From Methanosarcina vacuolata Z-761 (GTDB taxonomy: Archaea; Halobacteriota; Methanosarcinia; Methanosarcinales; Methanosarcinaceae), in assembly GCF_000969905.1 (NCBI RefSeq), contig NZ_CP009520.1, positions 310,001-374,000 of the forward strand: a stretch of DNA of 64,000 bases, given 5' to 3'. Position 1 is the first letter of the stretch. Every line of letters begins with the position of its first letter. Below are positions 1 through 64,000 of this stretch, one piece after another. Below the pieces are notes generated by a model, which saw only the letters and a program-made list of their open reading frames with translations, was not told the origin of the DNA and ran no database searches. The position numbers were made by a program, and so were the translations under genes.

Positions 1-389
1 TACCAAAATCCAGTGATAAACGTGAAATTGAAAATCACTAGATTTTATAATTGGTTATAATCCATTAAATACGTCCTCTCGATGGAAGTCTTTCGATATC
101 AAATATTGAGTTTGATTGAAGAACGAATTCTTCCTGCAAGTTCATGATTTCAATCGAAAAATACAAAAATCACTAGATTTTGGACCAGAGTCGTTTTAAG
201 AAAATCTTTATCCGTAAACTCGTTAAATTATGGCTATTTTCCCAATTTGATAAGAAACAGGACGAAGTTTTCAAATAATTTCGACACCTTTATTAGCAGT
301 CTGGGACTCATAAAGGATAAAAAGCGAACCCTAAAAACAGAACCGGCGAACAAAACTTTTTTTCATAAGTTCAGGACGGAGACTTTAAA
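1..389. other. upstream region of HTH regulator with repeated palindrome
   Basis: No gene is visible. The 16-base sequence AAAATCACTAGATTTT occurs at 31-46 and again at 166-181. Each copy is an inverted repeat (AAAATC/GATTTT around ACTA), so the pair looks like two binding sites for a dimeric regulator ahead of the HTH gene at 390. The rest is AT-rich. That these are operators is inference. Confidence 0.4.
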
Positions 390-1181
390 ATGAATCCCGG
401 CTTGCTTGATCTTATCCTGTTTTCAGAGAAAAGAAAAGATTTTCTTCTGTTCCTGAAAGAAGGACCTAAGGATATCGAAGAGATACTTGAGAGGCTTCAG
501 GTGCCGAGGACGGCTCTTCTTCCGCAGATAAAGAAGTTAAAAGAAGAGGGTCTGGTAATACATGAAGAAGGCATATACCGGCTTAGTGCAATAGGGGAAA
601 TTGTCGTCGAAAAAATGCAACCCCTGATTGAGACCCTGTCAGTGTTTGAGAAGGACGAAGAATTCTGGGCCAATAGAAAGCTTGCTCCTATTCCACCCCA
701 TCTTGTAAACAGGATTAACGAACTTGGAAGCTATCGTCTCATAGAACCGGATCTAAGTCATACTTTTGATCTGAACCCGGAATTTATAAAAAACCTTTCT
801 AACTCAACCTATATCCACATGTTTTATTCGTATTTCCATCCTCAACTTCCAGCTCTTATTCTCAACCTTGCAAGAAAAGGCATTGAAATTTCCCTTGTTT
901 TGAGTGAAGCTGTATACTTACGGCTTGTAGAGGATTTCAAAGAAGAGGGAAAAGAATTTCTCAAAATGGAAAACTCAAGCCTTTACATTCTGGAAAAAAA
1001 AGAAATTGAAATCCCCGCGCTAATTTCTGTCTCAAACGGGATAATGACTATAGGATTGTTTAATGAAAACGGCAGGTTTGACCGCCAGTATGTGATAAGT
1101 TTCGAACCACAGGCAATAAAATGGGGACAAGAGTTTTTCGAATACTACAGGGATATGAGCAGGGAAGTGAACTATCGCTAG
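390..1181 (+). CDS. winged-helix transcriptional regulator, DUF1724/FilR1 type
   Basis: This 263-residue protein has an N-terminal winged helix (about residues 10-75) whose recognition region reads as a typical archaeal ArsR-like HTH. A C-terminal domain (about 125-255) resembles the DUF1724/FilR1 middle domain. That two-part layout is typical of a regulator family expanded in Methanosarcina, some members of which (the Msr proteins) control methyltransferase genes. The ligand and targets cannot be read from the sequence. The start ATG follows CAGGACGGAG, a reasonable ribosome binding site. Two copies of a palindrome lie upstream and could be autoregulatory sites. The neighbouring copper ATPase is convergent and separated by 134 bases, so it is probably not a direct operon partner. 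Confidence 0.8.
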   Translation: MNPGLLDLILFSEKRKDFLLFLKEGPKDIEEILERLQVPRTALLPQIKKLKEEGLVIHEEGIYRLSAIGEIVVEKMQPLIETLSVFEKDEEFWANRKLAPIPPHLVNRINELGSYRLIEPDLSHTFDLNPEFIKNLSNSTYIHMFYSYFHPQLPALILNLARKGIEISLVLSEAVYLRLVEDFKEEGKEFLKMENSSLYILEKKEIEIPALISVSNGIMTIGLFNENGRFDRQYVISFEPQAIKWGQEFFEYYRDMSREVNYR

Positions 1182-1215
1182 GCTAAATACCGCTAAGCTA
1201 AATACCGCTACTAAA
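1173..1215. repeat. short tandem repeat at the 3' end of the regulator gene
   Basis: The unit GCTAAATACCGCTA occurs about three times, beginning just after the stop codon of the HTH gene. It is one of many short intergenic tandem arrays in this window. Confidence 0.5.
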
Positions 1216-1315
1216 GACCTGGCAGCTTCCTGAGTCATCCTCCCGCCTAATAGCGAAGGTAAAGACTCAGAGGTATTATTATACTGTTATACTGTATACG
1301 ATTCTCAGCATAAAA

Positions 1316-3772
1316 TCAACTCATTTTTAAAGTTTTAGCGTTTACTGCTACGATTACAGTGCTCAGGCTCATGAAAACAGCACCTATAGCAGGGCTCAGT
1401 AAGATTCCATATCCATAGAGTATTCCGGCTGCGAGAGGAATGGCAAAAATGTTATACCATGTTGCCCAGAGGAGATTCTGATACATCTTGGAATACGTTT
1501 TTCTGGAAAGCCTGATGATATCAACTACATCTCTCGGATCGTTTTTTACCAGAACTATATCAGCGGTTTCGATTGCAACATCCGTCCCTGCTCCAATAGC
1601 TATCCCGACATCAGCCTGAGCCAGGGCAGGTGCGTCATTAACCCCATCTCCGACCATTCCTGTGATGTATTCCGCCTGAACTTCCCTGACCTTCTCGGCT
1701 TTCTCATGAGGGAGGACTTCTGCGAAATAGTCGTCAAGCTCCAGTTCCTTAGATACCCAGGCTGCTACATAACGATTATCTCCTGTGAGCATGAGGCACT
1801 TAATTCCCATGCTTTTAAGTTTCGAGATAGCTTCCCTGGACTCTTTCCTGATAATGTCGGCAAGTGCAACGGCTCCAAGTACCCTTTTTTCTTCAAGCAA
1901 GAACACGACAGTTTTTCCCTGCGATTCGATTTCTTCAACTTTATCATTTTTGAGAGCAATTCCGTTTTCTTCAAGATAGCCAGGACTCACAACAAGGAAC
2001 TTTTTTCCTCCAATCAGGCCCTGTACACCTTTTCCAGGAATTGAACTGAATTCTTCCACGGATTGAGTCTGCAAACCTTTTTCCCTTGCACTTTCCAGAA
2101 TTCCTGCTGCAATGGGGTGTTCAGAACTGGCTTCCAGGGAGGCTACAAGGCTTAAGATTTTTTCATCATCCCTCCCATCCTTTCCGGTTCCATTTCCTTC
2201 TCCTGAAAGAGAAACGACATCCGTAACACCAAACCGGCCTTCGGTTAGTGTACCGGTTTTGTCAAAAATAATAGCCTGAAGGTTCCGAGCTCTTTCAAAT
2301 GCCTGCCTGTCCCGGATGAGAAGCCCGGATTTTGCAGCAATGGACGTCGAAACTGCAACTACGAGGGGTATTGCAAGCCCAAGGGCATGCGGACAGGTAA
2401 TAACCATTACAGTCACTGCCCTTTCCAGTGCAAAGACAAGCTGTTGACCGAGAAGAATCCAGAGAATAAAAGTGATAGCTCCTACCGTCAGAGCTGTGAT
2501 TGTAAGATACATGGCCGCCCGGTTTGCCAGGTCCTGGGTTTTTGATTTGCTTTCCTGAGCAGCCCTGACAAGTTCAACAACTTGGTTGAGATAGGTATCC
2601 TTTCCGGTCTTTTCTACACTAACAATAAAAGCCGCTTCTCCATTAATTGAGCCGCCAATAACGTCATTTCCCGGCTTTTTCGTGACAGGCTTTGATTCTC
2701 CGGTAAGCATAGACTCGTTGACACTGCTTGTCCCCTCTACAACAGTGCCGTCCACAGGCACTTTTTCCCCGGGCTTGATCAAAACCTTATCCCCTATTTT
2801 TAGCTGGTCAACCCCAACATCAACAACTTCTCCATTTTTCTTCAAGTGGGCAACTGAAGGCATGATCTTTACCAGCTCCTCAAGAGCCCTTGAAGCCCCC
2901 ATAACCGAACGCATCTCCAGCCAGTGTCCGAGCAGCATTATATCGATAAGAGTCGCAAGCTCCCAGAAAAAGACCTTACCATAAAGCCCGAAAACTACAG
3001 CCGAACTGTAAAAATAGGCTACGCTGATTGCAACAGCTATAAGGGTCATCATGCCAGGCGATTTTTCAGAAAGTTCTTCTTTAATTCCCTTCAGGAAAGG
3101 ATACCCACCGTAGAGATAAACGACCGAAGAAAGCAAAAAAGTTAGATAATCAGCACCTGGAACACGAAGCTCAAAGTTAAAAAAGTCCTGGATCATAGGA
3201 GAGAGCAGCAAAATAGGAAACGTTAACACGAAAGAAACAATAAATCTCCTTTTAAAATCTTCAAGCATGTGAGTATGATGGTTGCCGTGTCCTTTTCCAC
3301 CCGCAGCCTCATGGCCTTTATGTTCCATTCCTTCGTGTTTCATCTCTTCATGTTTCATTCCTTCATTTTTCGTTTCTTCATGTTTCATCTCTTCATGTTT
3401 CATTCCTTCATTTTTCGTTTCTTCATGTTTCATCTCTTCATGTTTCATTCCTTCATTTTTCGTTTCTTCATTTTTCGTCTCTTCATGTTTCATCTCTTCA
3501 TGTTTCATCTCTTCATGCAGCTCAGGTTTTCCAAGCTTCATTTCTTCATGTTGCTCTTGGTCCAGTGATTTCTCTTCAGTATGCATCGTTTGTGCTTCGA
3601 CATGGTCCTGGTGCGCCATATTTCCGGCATGCTTATTCCCACTTTCTTCGTGAGACCTACGGGAATTACCGTGCATGTCCCTTCCAGAGCCGTGTTCATT
3701 ACCATGAGATATAGATACATTTACCTGAGTTTTAGAAATCCTGGTGTCCACTCTCTTCTCTTCAGTCTCCAT
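1316..3772 (-). CDS. copB: copper-translocating P1B-type ATPase, CopB-like, with Met/His-rich repeat tail
   Basis: An 818-residue heavy-metal ATPase. The core has TGES (about residue 357), the membrane metal motif CPH (about 459-461), the phosphorylation motif DKTGT (about 504), the HP motif (about 551) and GDGVND (about 707). CPH rather than CPC places it in the CopB-like subgroup associated with copper or silver export. There is no CxxC heavy-metal-associated domain. Instead, residues about 1-165 are rich in His, Met, Glu and Lys and contain a 15-residue unit (HEETKNEGMKHEEMK) repeated about three times, a likely metal-binding tail. Start ATG at 3772; a TATA-like AATATATTAA lies about 35-45 bases upstream. 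A role in exporting excess copper is inferred from the family. The exact metal is not proven. Confidence 0.9.
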   Translation of the reverse strand: METEEKRVDTRISKTQVNVSISHGNEHGSGRDMHGNSRRSHEESGNKHAGNMAHQDHVEAQTMHTEEKSLDQEQHEEMKLGKPELHEEMKHEEMKHEETKNEETKNEGMKHEEMKHEETKNEGMKHEEMKHEETKNEGMKHEEMKHEGMEHKGHEAAGGKGHGNHHTHMLEDFKRRFIVSFVLTFPILLLSPMIQDFFNFELRVPGADYLTFLLSSVVYLYGGYPFLKGIKEELSEKSPGMMTLIAVAISVAYFYSSAVVFGLYGKVFFWELATLIDIMLLGHWLEMRSVMGASRALEELVKIMPSVAHLKKNGEVVDVGVDQLKIGDKVLIKPGEKVPVDGTVVEGTSSVNESMLTGESKPVTKKPGNDVIGGSINGEAAFIVSVEKTGKDTYLNQVVELVRAAQESKSKTQDLANRAAMYLTITALTVGAITFILWILLGQQLVFALERAVTVMVITCPHALGLAIPLVVAVSTSIAAKSGLLIRDRQAFERARNLQAIIFDKTGTLTEGRFGVTDVVSLSGEGNGTGKDGRDDEKILSLVASLEASSEHPIAAGILESAREKGLQTQSVEEFSSIPGKGVQGLIGGKKFLVVSPGYLEENGIALKNDKVEEIESQGKTVVFLLEEKRVLGAVALADIIRKESREAISKLKSMGIKCLMLTGDNRYVAAWVSKELELDDYFAEVLPHEKAEKVREVQAEYITGMVGDGVNDAPALAQADVGIAIGAGTDVAIETADIVLVKNDPRDVVDIIRLSRKTYSKMYQNLLWATWYNIFAIPLAAGILYGYGILLSPAIGAVFMSLSTVIVAVNAKTLKMS
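3330..3515 (-). repeat. in-frame coding repeat in the ATPase N-terminus
   Basis: A 45-base unit encoding HEETKNEGMKHEEMK is repeated about three times with partial units on both sides. The copies are nearly identical at DNA level, so the array is probably young and variable in length between strains. All units keep the reading frame. Confidence 0.8.
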
Positions 3773-3968
3773 ATTTTCCCCGATTCCTCTGATTTAATTT
3801 TGTTTTTTAATATATTAGAATTTATTATCTATTTGAAGCTAATGAAGCTAAAAGAACCAAATATCCTGAGAGAAAAAAGAAATTCTTTTATAACCAGCTA
3901 ATTCAAAGGATTAGTTTCAACCTTAGTTCCGCATTTTTAAGCACATAAATCTCGCTTGATATCGATAC

Positions 3969-3996
3969 ATGTGCTTAAACTTAAGCACATTATATA
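3969..3996 (+). promoter_or_regulatory. perfect inverted repeat abutting a TATA box
   Basis: Arms ATGTGCTTAA (3969-3978) and TTAAGCACAT (3981-3990) are perfect reverse complements separated by AC. A TATA-like TATATAC follows at once (3991-3997), and a further half-site TTAAGCACAT lies at about 3937-3946. The layout suits a repressor that blocks the general transcription factors on a rightward promoter. It could also act on the ATPase gene about 200 bases to the left. No regulator can be named. Confidence 0.5.
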
Positions 3997-4025
3997 CAAG
4001 GTAAAAATTTCTAAATCGCAATCAT

Positions 4026-4094
4026 ATGACCCCGCAGAGATACAGAAAAGCACATATGCGCCTAAAAAAGCGGAAGTTAGGTTTCAAAGGATAA
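4026..4094 (+). CDS. possible 22-residue basic leaderless micro-ORF
   Basis: The ORF reads MTPQRYRKAHMRLKKRKLGF plus KG and a TAA stop. Its ATG lies about 30 bases after the TATA box at 3991, the spacing expected of a leaderless archaeal transcript. The product would be strongly basic (10 Arg/Lys). It is too short to judge by coding statistics. It could be a real micropeptide, a leader ORF or chance. A purine-rich repetitive stretch (about 4090-4170, AGGAAAAGC-like units) follows. Confidence 0.25.
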   Translation: MTPQRYRKAHMRLKKRKLGFKG

Positions 4095-4273
4095 AAAGCA
4101 GGAAAAGCAGGAAATGAAAGAAAAGAAGGAAATGAAGGAAAAACAGGAAAAGCAGGAAAAGCAGAAAAAATACTCAAAAAATTGACAAACAAATATAGGG
4201 AAAGGAAACCGAAGCCAAGCTAATTTAAGCCCTCCAAAGGGAGAATAAAGAAAAAATGGGTATGTGAGAATAT

Positions 4274-4429
4274 TTAACTACTCTTTGCTATCCGAACACT
4301 ATGACGCACAGTGAGGAACAGAGTTAATAACAAAACGACACAAAAGATCCCGATAAAAATAGCATCCCTAAAGGCTATGTCCAGAGGAATATGACTGATA
4401 GACCCATAATCAGGAGGCAAGTAAGTCAT
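4274..4429 (-). CDS. small single-pass membrane protein, 51 residues
   Basis: A short ORF encodes a protein beginning MTYLPPDYGSISHIP. It has one hydrophobic helix (about residues 24-41: IFIGIFCVVLLLTLFLTV) and a basic tail (RHSVRIAKSS). A TATA-like TTTATTATATTT lies about 20-30 bases before the ATG, so the transcript may be leaderless; no ribosome binding site is seen. A clean hydrophobic segment followed by positive charges argues for a genuine membrane peptide with its C-terminus inside. I do not recognise the family. The neighbours are also small proteins of unknown role. Confidence 0.5.
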   Translation of the reverse strand: MTYLPPDYGSISHIPLDIAFRDAIFIGIFCVVLLLTLFLTVRHSVRIAKSS

Positions 4430-4678
4430 ACTTTAATCTATGTATCCAAATATAATAAACTTACCGAATTGTCTTATATACCAACTAAAATAAATACATG
4501 TGTTTAATTCTATGTTCTGAAAAGCATTTTTGAGTCATGGGATAGGCTCGATAATTGCATTGGTTTAAAAGTTCTCCGCACAAAGGTGAGAAGATAAAAA
4601 GTTAATTGAAAAATTGCATAAGCAAGCGTTTCACACTCAGTCTGTACTCAAAAGACAGCAGGCTAAATACCAAGCTGT

Positions 4679-4772
4679 ATTCAGATAACACAGAAAAACG
4701 ATAAATGAGAAAAATCTATCAGGTAATTCAGATAACACCGAAAAACGATAAATGAGTAAAATCTATCAGGCA
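4679..4772. repeat. 47-base direct repeat, two copies
   Basis: A unit starting ATTCAGATAACAC and ending CTATCAGG occurs at 4679 and again at 4726 with a few substitutions. It lies between two small minus-strand genes and has no recognisable coding content. Confidence 0.65.
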
Positions 4773-4845
4773 ATTCAGTCTAAATTAAACAATATAAATT
4801 CTTCAAAAGTTAACTGGAAATCTTATAATAGGGTTTCTACAGAAC

Positions 4846-5082
4846 TTAAAAATCATATACATATCTGGTTTCCTTAATGACTTTACCATTGCTATCTTTT
4901 TCTACGAATCTCATGATTTCTTTGTCATGGGTAACTACTGTGTTGCAGTAAGGGCACAGCTCTGTATTTTTGTACATTACAGAGTGCAGAAATGACTCTT
5001 CATCTTCAAACTGAAAAAGCTGTGAGCTGAACCATCTTCTACACTTTGTACACCTAACTTCACAGTCTTTTATGTTGTTCAT
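4846..5082 (-). CDS. small zinc-ribbon-like protein, unknown function
   Basis: A 78-residue protein with two cysteine pairs, CTKC (about residues 11-14) and CPYC (about 43-46), spaced as in a treble-clef or zinc-ribbon fold. The C-terminus is hydrophilic with a final VYDF. It probably binds one zinc ion. Such small proteins are common in Methanosarcina and are mostly uncharacterised; nucleic acid or protein binding is only a guess. The gene stands alone, with 400 or more bases on each side, next to the gene-poor stretch that carries a tRNA fragment. Confidence 0.6.
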   Translation of the reverse strand: MNNIKDCEVRCTKCRRWFSSQLFQFEDEESFLHSVMYKNTELCPYCNTVVTHDKEIMRFVEKDSNGKVIKETRYVYDF

Positions 5083-5751
5083 TTTTTCATCTTCACATTT
5101 AGTTTTAGCCTTAGTATTAATAAAATATTATTAAACTTATATATAATCAACGTGGCTGAAATTAGTTATGTCCTAATACCTGAAAAATAAGCTTACTCCA
5201 GACTTTTCTATGTATCCTTAAAACAAAGAGCTTCACAGAATATGTGCTGCTTATGAAGAAAAAAACAAACGCCGAGTAACAGTCCAGGGTAGCAAAACTA
5301 ACTTTGAAACGCTTTAAAACGCCTTAAAAATGGCTCGATGTTTGCTCATGAATGTTTATCCTGAAAGTAACAGTTTTAGGTTCAAGCATTACATTCAAAG
5401 CTTAAATCTAAGGCAACCTTATGAATAATGGGCTATAAACCGATACTAAATTATCTTTAAATGAATTGTAACTCTTGAGCAGGGTTCATTAAAATATATT
5501 TAAGGCGGTTTGAACAAAAATTTAGAAGCCCTGTGCAATGATTCTCAGGCGCAGTTATCATTGCTTTGGTCTTATGGTCACGCGACCTGGCGATTACAAG
5601 TCACTCACTTTACTGGAATATGTCATAAATGCATGGTCTTATGTAACAAATCATTAGAGCTTGAAACGAGACTTAACTTGGAGACTTGTTCTGACTGTTC
5701 TACATAAATTATTGATAAGTTTCAAGCTCTGGAAATTGAATCTATCTACAA
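5083..5751. other. gene-poor stretch with tRNA remnant
   Basis: AT-rich, with no supported coding region. A 65-codon frame at 5510-5707 runs across the tRNA-Thr fragment and is not credible as a gene. The fragment is described separately. Confidence 0.6.
5567..5613 (-). pseudogene. fragment of a tRNA-Thr gene (anticodon arm and variable region)
   Basis: Read on the minus strand, 5579-5606 matches the anticodon arm, variable loop and first T-stem bases of the intact tRNA-Thr(UGU) at 32725 in 26 of 28 positions; weaker similarity reaches into the D arm. The acceptor stem and T loop are missing or unrecognisable, so it cannot make a tRNA. Fragments like this are the usual trace of an integrase-mediated insertion at a tRNA gene, or of a rearrangement. 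It is inverted relative to the intact gene. Confidence 0.7.
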
Positions 5752-5997
5752 TTAACTTTCTTGATTCAGGAACCTTTCTACCATAGCCCACTCAACTTTC
5801 TTTATATACTTTGCTTGAAGCTTGGAAATATAAAGAACATTGCTACCAATCAGGATTTTCATATCTGACGGTTTGGGCTCGGCTGTACTAATTGGGAGAA
5901 GCACAGGGCCCCCTGGGGAGGTACAGAGCCTGAAATCCTGCCCGCTTTTTCTGATATAAGCTCTTACCTTTTCATCAATTGTAAACGACGGAATCAT
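5752..5997 (-). CDS. conserved-looking hypothetical protein, 81 residues
   Basis: A soluble 81-residue protein starting MIPSFTIDEKVRAYIRKSGQ, with a mixed alpha/beta pattern and a basic C-terminal helix (about residues 60-78). Internal segments (GGPVLLPIS, KPSDMKILIGSNVLYIS) alternate like short beta strands, suggesting a compact fold of the kind seen in small iron-sulfur- or metal-associated hypotheticals; this is speculative. I do not recognise the family. Codon use looks coding. It lies 157 bases upstream of, and divergent from, SRP19. Confidence 0.6.
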   Translation of the reverse strand: MIPSFTIDEKVRAYIRKSGQDFRLCTSPGGPVLLPISTAEPKPSDMKILIGSNVLYISKLQAKYIKKVEWAMVERFLNQES

Positions 5998-6154
5998 ATT
6001 AACACCGTGCAGAACTTGTCCGGGAAAGATAAATAATTACAGGTTATAGTTTCAATATAATAAAATTTCTCATAAACAGGAAAAAATTCCTGGTTTGTAA
6101 AAGTCTCCGGGGCAGTTTTAAATTTCATGAAAGCAATCTAGGACGAAGATAACC

Positions 6155-6466
6155 ATGATGATGAGAGACAGGGGAAAACTTGTAATCTGGCCTGTATATC
6201 TCGACCAGACAAAGTCAAGGAGCAGCGGCAGAATAATATCCCGAAAAAATGCTATAAAGGAACCGCAGCTTAATGAGATAAAAGAAGCAGCCCGACAACT
6301 TGGCCTGAATCCCGAAGTAGAGCCTGAAAAAGCATATCCCAAGTCCTGGTGGGAAGTAAGCGGGAGAGTGCTTGTGGATGATAATGGCCCGAAAACCGTT
6401 ATTGCAAAACAGATAGCTTTAGCCATAAAAAAGATGCGAGGGCCGGAGAGCTCTGCTAAAGCTTAA
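6155..6466 (+). CDS. srp19: signal recognition particle 19 kDa protein SRP19
   Basis: A 103-residue protein with the SRP19 core: KLVIWPVYLDQTKSRSSGR at the N-terminus (first strand and RNA-binding loop), then RRIISRKNAIKEP-like residues and a helix-strand tail ending in basic residues. Archaeal SRP19 binds helices 6 and 8 of 7S RNA and prepares it for SRP54, directing membrane and secreted proteins to the translocon. Length is normal for the archaeal form. Three ATGs in a row open the frame (6155, 6158, 6161); the first is used here, but 6161 is equally possible. The gene is single, followed by a 14-base tandem repeat array. Confidence 0.93.
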   Translation: MMMRDRGKLVIWPVYLDQTKSRSSGRIISRKNAIKEPQLNEIKEAARQLGLNPEVEPEKAYPKSWWEVSGRVLVDDNGPKTVIAKQIALAIKKMRGPESSAKA

Positions 6467-6490
6467 AGTTAATATTGCTTCTTAATAAAG

Positions 6491-6632
6491 AACGTTAGTA
6501 AAGAAACGTTAGTAGAGAAACGTTAGTAGAGAAACGTTAGTAGAGATACGTTAGTAGAGAAACGTTAATAGAGAAACGTTAGTAGAGAAACGTTAGTAGA
6601 GAAACGTTAATAGAGAAACGTTGATAGAGAAA
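6491..6632. repeat. 14-base tandem repeat array
   Basis: The unit GAAACGTTAGTAGA is repeated about ten times with few changes, directly after srp19. It separates srp19 from the convergent RNase P gene. No coding or CRISPR features: units abut without spacers. Confidence 0.9.
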
Positions 6633-6730
6633 AAGGGATTTTGAGAAATCCTGAGAGGTCCAAAAAGCCCCAGATCCCTGAAAATCTTTTTGTCTGGGCT
6701 TTCGGAAGCTCTAATAAGTTCAGCTAGCCG

Positions 6731-7054
6731 TTATTTTAATTTTTTATAAGGATACCTCATCTCTTTTCCGCAGCACTGGCAAGAAACAATTATATATCCT
6801 TCTTTCAGCCTGTAACGGGCATTTTTTCCGGGCACGAGAAAAGCATAGCAGTGTTTGCAAATTCTGCTTTTTATTTCTCTTGGAATACTCATCCGGTTTC
6901 TCATAGAGATGTTCCTTATAAGTTGCACGTAACGCTCGCTGCGTTCAGGATGTTCTGCATGTTCTCTTTTTGCAAGCTCAAAAAGCCGCCACATGCGCTG
7001 GGTTGCGATTACCTGAATCAGGTTTTTCTGCTGTTTTCTTGCTATTCTGGACAT
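6731..7054 (-). CDS. rnp4: ribonuclease P protein component 4 (Rpp21/Rpr2 family)
   Basis: A 107-residue basic protein. Two cysteine pairs, CKHC (about residues 65-68) and CQCC (about 94-97), form the zinc ribbon of the Rpp21/Rpr2 family. The N-terminal half is helical (RIARKQQKNLIQ, MWRLFELAKREH) and pairs with Rpp29 in the archaeal RNase P specificity module. The enzyme removes 5' leaders from pre-tRNAs. Length and zinc spacing match archaeal Rnp4. It is convergent with srp19 and 63 bases from the hydrolase gene on the same strand, so the two may be co-transcribed. Confidence 0.93.
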   Translation of the reverse strand: MSRIARKQQKNLIQVIATQRMWRLFELAKREHAEHPERSERYVQLIRNISMRNRMSIPREIKSRICKHCYAFLVPGKNARYRLKEGYIIVSCQCCGKEMRYPYKKLK

Positions 7055-7117
7055 GGGTAGATTGATCCTGTATTTTCGTCTCAGATCTTGATTTTTAAGC
7101 TTCTTTAAGAATCAAAA

Positions 7118-7780
7118 TCAGGAATCAAGAATAATCACATTAATCTCAGGGTTTTTGCTGTGTACAAGGGCTTTAAACTTTTCGGGATCTCCATCTGTTA
7201 TGTCTGGCTTCCCGTAGTGCATCGGAATTACATCTTTTGGGGAAATTGCTGCGGCTGCACTTGCTGCTTCTTCTTCGTCCATTGTGTACGTGCCACCTAT
7301 AGGCAAAAGAGCAACATCTGCCCTGATATTTTTCATCTCAGGGATAAAATCGCAGTCTCCTGCATGATAGATCCGGATTCCTCCAAGTTCCACTATATAC
7401 CCCACTCCCAATCCACGGGGATGATAGGGTTTATCTAGGTTATAAGCCGGAACTACTTCAATTCGGGTTCCCTTAATCTCAAGCCCGTCGGCTAGCACAT
7501 CTCCCTCAGCAACCCGCCTTGCGTCCCCCTTGAATTGCAGGGATAAATTTTCAGGGATCAGAGTGGTTGAGTCCGACCGCCGGACTTTTCGGATATCATC
7601 AGGGCTGCAGTGGTCAAAGTGCTCATGAGTAATTAACAGGATATCAGCTTTATCTTCAAAAGCTGGTTCTTCGCTGAGGTCGTAGGGGTCAATATAAATC
7701 TTCTTTTCATCCCCCTCAAGTAAAAAGCCAGAGTGTCCCAACCACTGAATTGTAACATTTCCAATCTTTACTCGGGTCAT
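7118..7780 (-). CDS. metal-dependent hydrolase, UPF0173 (metallo-beta-lactamase fold)
   Basis: A protein of about 220 residues with the metallo-beta-lactamase signature THEHFDHCSPDD (about residues 52-63), a later HAGDCD and a final MHYG, which supply the two-zinc ligands. It belongs to the UPF0173/YtkL group, whose substrate is not settled. The frame can begin at a GTG at 7789, but the ATG at 7780 (MTRVKIGNVTIQW) has AGGTG six bases upstream and is preferred. No signal peptide, so cytoplasmic. A 16-base tandem array lies immediately upstream. Confidence 0.85.
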   Translation of the reverse strand: MTRVKIGNVTIQWLGHSGFLLEGDEKKIYIDPYDLSEEPAFEDKADILLITHEHFDHCSPDDIRKVRRSDSTTLIPENLSLQFKGDARRVAEGDVLADGLEIKGTRIEVVPAYNLDKPYHPRGLGVGYIVELGGIRIYHAGDCDFIPEMKNIRADVALLPIGGTYTMDEEEAASAAAAISPKDVIPMHYGKPDITDGDPEKFKALVHSKNPEINVIILDS

Positions 7781-7820
7781 TTCATACACCTGTGGACTTC
7801 AGTAACTGAGTTTAACAATA

Positions 7821-7900
7821 AAAACCTTAGAGAAAGAAAACCTTAGAGAATGAAAACCTTAGAGAATGAAAACCTTAGAGAATGAAAACCTTAGAGAATG
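7821..7900. repeat. 16-base tandem repeat array
   Basis: Five near-identical copies of AAAACCTTAGAGAATG lie upstream of the hydrolase gene, in the region where its promoter should be. Confidence 0.9.
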
Positions 7901-8007
7901 ATTTCACGATTAGATTTATAGAAGGATTGTTTTCTGATTATATTAATGATACCCGAAAGAGTTTATTCTACCTTCAAAGAGAAAAATAATCTTTAAAAAG
8001 CTAGCAA

Positions 8008-8086
8008 ACTTCTGCTTTATACTCCTGCTTTAAACTTCTGCTTTATACTCCTGCTTTATACTCCTGCTTTATACTCCTGCTTTATA
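8008..8086. repeat. 13-base tandem repeat array
   Basis: About six copies of ACTCCTGCTTTAT, with TTCTGC variants, lie just downstream of the TrmB-like regulator gene. Confidence 0.85.
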
Positions 8087-8145
8087 TTAGTAATCACAGA
8101 ATAGAGGTTTTGATAAAATTAGGAAATTCTTATTGATATGCTGGG

Positions 8146-8916
8146 TTATCTGTCTTGTTTGATAAAACCTGGTTCAAGCACCCTCTCATAGATCATTTTC
8201 TGCATATAGGAAACAATCGGCAATTTGATTATCACTGCTTCTCTTTTGTTTCCTGCGCTGTGAACCCCTATTGATTCCTTTCCATCGGCAATCATAAAAA
8301 ATTCTTCTTTATACTGGATGCCGTCAATTACAATGTTATTCATGAAATCCGTAAACTCTTTATTGGTTTCCTTGAACTCAAAAGGAAGTGAATTGAACCT
8401 ATCCAGTTCATCAACTATAAGAGTTAGATTACAGGTTTTTTCCAGTTTTTTTATTTCCCGCTTAAATTCCTTGAGTAACTCAGGGTTTGATGAAAAAATA
8501 ATTAATTCTTCTCTTACTCCTGCCATGATTTCACGTATCCGGTTCTTTATTCCCCAGTCGCTCTGGATGTACCATACAGGAGAAGTTTTTGGAAGTTCAT
8601 AACTCAATTCATTGAGCTGTCCAAGTGTCTCTATTGCACAGTTTAAGAATTCGTTTTTTATTTCTCCGATTACCTTCTTAGGATCAACTGCTCGGAAATA
8701 CGTTGGAGATCCCTGTCTCACTTCCAGATAGCCTTTTTTTGCAAGTACCTTCAGAATTTCATATATTTTGGCTCTTGGCACATTTGTAAGTTCGTGAATC
8801 TCACGGGCTGTAGCCTCCCTCAAACTAACGAGCCCAACATATGCTTTTGCTTCATTTTCGGTTAGCCCCAGTTTTTCAAGGTTATGAATTAACTGAGGAT
8901 TTGTTTGTAATACCAT
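8146..8916 (-). CDS. TrmB-family transcriptional regulator
   Basis: A 256-residue protein. Residues about 10-80 form a TrmB winged helix (LGLTENEAKAYVGLV, then REIHELTNVPRAKIYEILK). A linker helix follows, then a C-terminal domain (about 110-250) resembling the TrmB effector domain, with a degenerate phospholipase-D-like start (SDWGIKNRIREIMAGVREEL). TrmB proteins usually sense sugars or other small molecules and act on adjacent transport genes. The gene is divergent from the RND exporter operon, with 300 bases between, which makes that operon the most likely target; this is inference. Start ATG at 8916 is preceded by TAGGGGTAACAG. Confidence 0.85.
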   Translation of the reverse strand: MVLQTNPQLIHNLEKLGLTENEAKAYVGLVSLREATAREIHELTNVPRAKIYEILKVLAKKGYLEVRQGSPTYFRAVDPKKVIGEIKNEFLNCAIETLGQLNELSYELPKTSPVWYIQSDWGIKNRIREIMAGVREELIIFSSNPELLKEFKREIKKLEKTCNLTLIVDELDRFNSLPFEFKETNKEFTDFMNNIVIDGIQYKEEFFMIADGKESIGVHSAGNKREAVIIKLPIVSYMQKMIYERVLEPGFIKQDR

Positions 8917-9216
8917 CTGTTACCCCTAATGTAACAATAAATTTAAATCTTTTCTGTTTGTATACGTCAAAAGATCTAAGTCACAAAAGATTTGCCGCAA
9001 AATAGTATAATCTTAGCAAAATATTATATTTATTAACATTTATACAAACTTTGGATGTTATATTTTCAGTTCCGGGATAAAAAAAGGCAAGTATTATTTA
9101 AATGTACACAATATTAGATAATGAGCCTTCGGCCCAGAGAAAAAAGGCAAATTCAAGACGTGTACCAAGTTCCTTAAATTGTATTTCACACTAAAAATAT
9201 ATGAGGGGAATCTACT
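8917..9216. promoter_or_regulatory. divergent promoter region between TrmB regulator and RND operon
   Basis: AT-rich intergenic DNA. A TATA-like TATTATTTAAAT at about 9091-9103 could drive the exporter operon, giving a leader of roughly 90 bases. A clear ribosome binding site, GAGGGG (9203-9208), precedes the presumed exporter start. Sites for the regulator cannot be assigned. Confidence 0.4.
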
Positions 9217-11577
9217 ATTAAAAATATTTTTGAAAAACTGGGATTTTTCATTCAGAAGAACCGTTTTTCCATACTCCTGATAGCTTTACTGTGTATACTT
9301 ATAGCAACGCAGGGAGCGCAGCTCATTGAGATGGAATCAGGAACAGAAACCTTTGTTGGAAAAGACTCTCCTCTCTACCAGGATTATGATCACCTTTATC
9401 AAAAAATTTTCCAGACACAATCTGTTGTGGTAATGGTAGAGGGCAACGATGTAGAAACTGCTGACGTGATGAAAGCTGTAGACAGGCTAGAACATCAGGT
9501 CCAGGCAACCAATGGGGTAATTGAAACTACAAGCCCCGCTTCACTGATCAAACAGATCAATTATAAGATGACAGGGAAATCTAAACTCCCTGATACCGAT
9601 GAAGAAATAAAAACCATTGTGGATGGAAACCCTGATATTTTCGGCCAGCTTATTCCTGATAATACTCATATGGTAATTTCGGTAGTCATGGCCGGTTCAG
9701 CTAGTGAAGATAATCAGGAAGATATCCTTGCTTCCACTCAAGAAGCTGTTTCACTTGCGGATTTTCCACCTTCCTACAACATTATTGTTACTGGCGATCC
9801 AGCATTCAGCGTTTCCATGAACGATGAGATGACTTCCAGTATGGGAGTGCTTCTAGGACTTTCAGCGGTTTTCATGATTATTGTACTGCTTCTTGTGTTC
9901 AGACATGTTCGCTGGTGTCTTCTTCCTCTGCCGATAGTTCTTCTTGGTATTGTTTATACCTTCGGAGCCATGGGTTATATAGGAATTCCCATGTCCATGG
10001 TTTCCATGGCTGCATTCCCTATCCTTATAGGCTTAGGAATTGACTATGCTATTCAGTTCCATAACCGACTTGAGGAGGAACTTCGGGAAAAAGGGAACAA
10101 AACAACAGCAGTTATAGAAACCGTAAAGCATACCGGGCCTGCAGTCCTCACAGCTCTGGTAATGACAGCCCTTGGATTTTTCTCCCTTTTTACATCTACA
10201 GTGCCAATGATCCAGGATTTTGGTAAATTGCTTATGATAGGCATTTTAATGTGTTACTTCTCTGCTATCTTTGTAGGGGTTATAACAATTTCTTTATTTG
10301 ACAAATACTCGGATAAAAACCCCCTGAGGAAGGTAATAAGTAAGATAAAACCTGCAAATCCGGAAAAGAAGAAAAAGTCTGAGGAAGGAGACGAAAGTGA
10401 TCGCCTGATAGGGAGGATCCTGCAGAAAACTACAAACCTGACTATCAAATATGACGTTGTAGTACTGGGAATTGCACTCTTGCTCTGCTTTGGCGGACTT
10501 TACCTCGACCAGTCCGTGCCTATCCAGACTGATGTTGAAACTTTTGTGCCTCAGGACATGCCTGCACTCGTGGATCTTCAACATATGGGAGATATCATGG
10601 GCAATAGTGATGAATTAAACCTTATCATCAAGGTTAAGGACGTAGCTAATCCAGACGTCCTTAAGTGGATTGATCAGTTTTCCGAGCATGAAGCAGCGTC
10701 TAATAGCCACATTTACGGCTCTTCGAGCATTGTAGATCTCGTAAAGGAATATAATGGAGGGGTAATTCCCGATACCAGCCAGGAAATAAAGGATATTTAC
10801 TCTGAAATTCCTGATTCACAGAAAGACCGCTATATATACGGGAATAATATGCTTCTCCTGAACTTCGACATAGGAAATGCGGTTGCGGACATAAAGGTAA
10901 CAGGTATTGAGGAACTCAGGAATGTTGTCAAGCAAGACATGCAGTGGATGCCGGCTCCACCGGGCACAGCTGTCACGATTACCGGAAACTCGGTTGTGTA
11001 CATAGAGGTTATCTCTGCTCTTACCAGCGGAAGAATTACAATGACTTTCCTTGGCCTGATCCTCGTGCTCGCAGGGCTTCTTATTGTATACAAAGACTGG
11101 GTGAAAGCCCTTGTTCCTGTAATCCCAATGTTAATAGTTATTGGTTGGTCAGGCGGAGTTATGAGCCTTCTTAATATCAGCTATACTCCCCTCACAGCAA
11201 CCCTGGGAGCTCTGATACTGGGAGTCGGGTCAGAATATGCTATCCTCATGATGGAACGTTACTTTGAAGAAAAGGATAAAGGAGCAAGTCCTTTAGAGGC
11301 TATCCAGCTAACCAGTTCCAAAATAGGAAGTGCAATTGTTGCTTCAGGGGCCACGACGGTATTCGGGTTTATGGCCCTGCTGGCTTCTCCTTTCCCCATA
11401 ATAACCGACTTTGGTACAGTTACGGTTATCGATGTCTTGCTGGCTCTCTTGGCAACCTTTGTAGTCTTCCCCCCGCTTATGGTTACTTTTGATATCTGGC
11501 GCGATAAAAGAAAAGGGGCCAGGACAGCAGAAAAACAGACAGATACAAAAAAACAAATTCAGGGGGCCGAGATATGA
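9217..11577 (+). CDS. RND/MMPL-family exporter, probable ATT start
   Basis: Membrane transporter of about 786 residues in two similar halves. Each has one helix, a large outside domain, then about five helices. Duplicated motifs are visible: LGIDYAIQFHNRLEEE and VGSEYAILMMERYFEE; ALGFFSLFTS and VFGFMALLAS. This is the archaeal HAE/MMPL type, proton-driven export of lipids or hydrophobic compounds. The first ATG, 9331, lies after the first membrane helix (about FSILLIALLCILIATQ). The frame is open back to a TGA at 9202, and GAGGGG (9203-9208) points to ATT at 9217, giving KNIFEKLGFFIQKNRF as the expected cytoplasmic start. The gene overlaps the next by ATGA (11574). Confidence 0.85.
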   Translation: MKNIFEKLGFFIQKNRFSILLIALLCILIATQGAQLIEMESGTETFVGKDSPLYQDYDHLYQKIFQTQSVVVMVEGNDVETADVMKAVDRLEHQVQATNGVIETTSPASLIKQINYKMTGKSKLPDTDEEIKTIVDGNPDIFGQLIPDNTHMVISVVMAGSASEDNQEDILASTQEAVSLADFPPSYNIIVTGDPAFSVSMNDEMTSSMGVLLGLSAVFMIIVLLLVFRHVRWCLLPLPIVLLGIVYTFGAMGYIGIPMSMVSMAAFPILIGLGIDYAIQFHNRLEEELREKGNKTTAVIETVKHTGPAVLTALVMTALGFFSLFTSTVPMIQDFGKLLMIGILMCYFSAIFVGVITISLFDKYSDKNPLRKVISKIKPANPEKKKKSEEGDESDRLIGRILQKTTNLTIKYDVVVLGIALLLCFGGLYLDQSVPIQTDVETFVPQDMPALVDLQHMGDIMGNSDELNLIIKVKDVANPDVLKWIDQFSEHEAASNSHIYGSSSIVDLVKEYNGGVIPDTSQEIKDIYSEIPDSQKDRYIYGNNMLLLNFDIGNAVADIKVTGIEELRNVVKQDMQWMPAPPGTAVTITGNSVVYIEVISALTSGRITMTFLGLILVLAGLLIVYKDWVKALVPVIPMLIVIGWSGGVMSLLNISYTPLTATLGALILGVGSEYAILMMERYFEEKDKGASPLEAIQLTSSKIGSAIVASGATTVFGFMALLASPFPIITDFGTVTVIDVLLALLATFVVFPPLMVTFDIWRDKRKGARTAEKQTDTKKQIQGAEI

Positions 11578-12719
11578 TACGAGTGCCCATAACAAAACTA
11601 AGGCAAAGAATGATTAAAAAAATTGCTACGTTTGCGTTAATTATACTGGTAGTATCAGTGACTGCACTCCCAGCTCTCGGAGAAGACGATGATGAAAACA
11701 ACTTCATTGCTCTAGATCATGGGTATACTGTGGATTACTACAAGAGTTACGGGTCACCAGTAATACAGGCGTCAATTACAGGGGATCCCGAGCTTGAAAG
11801 GGGAGAAACTGCAGATCTGAAGATAAAAATCGCAAATGCCGGAGCTATATCTGGTTTTAAGAGGTTAAACGCAAATCAGAAAAGAATAAACGATTCCATT
11901 GAAGAAACAATTGCACTGGGAGAGATGGGAGAAGAAGAAGAATGTACGACAGCAAAAGATATAGACGCTACTCTTCAATCAGAAACGAAGTACATTGAAG
12001 TAGAGTCAACAGGCAATTTTCAGAACGTTGAGGAACTTGAAACCGGTCATATAGCACTTCTTAGTTACACAATAAAAGTTGATGGCAATGCACCTGCTGG
12101 AAATTATGAACTTCTTCTGCCAGTGACCTATCAATACCAGGCAAATGTCCGAACTGTAACTGCGGATGCGGTAAATCTCGGAATTACTGATGTAGACTAT
12201 GCAAGAGAGTACAAAACGAAAACCGAAACTCTCAAAATACCTATTTCCATAAAAAGTGAACCTAAATTCGAAGTAACCAATGTTTCTGGCAACCTGGTGC
12301 AGGGTGAAAGTAAGGTTGTTAATGTTACTTATAAAAACACAAGAGAAACCGTAGCAAAAGACGCTTTTGCCCGGATAATTGTGATGAGCCCTCTAAGCAC
12401 TGAAAAAGCTACGGTAAGATTAGGGGATATTGGACCGGGAGAAGAAAAGACTGCCAGTTTTGAAATTAAGGCCGATTCGGATGCTACTGTAAAAAAGTAT
12501 GGAGTTAATAGTGAAATAAAATATCTTGATAATGACGGAGATTCTAAATTTTCAGAAAGTATGAAAGTAGACTTACCTCTTAAAGCAACAGAACAAAAAT
12601 TTAGCATAACAGGAATAGCAATTTTATTGATTATAGTTATCGCCCTTTACCAGATAGTAAACGTACACCGGAAAAGAAACCAGAACGATGAGAATGTATC
12701 AGGTGATGAAAATGAATAA
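11574..12719 (+). CDS. secreted COG1361/NEW3-type protein with C-terminal anchor
   Basis: A 381-residue exported protein. A hydrophobic signal (about residues 17-35, ATFALIILVVSVTALPAL) is followed by beta-rich domains of the COG1361 S-layer-like type. Repeated segments include EVTNVSGNLVQGESKVVNVTYKN and a GDIGPGEEKTASFEI pattern, both typical of CARDB/NEW3 Ig-like folds. A final membrane helix (about 345-362, ITGIAILLIIVIALYQIV) and a charged tail anchor it. It overlaps the exporter stop codon (ATGA) and the next gene, so it is translationally coupled to both. Co-occurrence with an RND pump suggests an outside accessory or adaptor role, which is inference. Confidence 0.8.
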   Translation: MIRVPITKLRQRMIKKIATFALIILVVSVTALPALGEDDDENNFIALDHGYTVDYYKSYGSPVIQASITGDPELERGETADLKIKIANAGAISGFKRLNANQKRINDSIEETIALGEMGEEEECTTAKDIDATLQSETKYIEVESTGNFQNVEELETGHIALLSYTIKVDGNAPAGNYELLLPVTYQYQANVRTVTADAVNLGITDVDYAREYKTKTETLKIPISIKSEPKFEVTNVSGNLVQGESKVVNVTYKNTRETVAKDAFARIIVMSPLSTEKATVRLGDIGPGEEKTASFEIKADSDATVKKYGVNSEIKYLDNDGDSKFSESMKVDLPLKATEQKFSITGIAILLIIVIALYQIVNVHRKRNQNDENVSGDENE

Positions 12720-13770
12720 TAAAAATGGATTATTTATTACTGTCACAACTCTTCTGATCCTTTGTTGGGCAGTCTTCCCAGCGCAGGCAGCTGTACCAGA
12801 CAATTTTGATATTAGTGAAAACTACTACTCAGTATACGGAGGGCCTGACCTTAATGCAACACTTGTTGGAGACAACCAGTACTCTAGAGGAGATACTGTA
12901 ACTCTCAATCTAAATATGATGAATAAGGGTGAAATTTCCGGCTTTAAATCTGAAAAGGATGCAGATATTGGGGATTATGCAAATGAGATGCTCCAGCAGT
13001 CAGAGATGCAGTATGAAGCGCAGGCTACGACAGCAATAGGCATTCTTGCAACCCTTAAATCTGATGATCCTAACATTAAAGTTAAGTCTGGATCCCAGGA
13101 AGCTGGAACTCTCAAACAGGGAAAAGAGAGTGCAAGTCCCACAAAGTTTACAGTTGAAATTAACAAAAACACTCCTGCAGGTACTTATCCTCTTACCCTT
13201 GAGCTTTCTTATCAGTACCAGAATAATGTTCAGGTAGGCGGAGATGACTTTGACAGTGTTACAGGCCTTGTAACGAATAAGGAAGTCGGTCTCTGGTATG
13301 AAAACAAGACACAGACGCAGACTATAAATATCGAAGTCAAGAAGGAGCCTTACTTTGAAGTTACAAATGTAACAGGTGACCTTTACCCTGATGAAGGTGG
13401 GATGCTTTATGTTACATATAAAAACACAGGAGAAGAAACTGCAAAAGATTCAACTGTTAGAATTAGTGCATCTGATCCCTTCAGTACCACTGATGACCAG
13501 GCTTACCTTGGAACTCTGAAACCCGGAGACAGTGAAGTTGCTGTTTTCGATATGGATGTAGACGAAACTGCTACTGCAAAGCCATACTCTATAAGCAGCG
13601 AGATTTTCTATGAAGATGCTGATGGGCACGACCAGACTTCGGATACTATTAAATTAAATACCGAAGTTCTGGAGGCAAAAAATTCTCTCCCGGGATTTGG
13701 GCTTGTGACAGGGATTACAATGGCTCTAGCTGCATGCTTTGTAATGCTCAGGAGAAAGAAACAGGATTGA
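12712..13770 (+). CDS. second COG1361 secreted protein, PGF-CTERM-like tail
   Basis: A paralogue of the preceding gene (shared EVTNV-GDL, VTYKNTGEETAKD and TYPLTLELSYQYQNN patterns). The frame opens at 12688, but ATG 12712 (MNNKNGLFITV) follows AGGTGAT at the right distance, gives a classical signal peptide cut near QAAVP, and overlaps the upstream stop. The mature protein has two or three Ig-like beta domains. The C-terminus reads LPGFGLVTGITMALAACFVM then RRKKQD, which fits the PGF-CTERM archaeosortase signal: PGF, hydrophobic helix, basic end. The protein is probably processed and lipid-linked at the cell surface. It is followed by a strong hairpin terminator. Confidence 0.8.
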   Translation: MNNKNGLFITVTTLLILCWAVFPAQAAVPDNFDISENYYSVYGGPDLNATLVGDNQYSRGDTVTLNLNMMNKGEISGFKSEKDADIGDYANEMLQQSEMQYEAQATTAIGILATLKSDDPNIKVKSGSQEAGTLKQGKESASPTKFTVEINKNTPAGTYPLTLELSYQYQNNVQVGGDDFDSVTGLVTNKEVGLWYENKTQTQTINIEVKKEPYFEVTNVTGDLYPDEGGMLYVTYKNTGEETAKDSTVRISASDPFSTTDDQAYLGTLKPGDSEVAVFDMDVDETATAKPYSISSEIFYEDADGHDQTSDTIKLNTEVLEAKNSLPGFGLVTGITMALAACFVMLRRKKQD

Positions 13771-13801
13771 AGCAGAAAGGTAAATAATAGTAAAGTATGC
13801 A

Positions 13802-13835
13802 CGTAGCCTTTTTAAAGGCTACGACCCTCTATTTT
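13802..13835 (+). terminator. hairpin terminator of the RND operon
   Basis: CGTAGCCTTT (13802-13811) and AAAGGCTACG (13814-13823) form a perfect 10-base-pair stem with a tiny loop, followed by CTATTTTT. It lies 31 bases after the last stop codon of the exporter operon. Confidence 0.7.
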
Positions 13836-13973
13836 TGGAAATATACTCGTGCAGTTTTTCTTGCGATTTTCTAACTTTTGAATTTTACCTGTAGTAGTAA
13901 TTAGAATTAAAGCTGAACATATTAAGTATAACCAGGCTATTTTATAACTTAATTAGTTTAATTCTGTCATATT

Positions 13974-14036
13974 GGTACTTTTTATGTGAAGGTGCTTTTT
14001 ATGTTAAGATACTTTTTATGTGAAGCAAGTGGAGAT
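13974..14036. repeat. short direct repeats ahead of the stress protein gene
   Basis: Three copies of a unit like TACTTTTTATGTGAAG occur with variable ends, immediately upstream of the UspA-like gene. They overlap its leader and may include its promoter. Confidence 0.6.
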
Positions 14037-14041
14037 AAAAT

Positions 14042-14494
14042 ATGAAGAGAAAACTTTTCCGAAATATAGTTATTGCAACAGATGGATCTAAGAATGTTCA
14101 GAGGGCTATTTCTCACGGTATTGAGTTTGCAAAACTTAGCGGAGCCATTGTCCACGCTCTTTACGTAGTAAATACACCCTCTACAATTTCTGAAAATTGG
14201 ACTGCTGGTAAAGAAACAATCTATAATATTATGAAAAATGATGGGCAGAAAGCAGTATCTAAAATTAAGAAGATTGGAGAGGCCTCAGGTGTAGAGGTCA
14301 GAGAGGTCCTTTTAAAAGGGTATCCAAGTAGTGAAATCATCTATTTCGCGGAAAATAACAATATTGATTTGATAGTAATGGGCTCCCTTGGAGCAACCGG
14401 ACTTGAAAGGTTCCTAATAGGAAGCGTTGCAGAAACAGTAGTAAGAGGTTCTAAAGTCCCGGTCCTGGTTGTCCGGAGTGAAAAGCAAAGCTGA
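14042..14494 (+). CDS. universal stress protein, UspA family
   Basis: A 150-residue single-domain Usp. It has the N-terminal strand FRNIVIATDGSKN and the C-terminal nucleotide motif GSLGATGLERFLIGSVAE (G-x2-G-x9-G-S type), followed by VPVLVVR. The motif marks the ATP-binding subgroup. It probably helps in stress survival; the exact role is unknown for archaeal members. GTGGAGAT precedes the ATG. It is monocistronic, flanked by a terminator upstream and a small repeat downstream. Confidence 0.9.
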   Translation: MKRKLFRNIVIATDGSKNVQRAISHGIEFAKLSGAIVHALYVVNTPSTISENWTAGKETIYNIMKNDGQKAVSKIKKIGEASGVEVREVLLKGYPSSEIIYFAENNNIDLIVMGSLGATGLERFLIGSVAETVVRGSKVPVLVVRSEKQS

Positions 14495-14575
14495 ACTTTC
14501 TGTTAACTGGAAGCCTTTGAGAATATAAATAAATCAGAATTCAGGACTAAAAATAGAAAATATAACTCCATCTAT

Positions 14576-14651
14576 AGTCACGAAGCTAAATAATGCAAAT
14601 ATTCAATGAGGTGCAATGAAGGTTTTTGTTGCAACAATCACAGGTGTGACT
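14576..14651 (+). repeat. 76-base dispersed repeat, copy 1
   Basis: The sequence starts AGTCACGAAGCTAAATAATG and ends CAGGTGTGACT. A second 76-base copy lies at 24959-25034 on the opposite strand. In the same frame both read KLNNA...FVATITG(V/I)TI, with a stop codon in this copy, so the repeat may descend from a coding fragment. The ends are short inverted repeats (AGTCAC/GTGACT). Confidence 0.6.
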
Positions 14652-14698
14652 ATATGTATTGGAAAATGTATGCTCCTGTCAAATTGGGTTATAATTTT

Positions 14699-15295
14699 TC
14701 AGTCGGAGCGATCCGTCTCCATTGAATCGATTTTTGCAGGTTTTTTTTCACCGACAATTTTTGCAACCATTACCTCGGTTGATTTGATGACCGCGTAAAC
14801 CATGTCTCCTGGTTTGATATCGAGTTTTTCTACAGCTTCTTCAGTGACTACTGAGGTTATAACTGAAGGTTCCATTTCTATCGTAATTTTAGATACAAGC
14901 CCGTTTTTTTCCACTTCAAGCACTTTACCAGGTAGCTGGTTTCTGGCTGATAATTTGAAGCTTACGTTTTCCCAGGCTGTTTCATCCCCTATGGTTTCAC
15001 TAATAAGCTGCTTACTGGATTCGTACTCAGCTAACAGCTTTCTTCCGAGGTCTGTCAGGAAGGTACCCTGATTTTTTCCTCCTCGTACAGTGACGACTGC
15101 GGGTTCGCCAAGAGCTTCATTCATTTTTTTAAGTACTATCCAGGCTTGTTTATATGATATCTCAAGCTTCTTGCAGGCTTTCCGAAGTGAATGCTCTTCT
15201 TCTATCGTCTTCAGTAACTTAGCTCTTCCAGCACCCATGACGGTCTTTCCGTCTTCCGTAAACCAGACCTTTGTTCTTGCTTTCACAAATTTCAC
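14699..15295 (-). CDS. modE: ModE-family molybdate/tungstate-responsive regulator
   Basis: A 198-residue protein. The N-terminal winged helix (about residues 10-110) has the ModE signature: VMGAGRAKLLKTIEEEHSLR, then SYKQAWIVLKKMN and VRGGKNQGTFLTDLG. A TOBE domain (about 120-185: SARNQLPGKVLEVEKNG, then IKPGDMVYAVIKSTEVMVA) binds oxyanion. ModE represses or activates molybdate/tungstate transport and molybdoenzyme genes; in methanogens these metals serve formylmethanofuran dehydrogenase. The start is GTG at 15295, overlapping the TGA of the decayed transporter ATPase gene upstream, which shows they were once one operon. Confidence 0.9.
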   Translation of the reverse strand: MKFVKARTKVWFTEDGKTVMGAGRAKLLKTIEEEHSLRKACKKLEISYKQAWIVLKKMNEALGEPAVVTVRGGKNQGTFLTDLGRKLLAEYESSKQLISETIGDETAWENVSFKLSARNQLPGKVLEVEKNGLVSKITIEMEPSVITSVVTEEAVEKLDIKPGDMVYAVIKSTEVMVAKIVGEKKPAKIDSMETDRSD

Positions 15296-15860
15296 CTTTT
15301 ACACCGGAGCACATGGACAGAACTTGCCCTGTAATGGGCATACACCGGAACTCCAGGAAGGGTACCCATTTCCTCTGCTGATTGTCGGGTTATGAGGGCA
15401 TTAAGAAGAACGCTGCAATCAACTTTCACCCGAACAAGAGCTCCCAGCATCCAGCTTTCAGTAACCTTGCCCTGTAGAGAGTTTCTGATTCAGGATTGTG
15501 TGGAAGTCTTACTTAAATCTATGTTCTCAGACGTCAGGAAGGCATGTAACTGGCTACCTACCTTAATATCCCTGAAGCGTGAATAATTCTCTCTCCGGCT
15601 TCAATCCTTATAAGTCAACGGCCTGCAGAGGTAACCTTACCGTTCAGCATATTTTCAAACCCTACGAAGCTGGCTATCCTGCTATCAATCGTTTTTTCGA
15701 AAATTCCTCCCGGAATCCCTACCTGCATAAGTTTTCCGTCTATTATTATCGTGATCCTGTAAGCCATTGTCCGCTGTTCGGTCTGGTCATGGATAGTATG
15801 CAGCATAGTCAACTTTTTATTTGCCCATATATCCTGAAAAATGACGGAAATTACAACAGT
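15292..15860 (-). pseudogene. decayed molybdate/tungstate ABC transporter ATPase, C-terminal remnant
   Basis: On the minus strand, 15615-15835 reads FQDIWANKKLTMLHTIHDQTE and then IIIDGKLMQVGIPGGIFEK and VGFENMLNGKV. These match the switch-loop (VTHDQTEA) and following region of WtpC/ModC ATPases. After frameshifts, 15292-15470 reads VTESWMLGALVRVKVD and then LITRQSAEEMGTLPGVPVYA and ASSVHVLR, the TOBE tail of the same family. Walker A and the ABC signature are missing, so it is truncated at the N-terminal side and frameshifted. Its stop TGA overlaps the modE start. Confidence 0.8.
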
Positions 15861-16134
15861 AGCCTGAGACTATTTTAAAAATAAACTTTATAATATAATT
15901 ACTAAAAATAAATCTAGTTTTAATTAAAGCTAGATTGTCTAACTGTAAAAAAAGATGCCTGTAAGACTATAAAGTGTTAAATAAATGTTGTAGTGAAAGT
16001 AAATGTTTATTTATTTATATGCCGATACGATGAGCATATATATAAAGTCTTATATTTGAAAATTGAATAATATCTCGAAAATTCGATAAAATAAGTGGCT
16101 TATACACATTACTAATATCTCTGAAGGTCTATTT

Positions 16135-18054
16135 ATGAATGGCTATAGTGTTTTTCTTTTAATGCTTACAGTCTATATAGCTGTGCTTGTGGCTATTAGC
16201 TGGTATTTTAATAGTAGACAGAAGTCCATTACCGATTTCTGGCTTGCCGGCCGCATGATAGGGCCAACAGCAATAGGTTTTTCGGCGGCAGCTTCATGGT
16301 TAACAGCCGGAGGAATTCTTGCAGTTGTCGGATATTTTATGTTAGGAGGAATGGGTTCTATATGGGAATTTGTTGCTCCTAATATCCTTGCTCTCCTTGT
16401 TATTGCCGTGCTTGTAAAGAAGATTAAAAGCCTGCCCGCAATCACACAACCCGAACTTCTGGAACAACGTTATGGTAGTTCAATAAGATTGCCAATTGCC
16501 GTGATTATTACTGTTGTAATGACCCTTTTTTCAGTATCGGATATTACAGGGCTTTCTCTAGTGTTGCAGGTATTTTATGGCCTTGATCCCCTCTATGCTG
16601 CAGCTATTATTGCGATCTCAGTTTCTCTCTACGTAACTTTGGGAGGACTTTCAGCAGTGATCTGGACAGATGTTATCCAGTTTTCCTTCCTTGCGATCTT
16701 CGCATTGGGAATGGCTTTTGCATCAGTAGGAACAGTAGCTGACGGAGGACTTAATACTACTGCAATAAGCGCTTCCCAGCTTTTTGGAAATGTACCTGGC
16801 AGCTGGTGGAATCCCTTTTCGGTTGGTCTTCCTCTTATAATGATCCTTAGCTTTGCCTTAATTCCTGGCTGGATTACTGAGCAGGATCCCTGGCAAAAAG
16901 TCTGGGCTGCAAGAGATGCAAAATCTGCCAGTCGTGGAATGGTAGTCGGTGCTCTCATGATTACTGTAGTCTTCGCAGCCTGCGCTGTAATTGCGATAGC
17001 TCTCAATTCTGTATATCCTGAAATAGCAAAGATGGGTTTTCCTGCAGGCATGGGTCTGGCAGAACCTGCACTCCTGAACTTTGTCAATACACGTTTTGCC
17101 TCTGCCCCTGTGATTATAGCCTTAAGCGCAATCGGGCTTGCGGCAGCTTCCATGTCCTGTACAGATACTTTTTCAACTTCAGGAGCCTCCTGTGTCTCCA
17201 GGGACATTTTCCAGAGATACATAAAGCCTGATGCCACAATGAAAGAGATGCTCGCGGTAAACAGAATCAGTGTCATCGCTATCATACTTGCGGCAACAGC
17301 AGGCTCATTTGTAATTCCAAACATTATCGATGCCATTCAAATCGCAACTTTCATTGCAAGCTCGTCCTACTTCTTCCCTTTAATGGGAGGCCTATACTGG
17401 AAGCGGGCTACTAAAGAAGGAGCTTTTGCAGGAATGGTCGTGGGATTCTTAGTTCAGGTGGTTCTTGTGGCGTTGGATCTTATAAAAACACCACCTTTGG
17501 GCACCAACTATCTTGAGACAATCCACCCGATCCTCACAGGTCACGGAGTAATTGTAGGAATGACCGTGAGTGCAATTGTTTTCTTTGGAGTATCCCTTAT
17601 GACAAAACCCTCAAGCAAGATTCACCTTGCGCCTTTCTTCGAAGAGGAAGCCGAAAAGCTCGCCCATTACGAAGCAAAGGGAGTCAGTGAAACAGATAAG
17701 TCTTACAGCGCTTTTCTTGAAAACGTTGATGAAAAAATTACCGGGGAACGTGCTCATCTCCAGCTTAATCTCCGAGCTTCTGGAAATCTCAACTGGCATG
17801 AAATAACAGAACGGCTTAAAATCAGCTATCCTGCCTGGATAACTCCTACAGGAATTGATTCGGTATACAGGTTGACCCATGGTGATATGCTTTCCTGTGT
17901 TGCGATAACGAGAGGGAGCGGAGATAGAGATATCTGGCTCAAAGCCGAGCCTACCCTTGAAACCGTGGGAAGGCAGAAGAGGGAACTTTTCACAGCCTAC
18001 GAAGAGTTAACAAAAGTACTTGGCCAGAAGAACATAAGCCTGGACTTTTTTTAA
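16135..18054 (+). CDS. sodium:solute symporter family protein with C-terminal extension
   Basis: A 639-residue SSS-family transporter of about 13 helices. The start MNGYSVFLLMLTVYIAVLVA is helix 1; family motifs include ADFWLAGR-like TDFWLAGRMIGP, LGGLSAVIWTDVIQ and STSGASCVSRDI. It resembles MctP/PutP-type carriers for organic acids or amino acids; the substrate cannot be set from sequence. Residues about 510-639 form a soluble extension with no motif I recognise, ending in KNISLDFF. Na+ coupling would suit a methanogen whose Mtr complex makes a sodium gradient. The start has GAAGGT upstream. A hairpin follows the stop. Confidence 0.88.
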   Translation: MNGYSVFLLMLTVYIAVLVAISWYFNSRQKSITDFWLAGRMIGPTAIGFSAAASWLTAGGILAVVGYFMLGGMGSIWEFVAPNILALLVIAVLVKKIKSLPAITQPELLEQRYGSSIRLPIAVIITVVMTLFSVSDITGLSLVLQVFYGLDPLYAAAIIAISVSLYVTLGGLSAVIWTDVIQFSFLAIFALGMAFASVGTVADGGLNTTAISASQLFGNVPGSWWNPFSVGLPLIMILSFALIPGWITEQDPWQKVWAARDAKSASRGMVVGALMITVVFAACAVIAIALNSVYPEIAKMGFPAGMGLAEPALLNFVNTRFASAPVIIALSAIGLAAASMSCTDTFSTSGASCVSRDIFQRYIKPDATMKEMLAVNRISVIAIILAATAGSFVIPNIIDAIQIATFIASSSYFFPLMGGLYWKRATKEGAFAGMVVGFLVQVVLVALDLIKTPPLGTNYLETIHPILTGHGVIVGMTVSAIVFFGVSLMTKPSSKIHLAPFFEEEAEKLAHYEAKGVSETDKSYSAFLENVDEKITGERAHLQLNLRASGNLNWHEITERLKISYPAWITPTGIDSVYRLTHGDMLSCVAITRGSGDRDIWLKAEPTLETVGRQKRELFTAYEELTKVLGQKNISLDFF

Positions 18055-18065
18055 GTAAAAGTTGA

Positions 18066-18099
18066 GGTTCTTACCAGAACCCATCTGTTCTTCTTTTTT
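18066..18099. terminator. hairpin terminator between convergent genes
   Basis: GGTTCT (18066-18071) and AGAACC (18076-18081) form a stem around TACC, followed by a T-rich stretch on the plus strand. It would end the symporter transcript. Confidence 0.55.
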
Positions 18100-18115
18100 C
18101 AGATTTAAGCAAATT

Positions 18116-18925
18116 TTATAGCTTGAAGGCGTTTCCAAGGGTCTTTTTTCCAAACAGAATATCTTCAAGAGAGAATACCTCAAAATTATAGACGCCTCTG
18201 TATCCCGAAAGCAATTTCAGGACTGAAAAGTCCGCACAACCTTCTCCGGGAGCCATATGCTCATCTCCATCGTATTTTTCTGTCCATTGACCACTATTAT
18301 CATGCAGGTGAAGATGGATAATATGCTTCTTCAAGGTTTGGACAAATTCCCTGAGTTTTTCAGGATCACCTCCACAGGTAAGGTTTGCGTGTCCTATATC
18401 AAATGTGGCTTTCAAGTGTTCGGAATTCACAGCTTCTATGGTCCGGGAAAGCTCATCAGCCTCACAGCAAAAATTCGAAGGATCTGTACCTTCCTTGTTT
18501 TCAAGGCCCAAAATAACCCCATAATCTTCAGCCACGGATGCAAGCATGCTGAGATTTTTGACCATCGAAAAATAAGATTTTTCCCTGTCAGGTCCAATCC
18601 TACCCGGATGTAATACCACAACAGGGGCTCCTATGCGGCCTGCAAGCGAGATTGATTCTTCCATAAGGGTAAATTCCCTCTCGCTCATTTTTGCAGTATC
18701 AACCTGGAGAGCTGAAGGATATTTCAAGTCTCCAGCAGAGTAAGGGGCGTGAACTGTATATGCAAAATCGTGTATCGAGATTTCGTCAAGTACCCGGTCA
18801 AGCTTTTCAATTTCAAGTGTCGAACCTTTGTAGATCCCAAGTTTGGGGATATACAATTCTATGGACTCAACATGTTCCTTTAAATCCCCAGGGCGGCCGG
18901 CAAAAGATGAAGCTCCTAAAATCAC
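18116..18925 (-). CDS. sugar phosphate isomerase/epimerase-like TIM-barrel protein
   Basis: A 269-residue protein of the xylose isomerase-like/AP endonuclease family 2 fold. Visible strand ends include YTVHAPYSAG, VVLHPGRIG, LGLENKEGTD, TFDIGHANL, IHLHLHDNSG and a final NFEVFS. The Glu, Asp and His residues in them are the divalent-metal ligands of this family. The family covers sugar isomerases, endonuclease IV and unknowns; nothing here proves an AP endonuclease. It is convergent with the symporter and divergent from mtr. No operon partner is seen. Confidence 0.8.
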   Translation of the reverse strand: MILGASSFAGRPGDLKEHVESIELYIPKLGIYKGSTLEIEKLDRVLDEISIHDFAYTVHAPYSAGDLKYPSALQVDTAKMSEREFTLMEESISLAGRIGAPVVVLHPGRIGPDREKSYFSMVKNLSMLASVAEDYGVILGLENKEGTDPSNFCCEADELSRTIEAVNSEHLKATFDIGHANLTCGGDPEKLREFVQTLKKHIIHLHLHDNSGQWTEKYDGDEHMAPGEGCADFSVLKLLSGYRGVYNFEVFSLEDILFGKKTLGNAFKL

Positions 18926-19728
18926 GCATTATGCAAGGAAACTAAATATAAAAATCCTTTTCTGATGCCTGCAGAAATCAAATTCATAAATAAATATTAG
19001 CCAAATTCCCAAATTTCTAAAATAATTAATTCCTGGATAAGTGAAATTGAAACTATACAGTGAGTTTCTCTTAAATTGCGGCCAAACAGGTTTTTGTCTT
19101 ATTATTATTTAATAAATCAGCCAACATATTTATATATAAATAAATGTTACCAGCCGCACAATCTAAATTTATTTATAAATAATTTTTATATTAAATATAT
19201 AGTTTATCGTGAAAAATATATTTTGACTATGGGTACAAACAGTGTTAAATACTTTTTTATATATGACACAGAAAACATACCTTCTTCTTTTCTCAAATAA
19301 ACGAGAAAGTTAATAGATCGTACATTTTATAAATATTTCTAATATAAAAACTACATCGGGAAAACTTATTAATATAAAATTATTAATTATATTCCTGAAA
19401 ATAAATACAAAAATTCATTAGTTACAATCGGAATCTTTATATTATATTGGGGAGAGTTGAATTTTTTTATTTATATAAATTTACGACTTTGTTTATTTTT
19501 ACCTGCGCTGGCTGTCTTATAAAATTGATTGTATATTATATAGGCATATAATAATATTTTAAAAGCCTACATATTTCGAAAGGTTTATGAATGATCCTCT
19601 CTAATCAAAAAATTAACGCGCGTCATAATCATATTTCTTTGTAATGATATGGCAGACGATTTTAAAAAAATGTACAGCGTTTTTTGAATCCACCTTATTA
19701 CATGTAATAATACAAAGGAGGAAAATGA
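18926..19728 (+). promoter_or_regulatory. long AT-rich leader region of the mtr operon
   Basis: About 800 bases without a credible gene separate the isomerase from mtrE. Strong TATA-like sequences are crowded at 19531-19558 (GTATATTATATAGG, then CATATAATAATATTTT). If used, they give an untranslated leader of about 150 bases. Other AT runs at 19090-19200 could be more promoters. The leader ends in a perfect palindrome and a strong ribosome binding site GGAGG (19718-19722). Confidence 0.5.
19695..19710. promoter_or_regulatory. perfect 16-base palindrome just before the mtrE ribosome binding site
   Basis: TTATTACATGTAATAA is its own reverse complement and ends about seven bases before GGAGG. 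In RNA it could only form a weak hairpin; in DNA it has the look of a dimeric operator in the untranslated leader. Confidence 0.45.
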
Positions 19729-20643
19729 ATGGAACCACTCATAAGCATGGGAGTGCTTGCACTTATTGGAGTGGCTGCGACCATTGCAGGTGCCTCAGAG
19801 GACCTGGAATCTGATATCGGTTCGCAGAGTAACCCTAACTCTCAGGTGCAGTTAGCTCCCCAAATGATGTTTCCCCACAGAATATTTAACAAAGCGATAT
19901 CTGGAGAACCACCATCAAATGCATTAATGTGTTCGATCGGTGCAGCCGTTGCAACAGTACTAATAAGTGAGTTTACGATGTCCCCACTTTTTGCACTGGT
20001 ATTTGGTTCCCTCATTGCAGCATGCGTACACGGTACCTTTGCGGTAACTGCTACAATGGGCAGATGTGCCAGTCAGAGTCGGTTCAAGCAGCCGATTTAT
20101 CTTGATATGATAAGGGCTCACACCCCAGCAATTATGGGATATGCGTTCATAACAACTTTCTGTGTTCTAGTGGTATCGTATTTGATGACCGTTGTACTCG
20201 GACACCCCTTCCCTCTAACTATGCTGGCTTTTATCTGGGGTATCACGGTGGGTGCAATTGGATCGTCAACAGGTGACGTTCACTACGGTGCAGAGCGTGA
20301 GTTCCAGCAGTTTGAATTCGGTTCAGGGCTGAACGCTTCGAACTCAGGAAACATTGTAAGATATGCCGAATCTGGTCTCAGGGATGGTTTCGATAACTCC
20401 TGGTTCTGTGCCAAGTTCGGAGGTCCTGTCACAGGGCTTGCTTTTGGTATGACTGTATTCCTGGGAAGCTGGGTAACAACTATTTTTGATCCTGCAAAAG
20501 GTCTGACCATGGGATGGCTTTCTGTTGTTGCAGGTGTTGTCATTGTCTTTATTTTAATTATCTGGAACTGGAAGATGGAAGTCGAAGCCCGCAAAGCATT
20601 TGGACCTTACAAAGAAGATAAGGCTGAGGAGGCTTCAGCATGA
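19729..20643 (+). CDS. mtrE: tetrahydromethanopterin S-methyltransferase subunit E
   Basis: A 304-residue membrane protein with about six or seven helices, the first subunit gene of mtrEDCBAFGH. MtrC, D and E are the large integral subunits of the Na+-pumping complex that moves the methyl group from methyl-H4SPT to coenzyme M. Recognisable stretches: IGVAATIAGASEDLESDIGS and GAIGSSTGDVHYGAEREFQQ. The loop AEREFQQFEFG faces the cytoplasm in the family. GGAGG precedes the ATG. The stop overlaps the mtrD start (ATGA), indicating tight translational coupling. Confidence 0.97.
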   Translation: MEPLISMGVLALIGVAATIAGASEDLESDIGSQSNPNSQVQLAPQMMFPHRIFNKAISGEPPSNALMCSIGAAVATVLISEFTMSPLFALVFGSLIAACVHGTFAVTATMGRCASQSRFKQPIYLDMIRAHTPAIMGYAFITTFCVLVVSYLMTVVLGHPFPLTMLAFIWGITVGAIGSSTGDVHYGAEREFQQFEFGSGLNASNSGNIVRYAESGLRDGFDNSWFCAKFGGPVTGLAFGMTVFLGSWVTTIFDPAKGLTMGWLSVVAGVVIVFILIIWNWKMEVEARKAFGPYKEDKAEEASA

Positions 20644-21392
20644 TTGACGCTATCTTTGGAAACATTATCTGGATGGCCCTTATCACAATCGGCGGCGTTC
20701 TAATTTCCTGGAGTGTTCACTTTGTGCCTGTGGGCGGTGCACCTGCAGCTATGGCTCAGGCAACCGGTATCGGTACAGGTACAGTACAGCTGGCAGCAGG
20801 TGCCGGTCTGACAGGGCTTGTTAGTGCAGGCTTCATGATGAATGTAACAGACAACCTTCCACTAATTCTTGCCTCAGGCGCAGTGGGTGCAATGATTATG
20901 ATCGCTGTGACCATGATTGTTGGTACCTGGGTTTATGTTTATGGTGTGGGAGTTGTGCCTTCTTCAGCAAAAGTAAAAATTGATCCTATTACAAAGTACA
21001 GGCAGGATCTTTATGTATCCCAGGGTACTGAAGGGCACGGGCTTCCTACAGTAAGTTTTGTGAGTGGAGTTATAGGCGGTGGCCTTGGTGGAATTGGAGG
21101 GTCCCTTGTTTACTATTCACTCATAGAAGTGGGTATGAACGCAGGCCTGGAAGCTGTTGGAGTTACCAATTCTGTCACAGGACATGAGCTTGTAGCAGTT
21201 GCAGCAATATTCGCAATAGGTATTTTCTTTGTGAACGCTGTAATTCCTTCCTATAACATAGGAGGTACAATTGAAGGGTTCCACGATCCAAAATTCAAAA
21301 AATGGCCAAAGGCGGTAGTTTCCTCCCTCGTAGCAACATTACTGTGTTCTATCGTGGCGGTAATTGCAATTGCACAGCTTGGAGGTATCTAA
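20640..21392 (+). CDS. mtrD: tetrahydromethanopterin S-methyltransferase subunit D
   Basis: A 250-residue membrane subunit, six or so helices, glycine-rich (for example GGGLGGIGGSLVYYSLIEVG). MtrD lies in the membrane core that carries sodium ions out; the stretch MMNVTDNLPLILASGAVGAM is characteristic. ATGA overlap with mtrE; the mtrC start ATG is one base after its TAA. Length is normal for the family. Confidence 0.97.
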   Translation: MIDAIFGNIIWMALITIGGVLISWSVHFVPVGGAPAAMAQATGIGTGTVQLAAGAGLTGLVSAGFMMNVTDNLPLILASGAVGAMIMIAVTMIVGTWVYVYGVGVVPSSAKVKIDPITKYRQDLYVSQGTEGHGLPTVSFVSGVIGGGLGGIGGSLVYYSLIEVGMNAGLEAVGVTNSVTGHELVAVAAIFAIGIFFVNAVIPSYNIGGTIEGFHDPKFKKWPKAVVSSLVATLLCSIVAVIAIAQLGGI

Positions 21393-21393
21393 A

Positions 21394-22194
21394 ATGTCTG
21401 CAGGTGGAGCAGGAGAAGCCAAAGGCGGATATCCTGCACAAACAATAATGGCTTTAGGTATAGTCGGCGGCCTTGTCGGGATTTACCTCGGTCACTTTGC
21501 GCCTCCAGCATATTCTTTCTTCGGAGGAATCGGGGCAATTTGTGCAACGGTCTGGGGTGCTGATGCGGTTCGCCGTGTTGCAAGCTATGGACTTGGTACT
21601 GGTGTCCCATCAATAGGTATGCTATCCCTCGGTATGGGTATTATAGCAGCTCTTTTCGGGCTTTCAATAGGAGGTCCCGCAGGGCCCATAGTTGCATTTA
21701 TTGTAGCAGCAATTATAGGTGGTGTTATTGGTGCCCTTGCAAACAGAGTAATTGGAATGGGTATCCCCATTATGGAACAAGCAATGGTAGAGATTGCAGG
21801 TGCAGGTACTCTTGTAATTATCGGGCTGAGTGTCGTCATTGCTGGATCCTTCGATTTTGCTGCAGTTGTCCAAAACGTCGTTGCAAACGGATACATTGCA
21901 CTGATCTTTATAATAGGTGGTATGGGAATCCTTCACCCCTTCAACGCTAGCCTGGGACCTGATGAGAAGCAGGACAGAACCCTCATGCTTGCTGTTGAAA
22001 AGGGAGCAATTGCATTAATAATTGCAGGCTTTGCTTCTTCACTCAATGAAGGACTAATGGCTGCTGGCTTAAACATGCTTATAGGAATTGTCATCTGGTA
22101 TGTTGCCTTTAGCAAGCACTACGCACTCATTAAGAGAGATGCATACGCAGTGGTTGGTAGTGGTATGCTGCCAAGTCCGGAGGAACTACAATGA
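21394..22194 (+). CDS. mtrC: tetrahydromethanopterin S-methyltransferase subunit C
   Basis: A 266-residue integral membrane subunit with about seven helices ([30 protein letters not shown]-like segments, [19 protein letters not shown] near the end). An upstream TTG keeps the frame open inside mtrD, but ATG 21394 ([16 protein letters not shown]), preceded by GGAGGTAT, is the clear start. The end overlaps mtrB by ATGA. With MtrD and MtrE it forms the membrane core of the complex. Confidence 0.97.
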
Positions 22195-22517
22195 GCATGG
22201 TTAGAATAGCTCCCGAGATAAATTTAGTTCTGGACCCAGACACGGGAACCGTGACACAAGAACGGAAAGACTCGATTCAGTATTCTATGGAACCCGTGTT
22301 TGAGAGAGTGGACAAACTGGACGCAATTGCAGAAGACCTGCTGAATTCCCTTTCGCCCAGCAAACCGCTTCTTAATTCCTGGCCAGGCCGTGAGAACACC
22401 TCCTATATGGCAGGATTTTATGGAAACACTTTCTACGGAGTTGTTGTAGGTCTTGCCTTCAGCGGGCTACTGGCTCTTATCATATATATATCAAGTTTGA
22501 TGAAAGGGGTGGTGTAA
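22191..22517 (+). CDS. mtrB: tetrahydromethanopterin S-methyltransferase subunit B
   Basis: A 108-residue subunit: a cytoplasmic N-terminal part ([20 protein letters not shown]) and one C-terminal membrane helix (about residues 80-103, [20 protein letters not shown]). It is one of the small single-helix subunits that bundle in the Mtr stalk. It overlaps mtrC by four bases and ends one base before mtrA. Confidence 0.96.
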
Positions 22518-22518
22518 A

Positions 22519-23241
22519 ATGGCAGATAAGAGAGAACCAGCCCCAGGATGGCCTATCCTGAAAGGAGAATATGAAGTAGGCGATGCCAAGAACTGTGTAC
22601 TGGTAATTACCTGCGGATCACACCTCCCGGGAAAGCCAGTCCTTGATGCAGGAGCAGCCGTTACAGGGTCCTGTAAAACCGAAAATCTTGGTATTGAAAA
22701 GGTAGTTGCCCACGTTATCTCAAATCCTAATATCAGGTATCTGCTTGTAACTGGCTCTGAAGTTAAGGGGCACGTTACCGGGCAGTCAATTATGGCCCTC
22801 CATGCAAACGGTGTAAAAGAAAACAGGATTGCAGGGGCAGTAGGCGCAATTCCATATGTGGAAAACCTGAATGCAGATGCAATTGCCCGCTTCCAGCAAC
22901 AGGTTGAGGTTGTCAACCTTCTGGATACTGAAGACATGGGTGCTATTACCTCCAAGGTGAGAGAACTCGCCTCAAAAGACCCGGGTGCCTTTGATGCAGA
23001 ACCACTGGTTGTGGAAATCAGTGAAGAGGGCGGAGAAGAAGAAGAGGGCGGCGTTGTCAGGCCTGTCTCCGGGGAAATTGCAGTTATCCGGAGCAGACTG
23101 AAAGCAATTGAATCCCGCATGCTTGATATAGGAAACTTGAACAAGTTCCACTCAGGAGTTCACGCAGGAAAGATCGAAGGTGCCATGATTGGTTTGACAA
23201 TAACCATATCCCTGCTTGGGTTCTTACTGCTAGGGAGGTAA
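22519..23241 (+). CDS. mtrA: tetrahydromethanopterin S-methyltransferase subunit A (corrinoid protein)
   Basis: A 240-residue subunit that carries the factor III corrinoid. The Rossmann-like cytoplasmic domain includes [15 protein letters not shown] and [20 protein letters not shown]; His85 of GHVTGQ fits the conserved lower axial ligand to cobalt. An acidic Glu/Gly linker (about residues 173-183) precedes the C-terminal membrane helix (about 218-238, [17 protein letters not shown]). The corrinoid takes the methyl group from MtrH and passes it to coenzyme M; the demethylation step is coupled to Na+ export. TAATG overlap with mtrF. Confidence 0.97.
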
Positions 23242-23246
23242 TGAAA

Positions 23247-23462
23247 ATGGCAGAAGAATACGATAAAGGCGTCCCAATGGTGCTTGCCCCTCAGATGGGC
23301 GCGATTGATGCTACTGTTGAGAGCATTCGATATAGAGCACAGTTGATTGCGAGAAACCAGAAGCTGGATTCCGGGGTTGCGGCTACCGGAGTGATCGGCT
23401 TTGCAGCAGGTTTCATCTTTTCGCTGCTGATGGTCATCGTACTCCCGTTACTAGTCTGGTGA
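23247..23462 (+). CDS. mtrF: tetrahydromethanopterin S-methyltransferase subunit F
   Basis: A subunit of about 71 residues with a short cytoplasmic start ([20 protein letters not shown]) and one C-terminal membrane helix (about residues 48-70, [20 protein letters not shown]). The frame opens at ATG 23241, which overlaps the mtrA stop; ATG 23247 matches the family start better. Its N-terminal half resembles part of MtrA, as known for this family. Confidence 0.95.
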
Positions 23463-23475
23463 GAGGTGAAATAAT

Positions 23476-23694
23476 ATGGATGGAAAAGCACCAGCAGCAT
23501 TTGTAGAGCCAGGTGAATTTAACGAAGTAATGAAAAGGCTCGATAAGATCGATGAAAAGATTGAGTTTGTCAACAGTGAAGTTGCGCAAAAAATCGGAAA
23601 GAAAGTAGGAAGGGATATTGGAATTCTGTACGGCGGATTTATTGGCCTGCTGCTCTTCCTGATATATACCGTGGTATCATCAATGTTCATGTAA
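23476..23694 (+). CDS. mtrG: tetrahydromethanopterin S-methyltransferase subunit G
   Basis: A 72-residue subunit with an amphipathic cytoplasmic helix (EFNEVMKRLDKIDEKIEFVN) and a C-terminal membrane helix (about residues 50-70, ILYGGFIGLLLFLIYTVVSS). It helps hold the stalk of single-helix subunits. It lies 13 bases after mtrF with GAGAGGTG upstream. Confidence 0.95.
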   Translation: MDGKAPAAFVEPGEFNEVMKRLDKIDEKIEFVNSEVAQKIGKKVGRDIGILYGGFIGLLLFLIYTVVSSMFM

Positions 23695-23707
23695 ATGAGG
23701 GATCAAA

Positions 23708-24658
23708 ATGTTCAAGTTTGACAAGAAACAGGAAGTTTTTGAAATAGGTGGAGTTAAATTCGGTGGACAGCCGGGTGAAAACCCAACCGTATTAGTCAGT
23801 ACTATGTTCTATGCAAGGCACAAGATTGTGACCGATGAAGATAAGGGTATCTTCGACAGGGCAGCTGCAGAAACCCTCTGGAACACCCAGGTCTCACTGA
23901 GCGACGCCACAGGTCTCCCCTATGTGAACCAGATTGTAGGAGAAACCCCTGAAGCGATCAAGCACTATATCGACTGGTTCATTGAGATTGACGACAGGAC
24001 ACCTTTCCTGATCGACTCCTCAGCTGGAAATGTGCGTGCAGCCGCAGCTCAGTACTGTACTGAAATAGGTGTTGCAGACAGGGCAATCCACAACTCGATC
24101 AACGCAAGTATTGAACAGGAAGAAATCGATATTCTCACAGAAAGCGACGTATCAGCTGCAATCGTTCTTGCCTTCAATGCAACCGACCCGACCGTAAAAG
24201 GAAAGGTAGATATCCTTGAAGTCGGCGGTTCCGGACAGACCAAGGGTATGCTCCAGGTCGGAGAGGAATGTGGAATAAAGTATCCCATTATCGATGTTGC
24301 AGCCATGCCTCTTGGTGCAGGCTCAGGTGCAACAATCCGTTCGATACCCACACTGAAAGCAAAATTCGGATTGCCAATTGGTGGTGGATACCACAACATG
24401 GCTTCTGCATGGGACTGGCTCCGCAAATTCAAGAAGACTCAGCCTGACCCCAAGGCAATCTACATGCCTGCAGATATTGGTACCAACCTGGTGGCTCTGA
24501 TTGCAGGGTCCGACTACCTGCTCTACGGTCCAATCGAGAACGTAAACCAGATTTTCCCGGCTGTTGCAATGGTAGACATCATGCTCGGTGAAACTGCAAA
24601 GGAACTTGGTGTCGAGATCGCAGACCTGGAAAACCACCCGGTAACCAAGTTGACATAA
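23708..24658 (+). CDS. mtrH: tetrahydromethanopterin S-methyltransferase subunit H
   Basis: A 316-residue soluble TIM-barrel methyltransferase, which moves the methyl group from methyl-tetrahydrosarcinapterin to the corrinoid on MtrA. Visible elements: GGVKFGGQPGENPTVLVSTM at the start, TPFLIDSSAGNVRAAAAQY, and IGGGYHNMASAWDWLRKF. No membrane segments. It ends the operon, followed by a hairpin and T-run. GAGGGATCAAA provides the ribosome binding site. Confidence 0.97.
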   Translation: MFKFDKKQEVFEIGGVKFGGQPGENPTVLVSTMFYARHKIVTDEDKGIFDRAAAETLWNTQVSLSDATGLPYVNQIVGETPEAIKHYIDWFIEIDDRTPFLIDSSAGNVRAAAAQYCTEIGVADRAIHNSINASIEQEEIDILTESDVSAAIVLAFNATDPTVKGKVDILEVGGSGQTKGMLQVGEECGIKYPIIDVAAMPLGAGSGATIRSIPTLKAKFGLPIGGGYHNMASAWDWLRKFKKTQPDPKAIYMPADIGTNLVALIAGSDYLLYGPIENVNQIFPAVAMVDIMLGETAKELGVEIADLENHPVTKLT

Positions 24659-24695
24659 TCAAAAAGAATAAAATTACAGAGAGTCTCAGGACTCA

Positions 24696-24732
24696 AAAGC
24701 AGAGGAAATTTTCCTTTGCTTTTTTCTTCTTT
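24696..24732 (+). terminator. terminator of the mtr operon
   Basis: AGCAGAGGAAA (24698-24708) pairs with TTTCCTTTGCT (24710-24720) with one G-T pair, followed directly by TTTTTCTTCTTTT. It lies about 40 bases after the mtrH stop. Confidence 0.7.
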
Positions 24733-24903
24733 TAAAAAGTTTTGTAGTATTTTCATCTGATTCAGGTTCTTATTCTTGATTTTTTTGGTTTTGCTTCCCT
24801 CAGTGCTTTCTGTATTTATCCTCTATATTACTTTGAGAATATTTTTTGACTTGTCTACTTTCATATTATTTTTATCTACTCTTAAGTCTGATCTCCAGAT
24901 GAT

Positions 24904-25084
24904 AGGACTTTTCGTTGTTTTGTGTGGCTATCTCCATAGTGTACTCATAAAAACCAATAGTTATGCCTGTAATTGTTGCAACAAAAAAACTCCACTGTGC
25001 CTCATCGGCAGTTGCATTATTTAGCTTCGTGACTAAATGTGATCTTGAATTGAAAATCATTTTGTCATAGGATGGCAAAGAGCC
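24904..25084. mobile_element. inverted-repeat element, GGCTCTTCG family, with internal 76-base insert (copy A)
   Basis: The ends match the 102-base elements at 47564 and 51962: TTCGTTGTTTTGTGTGG on the left, and TCTTGAATTGAAAATCAT then AAGAGCC on the right. The middle carries a 76-base repeat (24959-25034) that also occurs alone at 14576. No transposase is encoded, so it is a MITE-like passenger. Confidence 0.65.
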
Positions 25085-26009
25085 AAAAATAGAATATTTT
25101 GGTAAGCCAGGAGATAATGCCAGTGAATAGGAATAATATGAATTTAAGGGCAAATAAGTGTGTTATGGATGAGCTAGAAAGGAAAAGATAATGATAAGCT
25201 TCTGTCCTTCATCAGGAGAAAAGTCCCTGGCTGGCTAAATAATCCATCTGAACCTGCCAGGTACTTATGACTCCACTCCCAAACTCGCTTTTTGGGACTG
25301 TTATTGCCTCTGAAGATTGTGAGTTTTCAGGAAAATTGTAATAACCTGTGAGTTTTTATCCTGCGCTTAAGCAGGAGCTATACAATCTACTCAGAAACTC
25401 ACGGCTTTTGAACATGTCAACCTATACTCTCAAAATTAAATTAGGGTAGATAATCGAAGGTTAAACAAACTGTAAGGATAGGGTGAAATCAATAATGCGA
25501 TCTTCCAGGTTATAGCAGTCCGACTTACATCCCAATGTTTTTAATTTACATATTGTACACTCTCTTAACATATATATATAAAGAGTTGTGAACCAGTACC
25601 ATTCGTTTCCAGTCGTTTGTCAAGCTTTCAGTTCAACGTTCTAACGAAAATTAATTACACTTTGAAAGTAGGACAACATTCTAAAATATACATCCAGGCA
25701 ATTCGACGGAATTTATAGGTATGCCAATATTGTTATTATATTTTAAAATTAATCGGGACTTTGGATGGAACGTCTTTTAATCCTAATAATCAAAGAGTAG
25801 TAATAAATAGAAAGATTTAATATTCGGTAGCACTTACCAGTATCATAAATAGAGTCCTAAATAAGAACTTTTAGAACTCAAAGTGTACTTCTTAAGAAAA
25901 AATGTTTTTCTAAATCTCTAACCGGAAACCACAAAAAGTCCTGATCTTACGGGCATCAAAACGGATCATAGCATAAATAGCCAGGAAACCGGATCTATCG
26001 GGTGGAAAT
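25085..26009. other. intergenic region, no gene seen
   Basis: About 900 bases between the repeat element and the RHH-like gene. No frame on either strand looks coding. A TATA-like ATATATATATAAAG lies at about 25571-25584, too far upstream to be obviously that of the next gene. It could hide an untranslated RNA, but nothing specific supports one. Confidence 0.5.
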
Positions 26010-27122
26010 ATGCTGATCAGAAAGAACATTTCCCTGGATGATAAATACCTTAAAAAGTTACAGCCCCTTCTGGATGCCAATAATGGAAATTTGAGTGCCG
26101 CAGTCAGGGATACCATTGAAGTTGCGGATACAGCTCTTTTATGTCATAAAAGTATTGATGAAGCAATTCGATTTTTAAAAGAAACTCCTGCAAAAGAAGA
26201 GTTAAATGAGACAATCCAGAACGGAGAGAACATCGTTATAAATAAAACGATGCTTGAATGGCTGTTCAGGTGTACCAGGGGTAGGCTAACGGATGAGGAT
26301 CTTGTTAATGAGCTTATCAATCCATTTGAGATCCAGGATATGAAACAACTCGAAGATTACCTTAATAGGGTTTCCAGAAGCTATCAATGGGTAATTCGAA
26401 CTTCAATAAAGTGTGAAGATATTAATAATCCTGAATCTGCACTGGTACTTATTTCCAACTCGACAGTACACAGTAGAGACTTTTTTGCTCAGCTTGTGGC
26501 TCATTTTCTTTCAAGATGGAAACAGCTTGATGTTGAGCATGTTTTCAGGAGATCAAACTCGACCCAGATTTCTTTCAAAAGAAATACCTCTATCTCATCG
26601 AACGAAATTATGCCCGGAATCCGGAAGAATTTTGGATATCTTGATATTTTATGTAAGGAGTTGGACGACAATACTGAATTCTGGACTCAGCTTATGTATA
26701 CTTATAGTGCTGAGCGGTTCAACCTCGTGACTCTTCATCGGAGCCAGTTTGAAGTTTTTGCAACTGGAGAAGTCCCAAACCCGACAAAAATTCTTGAGCG
26801 CCTTTGCAAGCAGTTGATAAGTGAAATGACTCTTCCGGACTTGCTGGTTCATTTTAGAAAAATGTACCTTGCAACTCAGCTTGTCAAAAATATAGAAATC
26901 TCCCTTGAACCTGGAAACGAATCAGTAACCATTTTCCATGACTTCAAAGATGAAAGGGTTATTCGTAATCTGGTTAAGTATTTTTCAAATATATTCCGGG
27001 AAAACGGCACGCCTTTTGAGACATTTTCATATTCGAGCATGATTGTATTTCGGTTCTTCCAGGGGCGAGAACCTGACAGTTCAGATTTATGTTTGATAGA
27101 ATCAATGAAAGATCCCGATTAA
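26010..27122 (+). CDS. unknown protein with ribbon-helix-helix-like N-terminus
   Basis: A 370-residue soluble protein. The first 45 residues (RKNISLDDKYLKKLQPLLD, then NGNLSAAVRDTIEVAD) look like an RHH DNA-binding fold: a basic strand followed by two helices, the second with SAAVRDTI. The remaining 320 residues match no family I can name; they are mixed alpha/beta with no membrane helices or cysteine motifs. GGGTGGAAAT precedes the ATG. It is a single gene after the mtr operon, with about 1.3 kb between, so a regulatory link to mtr is conceivable but unproven. A stem-forming repeat follows the stop. Confidence 0.65.
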   Translation: MLIRKNISLDDKYLKKLQPLLDANNGNLSAAVRDTIEVADTALLCHKSIDEAIRFLKETPAKEELNETIQNGENIVINKTMLEWLFRCTRGRLTDEDLVNELINPFEIQDMKQLEDYLNRVSRSYQWVIRTSIKCEDINNPESALVLISNSTVHSRDFFAQLVAHFLSRWKQLDVEHVFRRSNSTQISFKRNTSISSNEIMPGIRKNFGYLDILCKELDDNTEFWTQLMYTYSAERFNLVTLHRSQFEVFATGEVPNPTKILERLCKQLISEMTLPDLLVHFRKMYLATQLVKNIEISLEPGNESVTIFHDFKDERVIRNLVKYFSNIFRENGTPFETFSYSSMIVFRFFQGREPDSSDLCLIESMKDPD

Positions 27123-27227
27123 ATTGATCCGAATAACCTGAAGAAGTTCAAAGGTCTACTGGAGTTCAAAGGTATATTGGCCAGAACCAGAAAATAAATA
27201 AAATATTTTTATGACCCCATTGAAAAA

Positions 27228-27306
27228 ATTCAGGGCTAACATTAAGAGCTAAAATCCAGGGCTAAAATTCAGGGCTAAAATTAAAGGGTAAAATTTTAGC
27301 CCGTAG
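27228..27306 (+). terminator. repeat-derived hairpin after the RHH-like gene
   Basis: Several copies of CAGGGCTAAAAT end in GGGCTAAAATT (27272-27282), which pairs with AATTTTAGCCC (about 27292-27302). It lies 100-180 bases after the stop codon. It may end transcription, though no long T-run follows. Confidence 0.4.
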
Positions 27307-27387
27307 ATTAAAGTTCCCATAGAAACTTCAGGTACTGAAGCCTATAATTTCTGACACTTATTGTTTAAACCGGTCGTTTAATCTTAG

Positions 27388-28890
27388 TTAACCTTTTGTA
27401 ACCCCCAAAGGAAGGACTCTTGCGACCTTACGGGCAATTCCGAGTTCGTGCACGACATTTACCACTTCGCTGCTGGACTTGTATACATCCGGAGCTTCCT
27501 CTGCAATGACTGAAGGATGGGTGGCTCTTACTGTAATGCCCCGAGCTTCAAGGTTTTCTTTTATGCTCTGTCCGCGGAATTCTTTCTTTGCATGTGCTCT
27601 GCTCATGACCCTGCCAGCCCCATGACAGGCACTACCGAAAGAAACATTCATAGCCTCTTCTGAACCGCATAGTATATAAGAAGGAGTTCCCATGCTTCCA
27701 GGAATCAGCACTGGTTGGCCTACATCTCTGTATACGGCCGGGACTTCGGGATGCCCTGGAGGAAAGGCTCTTGTTGCTCCTTTCCTGTGTACATACACCT
27801 CTTTTTTCTTGCCGTCCACGGTATGTTTTTCAAGTTTTGCCACGTTATGAGCAACGTCATAAAGCAAATCCATGCCCAGGTCGTCAGCATCTCTCTCAAA
27901 TATTCTTTCAAACGATTCCCTTGTCCAGTGAGTAATTATCTGACGATTTGCCCATGCATAATTTGCAGCACAGAGCATGGCTTTAAAATAGTTCTGGGCT
28001 TCCCTTGACTGGGCAGGGGCACAGGCAAGTTGTTTGTCCGGAATTTCTATTTTATAGTTCTTTACGGCCTGAGAGAGTTCCTTTAAGTGGTCAGTACAGA
28101 TCTGGTGCCCTGCACCTCTTGACCCACAGTGGATCATTACCGTAACCTGGCCTTCTTGAAGCCCAAAGGTTGAGGCTATTTCCTGATCATAGATCTTATC
28201 AACATACTGCACCTCAAGGAAGTGGTTGCCGCTTCCAAGAGTTCCTAACTGAGGTTTTCCTCTTTTTCTGGCTTTTGTGCTTACCTGGGCAGGGTCAGCT
28301 CCTTCCATATACCCATTAGCTTCACAGTGCTTGACATCAGCTTCTACGCCATACCCGGCTTCTACAGCCCAGCTTGCCCCTTCTAAAAAAGCACTGTCCA
28401 GTTCTTTATCCGACGCCCTGATCCGGCTTTTGGAACCAACGCCTGCGGGCACATTACTAAAAAGCTCGTCAGTTAACCTCTTTATGTTTGGAACTACCTC
28501 TTCTTTCTGAAGGTTGGTACGGATTAACCTTACTCCGCAGTTGATATCAAAGCCCACCCCGCCCGGGCTGATAATACCTTCTTCTACATCAAAAGCGGCA
28601 ACTCCCCCTATAGCAAAGCCATAACCAAGATGAGCATCAGGCATTGCCATAGAGTACTTCTGAATACCAGGTAGGGTTGCTACATTTGCAATCTGGTCGA
28701 TAGTCTCGGGTTCAATGCCTTCAAGCAAACTCTGGGATACAAACAGGCGGCCTGGAACCCGCATGTTAGGGATGTGGCCAACAGGAATTTCCCATTCGTT
28801 TTCGGAAAGCTTCCTGACCATACCCTTTACATCCTTCTGTATATTTTCCGTGCTTAATTCCTCAATAGCTGTATCTTCACTCTCTACCAT
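27388..28890 (-). CDS. rtcB: RNA-splicing ligase RtcB
   Basis: A 500-residue 3'-phosphate RNA ligase, which joins tRNA exon halves after intron removal. Signature stretches: PDAHLGYGFAIGGVAAFD, SPGGVGFDINCGVRLIRTN (metal-binding Asp and Cys), LGTLGSGNHFLEVQ, HCGSRGAGHQ and SFGSACHGAGRVMSRAHAKK, where the HGAGR His is guanylated. No intein interrupts it, although inteins occur at this protein in some archaea. The gene for its activator, archease, lies upstream on the same strand, 450 bases away. Confidence 0.97.
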   Translation of the reverse strand: MVESEDTAIEELSTENIQKDVKGMVRKLSENEWEIPVGHIPNMRVPGRLFVSQSLLEGIEPETIDQIANVATLPGIQKYSMAMPDAHLGYGFAIGGVAAFDVEEGIISPGGVGFDINCGVRLIRTNLQKEEVVPNIKRLTDELFSNVPAGVGSKSRIRASDKELDSAFLEGASWAVEAGYGVEADVKHCEANGYMEGADPAQVSTKARKRGKPQLGTLGSGNHFLEVQYVDKIYDQEIASTFGLQEGQVTVMIHCGSRGAGHQICTDHLKELSQAVKNYKIEIPDKQLACAPAQSREAQNYFKAMLCAANYAWANRQIITHWTRESFERIFERDADDLGMDLLYDVAHNVAKLEKHTVDGKKKEVYVHRKGATRAFPPGHPEVPAVYRDVGQPVLIPGSMGTPSYILCGSEEAMNVSFGSACHGAGRVMSRAHAKKEFRGQSIKENLEARGITVRATHPSVIAEEAPDVYKSSSEVVNVVHELGIARKVARVLPLGVTKG

Positions 28891-29055
28891 GATTTATGCT
28901 CCCTGCTCCTTCATGCTTTAGATATAATCCTGGAACTACTAATTTATCTTCCGTTTTCCAGGGGTTCTGCATATTAATTTGGAAATGTGATCAAGATATA
29001 CTGTGTCAGGCTGGATTAGAGCCACAATGAATTTTGGAAACGGATTTAAGATCGG

Positions 29056-29110
29056 TTCGATATAACAAAGTCGATCTAAATGTTTGATATAACAAAGTCG
29101 ATCTAAATAT
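29056..29110. repeat. direct repeat upstream of rtcB
   Basis: GATATAACAAAGTCGATCT is repeated twice, about 31 bases apart, between rtcB and archease. Confidence 0.7.
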
Positions 29111-29138
29111 GACTGAACCAATTCAGGACTAGATAATT

Positions 29139-29230
29139 CAACTTGAGATATACTTGAGATATACTTGAGATATACTTGAGATATACTTGAGATATACTTG
29201 AAATATTATAGTACTTGAGATATTATAGTG
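29139..29230. repeat. 11-base tandem repeat array
   Basis: ACTTGAGATAT is repeated about six times, then changes into two copies of a 19-base relative containing TATTATAGT. It lies in the archease-rtcB gap. Confidence 0.85.
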
Positions 29231-29343
29231 CAGAATAGGATAATTCCTATACATGAAGATATGCATGGTGCTAGTAGTTAGAGGAGAAACAGCCAGTATT
29301 CGGTGAACCAATTCCGGGAAATCGGAAGAAAACTTCTGCGCCT

Positions 29344-29784
29344 TTATATATCCACAACAACCTGAGCCTTCCAGCCGTCAGCAGTCTTCGTTATTTCTAA
29401 CTGGTTATAGGTAACGGCCTTAATTTCAGTCTCAAAGGGGAGTTTTTCTAGATAGTACTTTTTGCCCAGTGCCTGAGCTGTTATTGAATATTCACCTTTT
29501 TCTTCCCTTATTTTCTCAACTCGAAACTCCCTAAAAACGATTTCATCAACTTCAAAGAGATATAGAAGTTCAGAAAGCCAGTCCACAAGCAGGGATTCCA
29601 GGTCAGGTGACTTGAGAAAAATTTCTCTTGCGGTGTCTCCCGAGATTTTTCCTGTATCAATTATGACATTAAACATAGCGAGAGCCGCATTTTCAAATAC
29701 TTCTTCTCGAGTTTTTCCGTAAGCCTGGAACTTTATATCTGCAGTGTGATCCAGATACTCATACTGTTTTCCTTGAGATGACAT
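29344..29784 (-). CDS. archease, RtcB-activating protein
   Basis: A 146-residue protein with the archease pattern: EYLDHTADIKFQAYGKTREE near the start (the Asp of DHTAD is a metal ligand), LVDWLSELLYLFE in the middle, and VKAVTYNQ-like IKAVTYNQLEI near the end. Archease speeds guanylylation and turnover of RtcB. It lies on the same strand just upstream of rtcB, consistent with shared function, but a 450-base repeat-containing gap makes a single transcript uncertain. Confidence 0.95.
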   Translation of the reverse strand: MSSQGKQYEYLDHTADIKFQAYGKTREEVFENAALAMFNVIIDTGKISGDTAREIFLKSPDLESLLVDWLSELLYLFEVDEIVFREFRVEKIREEKGEYSITAQALGKKYYLEKLPFETEIKAVTYNQLEITKTADGWKAQVVVDI

Positions 29785-29865
29785 AGCCAGGTAATTGTGT
29801 TTTTTGTTACATTAACTTATTTACCACATAAATCTGTTTTCAAGCCTAGAATTTCCCTTAACTTG

Positions 29866-29958
29866 GGTAACGAACCTAAACAACAAACCTAGACAACGAA
29901 TCTGACAACGAATCTAGACAACAAATCTGGACAATAAATCTGGACAACGAATTGAGAC
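29866..29958. repeat. imperfect tandem repeat, about 14 bases
   Basis: About six copies of GACAACGAATCTG/A with substitutions lie between archease and the CDP-alcohol transferase gene. Confidence 0.7.
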
Positions 29959-30012
29959 AGAACTCTAATTGAAATAAAACTAAGTTGCAAAATTATTAAA
30001 AAAAGGATGTTG

Positions 30013-30624
30013 TTACTGCAGCTCTTTCCATATATAGTAGATTCTCTGGATTGCTGTTATGTGGCTGGTTACAGCAATCAGAATGACGGCCCAGCCAAGA
30101 ATTGAAAAACCTGCAATTGGACCTGGAAATACAAAGTTGCCAAAGGCTGCAAGAATTATGACTACAAGTCGGTCAGCCCTGCCCATTATCCCTCCATAGT
30201 ATCTTCCAAGGCTGAGCGCCTGGGCCTGGGTTCCAAGATAGCTGGTAAGGAGCACACCTACAATTGCCGTAACTCCTAACTGCCAGGAAACGTAACCTGC
30301 AAAAAAGATGCTACATATTATAAAAACATCCGAGTAACGGTCAATGACGTGATCCAGAAAGTCACCTCTTGGGGTTGCCCTATTTGATTTCCGTGCAATT
30401 ATCCCGTCAAGGGCGTCAAAAATAGAGTTAAGTATTACCAGGATGCCTGCCAGCAGGATAAATTCCCTGGATGCAGGCGAATAATAAAAACTCAGTCCTG
30501 CAAAGAATGCACATATAAGGGAGGCTATGGAAACCGTGTTGGGTGATACCTCATATCTAATGAAATAGTCTGCCAGTGGGTCGATAACTTTTGAGGCAAA
30601 AGGTCTCAGGGTGTTAAACGTCAT
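30013..30624 (-). CDS. CDP-alcohol phosphatidyltransferase, probable archaetidylinositol-phosphate synthase
   Basis: A 203-residue membrane enzyme with the family motif DALDGIIARKSNRATPRGDF followed by LDHVIDRYSD (D-x2-D-G-x2-A-R-x9-G-x3-D-x3-D form, about residues 68-96), which holds two metal ions. About six helices. In archaea this length and motif usually mark archaetidylinositol-phosphate synthase, which joins CDP-archaeol to inositol phosphate; a related head group cannot be ruled out. The first residues are a cytoplasmic amphipathic helix (TFNTLRPFASKVIDPLADYF). Confidence 0.85.
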   Translation of the reverse strand: MTFNTLRPFASKVIDPLADYFIRYEVSPNTVSIASLICAFFAGLSFYYSPASREFILLAGILVILNSIFDALDGIIARKSNRATPRGDFLDHVIDRYSDVFIICSIFFAGYVSWQLGVTAIVGVLLTSYLGTQAQALSLGRYYGGIMGRADRLVVIILAAFGNFVFPGPIAGFSILGWAVILIAVTSHITAIQRIYYIWKELQ

Positions 30625-30956
30625 GGTACTCGAGATTTTTCTTTAGGTGATACTCGTAACAGAAAGCTGCTCCAGAAACAGGCGTCTCGTCTTACTCGGT
30701 ATTCTGGGTTGGATTTGCTTATTTATTCATTTCTGTGTTTACCTGCTTTTTTATATTTATACTTAAGCTGTATGGTTATCCACTTACTCAATAGATAAGT
30801 TTACTCATTTTATTTCCTGTTTTTCAAGCTCTTACTTATAAATCGTGGATTAAACAAGCGAACGTTTATGTTTACTCATTTTCTCTTTCTGCTGTCACAC
30901 TCTTAAGGATAGAAAAGAATCACACGAACAAGCATTTGCAAGCGAGCGTTTATAGT
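30625..30956. other. intergenic region with a repeated motif
   Basis: No gene seen. CAAGCGARCGTTTAT occurs twice (about 30854 and 30939). The sequence is otherwise AT-rich. Confidence 0.5.
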
Positions 30957-31547
30957 TTATTTATTTTTCTTTTCTGCTTTTGCACGCTCGTACAGGTACT
31001 TAACTTTGCAGGAATGCTCAAGCTGCGTGGTCACTATATAGGCGTCTCCAAGTGTTCTTCCGATTGCAAAAGTCCCATGACTGTAAACTATAGCGCCTCT
31101 ATGCCTTGAGAGCGCATTTGCAAGATTTCCTGCAAGCTTGCGGCTGCCTATCCCTCCTCCTACGACCGGAATCTCCCCAAGGAAGTACTGCCCTTCACTA
31201 TCTACAGGTGAAATTCTTCCTTCAGGGCCTGCGAGCAGGGACTCAACAACCGCATATGGAGCATGAGCGTGAATGATTGCAAGTGCTGAGGTCTGCCTGT
31301 AAATCTCCCTGTGCACGACAGCTTCAGAAGATGCAATTATATCCAGGGAAGAAGTGTCCCAAACGTCAACTTCAACAACGTTATTTTCTGTAATTTCATC
31401 AAGTGCGGCGCCTGTCCGGGTGATAAGCATCCTGTCGCCAGCTCTGAGGCTGATATTTCCAAAGTTGGATTCAACAAGCCCGTGTTCAACCAGCTTGCGC
31501 CCATATTTTGAGATTTCCTGCCACATCGTAAGCGGTATATTACACAT
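30957..31547 (-). CDS. class II aldolase/adducin family protein, fuculose-phosphate-aldolase-like
   Basis: A 196-residue aldolase. GNISLRAGDRMLITRTG (about residues 25-41) is the phosphate-binding part. HAHAPYAVVESL (about 94-105) carries two zinc-binding histidines, and SHGTFAIGRTL the third. Archaeal enzymes of this type act on fuculose 1-phosphate and can make lactaldehyde for F420 synthesis; that use here is inference. ATG 31547 is given, although ATG 31526 is also possible; no good ribosome binding site precedes either. Confidence 0.85.
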   Translation of the reverse strand: MCNIPLTMWQEISKYGRKLVEHGLVESNFGNISLRAGDRMLITRTGAALDEITENNVVEVDVWDTSSLDIIASSEAVVHREIYRQTSALAIIHAHAPYAVVESLLAGPEGRISPVDSEGQYFLGEIPVVGGGIGSRKLAGNLANALSRHRGAIVYSHGTFAIGRTLGDAYIVTTQLEHSCKVKYLYERAKAEKKNK

Positions 31548-31671
31548 TTGGTTAATAATACATATTGCTTAGAAGTTTGCGGTTATGTTTCTAAAAAAGA
31601 CTCTAATAATTCTTCTTTTCTTCTTAAAGTCTAAAAAATCTGAAACTATAATCCATTTAATCTTTTTAATT

Positions 31672-31803
31672 TTATGAAACTTTACCTGTTTTGAGCGTAT
31701 GCTTAATGGGCACACTAACCTCATCTCTATTCTTCAAAAGATCCTTTGGGTCCTTGTAGTCACCAATAACAAGAGCCTCTAAAATACTAAACCTGCTTTT
31801 CTT
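31672..31803 (-). pseudogene. possible gene fragment, unknown family
   Basis: A frame open for 43 codons after a TAG reads KKSRFSILEALVIGDYKDPK then DLLKNRDEVSVPIKHTLKTG before TAA. The composition looks like protein-coding DNA, but there is no start codon, so it may be the remains of a longer gene. I do not recognise it. Confidence 0.3.
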
Positions 31804-31837
31804 CTAAGAATATTACACAAAAAGGAAAAATTAATGA

Positions 31838-32392
31838 TTATGTCCTTTCAAGAAATTCTATGAAAGAATCTAAATTCTGCTCTTTCATTTGAATACAAAA
31901 ATCATTATTTTTGTCTATATTTTTATATTGTTCGTACATGGAAGTTAATTGATTATACATTGTTGAGTTTACTGATTTATACCATTGCGCATAATCGTAA
32001 ATTATGTTAACAGACATCGGACACAATAACAACGTTAAGCCAAATCCTGCTTCCTCATCCTGAAATATTACAAAAGGGAATGTTCTACATGCTTCCGATC
32101 TGTTATCGTATATTCTACATTTCGAATTTATCAATAATGGACACTGCTCAACGGCATTTATTGCTTTATAACATCCTTCCAACTCTGATTTTACCGCATT
32201 CGATTTTAAAATATTCGCACTTTCTCTATCTGCATTTTTTAAAATTTTCTCATATTCTTTTCTATGAAAGTCAATAATATGATGTTTGCAGCAACTCGCA
32301 TTACATGATTCAGGACAGATATAATGTTTAAGTATGCTTTGAGTTTTTGAGAGTAACCAGTCGTGTTTTTCAATACGTTGTCTTCGATCCAT
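31838..32392 (-). CDS. YkgJ-type CxxxCxxCC cysteine-cluster protein
   Basis: A protein of about 184 residues with a cysteine cluster of the YkgJ/Fe-S or zinc chelator family: ICPESCNASCCKHHIIDF near the start, CPLLINSKCRIYDNRSEACR in the middle and a later Cys (LLLCPMS). The paired clusters probably bind one metal centre. Function is unknown in archaea. ATG 32392 (MDRRQRIEKHDW) is chosen; the frame stays open ten codons further. A second, overlapping frame starts at 32496 and may show an ancient frameshift or an overlapping gene. Confidence 0.7.
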   Translation of the reverse strand: MDRRQRIEKHDWLLSKTQSILKHYICPESCNASCCKHHIIDFHRKEYEKILKNADRESANILKSNAVKSELEGCYKAINAVEQCPLLINSKCRIYDNRSEACRTFPFVIFQDEEAGFGLTLLLCPMSVNIIYDYAQWYKSVNSTMYNQLTSMYEQYKNIDKNNDFCIQMKEQNLDSFIEFLERT

Positions 32393-32649
32393 GGCCAAGC
32401 CTCGTAAACTTCCTTTTTCCACATCTCATAAAGTCTTTTTCTTTCCTGAGCTTCTTTGCTACTCTCAATAATGTCTCTACTTTCTCTCTGCTTCAAGAAT
32501 ATAAATCATAGGAGTCGGATCCTTCTATTAGTTACCCTGGATATAATGTCTTAAGCGAGATAGACACAGGACTCTCTGAGGTCTATGTACTATAACCTCT
32601 GGTACCCGGCAAAAAAGAGAATAGATCACAGGCAAATAAAGACGGCTGG

Positions 32650-32674
32650 CTTCCGGATAAAGAATCCGGCCATA
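32650..32674. other. small hairpin upstream of tRNA-Thr
   Basis: CCGGAT and ATCCGG flank AAAGA (about 32656-32672) in a GC-richer patch within AT-rich DNA. It could be the end of an upstream transcript. Confidence 0.3.
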
Positions 32675-32724
32675 AAGTTTATCTGTGAGTATTGTATTTA
32701 GGTAAGTCGCAGTATTTTACAATT

Positions 32725-32798
32725 GCCTCGTTGGCTCAGCCCGGTAGAGCGAGTGACTTGTAATCACTAGGTCGCGTGTTCAAATCACGCACGGGGCT
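32725..32798 (+). tRNA. tRNA-Thr (anticodon UGU)
   Basis: The acceptor stem GCCTCGT pairs with ACGGGGC (with a T-G pair), followed by discriminator T. D stem GCTC/GAGC, anticodon stem AGTGA/TCACT around CTTGTAA (anticodon TGT, Thr), T stem GCGTG/CACGC around TTCAAAT. No intron and no encoded CCA. A T-run (TTTTTAC) follows and may end the transcript. A broken copy of its middle lies at 5567-5613 on the opposite strand, so this gene has probably served as an insertion target. Confidence 0.95.
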
Positions 32799-32817
32799 TT
32801 TTACTAATTTTGAATCC

Positions 32818-33129
32818 AGCTCTTCGCTGTTTTGTATGGGTAACTTTTATTCATCTCCTAATAACCTATCCGAAAAGTGGTTACCTGCTATAACTTTTAC
32901 GATATGCAATATGCAAAATCGACACGGGTGCCCGGGTATTTATACCTATTGTAACTTTTCGATGTGCATTACTGATTTTTCGGATAGGCTCTAAATGCTA
33001 AAGTAACATATCTAATATCTAAAAACACTTGTTATGGAAAATCATATTCAAGCTTCATGTTTCTCTTTTTGACCTGGCTACTTCCTAACTGAGCAATTAT
33101 TATCAATCCGCACAAAACAGCGAAGAGCT
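32818..33129. mobile_element. inverted-repeat element, GGCTCTTCG family, with nested second element (copy D)
   Basis: Both ends carry AGCTCTTCGCTGTTTTGT in inverted orientation (32818-32835; 33112-33129). No transposase is encoded in the 312 bases. Inside, 32865-32988 has its own 12-base ends CCTATCCGAAAA / TTTTCGGATAGG, so a different element has inserted into the first. It lies 20 bases after tRNA-Thr. Confidence 0.75.
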
Positions 33130-33480
33130 TTTACTCCTATTCCAAAGAGTCAGTTTGGGTGGGAACAGGTACTTGTGACAATATGAGTGTTCAAAAACGT
33201 TTAAAGTCATTGAAAAATACGCCGATATCCTTATTCGTAAGGAGCTAATTTGGCATGAAAGTCTGGAATAAAACTGGCTCTCAATACTCCTTTTGGTTTT
33301 CTGCTCCTTATCAAATTTAAGTCTTCTATGGCAATTTACTGATTAGTTTAGCGATGGTTTGAAACATCAAAATTAGGACAACATTACTACCTAAGTTAAT
33401 GACGAAATCGATAGTAAAAAAGGGTACGATGAAAAGTACTTTCATTTCTTTGTGCCTGTTATTCGAAGAATTTCATGTGT
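33130..33480. other. intergenic region, no gene seen
   Basis: About 350 bases between the nested repeat element and the promoter region of the hydrolase gene. No coding frame or repeat stands out. Confidence 0.5.
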
Positions 33481-33491
33481 GTATTTTATGA

Positions 33492-33598
33492 GTGGCTAGT
33501 CAATCATAAAATACATATACTAAAAGCCATATCATAACTGACTGTTCAGTCAGTCAGTGGCGATATTATGTGATACAATTCTAATATTCAGGAGAATT
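33492..33598 (+). promoter_or_regulatory. promoter and operator region of the hydrolase gene
   Basis: The motif GTGGCTAGTCAATCAT (33492-33507) is a degenerate copy of a perfect inverted repeat at 34679. A TATA-like CATATAC lies at about 33514. The 18-base inverted repeat ACTGACTGTTCAGTCAGT (33537-33554; 8-base arms around TT) then covers the expected transcription start and continues with another CAGT. This is the classic look of a TetR-family operator. The ribosome binding site is CAGGAG (33590). Confidence 0.6.
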
Positions 33599-33602
33599 AA
33601 AA

Positions 33603-34625
33603 ATGTCGGGAAATATGGAATCTAAAAATGAATCAAGTATGAAAACTTTTGAACTCAGTGAAAAAGTAACTGTAGAAAAAGTATCCTATAAAACCCGATA
33701 CGGAATTACCGTTGTAGCAGACATGTACTTGTCAAAAGATATGGATGAGTCAAAAAAATATCCGGCAATTGTCATAGGAACACCTTATGGAGGTGTAAAA
33801 GAGCAAGGTGCTGGTATTTACGCACAGAATCTGGCAGAACGAGGATTTGTTGCCATTGCGTTCGATGAATCTTTTAATGGCGAAAGCAGTGGTGAACCAA
33901 GACATGTCTCTTCCCCGGATATATTTGTTGAAGATTTTAGCGCGGGAGTAGATTTTTTGGGAACACGTCCTTTCGTGGACAGGAACAGGATTGGTGCTAT
34001 CGGTATCTGTGGAAGTGGTGGATTTTCAATTACTGCAGCTCAAGTTGACCCACGTATCAAAGCAGTTGCTACTGCAAGTATGTATGATATAAGTAGCATG
34101 ATAAGAGATGGATTTGGGAAAACAATGACTGATGAACAGCGTGCTCAAACTTTAGTTCAGTTGGGCGAGCAGCGATGGAAAGACTTTGAGAATGGCACTC
34201 CAGAAGTGCCGGTGGGTTTTCCAGGTGAACCAGCTGATTCAATTCCAGAAGGATTAGATCCAATTTCAAGTGAATTTTTTGAATACTACGGAATGGGGCG
34301 TGGACATCATCCTAATGCAGGAGCTGCATTCACTATTACAAGTAGCATGTCATTCATGAACTTCCCTTTGATGAACTATATTGATACCATTTCACCAAGA
34401 CCAATTTTGTTCATCATCGGTGAAAATGCTCACTCAAGATATTTCAGTGAAGATGCCTATGAAAGAGCTGCCGAACCCAAAGAACTCTACATAGTTCCGG
34501 GAGCAAGACATATTGATCTGTACGACAGGACCGACATGATCCCATTTGACAAATTGGAATCATTCTTTGCAAAATATCTAGGTTACAAAAACGAACAGAG
34601 CAGTGTTCTACAAACCGAAATTTGA
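33603..34625 (+). CDS. alpha/beta hydrolase, dienelactone-hydrolase-like
   Basis: A 340-residue protein. TRYGITVVADMYLSKDMD opens the fold; GICGSGGFSITAAQ (about residues 138-151) is a nucleophile elbow of the form G-x-x-G-S-G-G, and ARHIDLYDR near the end supplies the catalytic His. Similar hydrolases of unclear substrate are often induced with redox enzymes. It shares leader motifs and an identical ribosome binding site context with the aldo/keto reductase gene that follows 107 bases later, so both probably answer to one TetR-type regulator (not in this window). No signal peptide. Confidence 0.85.
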   Translation: MSGNMESKNESSMKTFELSEKVTVEKVSYKTRYGITVVADMYLSKDMDESKKYPAIVIGTPYGGVKEQGAGIYAQNLAERGFVAIAFDESFNGESSGEPRHVSSPDIFVEDFSAGVDFLGTRPFVDRNRIGAIGICGSGGFSITAAQVDPRIKAVATASMYDISSMIRDGFGKTMTDEQRAQTLVQLGEQRWKDFENGTPEVPVGFPGEPADSIPEGLDPISSEFFEYYGMGRGHHPNAGAAFTITSSMSFMNFPLMNYIDTISPRPILFIIGENAHSRYFSEDAYERAAEPKELYIVPGARHIDLYDRTDMIPFDKLESFFAKYLGYKNEQSSVLQTEI

Positions 34626-34641
34626 ACAATTATCTGGAGAT

Positions 34642-34680
34642 GACAGGCTGGATACTTTTTTTTCAGTCTCGCCTGTAAGT
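34642..34680 (+). terminator. possible hairpin after the hydrolase gene
   Basis: ACAGGC (about 34642) and GCCTGT (about 34671) flank a T-run in the loop. It is a weak candidate because the T-run is inside the loop. Confidence 0.3.
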
Positions 34681-34694
34681 GATTAGTCAATCAC
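34679..34694. promoter_or_regulatory. inverted repeat upstream of the aldo/keto reductase
   Basis: GTGATTAGTCAATCAC has perfect 6-base arms around AGTC. A related copy (13 of 16 positions) lies upstream of the hydrolase gene. A shared regulatory site is likely. Confidence 0.55.
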
Positions 34695-34732
34695 AATGCA
34701 GCTAAACAATTCAAAAATTCAGGAGAATTAAA

Positions 34733-35935
34733 ATGTTATACAGAAAAATGCCAAAGAACGGGGACGAGCTCTCGATACTTGGATTCGGATGCATGCGCCT
34801 CCCCGTAAAAGAAGACGGTAGTATAGATGAAGAAAGAGCCATCAAGCAGGTGCGCTATGCAATCAACCAGGGTGTAAACTATATTGATACTGCCTGGCCA
34901 TATCACATGGGAGAGAGCGAGCCTTTCTTAGGTCGTGCCCTTGCCGATGGATACCGTGAAAAGGTGAAACTCGCAACAAAACTTCCTTCGTGGCTTATAG
35001 AGAGCCGAGAAGATATGGATAGATTCCTCAATGCTCAATTAGAGAAACTCAAAACCGACCACGTTGACTATTACCTTATCCACGCTCTCGTTGGTGACCT
35101 GTGGGACAATATTGAAAATCTTGGTGTAGCTGATTTCCTTGACAAAGCCAAAGCTGATGGCCGAATAATTAACGCAGGTTTCTCCTTCCACGGTTCGGGA
35201 GAAGACTTCAATCGAATAGTGGATGCCTATGACTGGGACTTTTGTCAGATCCAGTATAACTTCCTGGACGAAAAGAATCAGGCAGGTACCAGGGGTTTGG
35301 AATATGCAGCTTCAAAAGACCTTGGAGTAATCATTATGGAGCCCCTCCGTGGAGGAAACCTCACAAATCCAGTACCCTCTGCTGTAAAAGAGATCTGGGA
35401 TGAGGCTCCGACGAAGAGGACCGCTGCAGAATGGGCTCTTCGCTGGGTATGGAATCACCCAGAAGTCACTGTTGTCCTCTCTGGAATGAATGAGGAAACA
35501 CATATTGAAGAGAACCTTAAGGTGGCAGGCGAGGCTTACCCGAATTCCCTGACAGAAACTGAACTGCAGCTAATAAATAAAGTAGAACAGAAGTACCGCG
35601 AACTGATGAAAGTAGGCTGTACAGGCTGCAGATACTGTATGCCCTGTCCATCAGGGGTGAACATTCCACTCTGTTTCGAATTGTACAACAATCTCTACAT
35701 GTCCAACAATGCAGACGATGTAAAGTTCTTCTATGCTGCACAGTTGAGTGGTGCCATATCCGTTGGAGAATCCGGATTTGCATCTCAGTGCGTACAATGT
35801 GGACAGTGCCTTGAAAAATGTCCCCAGCACATTGATATACCAACGATGCTTGAATCCGTTGTCGAAGAACTTGAAGGATCTGACCTGGAGGAGAGAGTTA
35901 ACATGGCAAAGCAGTTGTTCAAGAAGCAAATTTAA
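34733..35935 (+). CDS. aldo/keto reductase with C-terminal 4Fe-4S ferredoxin domain
   Basis: A 400-residue two-part enzyme. Residues about 1-290 are an AKR barrel: LGFGCMRLPVKEDGSIDEER at the start, INQGVNYIDTAWPYHMGESE, TDHVDYYLIHAL, and PLRGGNL. The tail (about 285-400) has CTGCRYCMPCPSGVNIP and CVQCGQCLEKCPQHIDIP, two cysteine clusters of the 4Fe-4S ferredoxin type. Such fused enzymes probably take electrons from ferredoxin or NADPH to reduce carbonyls or quinone-like compounds. CAGGAG and the inverted repeat at 34679 precede it, matching the hydrolase gene. Confidence 0.92.
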   Translation: MLYRKMPKNGDELSILGFGCMRLPVKEDGSIDEERAIKQVRYAINQGVNYIDTAWPYHMGESEPFLGRALADGYREKVKLATKLPSWLIESREDMDRFLNAQLEKLKTDHVDYYLIHALVGDLWDNIENLGVADFLDKAKADGRIINAGFSFHGSGEDFNRIVDAYDWDFCQIQYNFLDEKNQAGTRGLEYAASKDLGVIIMEPLRGGNLTNPVPSAVKEIWDEAPTKRTAAEWALRWVWNHPEVTVVLSGMNEETHIEENLKVAGEAYPNSLTETELQLINKVEQKYRELMKVGCTGCRYCMPCPSGVNIPLCFELYNNLYMSNNADDVKFFYAAQLSGAISVGESGFASQCVQCGQCLEKCPQHIDIPTMLESVVEELEGSDLEERVNMAKQLFKKQI

Positions 35936-35966
35936 AAGCGAGAACAATTCTAAGTGCCAAAAAAGC

Positions 35967-36019
35967 AAATGAAGATATCTTTTAATCTTTAAAAGCCAGA
36001 CAAAACGATATCTTCATTT
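35967..36019. terminator. long nested hairpin after the reductase gene
   Basis: AAATGAAGATATC (35967-35979) pairs with GATATCTTCATTT (36007-36019), a perfect 13-base stem. The 27-base loop contains a second stem, CTTTTAA/TTAAAAG. It is probably a terminator or mRNA 3' end structure. Confidence 0.55.
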
Positions 36020-36123
36020 TCCGCTGTTCATCTTCATGTTTAGTTAATTATATTCATTCAACTTTGAAATTATGAATTTTTACCTCGAATTGCAAAGCAA
36101 CAACCAGATAATTCTGAAAATCA

Positions 36124-36200
36124 AGCTTGTATGAGTATAGTGCTGGCTTGTATGAGTATAGTGCTAAACTCTATAAAGTCAAACTCTAAAAAGTCTCCAA
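36124..36200. repeat. short direct repeats upstream of larB
   Basis: GCTTGTATGAGTATAGTGCT occurs twice (about 36124 and 36145), followed by related AAACTCTA-AAAGTC units. Confidence 0.7.
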
Positions 36201-36282
36201 ACGAATAAATTGTTATCCAACAACTTGATATTTAAACTGTTTATTGCTAAAGCATTTAATTTTTTTAAGCAAAGGTTAATAC

Positions 36283-37122
36283 ATGGATCTGACTGACATA
36301 CTTAAGGCTGTTAAAGAGGGAAAAATGGATCTTGAGAGTGCGGAGCAGCAGGCTCGGGGCCTGGGGTTCGTCTCTTATCTGGATATAGCAAAACTTGATT
36401 CTCACAGAAAAAGCAGAACAGGAGTAATCGAGGCTATTCTTGCCGATTGTAAAGATCCTGATGACGTGGTAGAAATTGCGAGGGTCATGGTTGCTGAGAG
36501 CAAAAGAGCCCTTATTACGAGGGTCTCGCCAGGGCATCTCGAAGCCTTAAAGCAGGCCTTTGGCCAGGATAAACTGGAGTGGAACAGCAGGGCTCGTACA
36601 GTTGTTATCCATGACGGCACGCCTGCCCCTAGAACCGGGGGAGTCGTAGGGTTCGTTTCAGCAGGCACGGCAGATATCCCGGCTGCGGAAGAAGCCAGGG
36701 TTGTAGCTTCAGAAATGGGTTGTGAGACGGTTGCGGTTTATGATGTGGGTGTTGCGGGAATCCACAGGCTTATCCCGGCGCTGGATAAACTGAAAGCCAG
36801 GATGCCAGGAGCAATCGTCGTTGCGGCTGGGAGGGAAGGAACGCTTCCCACAATAGTTTCAGGATTAGTTGACGTGCCTGTAATAGGGCTTCCGGTTTCG
36901 ACAGGCTACGGAGCAGGTGGAGGAGGAAAGGCTGCCCTGCTGTCAATGCTCCAATCCTGTTCCACACTTGCAGTTGTAAATATTGATGCAGGCTTTGTTG
37001 CGGGAGCGTATGCGGCCAGAATCGCAAATATGATTGCGGCTGCTTATGCCCACGGCAAAGAGGATAGGGCCGGGCAGGCAAAAGAGGGTAACGGCAATAA
37101 AAAGGGGATAAAAAGGGAATAA
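36283..37122 (+). CDS. larB: nickel-pincer cofactor biosynthesis protein LarB
   Basis: A 279-residue protein. The N-terminal helical domain (DLTDILKAVKEGKMDLESAE) is followed by an AIR-carboxylase-like domain (about 125-260). Motifs: GVVGFVSAGTADIPAAEEAR, VVAAGREGTLPTIVSGL, PVSTGYGAGGGGKAAL. LarB carboxylates and hydrolyses nicotinic acid adenine dinucleotide, the first step towards the SCS nickel-pincer nucleotide of lactate racemase-type enzymes. larC follows 68 bases later; larE, which adds the sulfurs, and any LarA enzyme are not in this window. The last dozen residues are basic and repeat-like. Confidence 0.93.
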   Translation: MDLTDILKAVKEGKMDLESAEQQARGLGFVSYLDIAKLDSHRKSRTGVIEAILADCKDPDDVVEIARVMVAESKRALITRVSPGHLEALKQAFGQDKLEWNSRARTVVIHDGTPAPRTGGVVGFVSAGTADIPAAEEARVVASEMGCETVAVYDVGVAGIHRLIPALDKLKARMPGAIVVAAGREGTLPTIVSGLVDVPVIGLPVSTGYGAGGGGKAALLSMLQSCSTLAVVNIDAGFVAGAYAARIANMIAAAYAHGKEDRAGQAKEGNGNKKGIKRE

Positions 37123-37190
37123 AAAGGGAATAAAAAAAGAATAAAAGGAAAAGAAAAAGGAAAAGAAATCGAAATGCAGGAAAGAATTTT

Positions 37191-38381
37191 ATGAAAGCAC
37201 TTGTATTCAACCCTTTTTCAGGGGCAGCAGGAGATATGATCCTTGGGTGCACTCTCGATCTAGGAGCTAACCGAAAAATGGTTAAAGAGCTGATAGAAGC
37301 TTCTGTCAACGTATCCGTAGATATAAGAGAAGTTATGAAAAAGGGAATAAAGGCCCTGGATGTCCGGATTAACGTACCTGAAAAAGAACCAGTCCGTACA
37401 TATCCAGAAATTCTGGACGTGGTAAAGGCCGCAAAACTGCCCTCCGGTGTGGAAGCAAGTGCCCTTGATATCTTTTCGAAGTTGGCCGAGGCCGAAGCTT
37501 CAGTTCATGGGCAGACTGATCTTGAGAAGCTTCATTTCCATGAGGTTGGGCAGAGTGATGCGCTTGCTGATATAATCGGCTCTTCGGCAGCTATCTATTC
37601 CCTTAACTGCGATTCCGTTTACTGCACTCCTATAAATGTAGGCAGTGGGACAATAGAATGCGCACATGGAGTTCTTCCTGTGCCAGCGCCTGCAACCCTT
37701 GAGCTTCTCAAGAAAGGAAAATTTTATTTCAGGGGAGGGGCTGAGCAAAAGGAACTTCTTACTCCTACAGGGGCTGCTATTCTTGCTCATTTCGCAAGAC
37801 CTCTGGAAGCTTTTCCTCAGGGCAGAGTAATTTCAATAGGTTATGGAGCCGGGGATTCCGAGCTTGCCGGGCCCAATGTACTGCAGGGAATGTTATGTGA
37901 ACTTGATTCCTGCCTGATTACGGATATAATTGAGGTACTCGAAACGAACGCTGATGATGTGAGCGGAGAAGTACTGGGGAACCTGTTTGAGGAGTTACTT
38001 GCTATGGGGGCAAGGGATGTTGCAATTCTCCCGGCAACGATGAAAAAAGGCCGTCCTGCTCATGTTATTAAAGTCATCGCAAAACCTGAAGACACTGAAA
38101 AACTCGCCCGGAAAATCATTATCGAAACAGGGTCTCTGGGTGTGAGAGTTATCCCTACCCGGCACAGGTTGATGGCTGCCAGACGAATAGAACCGGTTAA
38201 GTTTGAGGTCGAAGGGCAGATATATGAATCTGCTGTCAAGATTGCCAGGGACTCTGAGGGAATACTGCTCAATATTTCTGCCGAGTTTGAGGATTGCAAA
38301 AAAATCGCAAAAGCGAGTGGCATCCCTGTAAAAGAGGTTATGAGAAAGGCAGAGGAAGCTGCAAGAAAGCTTTTCTCATGA
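37191..38381 (+). CDS. larC: nickel insertion protein LarC
   Basis: A 396-residue protein. FNPFSGAAGDMILGCTLDLG is the family start, LHFHEVGQSDALADIIGSS the metal-associated motif, and ETNADDVSGEVLGNLFEELL opens the C-terminal part. LarC is a CTP-dependent nickel insertase that completes the pincer cofactor. In Lactobacillus larC is split by a programmed frameshift; here it is one continuous frame. The ATG follows AGGAAAG. It forms a probable operon with larB. Confidence 0.93.
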   Translation: MKALVFNPFSGAAGDMILGCTLDLGANRKMVKELIEASVNVSVDIREVMKKGIKALDVRINVPEKEPVRTYPEILDVVKAAKLPSGVEASALDIFSKLAEAEASVHGQTDLEKLHFHEVGQSDALADIIGSSAAIYSLNCDSVYCTPINVGSGTIECAHGVLPVPAPATLELLKKGKFYFRGGAEQKELLTPTGAAILAHFARPLEAFPQGRVISIGYGAGDSELAGPNVLQGMLCELDSCLITDIIEVLETNADDVSGEVLGNLFEELLAMGARDVAILPATMKKGRPAHVIKVIAKPEDTEKLARKIIIETGSLGVRVIPTRHRLMAARRIEPVKFEVEGQIYESAVKIARDSEGILLNISAEFEDCKKIAKASGIPVKEVMRKAEEAARKLFS

Positions 38382-38435
38382 AATCCTTAAAAGGTCTGAA
38401 ATCAGTAAAAAAATAAAGAACGAAACAGATTTAAA

Positions 38436-38592
38436 ATGAGTAGCGAAGCTGAAAAGTAAAGTTGAAAAGTAAATCTGAAAAGTAAAGTTGAATCGTAAAG
38501 TTGAAAAGTAAGTCTGAAAAGTAAAGTTGAATCGTAAAGTTGAAACGTAAAGTTGAAAAGTAAGTCTGAAAAGTAAAGCTGGAAAGCAAAAG
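38436..38592. repeat. tandem repeat array after larC
   Basis: A dozen imperfect units of about 13 bases (GAAAAGTAAAGTT/ATCT) lie between the convergent larC and asd genes. Confidence 0.85.
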
Positions 38593-38651
38593 CCTTCTTA
38601 AGCTGTGAGGCTTTCACTTTTCATTCTATTTTGCTTGTAAGCCATCCAGAT

Positions 38652-39680
38652 TTAAAGTTTGCCCATTGAATGCAGGAGTTCCGCATTCAGCACACTTGCC
38701 CCGGCTGCTCCACGGATGGTGTTATGTCCCATTGCGATGTAGCGGATTCCTTCTCTTATACGGCCCACTGAAACGCTCATGCCTTTTCCCATGTTGCGGT
38801 CAAGGCGCGGCTGAGGCCTGTCAATTTCATCTCTTACAATTAAAGGTTTTGCAGGTTCGGAAGGAAGTTCTTTCAGCCTTGGGTCAAATTTCAGAAAAGC
38901 TTCCCTTACTTCTTCAGGCGTTGGTTTATCCCTCATTCCGGCCCAGATGGCTTCTGTATGCCCATCTATTACAGGAACCCTGTTGCAGGAAGCACTTACT
39001 TTCATATCTGCAGGCACGACTTCAGAGCCGTTGAACTCTCCGAGGAGCTTTAAAGTTTCAGTTTCCATCTTCTTTTCTTCATTTCCTATGTACGGAATGA
39101 TATTGTCGTAAATTGCCATTGCGGCAACTCCGGAAAAACCTGCGCCTGAGATCGCCTGCATTGTGGCTACCTGTATGGTTTCAAGTCCAAACTGCATAAG
39201 AGGCTTTAAGGTGACAGTCATGACAATAGTGGAACAATTGGGGTTTGTAATGATATATCCGTCCCATCCTCTTGCATCCTGCTGGACTTCGAGAAGCCCG
39301 AGATGTTCTGGATTTACCTCCGGAATCACAAGAGGTATATCCTTTTCCATCCTGTAGGATGAGGCATTGCTTGCCACTGCAAATCCGGCCTTTGCAAATT
39401 CGGGTTCCACTGTCAGGGCAAGGTCTGCAGGAAGGGCCGAGAACACCACTTCCGCATCTACGGCTTTTGGATCTACCGGAACAACTTTGATATCTTCAAC
39501 GCTTTCCGGCATAGCTGTATCTAACCTCCAGCCTGCGGCTTCTTTATATGTTTTGCCGGCGCTTCTCTCGGATGCTGCGAGGGCTGTAATCTCAAACCAG
39601 GGGTGGTTTGCAAGTGCTTCTACAAATCTCTGCCCAACAGCGCCTGTGGCGCCTAAAATACCCGCTTTAATTGCTACCAT
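38652..39680 (-). CDS. asd: aspartate-semialdehyde dehydrogenase
   Basis: A 342-residue NADP-dependent enzyme. The nucleotide motif [14 protein letters not shown] is at residues about 9-22, and the catalytic cysteine lies in [13 protein letters not shown] (about 145-157). HTEAIWAG and a [13 protein letters not shown] tail are typical. It makes aspartate semialdehyde for lysine, threonine and methionine, and in methanogens for 2-amino-3,7-dideoxyheptulosonate, whose synthase gene lies at 46444. GGAGGTAGC precedes the ATG. The ferredoxin gene upstream is separated by a long tandem array. Confidence 0.96.
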
Positions 39681-39705
39681 TTAAGCTACCTCCGGAAAGA
39701 TAAGA

Positions 39706-39966
39706 GTCATTGACAAAACTGATTGATAAAACTGATTGATAAAACTGACTGATAAAACTGACTGATAAAACTGATTGATAAAACTGATTGATAAAACTGA
39801 TTGATAAAACTGATTGATAAAACTGACTGATAAAACTGATTGATAAAACTGATTGATAAAACCGATTGATAAAAACAACTAATAAAAACGATTTATAAAA
39901 CCGACTAATAAAACCGATTGATAAAAACAACTGATAAAAACGATTAATAAAACCGATTGATAAAAA
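39706..39966. repeat. 13-base tandem repeat array between ferredoxin and asd genes
   Basis: About 19 copies of GATAAAACTGATT with small variations occupy most of the gap. It produces long open frames on the minus strand that are artefacts of the repeat, not genes. It is the longest array in the window. Confidence 0.95.
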
Positions 39967-40013
39967 GGAAAAAGAAAATTGGAATAAATAGATTATTCCA
40001 ACTAGTTACCTTT

Positions 40014-40196
40014 TTACTCTTCTACTTTAATTGCCTGGTTCGGGCATGCCTCTTCACATGCACCGCATTCTACGCATTCGTCATTGTCGACTACTGCGAT
40101 TCCCTTTTCTTCATCAAGAGTGATTGCATCATTGGGGCATTCATCTACACAGGTTCCACATCCGGAACATTCATCTGCATTAACTGTTGCTGGCAT
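40014..40196 (-). CDS. 2[4Fe-4S] ferredoxin
   Basis: A 60-residue ferredoxin with two C-x2-C-x2-C-x3-C-P clusters: [18 protein letters not shown] and [18 protein letters not shown]. It is an electron carrier of the clostridial type. It lies upstream of asd on the same strand, with 330 bases of repeat-filled DNA between; a functional link to amino acid biosynthesis is possible (ferredoxin-dependent homocysteine synthesis uses aspartate semialdehyde) but is inference. Confidence 0.95.
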
Positions 40197-40432
40197 ATTT
40201 ATTCACACTCCTTTTTGCTTACTCGATATATACGGAAATTAAATGGGACGTTTTTGAAACTTCCATAAGATATCGAAAAGTTTGGTCATAACGCCATTGA
40301 CAAGACAAACATAAAAACTTATCGCTTTTTAGCAAAAGGAAGCTTTCTAAAATCAGGATGGAGTTAACCACCAGGCAACTAAAAAATCTTATTGAAAGTT
40401 ATAAAATAAAGGGAAAATTAAAAAAAATTTAT

Positions 40433-40741
40433 TTAACACACCGAATCGTGCATGGAAATTCCAGAAGCGGTCAGACGATACATTCCATCTTCGAGTTTCA
40501 GAAAGCCTTCCTTTAGCAGAAAATCCATATGGAACTTAAAGAAGAAGTCATTTAATCCGGATTCATCCTTTAGCTGTTTTTCAGTCTTTCCAAAGATTCC
40601 AACAATCCGGAGGAGCTTTCTTCTTTCAGGGCTTACGGAAATCTTTTCCATCATCATGTGTTCCAGTTTGACAGCTTCTCCTTCAGTAGGCTCACTTTTG
40701 TTTTCAAAATAAGCATCAAGTTCATCAATTTCCTCGCTCAT
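40433..40741 (-). CDS. small winged-helix-like protein
   Basis: A 102-residue protein. The acidic N-terminus (SEEIDELDAYFENKSE) is followed by a region that reads as a winged helix: KLLRIVGIFGKTEKQLKDES, FHMDFLLKEGFLKLEDGMYR, LTASGISMHD. The pattern helix, helix, beta wing (KLEDGMYRLT) is good for DNA binding or for dimerisation. It resembles small Methanosarcina regulators, but I cannot name the target. TGGAG precedes the ATG. It is a single gene between a ferredoxin and a CobW gene. Confidence 0.65.
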   Translation of the reverse strand: MSEEIDELDAYFENKSEPTEGEAVKLEHMMMEKISVSPERRKLLRIVGIFGKTEKQLKDESGLNDFFFKFHMDFLLKEGFLKLEDGMYRLTASGISMHDSVC

Positions 40742-40865
40742 GTTAAGACTCCATTATTTTTTTGTAATTATAAAACCTCAACTCTTTTTTATACAGTTCC
40801 GAAAAGGATAAGTGTGATTGCAAACCTCTTAATTAAGTTGCAGGTTTCTACCATACCTTTAAGTT

Positions 40866-40978
40866 TAGTTGTAAGTTCAGCTTTAATTTAACTTTGAGTC
40901 AAGCCTAAGTCCAGCTTTAATTTAACTTTGAGTCAAGCCTAAGTTCAGCATTAAATTATCTTTAAGTTGAGCCTGACA
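40866..40978. repeat. imperfect direct repeats
   Basis: Three units like AGTCCAGCTTTAATTTAACTT with GAGTCAAGCCTA-type linkers occur after the CobW-type gene. Confidence 0.6.
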
Positions 40979-40983
40979 TATTT

Positions 40984-42084
40984 TTAATCGTCTTTCCTGT
41001 ATATATTAACCTTGCATATTTGCTCATTTTCATGTTCACCATGACTCTCAGCGTGAGCATCAGTACCATGCTCATGGACCTCTTTTTCAAAGACAAAACC
41101 TGATTTCTTGAGATTTCCTTCAATAGTACTTTCAATTATCTCTATGAGTTTATATTTTGAGACCTTTGTAATTGCGGAAAGCAGCCTGAGTTCGATGTTC
41201 TCATTTTCCAGAGCAGGAAGAAGCTCTACCTGAGGCACTTCTTTAGATGAGGTTACACTGCCCTTAACCGCAGATTTCGGAAGTTTCATGGAAAGCTTTA
41301 CATGCCCTATAAACTCAGGATTAAGTTCCCGAACTCTATCCTGAATGGTCTGAAGGTTTTCTTCTATGAAACGTACACTTTCTTCAGGGCTGAACTCCCG
41401 TGGTTCAAGGGTATAGAGAGCTGAGTAAGCTGAAACCTCAGAGAGTTCAATGGAGTTTTTCTTTTCCTGGGAAGGCTTTTTAAATCCCGGTACAGCGAGG
41501 TGAATAAGTAGTTTTTCGAATTGTTCATCTTCATGTTTTGCGGAAAATTTCAGAATATGGGCTTCCGGGTTCATCTCGTAGAGCATTTTCTCAGCAGCCA
41601 GGACAGTTTCTATAGGCGTTACGTCAATCTTGTTTATGCAGAGAACTTCAGCATCTTTTATCTGCGTCTCTATAAACCTCGGGATCTGTTTTGCCTCGGT
41701 CCCGAACCGACCAGGATCTATAAGGGTTACTATCGGGGCAAAGGAGAGCTCAGAGAGTCCCATTGTTTCGATTTCTTCTCGTATCTGACCAGGGAAGGCG
41801 ATTCCTGTCGGTTCGATAATAACAACGTCAGGCATAAACTCTTCTTCAAGAGTCTGAAGAGTATACTGCATGCTTATCCTGAGTGTACAGCAAATACAGC
41901 CACTTGTAAGTTCCTCGGTTACAATGCCAGGCCTTGTAAGAATATCCCCATCAAGCCCTATTTCCCCTATTTCATTTACAATAATCGCAGTCTTCTTTCC
42001 TGCGTTACTGAGCTGCCTGCTGATTTTCAGTATAGTGGTTGTTTTCCCGCTTCCGAGAAAACCTCCTATGATCATGACTTTCAT
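40984..42084 (-). CDS. CobW/G3E-family GTPase, metal-related
   Basis: A 366-residue G3E GTPase. Walker A is GGFLGSGKTTT (about residues 7-17); the zinc-binding CxCC motif is GCICCTL (about 62-68); INKIDV supplies the guanine-specificity motif. The C-terminal end is His-rich (HEHGTDAHAESHGEHENE), which suggests metal storage or delivery. CobW proteins act as metal chaperones (zinc, cobalt or nickel). Methanosarcina needs cobalt for corrinoids and zinc for methyltransferases; which is served here is unknown. AAGGAGAG precedes the ATG. Confidence 0.9.
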   Translation of the reverse strand: MKVMIIGGFLGSGKTTTILKISRQLSNAGKKTAIIVNEIGEIGLDGDILTRPGIVTEELTSGCICCTLRISMQYTLQTLEEEFMPDVVIIEPTGIAFPGQIREEIETMGLSELSFAPIVTLIDPGRFGTEAKQIPRFIETQIKDAEVLCINKIDVTPIETVLAAEKMLYEMNPEAHILKFSAKHEDEQFEKLLIHLAVPGFKKPSQEKKNSIELSEVSAYSALYTLEPREFSPEESVRFIEENLQTIQDRVRELNPEFIGHVKLSMKLPKSAVKGSVTSSKEVPQVELLPALENENIELRLLSAITKVSKYKLIEIIESTIEGNLKKSGFVFEKEVHEHGTDAHAESHGEHENEQICKVNIYRKDD

Positions 42085-42160
42085 GTCTCTCTCCTTTTTT
42101 CAATAATAAAATTGTTTTTTAGACGGTCGAGTGGTATAATCTATTTTAAGATATATATAA

Positions 42161-42396
42161 AATTGGCAGTGCCGCCAGAATCAGCAGAATTGCAGCTCAA
42201 CCCTTTTAAAAAACTGCTTGGCTGCGAGCCATTTATCAAAAATTTGAACGAAAACCTCGAACAACGACATGGTCGAAAAGTGCTAATAAGAAAGCAAATA
42301 AGACCTTTAAACCAAAAAAGAAGAAATCCTTTTATTACCGGGAGAAATTATCGGACAGCTTGTAAAGACTCAGGGGTTTTACGCTTCGTCCTATAA
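42161..42396 (+). pseudogene. possible gene remnant, unknown
   Basis: One plus-strand frame reads VPPESAELQLNPFKKLLGCE then PFIKNLNENLEQRHGRKVLI before ending at 42396. No start codon is placed well and there is no ribosome binding site, so it is more likely a remnant or chance frame. Part of a longer open frame across the CobW gene is a shadow. Confidence 0.2.
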
Positions 42397-42474
42397 TTTC
42401 TTGTATCTTATTTTGTCAACGTTTTCTGCCGACTAACCGGGCAATTTGCATGATTCTAAATAGACGTGTTGAAT

Positions 42475-42705
42475 TTATTTTTTAGATCGCTTTTTTAAAA
42501 AACCAAATATACTAAACGATGTCCTATAGTAAATCCTGTTATACACTGCTTTTTTTGGATTCTTTATAAGTCCCGTTCCCTTTTTTCCATAAAATGGTAC
42601 TACAGCCTTTTTTACTTTACGTTTTAATTTGCCTGTAGTCCTTGCTTTAATAGACTTTTTCAAAGATGGTTTTCTGAAACCAAATTTCATAAACTTCCAC
42701 ACCAT
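42475..42705 (-). CDS. small basic protein, phage-like motif
   Basis: A 76-residue, very basic protein. The segment FRKPSLKKSIKARTTGKLKR followed by VPFYGKKGTGLIKNPKKAVY resembles a motif (ARTTGK...NP(F/L)YGKKGMG...NPKKAxYNK) that I recall from proteins of Gram-positive bacteria and their prophages. That suggests lateral transfer from Firmicutes or their phages. It lies at the border of the transposon-remnant region. The role is unknown. A TATA-like and AT-rich sequence lies upstream. Confidence 0.5.
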   Translation of the reverse strand: MVWKFMKFGFRKPSLKKSIKARTTGKLKRKVKKAVVPFYGKKGTGLIKNPKKAVYNRIYYRTSFSIFGFLKKRSKK

Positions 42706-42978
42706 TGATTTTATTTTAAAAATAAAAATATAACATTAGTATATAACTGGTTTACTTCTTCTTAATCAGAATAAACGCTGTCAATAGAATACACAAAGTT
42801 TGAATACTCCCAGTCCAGACAAAAACGGTGTTTCACGCTTTACATAGACTTCTCTCATCTGTGATCCTTGAGCATGTGCCATTCAGCTTTGTTTCCATTT
42901 ATGGCATTAGCATTGGGAACCAATGATATCATTTGGTATTTCCAGGTAATAGTGAATAGACATGTTATAAATGGTTTT
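42706..42978. other. intergenic region, no gene seen
   Basis: AT-rich region between the phage-like gene and the transposase remnant; no frame on either strand looks coding. Confidence 0.4.
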
Positions 42979-43341
42979 TTATATTTCCCTCTTAATCATA
43001 ACTCTTAACCGTCGACAGATACGGTTATTCGTAAAACTCCATTTTAAATCATAGTTCTTTTTAATATGAAACTTGGAATAACTTTTTATTTTTCCCACAG
43101 CCCATATTATCCTGATAAGCTTCCTGGCTGATGCACATGTTGCGGTATTGCAGTGCTTTCCTTCACTTATTGTTGAAATACGTTCCAATCACAGGTTGAC
43201 ACTTTGCCTGCACAAAAGCTCTTCCCAAAACCCATCTTAGCAGTTCTGATCCACTGTTGTCAGGTCCTGAAATCACTTCCTTTTTTAATTCTCTTGAAGC
43301 TGATTTTACACATTTCTTGAACTTCTGAACTTTCAGCATAC
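42979..43341 (-). pseudogene. IS110-family transposase remnant
   Basis: On the minus strand, 43188-43341 reads SGSELLRWVLGRAFVQAKC and then ends at a stop; a shifted frame continues at 42979-43188 with ISEGKHCNTATCASARKLIR then IIWAVGK. Together they match the C-terminal domain of IS110/IS1111 transposases (SKLLRWVLVQAA..., AVVAVARKLLRIIWAM). The N-terminal catalytic half is absent and there is a frameshift, so it is dead. Confidence 0.65.
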
Positions 43342-43432
43342 GTTTGTTTTATGAAAATGCAGCTATAAAAGTAAAGTTACATGTCACTCTTTATACGAGT
43401 TATCAATATGGCCTTAATATTTGAAAAAAAAG

Positions 43433-43613
43433 ATTGCGTTCTCATCAAGGAACCTGGAAGTTCTGAACGGCTCTAAGAGATTTTTATATGGGAAGAGATA
43501 CTGAGGTACTGGACTCACGGGTTGCGAGCTTTGGTTAATTCTCTTTCCGTTTGATCCCCTTAATTATGGAGTAGATACTAATGAATTGGGTGTTAAAGGG
43601 ATGAGAACGCAAT
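43433..43613. mobile_element. MITE-like element with 14-base inverted ends
   Basis: ATTGCGTTCTCATC (43433-43446) and GATGAGAACGCAAT (43600-43613) are perfect inverted repeats bounding 181 bases. There is no coding frame inside. It lies 90 bases from an IS110 remnant but its ends are unrelated to that family's usual structure. Confidence 0.6.
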
Positions 43614-44227
43614 TCATACTATGCGCTTACCATATATAATATTTTTAGCACAGAATGTTATGTAGTTATCTTGATATTAGCATATCATTATAATTTCAAT
43701 CCATTATTCTAAGCTTATATGATTGTTATAACCAGGACTATATGCAGTTGAACTGAAAAATCAACAATATCAAATCGTTAACTATATAAAACGTGACTTT
43801 AATTCGCAACCTTTAACGTAATTGATTTTGTTTTTCAGGTGCGTGAGTCCTGGTTTGAGGGGATAAATTTAGGGCAACGGTCAGAGGCAAGCTACTCTCA
43901 GCAAAGGTTAGGGCAGCAAGACCCAAAAAATATTTCTTCTGGTATTGAATTGGCTGAAAACAATTTAACAGGTTGTCTCAAACTTGACCCATTTCTATAA
44001 CTGGATAATTGGAATTGTTACCTTTAAATTCAGATCGAAAATTATTCTGAAATAACAGAATAATTTATATATTTCTTTAATGATGAGAGAAAATAAAGAA
44101 GCTGCAGAACTAAATTTATTTTTGGAATTACTTGTGATTAATCCCTTTTAATCATTTTGTGATCACTTAGTAGTCGCTTGATAGTTGCCCTTGTATTCAC
44201 TTTGTAATCACTCTCAGGAGAATTTGC
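43614..44227. other. intergenic region, decayed repeats
   Basis: No supported gene. The GGACTCACG at 43514 and CGTGAGTCC at 43844 form a widely spaced inverted pair and could be ends of another worn element. Promoter and ribosome binding site (AGGAG, 44217) of the radical SAM gene lie at the right edge. Confidence 0.4.
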
Positions 44228-45223
44228 ATGCAAAGCAAGCTAATTACGCCGGAAATTAAAGCTTTCCTTATTTCTATAGGTTCGGTTTCCGTAGACCCCT
44301 CACTTATCCCACGGGCCCGAGGTTCGACTGCGGGTCCGGGGGCAGGTACGAGTTCAGTTTTTTTCAGGTCGGGAAATAAACGGGTAAGGCTCAGCATAAA
44401 TAAAGACTCTCCGCTTTCGATTTTGAAAGTTGAAGGTGAAGGAGATGTTGGAGTCTTCTATCAAGGAAAAGAGCTCGTAAGGGGAAAACTTGAACCTGCA
44501 CCTGCGCACTGCCCTGATCAGGCATTTATAACCCTTTGTGAAAGGTGCGTATTTGACTGCAAATATTGTCCTGTACCCAAGTTACAGGGGCACGTTAAGA
44601 GTGACGAAGAAGTCCTGAATATAATCGATGAGGTTTTACGAGCAGGAAATCTGAAAGCTATTTCCCTTACTTCGGGAGTTGAAACCTCAATAGAAGGAGA
44701 GGTTGAACGTGTGCTTAAATTGCTTCCTGCTCTCAAGAAATACAATGTCCCCATTGGAGTTTCGGTGTACCCTACTGAAGGATGTTCCAGAAAATTCTAT
44801 GAAGCCGGAGCTTCTGAAGTCAAGTACAATGTTGAAACTATGGACCAGGAGATCTTCAAAAAAGTCTGTGGAGACCTTTCCCTTGATTACATTCTGGATA
44901 GACTCCGGGAAGCTGTTGACGTTTTCGGGAAAAACCGGGTTTTCAGTAATTTTATAATAGGGCTTGGGGAAAGTGACGATTCTGTAAGAGATGGAATCGA
45001 GACCCTTGCACAAATGGGAGTGATTCCTGTCCTGCGGCCGGTAAACCCGCATCCTCTAAGGGCCGGAGATTGCTTTACAGAACGTCCGTCCCCTGAACGC
45101 CTTTTAACGCTTGCAAAACTTGAAGCCGAAATACTCAAGAAATACGGGCTCGATCCAGGGCTTGCAAAGACAATGTGCCTGAAATGTACAGGTTGTGACC
45201 TCGTTCCCTTCGTTGATTTTTAA
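44228..45223 (+). CDS. radical SAM protein, biotin-synthase-like
   Basis: A 331-residue protein. An N-terminal domain (about residues 1-95) precedes the radical SAM core. The cluster motif is in FITLCERCVFDCKYCPVP (C-x3-C-x2-C, about residues 105-113), followed by ISLTSGVETS and strands typical of the partial TIM barrel. The tail has CLKCTGCDLVP, extra cysteines that may hold a second cluster. The reaction is unknown. It is found in methanogens without obvious partners; here it stands alone in a gene-poor area. AGGAG precedes the ATG. Confidence 0.85.
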   Translation: MQSKLITPEIKAFLISIGSVSVDPSLIPRARGSTAGPGAGTSSVFFRSGNKRVRLSINKDSPLSILKVEGEGDVGVFYQGKELVRGKLEPAPAHCPDQAFITLCERCVFDCKYCPVPKLQGHVKSDEEVLNIIDEVLRAGNLKAISLTSGVETSIEGEVERVLKLLPALKKYNVPIGVSVYPTEGCSRKFYEAGASEVKYNVETMDQEIFKKVCGDLSLDYILDRLREAVDVFGKNRVFSNFIIGLGESDDSVRDGIETLAQMGVIPVLRPVNPHPLRAGDCFTERPSPERLLTLAKLEAEILKKYGLDPGLAKTMCLKCTGCDLVPFVDF

Positions 45224-46443
45224 TTTCCACTTTTTTCTCTTCGTTGATTTTTAATTTCTACTTTTTTCTTTTTTCTTTTGAAAATTTGGCTTTTCTCAAA
45301 GAGCCCGTCGTAAACGGAACTTATGACTTGAGTAGTAAAACCAGGTACAATATATGTTTCTGTTAAACCTGCATTTTAGGCAACTAAAGGTTTAATGTTA
45401 TATTCCATTTCAACCACATAATTTCTGCTTTTATTTCTTTAAGAGGAACCCCATAATTTCCACTGGAAACTTCCACGGGTTAATTTTTTTGTTACTATTG
45501 ATTATTTTACTTTTTTCTTTTTTGTTATAGTTCTATATATTTTTTTAATTTGTTCTTTGAGTTTTAATTTTTATGTGAAAACGGTTCTGTTTACTTTTTT
45601 GATGTAATTTTTAAAAATTTTGAAACACTTTTTATCCAGTTATATTTATTATAACCCATCGGCAATTCGCTTACTGTACTCAAATGTTTGTTTTATTATC
45701 GCATTCAATCTTATCTTTTTGTTTTCGTTCCTGATAATTTCAGTACCCCCTAATTTCCACTGGAATCTATTGGTTAACAGCCGGGTTTTCATGGAATATA
45801 TACATACACTTGAGTTTAACTCCGGCTTTTTCAAAAAAACGCAAAAAATATCTCAAAAAGAGTTCATGCCGCTTAAAAAGCACTTTATCTTATTCTGCAT
45901 TCGTTCACTTATTCTGCATTTGTTCACTTATCATTCGGCATTTTTCTTTTATTGTTCATTCTGTACATAGCATGTGAGATGATTTTAAGGTAATTTGTTC
46001 TTAAACTATGTACCTGAGAACTATTTGTTAAAATGTAACTTTTAGGTTTCAATTTAGATAGATATTAGGTTAGCAGCTTTAAAATAGAAAAATGAACGAA
46101 TTTGAATATTTGAGTAAAGTTTTGGAAAATAACAAGCTACGACTAATTAGTGAGTCCAGAACATGAAATTTAAAGTTTTTAACCGAGGCTTTTTACTTTT
46201 AGGAATTTCTTAAGTCTTATTCAAACACCTTATTATATTTATAATGTGTTTCTTCATAATATATAGAAGAAGAGATTAGAAGAAGAAATCTATCTAAAAA
46301 ATTATAACCCGTTTATTTCCATTGGAAAAAGTGGAACTTACCCCTCTGGCCTTCTTCTTTCGGTATGATTTTAAATTCCACTTTTCCTTTCCAGTTAAAC
46401 TTTATCTTTTAATTTTTACATCAGTCTTTTTAACCTTCAGGAT
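45224..46443. other. 1.2 kb gene-free region with recurring TTTCCA-TGGAA motif
   Basis: No credible gene lies between the radical SAM and ADH synthase genes, which is unusually long. Its right end has CTTTTTTCTTTTTTGTT-type runs. The motif AATTTCCACTGGAA occurs at about 45460 and 45748, and TATTTCCATTGGAA at about 46314, each following a C-run (CCCC or CCC). A direct repeat TTCGTTGATTTTTAATTTC opens the region (45207 and 45240). An untranslated RNA or a worn mobile element are both possible. Confidence 0.5.
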
Positions 46444-47250
46444 TTACCTGTTCGACTTTGATATTTCTTCCACACTTACGCCCCCGTGAACAACTTTTGC
46501 AATTTTTTGGACAAGGTCTGTTGGGTCACGGGACTGGAAAACATTTCTTCCTATAGCAACACCTCTTCCTCCTGCCTCGAGTGACCCTGCGATCATTTCC
46601 AGCAGTTCCTGTTCAGAATCCATTTTTGGACCGCCTGCGATGATTACAGGTACAGGGCATCCTTCAACTACTTCTTTAAAAGTTTCAGGGCTTCCGGTAT
46701 AATTTGTTTTGATTATATCAGCTCCAAGTTCGGCTCCAATTCGAGCTGCATGTTTTACAACATCCACATCATATTCAGAACGAACCTTTTTTCCGCGTGG
46801 GTACATCATCGCAAGAAGAGGAATTCCCCATTCATCGCACTTTCCTGCCACATAGCCTAGCCCCTGCAGCATTTCATACTCGTCTTCAGCCCCGATATTT
46901 ACATGAACTGATACGGCATCGGCCCCTACTTTTATAGCTTCTTCTACGGTTGTCACCAGAACCTTATGGTTTGGATCAGGAGAAAGAGAAGTTGAAGCTG
47001 AAAGATGTATTATAAGGCCCACATCATGTCCGTATCCACGGTGTCCGTACTTTGCAAGCCCCATGTGTCCGAGCACGGCGTTTGCCCCGCCTTCTGCAAC
47101 CTTGTTTACAGTTTCCTGAAGGTTTTTAAGCCCTTCAATTGGACCTGCACTAACTCCATGGTCCATAGGAATAATAATTGCATTACCGGTACTTCGATTG
47201 AATATACGTTCCAGCCTCACGGATTTACCTATAGTGTTCATAGGCTGCAT
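46444..47250 (-). CDS. 2-amino-3,7-dideoxy-D-threo-hept-6-ulosonate synthase
   Basis: A 268-residue class I aldolase-like enzyme. [19 protein letters not shown] is the family opening (catalytic Asp in PMDHG); [15 protein letters not shown] carries the Schiff-base Lys; [14 protein letters not shown] and [12 protein letters not shown] follow. In methanogens it condenses aspartate semialdehyde with 6-deoxy-5-ketofructose 1-phosphate to start the alternative route to 3-dehydroquinate. The Asd that provides its substrate lies at 38652. The frame begins [13 protein letters not shown] 47241 (second Met) is also possible. Confidence 0.95.
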
Positions 47251-47560
47251 ATTTCGAATTAGAGAATATAAACTTTATCAGTATATCTTTAAGGAACCAA
47301 ATGCCAGGATTTCTCTTGCTTACTTTTCATGACTCAGATTTTCGGAAGGCAGAGACTATAAAGCTTAATCTGCTTTTAAAAATGCACATAATTTGTGAAA
47401 AATAACTTAAAAAATTCGGGGAAATATTAAAAAATTAAAAATGTTACTGAAAATTCGAAACGTTAAGAGGGTTAACAAAGGTTACAAAGGTTACAAAGGT
47501 TACAAAGGTTAAAACCATTAAAAATATTAAAAAAAGTTTAAACACTTTTTGATGACTTAT
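47251..47560. other. intergenic region with short tandem repeat
   Basis: No gene seen. AAAGGTTAC is repeated five times at about 47469-47512. Confidence 0.6.
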
Positions 47561-47563
47561 TTT

Positions 47564-47665
47564 GGCTCTTCGTTGTTTTGTGTGGATATCCTTATAACGT
47601 CCTCATAAAAACCAATGCGGTCTTGAATTGAAAATCATTTTATCCATAGGGAATAGCGAAGAGCC
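47564..47665. mobile_element. 102-base inverted-repeat element, GGCTCTTCG family (copy B)
   Basis: GGCTCTTCG at the left and CGAAGAGCC at the right are perfect inverted ends. The 102 bases match copy C (51962-52063) at about 90 percent, with no gaps, so they are recent relatives. No protein is encoded. It touches the stop codon of the dUTPase gene (ends at 47667). Confidence 0.8.
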
Positions 47666-47666
47666 C

Positions 47667-48182
47667 TTATTTTGTATTTTCGTTCTGATAAATCCCTGAA
47701 TACCCTTTTTCTACTTCAGTATCCAGAGTATAGAATAAAAGCTGCATAATTCGGGCGTCTTTTTTCAGTCTGAATCCTTCCGTATTATAAACCACCAGCA
47801 TCGACTCGCTGCGGCCTCTGTATCCTGCATCCCATACCGCGGTTTCAAGGGTAGCTCCGCATCGAATAAGAGTTGAACGTGGCTTTGCAATCGCAGCTAG
47901 ATTCATGGGAATATTTACAATCTCATTGAAAAGTACCTTGTAAATCCCCTCTGGCAGGTGAATCCAACCATCATTTTCGAATTCAAGAGTTTTTCCATCT
48001 GGAAGCTTTCGTTCAGAGTTATCAAAATCCACAGCTCCAGAACCTTCTATTGTTTTCACTTCTTTCAGGGTAAGCTCAAGTCCGTTAGGCTGGATCTGGG
48101 TTTCTATATCAACGGCATTTTCAAGCAAAGGAGGCTTTGCCTGTATAAGTTTTCTTAGTTCGGTGCTGGATAGAAGCGTCAT
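47667..48182 (-). CDS. dut: dUTP diphosphatase, archaeal type (dCTP deaminase family)
   Basis: A 171-residue homotrimer-forming enzyme. PRSTLIRCGATLETAVWDAG (about residues 102-121) includes the conserved Ser-Leu and Asp of the dCTP deaminase/dUTPase active site; YRGRSESMLVVYNTEG follows. It resembles the archaeal dUTPase family used in Methanosarcina; dCTP deaminase activity is not excluded. It removes dUTP and supplies dUMP for thymidylate. The repeat element lies directly against its 3' end, ending one base before the stop codon. Confidence 0.9.
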   Translation of the reverse strand: MTLLSSTELRKLIQAKPPLLENAVDIETQIQPNGLELTLKEVKTIEGSGAVDFDNSERKLPDGKTLEFENDGWIHLPEGIYKVLFNEIVNIPMNLAAIAKPRSTLIRCGATLETAVWDAGYRGRSESMLVVYNTEGFRLKKDARIMQLLFYTLDTEVEKGYSGIYQNENTK

Positions 48183-48522
48183 CGAAAATGTAATTGCAAA
48201 GATTCTTTATTACTGTTTCGGATTTCATTTTATGGTTTTATCCTTTTCTGGATATTATTCTCTTTGATTTCATTTTTATTTCCAGTACTAATATTATTAT
48301 CTTTATTATATTAAACGAGAATTTATGAAAAGGTTTATTCTTATCAGGTAAATAACCACTACCTATCAAGATATTCATAATCACTAACTCTCAAAACGAA
48401 CATGATATTCTTCGAATAACATTCACAACCAATGAAAGTGCTTGCAGATGGCAGTATTTTCATGCTAAATATTCAAACTAATGCTCAATCGGTTTTAATA
48501 ACGAGCTTACGAGAGGCTTTTA
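48183..48522. promoter_or_regulatory. divergent region between dUTPase and surface protein genes
   Basis: AT-rich, with several T/A runs; TTTATTATATTAAAC at about 48301 is a TATA-like sequence. Ribosome binding site GAGAGG precedes the surface protein ATG (48523). No other feature seen. Confidence 0.4.
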
Positions 48523-50634
48523 ATGATAGCAAAAAGATCTACTGTATACGTGATTTCCTTTGTATTTTTCATATTCTTATTAACAGGCTGTGCCCTGGCT
48601 GCCACGGGCGGCACGTCGGGTCTTCCCACAGAAAAGAATTCATGGAATTGCTCTAAGGAAATCCTAATTACTGAGAACGCCGGTAAAGACCTGCAAGGAT
48701 ACCCTGTTGCTGTTGTTTTGAACTCTTCGAATTTTAACTTTTCAGAGGCAAAAATTGATGGCTCTGACCTTCGATTTTCCTCAGGAAATAGAACATTCAA
48801 TTACTGGATTGAAACCTGGGACCCTGAAAACGAGGAAGCTCTTATCTGGGTCAGGCTTCCGTCTCTTTCTGCGAATCAAACCACTAAAATTCTCATGAGA
48901 TACGATAACTCCGGGGCCGAAGCCGTAAGCAGTGGAGAAAAAACTTTTGACTTTTTTGATGATTTTGAGGGCAATTACCTTAATGAACTGGACTGGAGCG
49001 CTGAAAGTGCAGGAGGAGGACTAGTTGAGGTTAAAAATGGGATCTGTAACGTCTCAGCTCCTAAGGTTCATGCCTATGATTCCTCTATGATCTACAGCAA
49101 AAAAAATTTTGAGATAAATTCTATGTTTGTAGTCAAAAGGATGAAAGTCACCACGGGTACGGACAATAGAGGGCCTGTGCTGCAGCAGGGTTTCATAGAC
49201 CATATAGACAGCAAAAAAAACGAAATCAAGCATGAGACCGAGCTTGCAAACGAAAGCCGAGTGAACCTGGAAACGATTTACAGGAAACAAAAAAAGAACC
49301 TCTATGATCTTACTGATGTCAATGTTCCTGAAAGAGAATGGTATGTCTCGGGAATTGCCTGGTATGAAGAGAACAATACTCGCAAAATATCCTGGTTTAA
49401 AAATGGTGTCCGTGATCCGAGAATGGACTTCGCCTCAAACGATTCCGTAACCAATATCCCAATGCATGTTTATCTGTATGCTGCTTCTTACAAGGATGCC
49501 TCGAAGAATACAGGCTCTATGGCAGTCGATTATGTGCTGGTTCGGAAATTCGTTGGAGCCGAACCCACAGTGAAGATTATTTCAGCTCAGGACGAAAGCA
49601 AAGTTTCTTCCGAAAGCGTTTCTGAGAATAACTCTGGGAACTCTTTAGGAGATGATTCAAATGGCACCTCTGAACAGAGTATCTCTGAACAGAGTATCTC
49701 TGAAAATAACTCTGACAACGTCTCTGAAGATAACTTTGAATATAGCTTTAAAAGCAGCTCTGAAAACATTTCCGAGCCTCAAATCGCGGCTGGATCCAAA
49801 CCAAATTCCGAAACTTCCGGAATCAGGCTTTCTTCCCCATACGAGTTCAATTTCTCTGACCTTGTAAATGAACTGAATTCCTCAGGAATAAACACGATTT
49901 TCCTCAGCGTAGACAGCGAAGACGTATGGCAATATGAACGTTTTGTGAAAATGGCTCATGAAAAGGGGATTTTCGTACATGCCGTGCTTCTGGAAGACGT
50001 AAATTGCACAAAAAAAGGAGCTGATAACCTCTGCCAGAATACTCTGGACACAGTACTTGATTATAATGAAAAATCCCTTGCTCCCTTTGATGGGATTGAT
50101 ATCGACGTAAACTCTTCTGGCTGGGAAAGTTCTGAAGAAAACGCAATCGATTACAGGACACTGTTTGAAACAGCCGATAAAGAGGCTAAAGAAAACGTAT
50201 CCATCTCAGCAAGCCTTCCGCTTAATTATACTGCGTCTCAAATCAAGGAAATCGCTCCGTTTGTTGATTTCTTTATTATCAAGGCTTATCCCGGCGAAGA
50301 TAAAGAGCTTAATTCCGTTTCCAACATTGTTGACGCCGTTGCCCTTGAAATGGGAGAGATAAGAGGCGCTGGCTCAAGAGGAATAATAGAAATCTCTGTG
50401 GAAGAAGGTTTTAAGGATAAATATTCAATAAGCCAGCTTTTTACCGGCCTGTCAGACTATTATTCCAATGATTCGGCTTTCCTGGGAGTCTCGATTTTCA
50501 ACTACGATACCTATAAAGGACTGCCTCAAACACAAACAGAAGAGAAGGGGTTCCCAATTCCCGGATTTAACACCCTCGCGGTGATTCTTGCGGGGCTTGG
50601 AGCTTTTGCCCTTTTAAAAGAAAAGAAAAGTTAA
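48523..50634 (+). CDS. secreted DUF2341 surface protein with PGF-CTERM anchor
   Basis: A 703-residue exported protein. The signal peptide is residues about 1-27 (VISFVFFIFLLTGCALAATG). A DUF2341 beta domain follows at about 45-125 (YWIETWDPENEEALIWVRLP), and a concanavalin-like region at about 145-345. A Ser/Asn/Glu-rich linker (about 360-430, repeated SISEQSISENNS units) leads to a barrel domain (about 435-660: FNFSDLVNELNSSGINTIFL, FDGIDIDVNSSGW) resembling glycoside hydrolases. The end, PIPGFNTLAVILAGLGAFAL then LKEKKS, is a PGF-CTERM signal for archaeosortase. It is probably glycan-related at the cell surface; this is inference. Confidence 0.85.
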   Translation: MIAKRSTVYVISFVFFIFLLTGCALAATGGTSGLPTEKNSWNCSKEILITENAGKDLQGYPVAVVLNSSNFNFSEAKIDGSDLRFSSGNRTFNYWIETWDPENEEALIWVRLPSLSANQTTKILMRYDNSGAEAVSSGEKTFDFFDDFEGNYLNELDWSAESAGGGLVEVKNGICNVSAPKVHAYDSSMIYSKKNFEINSMFVVKRMKVTTGTDNRGPVLQQGFIDHIDSKKNEIKHETELANESRVNLETIYRKQKKNLYDLTDVNVPEREWYVSGIAWYEENNTRKISWFKNGVRDPRMDFASNDSVTNIPMHVYLYAASYKDASKNTGSMAVDYVLVRKFVGAEPTVKIISAQDESKVSSESVSENNSGNSLGDDSNGTSEQSISEQSISENNSDNVSEDNFEYSFKSSSENISEPQIAAGSKPNSETSGIRLSSPYEFNFSDLVNELNSSGINTIFLSVDSEDVWQYERFVKMAHEKGIFVHAVLLEDVNCTKKGADNLCQNTLDTVLDYNEKSLAPFDGIDIDVNSSGWESSEENAIDYRTLFETADKEAKENVSISASLPLNYTASQIKEIAPFVDFFIIKAYPGEDKELNSVSNIVDAVALEMGEIRGAGSRGIIEISVEEGFKDKYSISQLFTGLSDYYSNDSAFLGVSIFNYDTYKGLPQTQTEEKGFPIPGFNTLAVILAGLGAFALLKEKKS

Positions 50635-50676
50635 GAGTCGATCATGAAAGTCAGTAATGTATATTGAAAAGTTACC

Positions 50677-50790
50677 AGGACTTACGCGGTTTAAATGAAA
50701 ACTCAATAATTAAACCTTCAACGATCTAAAATATGCCTTTAGCCGCAGCGTCTATTGTGCTTGAGTTTTCACATTCAGTGCGTAAGTCCT
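50677..50790. mobile_element. 114-base MITE-like element with bipartite inverted ends
   Basis: AGGACTTACGC (50677-50687) matches GCGTAAGTCCT (50780-50790) inverted. Nine variable bases further in, GAAAACTCAA and TTGAGTTTTC form a second inverted pair. There is no coding frame. The bipartite end is a typical transposase-binding arrangement. Confidence 0.65.
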
Positions 50791-51116
50791 AGCGTCATCA
50801 TTAAGGTATTTTCTCAAGACACCTTTTCCCAGTAACCTTTCAGCGGGTAAGTTTTCAAAAAAAATAAGGATAGGTAAAGACGACGCTCGGCAAACCCCAA
50901 ATCGTTAATGTACATTACCTTAAGAACATAAGATAATGACTATAAGTCATATTTTTCCTCCTTACCCTATACTTTCTTTGTCTTTCCCCAGAACTTTCAT
51001 GAAAACTTCTTTGTTTTTTAAAATAAGAGAAACTTTTTTATGCTTACTTATCATTTATACTTTTGTTATACTGTTTGACATTTTAACTTTTTAAACTCTT
51101 CAATGGGGGTCTTAAC
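50791..51116 (+). promoter_or_regulatory. upstream region of the iron-sulfur flavoprotein gene
   Basis: AT-rich, no gene. TTTATACTTTTG-like sequences (about 51053) are TATA candidates. GGGGGT (51105-51110) is the ribosome binding site. Confidence 0.4.
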
Positions 51117-51722
51117 ATTAAAATTCTTGGATTGGTGGGTAGTCCTAATATCAATGGGAATACTGCAAAGCTTGTAAATGCAATTCTCGACGGAGCTGCT
51201 GAAAACGGTGCCGAAAAAGTAATTTACAATCTAGCTTCTCTAAATATTAAAGGTTGTGACGCCTGCTTCAGATGCAAGGAATCAGGCTGCTGTGCAATAG
51301 ACGACGACATGCAGGAACTTTACCACGAAATCCAGGCTGCAGACACTATTGTAATCGGCTCTCCTGTTTACATGTGGCAGATGACGGCCCAAACTAAACT
51401 CTTAATTGACCGTCTGACAGCCTTTTTAAAACCTGATTTTTCAAGCAGGCTTGATAATAAAAAACTGATCCTTGTTTTTTCCCAGGGCAGTTCAGACAGG
51501 GATGCCTTCAAACCGTATTTTGAATACACAGCCGGCCTTCTCTATTATCTCGGCTTTGATGTCCTGGAAACCGTTATTGCGGCTGGCACGGATAATCTTG
51601 AAGTCTCATTCAGGCCCAGGCTGCTTGAAAAAGCAAGAGAACTTGGAAAATTGGTTTCAGCTTCTCCTTTTTCTGGTCCTGAGTTTAGAAAAAGCGAGTC
51701 AAGCCTGATCCCACTTCTCTGA
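51117..51722 (+). CDS. iron-sulfur flavoprotein (Isf-like, NADPH-dependent FMN reductase family), probable ATT start
   Basis: A flavodoxin-fold protein of about 201 residues. KILGLVGSPNINGNTAKL is the FMN phosphate loop, and CDACFRCKESGCC (about residues 46-58) the compact cysteine motif of archaeal Isf, which binds a 4Fe-4S cluster and FMN and can reduce oxygen or peroxide. The first usual codon, TTG at 51132, would cut into the beta-1 strand; the frame extends to ATT at 51117, six bases after GGGGGT, giving the family start (M)KILGLVGSP. It lies after a repeat element and stands alone. Confidence 0.85.
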   Translation: MKILGLVGSPNINGNTAKLVNAILDGAAENGAEKVIYNLASLNIKGCDACFRCKESGCCAIDDDMQELYHEIQAADTIVIGSPVYMWQMTAQTKLLIDRLTAFLKPDFSSRLDNKKLILVFSQGSSDRDAFKPYFEYTAGLLYYLGFDVLETVIAAGTDNLEVSFRPRLLEKARELGKLVSASPFSGPEFRKSESSLIPLL

Positions 51723-51960
51723 TTTTTTCAGTTTAATCTTTTTTGTTTTTGGCATTTACTTCTTTACACTTTTTTACTCAATTTAAACCTGTTTTACCAC
51801 TAAAATCCTCTTTTTCGTATTCTCTTCAAATTGTATGGGCAAAAGTAAATTTCATGTATTTACTGAAAATTTAATAATTTTATTAAGTTTAAATAACAAC
51901 CTCAAACGATAAATTCAACTTTATAACTGTATACTAAAACTGTTGCACATTTTTCGAATT
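51723..51960. other. intergenic region, no gene seen
   Basis: AT-rich sequence between the flavoprotein gene and repeat copy C. TTTTTTGTTTTTGG at about 51738 could end the upstream transcript. Confidence 0.4.
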
Positions 51961-51961
51961 C

Positions 51962-52063
51962 GGCTCTTCGTTGTTTTGTGTGGATATCCTCATAATATTC
52001 TCATAAAAACCAATACGGTCTTGAGTTGAAAATCATCTTATCCATACGGAATAGCGGAGGGCC
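51962..52063. mobile_element. 102-base inverted-repeat element, GGCTCTTCG family (copy C)
   Basis: It matches copy B (47564) at about 90 percent over the full length; ends GGCTCTTCG and CGGAGGGCC (the latter with two changes). No coding sequence. It lies upstream of aconitase. Confidence 0.75.
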
Positions 52064-52113
52064 GAAAATTCTCGATTGAATTTGAAGAGGATATACAATT
52101 ATTATACTGCTTA

Positions 52114-52200
52114 ATGTATGATTTAGTTAGAGCACAATTTTCGGAGATTCCGGAAAAAATAGAGGACAACACTTCAATTAGAGCAAACTTTTGTATGTAA
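52114..52200 (+). pseudogene. possible short gene fragment ahead of aconitase
   Basis: The frame continues MYDLVRAQFSEIPEKIEDNT then SIRANFCM and stops; upstream residues (KFSIEFEEDIQLLYCL) also look coding and run into the repeat element. It may be the 3' end of a gene broken by the insertion. I do not recognise the family. Confidence 0.3.
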
Positions 52201-52341
52201 AAACGGAGTAGTAAACCCGAAGGAATAAAATAGTCTGAAGATAAGATGGGGCTTTCACACAATAAAGAGATACATACGATAAAGAAAATATCTATAATAT
52301 CATAATTTTAATTTCATATTTTTGCTGGAGGTAAGAAATAT

Positions 52342-55146
52342 ATGAGAGAAGGGCCGGACCCATTTGGGGTCAGAGACACTATTGAAACAGCTGCCGGAAC
52401 AGCTACGATTTACAGATTGGGCAAACTGGAAGAAAAGGGCTATGAAGGAATTTCCCTGCTTCCTTACTCCATAAGGATCCTGCTGGAATCTCTGCTAAGG
52501 CATGCAGATACTGAAAAGCATATAATAACTGCTGAGGATGTGGAGGCTCTTGCCCACTGGAGTCCTGAAAATGTAAGTGACAGGGATATTCCGTTCATCC
52601 CATCAAGGGTAATAATGCAGGACTTTACAGGCGTTCCGGCTGTAGTAGACCTGGCAGCTCTCCGCTCGGCAATGCAGCGCCTCGGAGGCAATCCCGCAAA
52701 AATAAACCCTGTAATTCCTGCCGATCTTGTTATTGACCACTCGGTCCAGGTGGACTCCTACGGCACGGCATATGCCCTAGAGGAAAACGAGAAAAAGGAA
52801 TTTGAACGCAACACGGAACGTTATTCCGTCCTTCGCTGGGCCCAGAAAGCTTTTGACAATTTCAGAGTCGTGCCCCCTGGAAGGGGAATTATCCATCAGG
52901 TGAACCTTGAATATCTGACTCCACTTGTGCACCTTAAAGAGAAAGATGGTGAGTTGTCTGCATTCCCTGATACTCTTGTAGGGACAGACTCCCATACTAC
53001 AATGATTAACGGAATTGGAGTACTCGGCTGGGGAGTAGGAGGCATAGAAGCCGAAGCCGTAATGCTCGGGCAGCCTTATTATATGCCTGTGCCTCAGGTA
53101 GTGGGCTTCAAGCTTTATGGAAAAACTGCACCTGGAGTCACTGCCACCGATCTTGTCCTGACAATTACGAAGATGCTTAGAAAAGAGGGAGTTGTCGGCA
53201 AATTCGTGGAATTTTATGGGCCCGGGTTAAATTCACTGAGTCTTCCGGACAGGGCAACGATTTCCAACATGGCCCCTGAGTATGGTGCAACCCTCGGAAT
53301 TTTCCCGCCTGATACCGAGACGCTTGACTATCTGCGAAGAACTGGCAGGGGTGAAGAGCAGGTTGACCTTGTGAAAAAGTATCTGGAAGCCCAGGGACTT
53401 TTCTATTCGCCTCACGAACCTGACCCCGTTTTCAGCACTACTCTGGAACTTGATATGAGCACGGTAAAACCCTGTCTTGCGGGCCCGAAGCGTCCTCAGG
53501 ACCAGCTTTTCTTGAGTGAGGTGCCTGAAAATTACCGTGAAACTATGCAGCAGACCTTTATCCGAAAGAAAGAGTCAGGGCTTGAACTTTCCCAGGACCC
53601 TGCTTACCAGCGCTGGACAGAAGACGGAGGGAAACCTTTAGAGGGGCCTGAAATTCTCGGCGCCGAAGAGGAAATAAAGAAATCTTCGGAAAAGGCTTTC
53701 AGGGTAACACATGGCTCTGTAGTGATTGCAGCAATTACTTCCTGTACCAATACCTCAAACCCTTCAGTTTTAATAGGGGCCGGGCTGCTCGCCAAAAAGG
53801 CTGTAGAAAAGGGCCTTCATGTCAAACCTTTTGTAAAAACAAGCCTTTCCCCAGGCTCAAGAGTAGCTACGGAATATTTGAGAACTGCAGGACTTTTGCC
53901 CTATCTCGAAGCACTTGGTTTCCACCAGGTTGGTTATGGTTGTACAACCTGTATTGGAAACAGTGGGCCTTTACCTGAAAAAGTTTCAAACGAAATTAAG
54001 GAAAATGACCTTACTGTCGCAGCCGTACTCAGTGGAAACCGAAACTTCGAAGGGCGGATTAACCCGCTTGTCAGAGCAAACTTCCTTGCTTCTCCGCCTC
54101 TTGTTGTGGCCTATGCAATCGCAGGTACCGTGAACATCAACCTTGAAACCGATCCTCTTGCTTATGATCCCAACGGACGTCCTGTTTACCTCAAGGAAAT
54201 CTGGCCTGCAGAAGAGGAAATAAGGGACGCTGAAAAGAACAGCATCAAACCTTCAATGTTCGAAAAAGAATACTCGAGTGCTCTGGAGGGTCCCAAACGC
54301 TGGAAAGAGCTGGAAGCCCCGACAGGGACCCTCTATGATTGGAACTCTATGTCCACATATATTCAGGAACCACCCTATTTCATGGACTTTCCGCCTGCTC
54401 CACCTTCGCCTGCGGATATAAAGAATGCAAGAGTTCTGGCTCTTTTTGGAGACAGTATTACCACGGATCACATCTCTCCTGCAGGGGACATTCCTTCAGA
54501 TAGTCCTGCAGGCAGGTACCTGATTTCCTGGGGTGTGAGCCCTGAAGATTTCAATTCTTATGGGTCCAGGAGGGGTAACCATGAGGTGATGATGCGTGGA
54601 ACCTTCGGGAATATTCGGCTCAGGAACAGGCTCGTGGACAGAGAAGGAGGATGGACCGTATACCATTCCCGAAAAGAAGACTTCCCCGAGGACACTTGCG
54701 AAGGAATCCCAATTTATGATGCATCTATGCTTTATGCAGAAAATAACATTCCTCTTATCGTTCTCGCAGGAAAGGAATACGGGACAGGCAGTTCCAGGGA
54801 CTGGGCAGCAAAAGGTACGTTCCTGCTTGGAGTTAAAGCAGTTATTGCCGAGTCTTTCGAGCGTATTCACAGAAGTAACCTTGTCGGCATGGGAGTTCTT
54901 CCATTGCAATTTAAAGAAGGTGAGAATGCCGATATCCTGGGCCTCACAGGAAAGGAAAGCTATGATATTCTGGGCATTGAATACATGGAACCCCACGGAA
55001 ATCTCACTGTAAGTGCAAAGGACGAAAATGGTAATGAAGTGCAGTTTCAGGTAACTTTGAGGCTGGATTCTGCTGTGGAAGTTGAGTATTACCTGAACGG
55101 CGGAATTTTGCATAAGTTCTTGCGGGATTCAGTGAAGAAAAAATAA
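52342..55146 (+). CDS. acnA: aconitate hydratase
   Basis: A 934-residue enzyme of the AcnA (long) type. The 4Fe-4S cysteines lie in ITSCTNTSNPS (about residues 467-477) and GCTTCIGNSG (about 533-542). LVGTDSHTTMINGIGVLGWG is the substrate loop, and GKEYGTGSSRDWAAKGTF, near residue 815, the swivelling C-terminal domain. It turns citrate into isocitrate. With citrate synthase downstream, this is the oxidative partial TCA route to 2-oxoglutarate. GGAGGTAAG precedes the ATG. A hairpin follows the stop. Confidence 0.97.
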   Translation: MREGPDPFGVRDTIETAAGTATIYRLGKLEEKGYEGISLLPYSIRILLESLLRHADTEKHIITAEDVEALAHWSPENVSDRDIPFIPSRVIMQDFTGVPAVVDLAALRSAMQRLGGNPAKINPVIPADLVIDHSVQVDSYGTAYALEENEKKEFERNTERYSVLRWAQKAFDNFRVVPPGRGIIHQVNLEYLTPLVHLKEKDGELSAFPDTLVGTDSHTTMINGIGVLGWGVGGIEAEAVMLGQPYYMPVPQVVGFKLYGKTAPGVTATDLVLTITKMLRKEGVVGKFVEFYGPGLNSLSLPDRATISNMAPEYGATLGIFPPDTETLDYLRRTGRGEEQVDLVKKYLEAQGLFYSPHEPDPVFSTTLELDMSTVKPCLAGPKRPQDQLFLSEVPENYRETMQQTFIRKKESGLELSQDPAYQRWTEDGGKPLEGPEILGAEEEIKKSSEKAFRVTHGSVVIAAITSCTNTSNPSVLIGAGLLAKKAVEKGLHVKPFVKTSLSPGSRVATEYLRTAGLLPYLEALGFHQVGYGCTTCIGNSGPLPEKVSNEIKENDLTVAAVLSGNRNFEGRINPLVRANFLASPPLVVAYAIAGTVNINLETDPLAYDPNGRPVYLKEIWPAEEEIRDAEKNSIKPSMFEKEYSSALEGPKRWKELEAPTGTLYDWNSMSTYIQEPPYFMDFPPAPPSPADIKNARVLALFGDSITTDHISPAGDIPSDSPAGRYLISWGVSPEDFNSYGSRRGNHEVMMRGTFGNIRLRNRLVDREGGWTVYHSRKEDFPEDTCEGIPIYDASMLYAENNIPLIVLAGKEYGTGSSRDWAAKGTFLLGVKAVIAESFERIHRSNLVGMGVLPLQFKEGENADILGLTGKESYDILGIEYMEPHGNLTVSAKDENGNEVQFQVTLRLDSAVEVEYYLNGGILHKFLRDSVKKK

Positions 55147-55197
55147 CAGGTTAGAAATGCCGGAATTAAATAAAGAATCTTTTTGAGACGGTTTCGC

Positions 55198-55231
55198 AAG
55201 CTTTACATAAAGCTTCCTGCTTTTTTGAAAC
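55198..55231 (+). terminator. terminator after aconitase
   Basis: AAGCTTTA and TAAAGCTT (55198-55215, two-base loop) form a palindrome followed by CCTGCTTTTTTG. It would separate acnA from the citrate synthase transcript. Confidence 0.55.
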
Positions 55232-55466
55232 CTTTTTCTTTTCCAGGATCGGAAAGAGATTTATAAAGAGTTTTTTAATTTTACAGGCATTTTTAAGGAA
55301 AACTTTATTCTGAAATGAGCACATTTCATTTTTAATGTAACTTAGAGGTTTAAGGCCGTAGCAGCCTTAATATTAAAAAAATAATTATAATGGTACTGAA
55401 ATATAATTTCAACAAATTTAATATACTTATTCAACGATAATAGGAATGCATTGTCACCCTATTTTT

Positions 55467-55482
55467 GGGTCTTTTAAGACCC
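55467..55482. promoter_or_regulatory. palindrome upstream of citrate synthase
   Basis: GGGTCTTTTAAGACCC is a perfect 16-base palindrome, about 90 bases before the start codon, in otherwise AT-rich DNA. It may be an operator or part of a leader hairpin. Confidence 0.45.
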
Positions 55483-55571
55483 TTTGCGTTAAATTTTCCA
55501 CATATAAGTAGAGGATTCCCCAAACTTCAAAGTTTTTTGAAAATCCTCTTGGCATAACTGTGAGGTATAAA

Positions 55572-56639
55572 ATGAGTAAAAATATCTGTTTCATTGATGG
55601 GTTAGAAGGCATTCTGAAATACAGGGAGATAGACATTAACAAGCTGGTTGATCTCCCCTATGATGCCGTTTCCTATCTGCTTATCCTCGGAGATCTCCCC
55701 GGAGATCAGGAACTTGCCGAGTATTCAGCCTGCCTGCATGGGGAGCGTGAAGTCAACAGGGAGGTGATAGACATTATCCATATGTGCAATTTCAACATTG
55801 AAGCTATAGAAGCGCTGCGTACAATCGTTTCTTTTATATCACAGTTCGATCCGGACATCAACGACAGCTCTCCTGAAGGAAATAAGAGAAAAGCCATAAG
55901 GTTAATTGCCAAGATACCAACCATAGTTGCTGCGTATTATAGAATCGCAAACGGGAACCAACCTGTTTCTCCTGATCCGTCCCTATCCCATGGAGCTAAC
56001 TTTCTGTATATGTTAAGAGGAAACAAACCAACTCAATTGGAAGCTGAGGTCATGGAAAAAGACTTCATCCTCAGCGCCGAACACGAACTAAATGCCTCTA
56101 CTTTTTCGTCAAGAGTTACCGCCTCTACTCTTTCAGACCTCTATTCTGCTGTTGTTTCCGGGCTTTGCACTCTTAAAGGTCCTCTGCATGGGGGAGCAAG
56201 GGCAGAAGTCACAGCCATGATCGAAGAGATCACTTGCCCCGAAAACGCGGAGAGTTATGTCCTTGATAAGCTGAGTAAAAAAGAAAAAATTATGGGCTTT
56301 GGACATAGGGTTTACAAAACTTACGATCCTAGAGGCACGATATTCAAGCAGCTTGCTAAACAACTCGCAGAAGCAAAAGGGGATATGCACTGGTACAATA
56401 TTGCTGAAGTAGTAGAAAACACTGTTGTCCGCGAACTCGTAGAAAAGAAAGGAAAGCCAATTTATCCGAACGTTGATTTTTACTCGGGAGTTATTTACAA
56501 GTATATGGATATCCCCCCTCAACTTGCAACATCAATCTTCGCAATCGGCAGGGTGTCAGGCTGGATAGCTCACTGCTTTGACCAGTACGAGAAGAAAAGG
56601 ATTATAAGGCCCAGGGCTTTCGTGCTTGACGAATGCTAA
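55572..56639 (+). CDS. citrate synthase
   Basis: A 355-residue enzyme from the ATG at 55572, preceded by GAGGT; a GTG eleven residues upstream keeps the frame open but overlaps the ribosome binding site. Catalytic landmarks: SLSHGANFLYML, GPLHGGARAEV, GFGHRVYKTYDPR (catalytic His) and PNVDFYSGV (catalytic Asp). It condenses oxaloacetate and acetyl-CoA. It lies after acnA with a terminator and its own palindrome, so it is probably a separate transcript. Length is that of the short prokaryotic form. Confidence 0.96.
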   Translation: MSKNICFIDGLEGILKYREIDINKLVDLPYDAVSYLLILGDLPGDQELAEYSACLHGEREVNREVIDIIHMCNFNIEAIEALRTIVSFISQFDPDINDSSPEGNKRKAIRLIAKIPTIVAAYYRIANGNQPVSPDPSLSHGANFLYMLRGNKPTQLEAEVMEKDFILSAEHELNASTFSSRVTASTLSDLYSAVVSGLCTLKGPLHGGARAEVTAMIEEITCPENAESYVLDKLSKKEKIMGFGHRVYKTYDPRGTIFKQLAKQLAEAKGDMHWYNIAEVVENTVVRELVEKKGKPIYPNVDFYSGVIYKYMDIPPQLATSIFAIGRVSGWIAHCFDQYEKKRIIRPRAFVLDEC

Positions 56640-56815
56640 GATGACCTTTTCAGGCTTTTTTAAAAAGGTTCCCACCACTGCTACGGATTTTCGATCAAAC
56701 CTTTTTTGAAAAGGTTTGTGGTCAAGCTTTTTTTAAAAAGTCTTGCAGGCAAGTTTTTTACAAGTTATTCTTAAAAACTTGTCAGATAATCTTTTTATCA
56801 TCTGACAGCTTTCTG
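56640..56815. repeat. hairpin-forming intergenic repeats
   Basis: Several inverted pairs rich in AAAAGG/CCTTTT (for example AAACCTTTTTTGAAAAGGTTT near 56698) lie between citrate synthase and the UbiD gene. Similar wording occurs near 62960. They can act as terminators. Confidence 0.55.
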
Positions 56816-56829
56816 ATATCCAGATACCC

Positions 56830-58095
56830 ATGAGTTTTAGAACTTTTATCAACCAGTTAAAAGAAAATGGAAAACTGGTAGAAATATTCCAATCTGTGTC
56901 TCCGAGATTTGAAGCTTCAAAAATTGCAAAAAACACAAAAACTCCCGTTCTCTTCCATGATATTTCAGGTTCAAAAGTCATAATGAACCTGCTGGGGTCA
57001 AGGGATGAACTTGCCTCCATGCTCGGAGTCCCTAAAGAAGAGATTATAAAGAAGCTTTCGGAAGTTTCTCCTGAAGGGGAAGTGAAGCTGGTGTCAGAAT
57101 CTCCAACGCTTGAGGTTATAGAAGACCAGGTAGATCTGACAAAACTTCCTATCCTCACGCATTTTGAAAAAGATGGAGCTCCCTATATAACTGCAGGAAT
57201 TGTGGTTTCCGAATACGGAGGTACGATTAATGCTTCTATCCACCGGCTTATGCTAGCAGGAAAAGATAAACTTGCAGCCCGGCTGGTTCCTCCAAGGCAT
57301 ACCTATCTCCTGCATAAAAAAGCCGCCGAAAAAGGCGAACCTCTGCCTGTTGCAATCGTGCTTGGTTGCGACCCTACAATTATTTACGCGACTTCGACAA
57401 GGGTTCCTGTAGGAAAAGAATTTGAATACGCAGCCGCCCTTAGAGTTGCTCCAATTGAGCTTTTTGAGTGCGCAAACGGGGTAAAAGTTCCTCATGCGGA
57501 GATTGTGCTTGAAGGGTATATTGATCCTGTAGAGAGGATTGATGAAGGGCCTTTTGTAGACATAACCGGAACCTACGATGTGGTAAGAAAAGAACCTGTT
57601 ATCCATATTACCCGAGTCATCCATAGAAAAGACCCGATTTATCACGGAATTCTGCCAGCCGGTCCTGAACATCTTCTGATGATGGGAGTGCCTTACGAGC
57701 CAAGGATTTACAGATCTGTAGGGGAGGTTACGACGGTCAAGAACGTGGTATTGACCGAAGGAGGATGCTGTTATCTCCATGCAGTTGTTCAGATTGAGAA
57801 GCAGACTGAAGGGGACGGGAAAAACGCTATCATGGCGGCCTTTGCAGCTCATACGAGCCTTAAGCACGTGGTAGTTGTGGACGAAGATATAAATATTTTT
57901 GATCCGAATGATGTCGAATTTGCAATTGCTACCAGGGTAAAAGGGGATATGGACATTTTGATTATCCCCAATGTTCGGGGAAGTTCCCTTGACCCACGAG
58001 GAGCTCCTGATGGAACGACCACAAAAGTGGGAATTGATGCTACAAAAGTGCTCGTAGAAAAGGAAAATTTTGAAAGGGCAGCAATTCCTGAATAA
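56830..58095 (+). CDS. UbiD-family decarboxylase, probable anhydromevalonate phosphate decarboxylase
   Basis: A 421-residue enzyme. NASIHRLMLAGKDKLAARLV, PPRHTYLLHKKA and VIHRKDPIYHGILPAGPEHL are typical UbiD stretches for the prenylated FMN site. Its place directly before the two phosphomevalonate dehydratase subunit genes identifies it as the enzyme that turns trans-anhydromevalonate 5-phosphate into isopentenyl phosphate in the archaeal mevalonate pathway. The prenyltransferase that makes its cofactor (UbiX) is not in the window. No ribosome binding site is evident. An 11-base tandem repeat covers its last codons. Confidence 0.9.
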   Translation: MSFRTFINQLKENGKLVEIFQSVSPRFEASKIAKNTKTPVLFHDISGSKVIMNLLGSRDELASMLGVPKEEIIKKLSEVSPEGEVKLVSESPTLEVIEDQVDLTKLPILTHFEKDGAPYITAGIVVSEYGGTINASIHRLMLAGKDKLAARLVPPRHTYLLHKKAAEKGEPLPVAIVLGCDPTIIYATSTRVPVGKEFEYAAALRVAPIELFECANGVKVPHAEIVLEGYIDPVERIDEGPFVDITGTYDVVRKEPVIHITRVIHRKDPIYHGILPAGPEHLLMMGVPYEPRIYRSVGEVTTVKNVVLTEGGCCYLHAVVQIEKQTEGDGKNAIMAAFAAHTSLKHVVVVDEDINIFDPNDVEFAIATRVKGDMDILIIPNVRGSSLDPRGAPDGTTTKVGIDATKVLVEKENFERAAIPE

Positions 58096-58132
58096 TTCCT
58101 GAATAATTCCTGAATAATTCCTGAATAATAAG
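58085..58132. repeat. 11-base tandem repeat crossing the UbiD stop codon
   Basis: ATTCCTGAATA is repeated four times. The first unit encodes the last residues, Ile-Pro-Glu, and stop; the rest is non-coding and fills the gap to the next gene. Confidence 0.85.
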
Positions 58133-58174
58133 TAAAAATTATTTTAAGCATCTGTAATTATCGAGTGAATTTCA

Positions 58175-59392
58175 ATGTATCTTACAAAAGAAGAAGAGCA
58201 AATCCTGAATGGAGACGCCGGAGAGACTCTCAGGCAAGCTATTGAAATCCTGGTGGCCCTTGGGGATATTTACGGTGCAGATGGGCTTATTCCCATCAAA
58301 AGTGCCCAGATTGCAGGAGTTTCTTACAAAACTATGGGCGATGCGGGTCTTGAATGGATTTCAGACCTGCAGGGGAAGGTTAAGGTTCCTGCGATTCTAA
58401 ACCCTGCCGGGATGGATCTGCAAGACTGGAAAAGGCTCAGGATCTCGCCCGAGTTTGCGGAAAAACAAAAATTGATTGTCCAGGCATACGAAAAACTGGG
58501 AATTCGGTGTGAATGCACATGTACGCCTTATAATCTCGAGGGTTTTGATGTCGGTTACGGTGACCATCTGGCATGGAGCGAATCATCAGCCGTTTCCTAT
58601 GCAAATTCCGTACTCGGGGCCAGAACAAACCGGGAAGGTGGGCCGTCAGCCCTTTCTGCTGCACTTCTTGGAAAAACCGCAAACTATGGATTCCATCTGG
58701 ATGAAAACCGTGTGCCTGAGATTTCATTTGATGTAGAATATCCACTGAAGGGATCGGATTACGGTGCGCTTGGTTATGTAGCTGGGAAACTTGCAGGGAG
58801 CAGGGTGCCTGTTTTTCATCTAAGGAGTACTCCGGATGCGGATGAGTTAAAAGCGCTGGGAGCTGCAATGGCAGCGTCAGGAGCAGTTGCCCTTTACCAC
58901 GTTGAAGGAGTCACGCCTGAGATTCGCAGGGTGGATTTTGAGGAGCCGTCAGAAAAAATAACTATTGAGAAAAGCCAGCTTGAAGAGGTTTATGCGAGCC
59001 TGAAAAAAGCCTGCAAGGAGCCTGAATTGATAACCATAGGGTGTCCTCACTGCTCGGCAGCAGAGCTCGAAAAAGCAGCCGAACTCCTGAGAGGAAAAAC
59101 AGTTTCAAAAGAGTTCTGGATCTTTACCTCAAGGGAACTTGCAAAGCGCTATCCTGAGTATGTCGGGACCATTGAGAAAAGTGGAGCTAAGGTTGTCTGT
59201 GACACCTGCATGGTAGTTTCTCCTGCTACCAACAGCTATTCCTGTGTCATGGTGAACTCAGGAAAAGCGCTTGCTTATGTGCCGGGGATGTGCGGAGCTG
59301 AAGCCGTATACGGAAGTATGGAGGCCTGTGTCGAGGAAGCAGTAGGCGAAGCATCAAAGAAGGTAGTAAAAAAGGCAGGTGGTTCCCATTAA
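58175..59392 (+). CDS. phosphomevalonate dehydratase large subunit (AcnX type)
   Basis: A 405-residue AcnX protein. YLTKEEEQILNGDAGETLRQ is the family opening; LPIKSAQIAGVSYKTMGDAG-like residues, CECTCTPYNLEG (cluster-related cysteines), GCPHCSAAE and CDTCMVVSPATNSYSC follow. With the small subunit it dehydrates mevalonate 5-phosphate to trans-anhydromevalonate 5-phosphate, using a 3Fe-4S or 4Fe-4S cluster. It lies 79 bases after the decarboxylase gene and overlaps the small subunit frame. Length agrees with the family. Confidence 0.93.
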   Translation: MYLTKEEEQILNGDAGETLRQAIEILVALGDIYGADGLIPIKSAQIAGVSYKTMGDAGLEWISDLQGKVKVPAILNPAGMDLQDWKRLRISPEFAEKQKLIVQAYEKLGIRCECTCTPYNLEGFDVGYGDHLAWSESSAVSYANSVLGARTNREGGPSALSAALLGKTANYGFHLDENRVPEISFDVEYPLKGSDYGALGYVAGKLAGSRVPVFHLRSTPDADELKALGAAMAASGAVALYHVEGVTPEIRRVDFEEPSEKITIEKSQLEEVYASLKKACKEPELITIGCPHCSAAELEKAAELLRGKTVSKEFWIFTSRELAKRYPEYVGTIEKSGAKVVCDTCMVVSPATNSYSCVMVNSGKALAYVPGMCGAEAVYGSMEACVEEAVGEASKKVVKKAGGSH

Positions 59393-59816
59393 ACTTAAAG
59401 GCAGGACGATTTCAAGAGGATGTGCACAGGGGGAAGTACTGCTCTCCAGAGATCCTATTTCATTCCTTGGCAGTGTAGACCCGAAAACCGGGGTTGTAAT
59501 TGAAGAGAATCATGCCCTTGAAGGAAAATCAATCCAGAATAAAGTTCTTGTTTTTCCACACGGCAAAGGCTCTACAGTTGGCTCGTATGTTATGTATCAA
59601 CTGAAGAAAAATGGGGTCGCCCCTTCAGCGATAATAAATCTGGAAACCGAGCCCATAGTTGCAGTTGGAGCCATTATTTCCGAAATCCCACTTGTTGATA
59701 TGCTTGAGAGAAACCCTTACGAAGTATTAAATAATGGAGATCTTGTTCTGGTTAACGGAAGTAAAGGATATATTGAACTTCTCAAGCAGGAAACCATTAA
59801 AACTGAAAACGAGTAA
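59379..59816 (+). CDS. phosphomevalonate dehydratase small subunit (AcnX type)
   Basis: A 142-145-residue swivel domain. KLKGRTISRGCAQGEVLLS is the family start, GSTVGSYVMYQL the substrate-facing loop, and AIINLETEPIVAVGAIISE the later helix-strand. The frame can begin at GTG 59379 (inside the large subunit gene) or at ATT 59388, which directly overlaps the large subunit TAA and follows GGTGGT at suitable spacing. The coordinates here use GTG. It is translationally coupled to the large subunit. Confidence 0.92.
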   Translation: MVPIKLKGRTISRGCAQGEVLLSRDPISFLGSVDPKTGVVIEENHALEGKSIQNKVLVFPHGKGSTVGSYVMYQLKKNGVAPSAIINLETEPIVAVGAIISEIPLVDMLERNPYEVLNNGDLVLVNGSKGYIELLKQETIKTENE

Positions 59817-59820
59817 AACT

Positions 59821-59936
59821 GAAAAATAATCATCAAACGAAAAAAGGTTATTTAAGTCCTGAAAGCTGGACAGAAACTGAAAAATAATCATCAAACGAAA
59901 AAAGGTTATTTAAGTCCTGAAAGCTGAACAGATAAA
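59821..59936. repeat. 58-base direct repeat, two copies
   Basis: A unit starting GAAAAATAATCATCAAACG occurs at 59821 and 59879, nearly identical. Each includes GGTTATTTAAGTCC, a TATA-like sequence, so the promoter of the next gene may be doubled. Confidence 0.9.
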
Positions 59937-59984
59937 GTTGAACTGATCAAATTGAATGGATAAACCCAAAAATTAAGTTTTAAG

Positions 59985-61118
59985 ATGGAAAATAGGAACT
60001 CCAAAATGAACCCGGAAAACCATAAGAAAGGCAAGGGAAAATTCAACGCCGAAGAAACGGTCTCGCGTTTATATCCTTACATAGCCAGGGTATTCGACGT
60101 TTATGAGGTCCAGAATTCCGGGGAAGCTCTTTACTTCTATGGAACCCCTAGAACCAATTCCGAAAATGTTCCAGGAGAACTCTGGGAACCTTTACAGCAT
60201 TTTGGGTTTGGGTGTACGTTGAAGTACGAACTTGGAGAATATGTACTGCTGGTTTCTCCTGAAAAGAAGGCAAAGGAAAAGACCTGGATAAACCTTGTCC
60301 TTTTCATAGCAACCTTTTTTACAACTATGGTTTGCGGAGCCTGGATGTCAGGAGCAGACCTCGAAATCGATTCCTCCCAGCTTATCCGGGGCTTACCATT
60401 TACCCTTGCGATAATGACAGTTCTTGGTTCTCATGAGATGGCTCACTATTTAATGGCCAGATATCATGGAATGAAGGCATCTCTTCCGTATTTCATTCCT
60501 TTTCCGACTTTTATTGGCACTATGGGAGCGTTAATTCGCTACAGAGGGCCTGTACCCAGTCGAAAAGCGCTTTTTGATGTTGGAGTTGCAGGGCCACTGG
60601 TAGGTCTGTTCATGTCGGTCGCAGTGACTGTAATTGGACTTAACCTTAAGGCGCCTGCAGTAAACCCCCTGTCGGAGTCTATGATGCTTGGTCTTGGCCT
60701 GCCTCCACTTTTCGTGTTTATCCAGAACCTTGTTGGAGTTACAGGAGAAAACCTTCATCCCGTAGCCTTTGCAGGCTGGGTAGGAATGTTTGTTACCCTG
60801 CTCAATCTCCTTCCTTCGGGGCAGCTTGACGGTGGGCACATCCTGAGGGCTATGCTGGGTAAGAAAGCGGAAAAAATTTCATTTATGATGCCGCGTGTCC
60901 TGTTCCTGATAGGGCTTTATGTAATTTACTGGCTGAAGGAAGACGGATTTATATGGATTTCCTGGGCCCTTTTCCTCTGGATTTTTGCTGCGGTAGGGCA
61001 TCCGTCTCCCCTGCACGATAAAGTCGAACTGGATAAAAAACGCATTTTTATAGGGATCATTACCTTTATCCTGGGCTTACTCTGCTTTACTCTGATACCT
61101 TTTAAGCCAATTCCCTGA
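59985..61118 (+). CDS. site-2 protease, M50 family membrane metallopeptidase
   Basis: A 377-residue membrane protein. Residues about 1-100 are cytoplasmic with a PDZ-like or unknown fold. The membrane part has the zinc motif LGSHEMAHYLMARYHG (HExxH, about residue 148-152) and, later, NLLPSGQLDGGHIL (the third metal ligand motif, LDGGH). About eight helices. It cuts membrane-bound substrates; regulated substrates in archaea are unknown. ATG 59985 or 60006 (with AGGAA upstream) are both possible. It lies downstream of the doubled repeat. Confidence 0.92.
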   Translation: MENRNSKMNPENHKKGKGKFNAEETVSRLYPYIARVFDVYEVQNSGEALYFYGTPRTNSENVPGELWEPLQHFGFGCTLKYELGEYVLLVSPEKKAKEKTWINLVLFIATFFTTMVCGAWMSGADLEIDSSQLIRGLPFTLAIMTVLGSHEMAHYLMARYHGMKASLPYFIPFPTFIGTMGALIRYRGPVPSRKALFDVGVAGPLVGLFMSVAVTVIGLNLKAPAVNPLSESMMLGLGLPPLFVFIQNLVGVTGENLHPVAFAGWVGMFVTLLNLLPSGQLDGGHILRAMLGKKAEKISFMMPRVLFLIGLYVIYWLKEDGFIWISWALFLWIFAAVGHPSPLHDKVELDKKRIFIGIITFILGLLCFTLIPFKPIP

Positions 61119-61154
61119 AAGAGTCTGGATTTCTAAAAAACGGAGAAAAAAATA

Positions 61155-62288
61155 ATGGACGTGCACTTCCGGTACAGCAAGAAAAATTCTTACAGCTTTG
61201 CAGTCCTTTCGCCTTTACTGCCTGAAGCCGGTTTTGTGGACAGACCCGTAGACGGGATCATGATCTACAGTTTTACAACGCGCCAGGCGGCAAAAGTATT
61301 TATAGAAGTGAAAACTGCAGGCACGGATTCGATTTTTATTGCTGGAGGACCTCATCCATCCGGCGCTCCGGAAGAGACACTCGAATACTTTGATTATGTT
61401 GTGATCGGGGAAGGAGAGGAAACCCTTCCGGAACTTGTGAAAACGATCCAGGAAAATGGAGACCCACGAAAAGTACCTGGCATTGCATACAGGGATGTAA
61501 AAACAAGCAAGGTTGCCACAACTCCGAAAAGGCCATATGTAAACCTTGATTCCTACCCCTGCTTTGACCCTCATAAACTCCGGTCTCCTATTGAAATTAG
61601 CAGGGGATGTCCCTGGGGCTGCAAGTACTGCCAGACTCCCAGGCTTTTCGGAAGAGAAGTCAGGCACAGAAGCATAGATTCCATTGTGAAAAATGCAGGG
61701 TACTATAATGACCTCCGCTTTATAGCTTCCAATGCCTTTGGTTATGGCAGTGACGGAATTCACCCCAGGTTTGATAAGGTGGAAAAATTGCTTTCGGCAC
61801 TTCATAAACTGCCTGATAAGAAAATCTTTTTCGGGACTTTTCCTTCGGAAGTGCGTCCTGAATTCGTAACCAATGAATCGGTTGAACTTGTAAGAAAATA
61901 CTGCACAAACGATAGCCTTAGCCTTGGGGCTCAGTCCGGCAGTGACCGAATTCTAAAGGAGATCCGCAGAGGGCATACGGTTGGAGACAGCATTTCAGCA
62001 GTTGAGTGCTGTCTGGAATATGAAATTGTTCCAGCTGTTGATTTCATTTTTGGCCTTCCCACCGAAAATGAGGAAGACCAGGAAAAAAGCCTTGACCTTG
62101 TCCGCTGGATCTGCAAGAAAGGAGGCACTGTAAGAGCCCACTACCTGACCCCTTTGCCGGGAACTCCATATGCATCGGCTGTTCCCTCAGAAGTTAGCGA
62201 TAGGGTCAGGCGAGAACTTGGAAAATTTGCCCTTGGGGGCAAACTTACAGGATACTGGGAAATACACCGAAAATTTGATAAAAAGTAA
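61155..62288 (+). CDS. B12-binding-domain radical SAM protein, MJ_1487-like family
   Basis: A 377-residue protein. A cobalamin-binding-like Rossmann region comes first (about residues 10-100: GTDSIFIAGGPHPSGAPEET, DYVVIGEGEETLPELVKTI). The radical SAM core carries ISRGCPWGCKYCQTPRLFG (C-x3-C-x2-C), then SLGAQSGSDRILKEIRRGHT and VDFIFGLPTENEEDQEKSL. The family looks like the methanogen MJ_1487 group; the reaction is not known. The cobalamin domain lacks the canonical DxHxxG histidine, so B12 may not be bound in the usual base-off form. It lies 36 bases after the protease, probably co-transcribed. Confidence 0.88.
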   Translation: MDVHFRYSKKNSYSFAVLSPLLPEAGFVDRPVDGIMIYSFTTRQAAKVFIEVKTAGTDSIFIAGGPHPSGAPEETLEYFDYVVIGEGEETLPELVKTIQENGDPRKVPGIAYRDVKTSKVATTPKRPYVNLDSYPCFDPHKLRSPIEISRGCPWGCKYCQTPRLFGREVRHRSIDSIVKNAGYYNDLRFIASNAFGYGSDGIHPRFDKVEKLLSALHKLPDKKIFFGTFPSEVRPEFVTNESVELVRKYCTNDSLSLGAQSGSDRILKEIRRGHTVGDSISAVECCLEYEIVPAVDFIFGLPTENEEDQEKSLDLVRWICKKGGTVRAHYLTPLPGTPYASAVPSEVSDRVRRELGKFALGGKLTGYWEIHRKFDKK

Positions 62289-62880
62289 AATTAGAGGGAT
62301 AAGGTTGAAGGTCGATATACGGATTTCGTTACCGGCTTTGAAACCAAATCTTACTGTTCTGGATTCATAAATTCCCTGAGACGTTGAGCACAATTTATTT
62401 ATTTATTTTTGAGATTTACGCACATGTTATCTACTCTGGTTCTGTTGCTATCTTTCTTCTATCTTTCTCCTATCAACTCCATAACTTGAATTCGAGTTTT
62501 AATCCATAGCTTCATTTCACATTTAATTTTTTGAATAGGCTTTATTTAGTTTCATTTTGACAGAGTCTGCAATTTTCAAATTTATTTGTAAATTTATTTG
62601 TTGGTCTTGCACTTTCGATTGATCTTGTACTACCGGCTGTTCCTTTAATCAAACAATACTTAGAGCTTTTACTACATTTTCAGTTTAGAATAGATACTCT
62701 TTGAGCTTAGGAGGCTCTTATACTGACACACTTCTATAAATTAGGACCGCTCATTTTTAGTCCCATATGTAATAAAGTGATTAATGTATTTATAATTTGT
62801 TGCTACTAATATCAAAATAAAGCATACCAGTTAAATAAAATACTCATCTGAGTTCTGCAGCCTTCCCGGAGAAAGCTTAA
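62289..62880. other. intergenic region, no gene seen
   Basis: AT-rich convergent gap. TTATTTATTTATTTTTGAG at 62395-62413 and other T-runs could end the radical SAM transcript. No frame is credible. Confidence 0.45.
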
Positions 62881-62904
62881 CCAAAGCTCAAAGTGGTGCA
62901 AGTC

Positions 62905-63080
62905 TTTTAAAAAAGTTTGAGCAAAAACTGCTCTAAGTTTGAGTTTAAGGATTTTATCCCAGCCCCTCTCCGGCGTGATCGCAAGCCTTTTAAAAAACGG
63001 CTTGAGCAAAAACCACGGGCCAACATTTGGGTCTGAGAACCTTATCCCCAAACCCTATCGGCGTGATCAACCGGCGCAAC
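62905..63080. repeat. degenerate direct repeat before the hexomutase 3' end
   Basis: Two roughly 80-base units share TTTAAAAAA, TTGAGCAAAAAC, TTATCCC and CGGCGTGATC in that order (about 62905-62983 and 62986-63072). No gene; likely Methanosarcina-type intergenic repeats. Confidence 0.55.
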
Positions 63081-63141
63081 GGTTGTGGGACAACCATTTT
63101 GAAAAAATGTTTGAGTGGAAGCCCCAGGAGAGATTCGGGAC

Positions 63142-64000
63142 TTATTTGGGAGTTGAAGCTTTTTCTGCTCTTATGACCATTTGCAGGCCTTCCTGCATGA
63201 GTTCTTCGGCTCGTTCTTGCTTCTTTGCTTCGGCAAAGATTCGGAAAATCGGTTCCGTGCCCGAGGGGCGGATAAGGACCCAGCCGTCTTCGTACCGTAT
63301 TTTGACTCCGTCGATGGTGTCCATTTTAAGCCCGAGGCCTGAAGCTTCATATTTTACTCCTTCCATTGTAGCTTGCGTGTTTACAGAAGGAACTTTAGTT
63401 TTTGCGTTGAAGTACTGAGGTACACTCTTAGCAAGCTCGGAAAGCTTTCTCCCACCAGCCAGGATTTCAAGGATTTTGGCACAGGCCATTGCTCCATCCC
63501 TGCAATACTGATGTTTGGGGAAAATAAGGCCTCCATTGCCCTCGCCTCCGAATACTGCATTTACTTCCATCATCTTCCTGGCGACGTTGATGGAGCCAAC
63601 TGCTGTCCAGTAAAGCTCGACTCCTTCTTCTTTTGCTACATCGGCCATCCGCTGTGAGGAGCTAACAGGAGTTACTATAGGCCCTTTTTCGCGTTCAAGC
63701 ATATATTTTGCCATCATGGCAAGCAGAACTTCTTCATTTAAGAACTCGCCATTTTCATCCATAAAGACTATTCTATCTGCATCCCCGTCGTGAGCTGCTC
63801 CGAGATCGGCCCCAGTCATTTTCACAAGTTCGGAGAGCTCGGTTAAAGCATCGGGAGTGGGTTCGGGATTTCGCCAGGGGAAGGTCCCATCGGGCTGAGC
63901 TCCAAGAGTCAGCACATTGCAGCCCAGTTCTCTGAGCAGAAAGGGGAGAGTAAGCGAACCTGCTCCGGAACCTGTATCAATGACTACTTTGAGTTTGCGG
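63142..64000 (-). CDS. phosphoglucosamine/phosphomannomutase family protein (N-terminal part outside the window)
   Basis: The C-terminal ~286 residues of a phosphohexomutase. AAHDGDADRIVFMDENGEFL is the metal-binding loop, GGEGNGGLIFP the sugar-binding loop, and RPSGTEPIFRIFAEA the phosphate-binding loop. The frame runs off the right edge, where KLKVVIDTGSGAGSLTLPFL is the start of domain 2; the phosphoserine loop is outside. It probably makes sugar 1-phosphates for nucleotide sugars and cell-surface glycans. Confidence 0.93.
   Translation of the reverse strand, partial: RKLKVVIDTGSGAGSLTLPFLLRELGCNVLTLGAQPDGTFPWRNPEPTPDALTELSELVKMTGADLGAAHDGDADRIVFMDENGEFLNEEVLLAMMAKYMLEREKGPIVTPVSSSQRMADVAKEEGVELYWTAVGSINVARKMMEVNAVFGGEGNGGLIFPKHQYCRDGAMACAKILEILAGGRKLSELAKSVPQYFNAKTKVPSVNTQATMEGVKYEASGLGLKMDTIDGVKIRYEDGWVLIRPSGTEPIFRIFAEAKKQERAEELMQEGLQMVIRAEKASTPK

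Follow-up and report, generated by a model that had tools for sequence, protein, structure and literature searches.

A conserved AUU start codon in an Isf-like gene of Methanosarcina, with evidence for further near-cognate starts

THE ISF-LIKE GENE AND ITS LEADER

The window analysed here, a stretch of 64,000 nucleotides covering positions 310001-374000 of contig C2 in a genome of 4.56 Mb that is of Methanosarcina, as are all its close relatives, carries on its forward strand an Isf-like iron-sulfur flavoprotein gene (51117..51722) of 201 codons plus a stop at 51720-51722, whose first codon is ATT (51117..51119). The product matches the Pfam families FMN_red (PF03358, 2.6e-24) and PF02525 (1.6e-18), its first residue, that of the ATT codon, aligning with position 1 of the FMN_red profile. 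It contains a CX2CX2CX4C motif, compact as expected for a [4Fe-4S] cluster, which takes the form CX2CX2CX4CC in 27 of 28 orthologues. Only distant relatives are found among solved structures detectable by sequence. Judged by its open frame, family matches and cysteine motif, the product is an Isf-like protein of the FMN_red/flavodoxin fold; its FMN and [4Fe-4S] content and its part in electron transfer are inferred.

The start region consists of a Shine-Dalgarno (SD) site GGGGGT (51105..51110, forward strand), the six bases CTTAAC (51111-51116), the ATT and an AAA codon (51120-51122), with the frame reading IKILGLVGSP from the ATT onward. This is the arrangement that the original prediction had described. 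The SD site pairs at -9.6 kcal/mol with the 3′ end of the 16S rRNA of the source genome (GGATCACCTCCT, used for SD pairing energies), and its anchor distance of 7 is the mode among ATG genes. Further upstream, 63 bases before the ATT, lies a TATA-like box TTTATACTTTTG (51054..51065, forward strand), conserved in the leader alignment and inferred to act as promoter. The nearest in-frame stop upstream is TAA 51084, and between it and the ATT there is no in-frame ATG, GTG or TTG; downstream, no usual start occurs before codon 6, which is TTG 51132. A small upstream open reading frame of 24 codons from ATG 51103 was considered and rejected: it has no SD site (+3.4 kcal/mol), and leaders that read AACGGGGG lack its ATG.

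GENOMES AND TESTS

Orthologues of the Isf-like gene were compared in 28 Methanosarcina genomes, all independent assemblies, and in a further six from two sister genera, making 34. The genomes compared are species representatives, and because of their kinship the counts given below are not independent observations. For the genome-wide scan, 1.26 Mb were taken as stretches in which 807 genes were called by codon usage. The enrichment test was limited to coding onsets of genes without an SD-backed usual start, which excluded 567 of the 807, and to SD sites of <=-10 kcal/mol at the modal spacing, with spacings of 11-15 serving as control. Its filter was tightened once, after a first version had proved uninformative. 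Fifteen candidates were afterwards followed into five other species by means of joined protein queries. Where no family search was made, the names of functions are our own reading of the sequence.

CONSERVATION OF THE ATT START

Codon 1 of the Isf-like gene is ATT in 25 and ATC in three of the 28 Methanosarcina genomes, with no ATG, and it is ATT in all six sister-genus genomes, so that the comparison with homologues proposed in the original prediction gives a near-cognate start in 34 of 34. ATT or ATC also stands here in all 18 relatives from species genomes, while most bacterial and more distant archaeal relatives show ATG at, or adjoining, the aligned residue. At several sister-genus loci tandem paralogues adjoin the gene; their first codon is ATG, and the N terminus encoded after it is the same. 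Their ATG at the aligned residue marks the ATT of the Isf-like gene as the methionine position. Tandem arrays of two or three Isf-like copies, present in some species (L069, L078, L284, L286), have ATT in the first copy and ATG in the others.

The leader points to the same codon. Its order is a conserved TATA-like box, a variable stretch with indels that are not multiples of three, and then a conserved SD block. The block from the SD site through ATT-AAA is the best conserved portion of the leader across the 28 genomes and is free of indels from the SD site into the gene, and in all 28 the GGGGG is invariant and at constant distance from codon 1. Residues 2, 4 and 5 are invariant despite synonymous base changes.

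Several other explanations of the missing ATG have to be weighed. Sequencing error, which the original prediction had allowed for, fails as an objection, as the 34 genomes, of 28 Methanosarcina species and two sister genera, come from independent assemblies and all read ATT or ATC. Automatic annotation would place the start at TTG 51132 (51132..51134), the other objection named in the original prediction, or at GTG 51135, giving a protein without IKILG. TTG is permitted as a start in archaea and stands at codon 6 in 24 of the 28 orthologues, but the other four have TTA or CTG there. In orthologue L057 usual starts are missing from both codon 6 and codon 7; the first to occur is an ATG at codon 65. 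SD pairing before TTG 51132 is only -0.9 kcal/mol, with no SD site at a usable distance. The residues that such a start would remove were predicted to be conserved, and indeed are; they match the beginning of the FMN_red profile. We regard this start as very unlikely, while a minor shorter product from TTG or GTG at codons 6-7, which many orthologues retain, cannot be excluded.

If translation began at a usual start further upstream, ATT 51117 would be an internal isoleucine codon, and some orthologues do have an in-frame TTG six codons before the ATT. In the window gene, however, no such start exists after stop 51084, which already refutes the idea unless a near-cognate upstream codon is invoked; moreover, the preceding stretch changes length by non-multiples of three and has the SD site within it. 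As little credit can be given to decay of the gene, in which the ATG would have mutated away and translation been lost. The missing ATG is all that speaks for it, against ATT or ATC in 34 genomes and an intact, conserved protein in which most sites show synonymous change only. Both of these readings can be set aside almost completely. It is very likely that the gene initiates at AUU 51117 by means of the ordinary initiator tRNA, although there are no protein-level data.

FURTHER NEAR-COGNATE STARTS IN THE WINDOW

A gene for an HAE3/MMPL-family transporter (9217..11577, forward strand; 786 codons; TIGR00921, 1e-223) also begins with ATT. An in-frame stop (9202) lies five codons before the ATT and no usual start occurs before codon 39 (9331), and codon 1 is ATT in 28 and ATC in one of 29 sequences (orthologues and one paralogue), so that as far as comparison of sequences can decide, an ATT start is nearly forced. 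The original prediction saw one pattern in the two genes. The ATT-AAA is indeed identical, but the transporter's SD site GAGGGG (9203..9208, forward strand) is weaker, at -6.7 kcal/mol, and lies further from the ATT. In the region 9202-9222, just ahead of the transporter start, a six-codon open reading frame, MRGIYY, ends with a TAA overlapping the ATT-AAA; it occurs in many, though not all, orthologues. Termination and reinitiation through this frame was rejected as a general mechanism, its ATG being missing in some orthologues (L101, L106) and its stop in L089.

The third case is a DUF126 gene (59388..59816, forward strand; NF003046, 1e-61 over the full model), probably encoding the small subunit of phosphomevalonate dehydratase. 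It has an SD site of -11.9 kcal/mol and an ATT-AAA start with ATT in 5/5 other species; an in-frame GTG (59379) inside the SD site is an alternative start.

Conservation of the third base of the transporter start is equalled by only two of 109 fourfold sites. Fourfold sites without G in any genome number 9 of 24 in the Isf-like gene and 21 of 109 in the transporter gene, so that a lack of G does not by itself reach significance. Such counts are no more than suggestive of selection against ATG at these starts.

THE GENOME-WIDE SET

The genome-wide search called for by the original prediction was carried out on the 1.26 Mb. At the modal spacing, SD sites of <=-10 kcal/mol precede 10 of 1270 near-cognate codons, compared with 1 of 6962 other codons (p=7e-8); at the control spacings of 11-15 there was no near-cognate excess (ratio 0.9). 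A first test over broad regions had given no excess of ATT. Since the filter was tightened after that result had been seen, the conservation tests serve as independent support, and for most of the 15 candidates traced in five other species they gave conserved near-cognate starts (AUU, AUC, AUA, CUG). Together with the conservation of ATT or ATC, this excess makes the case for use of AUU over chance decay, argued originally from two genes, stronger than it was. The claim as it concerned AUU stands but was too narrow, as AUC, AUA and CUG starts occur too, and ATT-AAA is not a needed context, other cases reading ATT-AGC, ATT-ACT and ATC-ACC.

A corrinoid-protein gene (C2:575126, forward strand) has ATT in 5/5 other species, where its close paralogues start with ATG-GCA. 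The gene at C2:262604 has a strong SD site and ATT in 4/4, and that at C2:181823, also with a strong SD site and ATT, resembles a paralogue of it and was not separately traced. Strong SD sites were further listed before near-cognate codons at C2:524687 (ATC/ATT), 495414 (ATA), 909189 (ATA/ATT), 820401 (ATA/ATT) and 822122 (CTG/TTG). The traced genes with conserved near-cognate starts include those for a PhoU-like protein (always ATC or ATT), a cysteine desulfurase (ATA in 5/5), mannose-1-phosphate guanylyltransferase-like and prenyl-diphosphate-synthase-like proteins (ATA/ATT in each) and a DUF255 protein (CTG/TTG). Two genes, one HPS-like and one for a glycosyltransferase, have ATA or ATC in some species and ATG in others. 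Two candidates were dropped, 809427 for lack of conservation in relatives and 937735 for conservation in one relative only. Among orthologues, then, ATT, ATC and ATA interchange, as do CTG and TTG, and ATG joins them in two genes. Such exchange at one place fits a general tolerance of near-cognate codons and not a special decoding of AUU, as far as can be read from alignments. Extrapolation from the 1.26 Mb suggests that the whole genome holds some tens of genes with near-cognate starts.

INITIATION FACTORS AND INITIATOR tRNA

One candidate (C2:881502, reverse strand) is, by its sequence, the gene for initiation factor aIF1A. Across 30 genomes, which represent eight genera of Methanosarcinaceae (L350-L379), its start is nearly always CTG, with TTG in two and ATG in one, and most of these genomes have an SD site at the modal spacing. 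The near-cognate set thus probably includes a gene for a translation initiation factor. The gene for aIF1 (SUI1) starts with ATG (L263-L268), with GGAGG about 12 bases upstream, further than the modal 7. Two identical CAU initiator tRNA genes lie in tandem (C2:4398828 and 4398966), and no initiator-type tRNA with a non-CAU anticodon was present among the tRNA genes identified. A dedicated non-AUG initiator tRNA was accordingly rejected, only the ordinary CAU initiators having been found.

INTERPRETATION

Taken as a whole, we are confident that AUU 51117 is the start codon, led by its SD site and read by the ordinary initiator, and that the gene is a member of a near-cognate set in Methanosarcinaceae with conserved start codons and SD sites; no protein, ribosome-profiling or reporter data were available for it. 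In the simplest mechanism, the helix GGGGGU:ACCUCC formed with the 16S rRNA, spaced as is usual in AUG genes, would hold the AUU in the P site, where the CAU initiator tRNA could pair with its first two bases and tolerate the mismatch at the third. Because the mismatch would be tolerated by that tRNA, the protein should begin with methionine, and Met is what we infer at its N terminus. Output from AUU is inferred to be lower than AUG would give, and a near-cognate start may be, as seems probable, a setting for low or factor-sensitive expression. Low expression and initiation-factor stringency are both possible reasons for keeping so weak a codon.

A further-reaching proposal is that the near-cognate starts, some tens of genes per genome, form a regulon whose output follows the activity, and hence the stringency, of aIF1 and aIF1A, with the CUG of aIF1A closing a feedback loop, as an independent archaeal counterpart of IF3 control. 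The CTG start of aIF1A in nearly all of those 30 genomes from eight genera favours this, as do the report that in Sulfolobus aIF1 acts against non-canonical starts (PMC6237735) and the bacterial precedent of sigR (PMC5472188). Against it stand the lack of any expression or regulation data, member genes without obvious common function, and two members that swap with ATG between species. By analogy with bacterial IF3, the CUG start of aIF1A hints at a feedback loop. The regulon is a plausible idea that we hold only tentatively, and rather doubt, while initiation of the Isf-like gene at AUU does not share that doubt.

To our knowledge, AUU, AUC, AUA and CUG starts are not listed for archaea in textbooks. 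Archaeal annotation normally allows ATG, GTG and TTG only, so that genes such as these come out shortened or are overlooked. For archaeal initiation, a review from 2020 gives AUG, GUG and UUG (PMC7531240), and Ribo-seq of M. mazei gives ATG, GTG and TTG, and also CTG, at which 5% of new small ORFs start (PMC11456600); AUU, AUC and AUA were not found in the passages of these two sources that were searched. Across 36 genome triples, one study found that switches to AUU almost never occur (PMC5622118), and against this an AUU conserved throughout a family stands out. No literature on AUU starts in Methanosarcina was found among open-access papers, which is no proof of its absence. A conserved set of AUU, AUC, AUA and CUG starts in genetically tractable archaea makes the start-codon stringency of aIF1 and aIF1A testable in vivo.

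COMPARISON WITH KNOWN SYSTEMS

The bacterial infC gene, encoding IF3, has a conserved AUU start that follows an SD site, is decoded by the normal initiator tRNA and is subject to autoregulation. The Isf-like gene resembles it in its conserved AUU behind an SD site, very probably read by the ordinary initiator as well, and aIF1A in being an initiation factor gene with a non-AUG start, here CUG; the CTG of aIF1A may possibly parallel the AUU of infC, if the analogy holds. The differences are that infC is bacterial, and that in Methanosarcina the AUU genes are metabolic or transport genes, the factor gene has CUG and no regulation has been shown. In Streptomyces sigR, which starts with GTC and is repressed by IF3 (PMC5472188), a non-canonical start is likewise conserved in a gene other than that of an initiation factor; it differs from the Isf-like case in its codon, its bacterial host and its demonstrated regulation. 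Known SD-led initiation in archaea, at AUG, GUG or UUG, has the same mechanism and spacing as in the near-cognate genes and differs in the start codon. Another ATT start has been inferred for the tubulin gene atubA of Asgard archaea (PMC13394414): there too a complete fold requires that translation begin at an upstream ATT provided with a ribosome binding site. That inference concerns a single gene in a single sequence, whereas the Methanosarcina codon is conserved family-wide and near-cognate starts are found in many genes.
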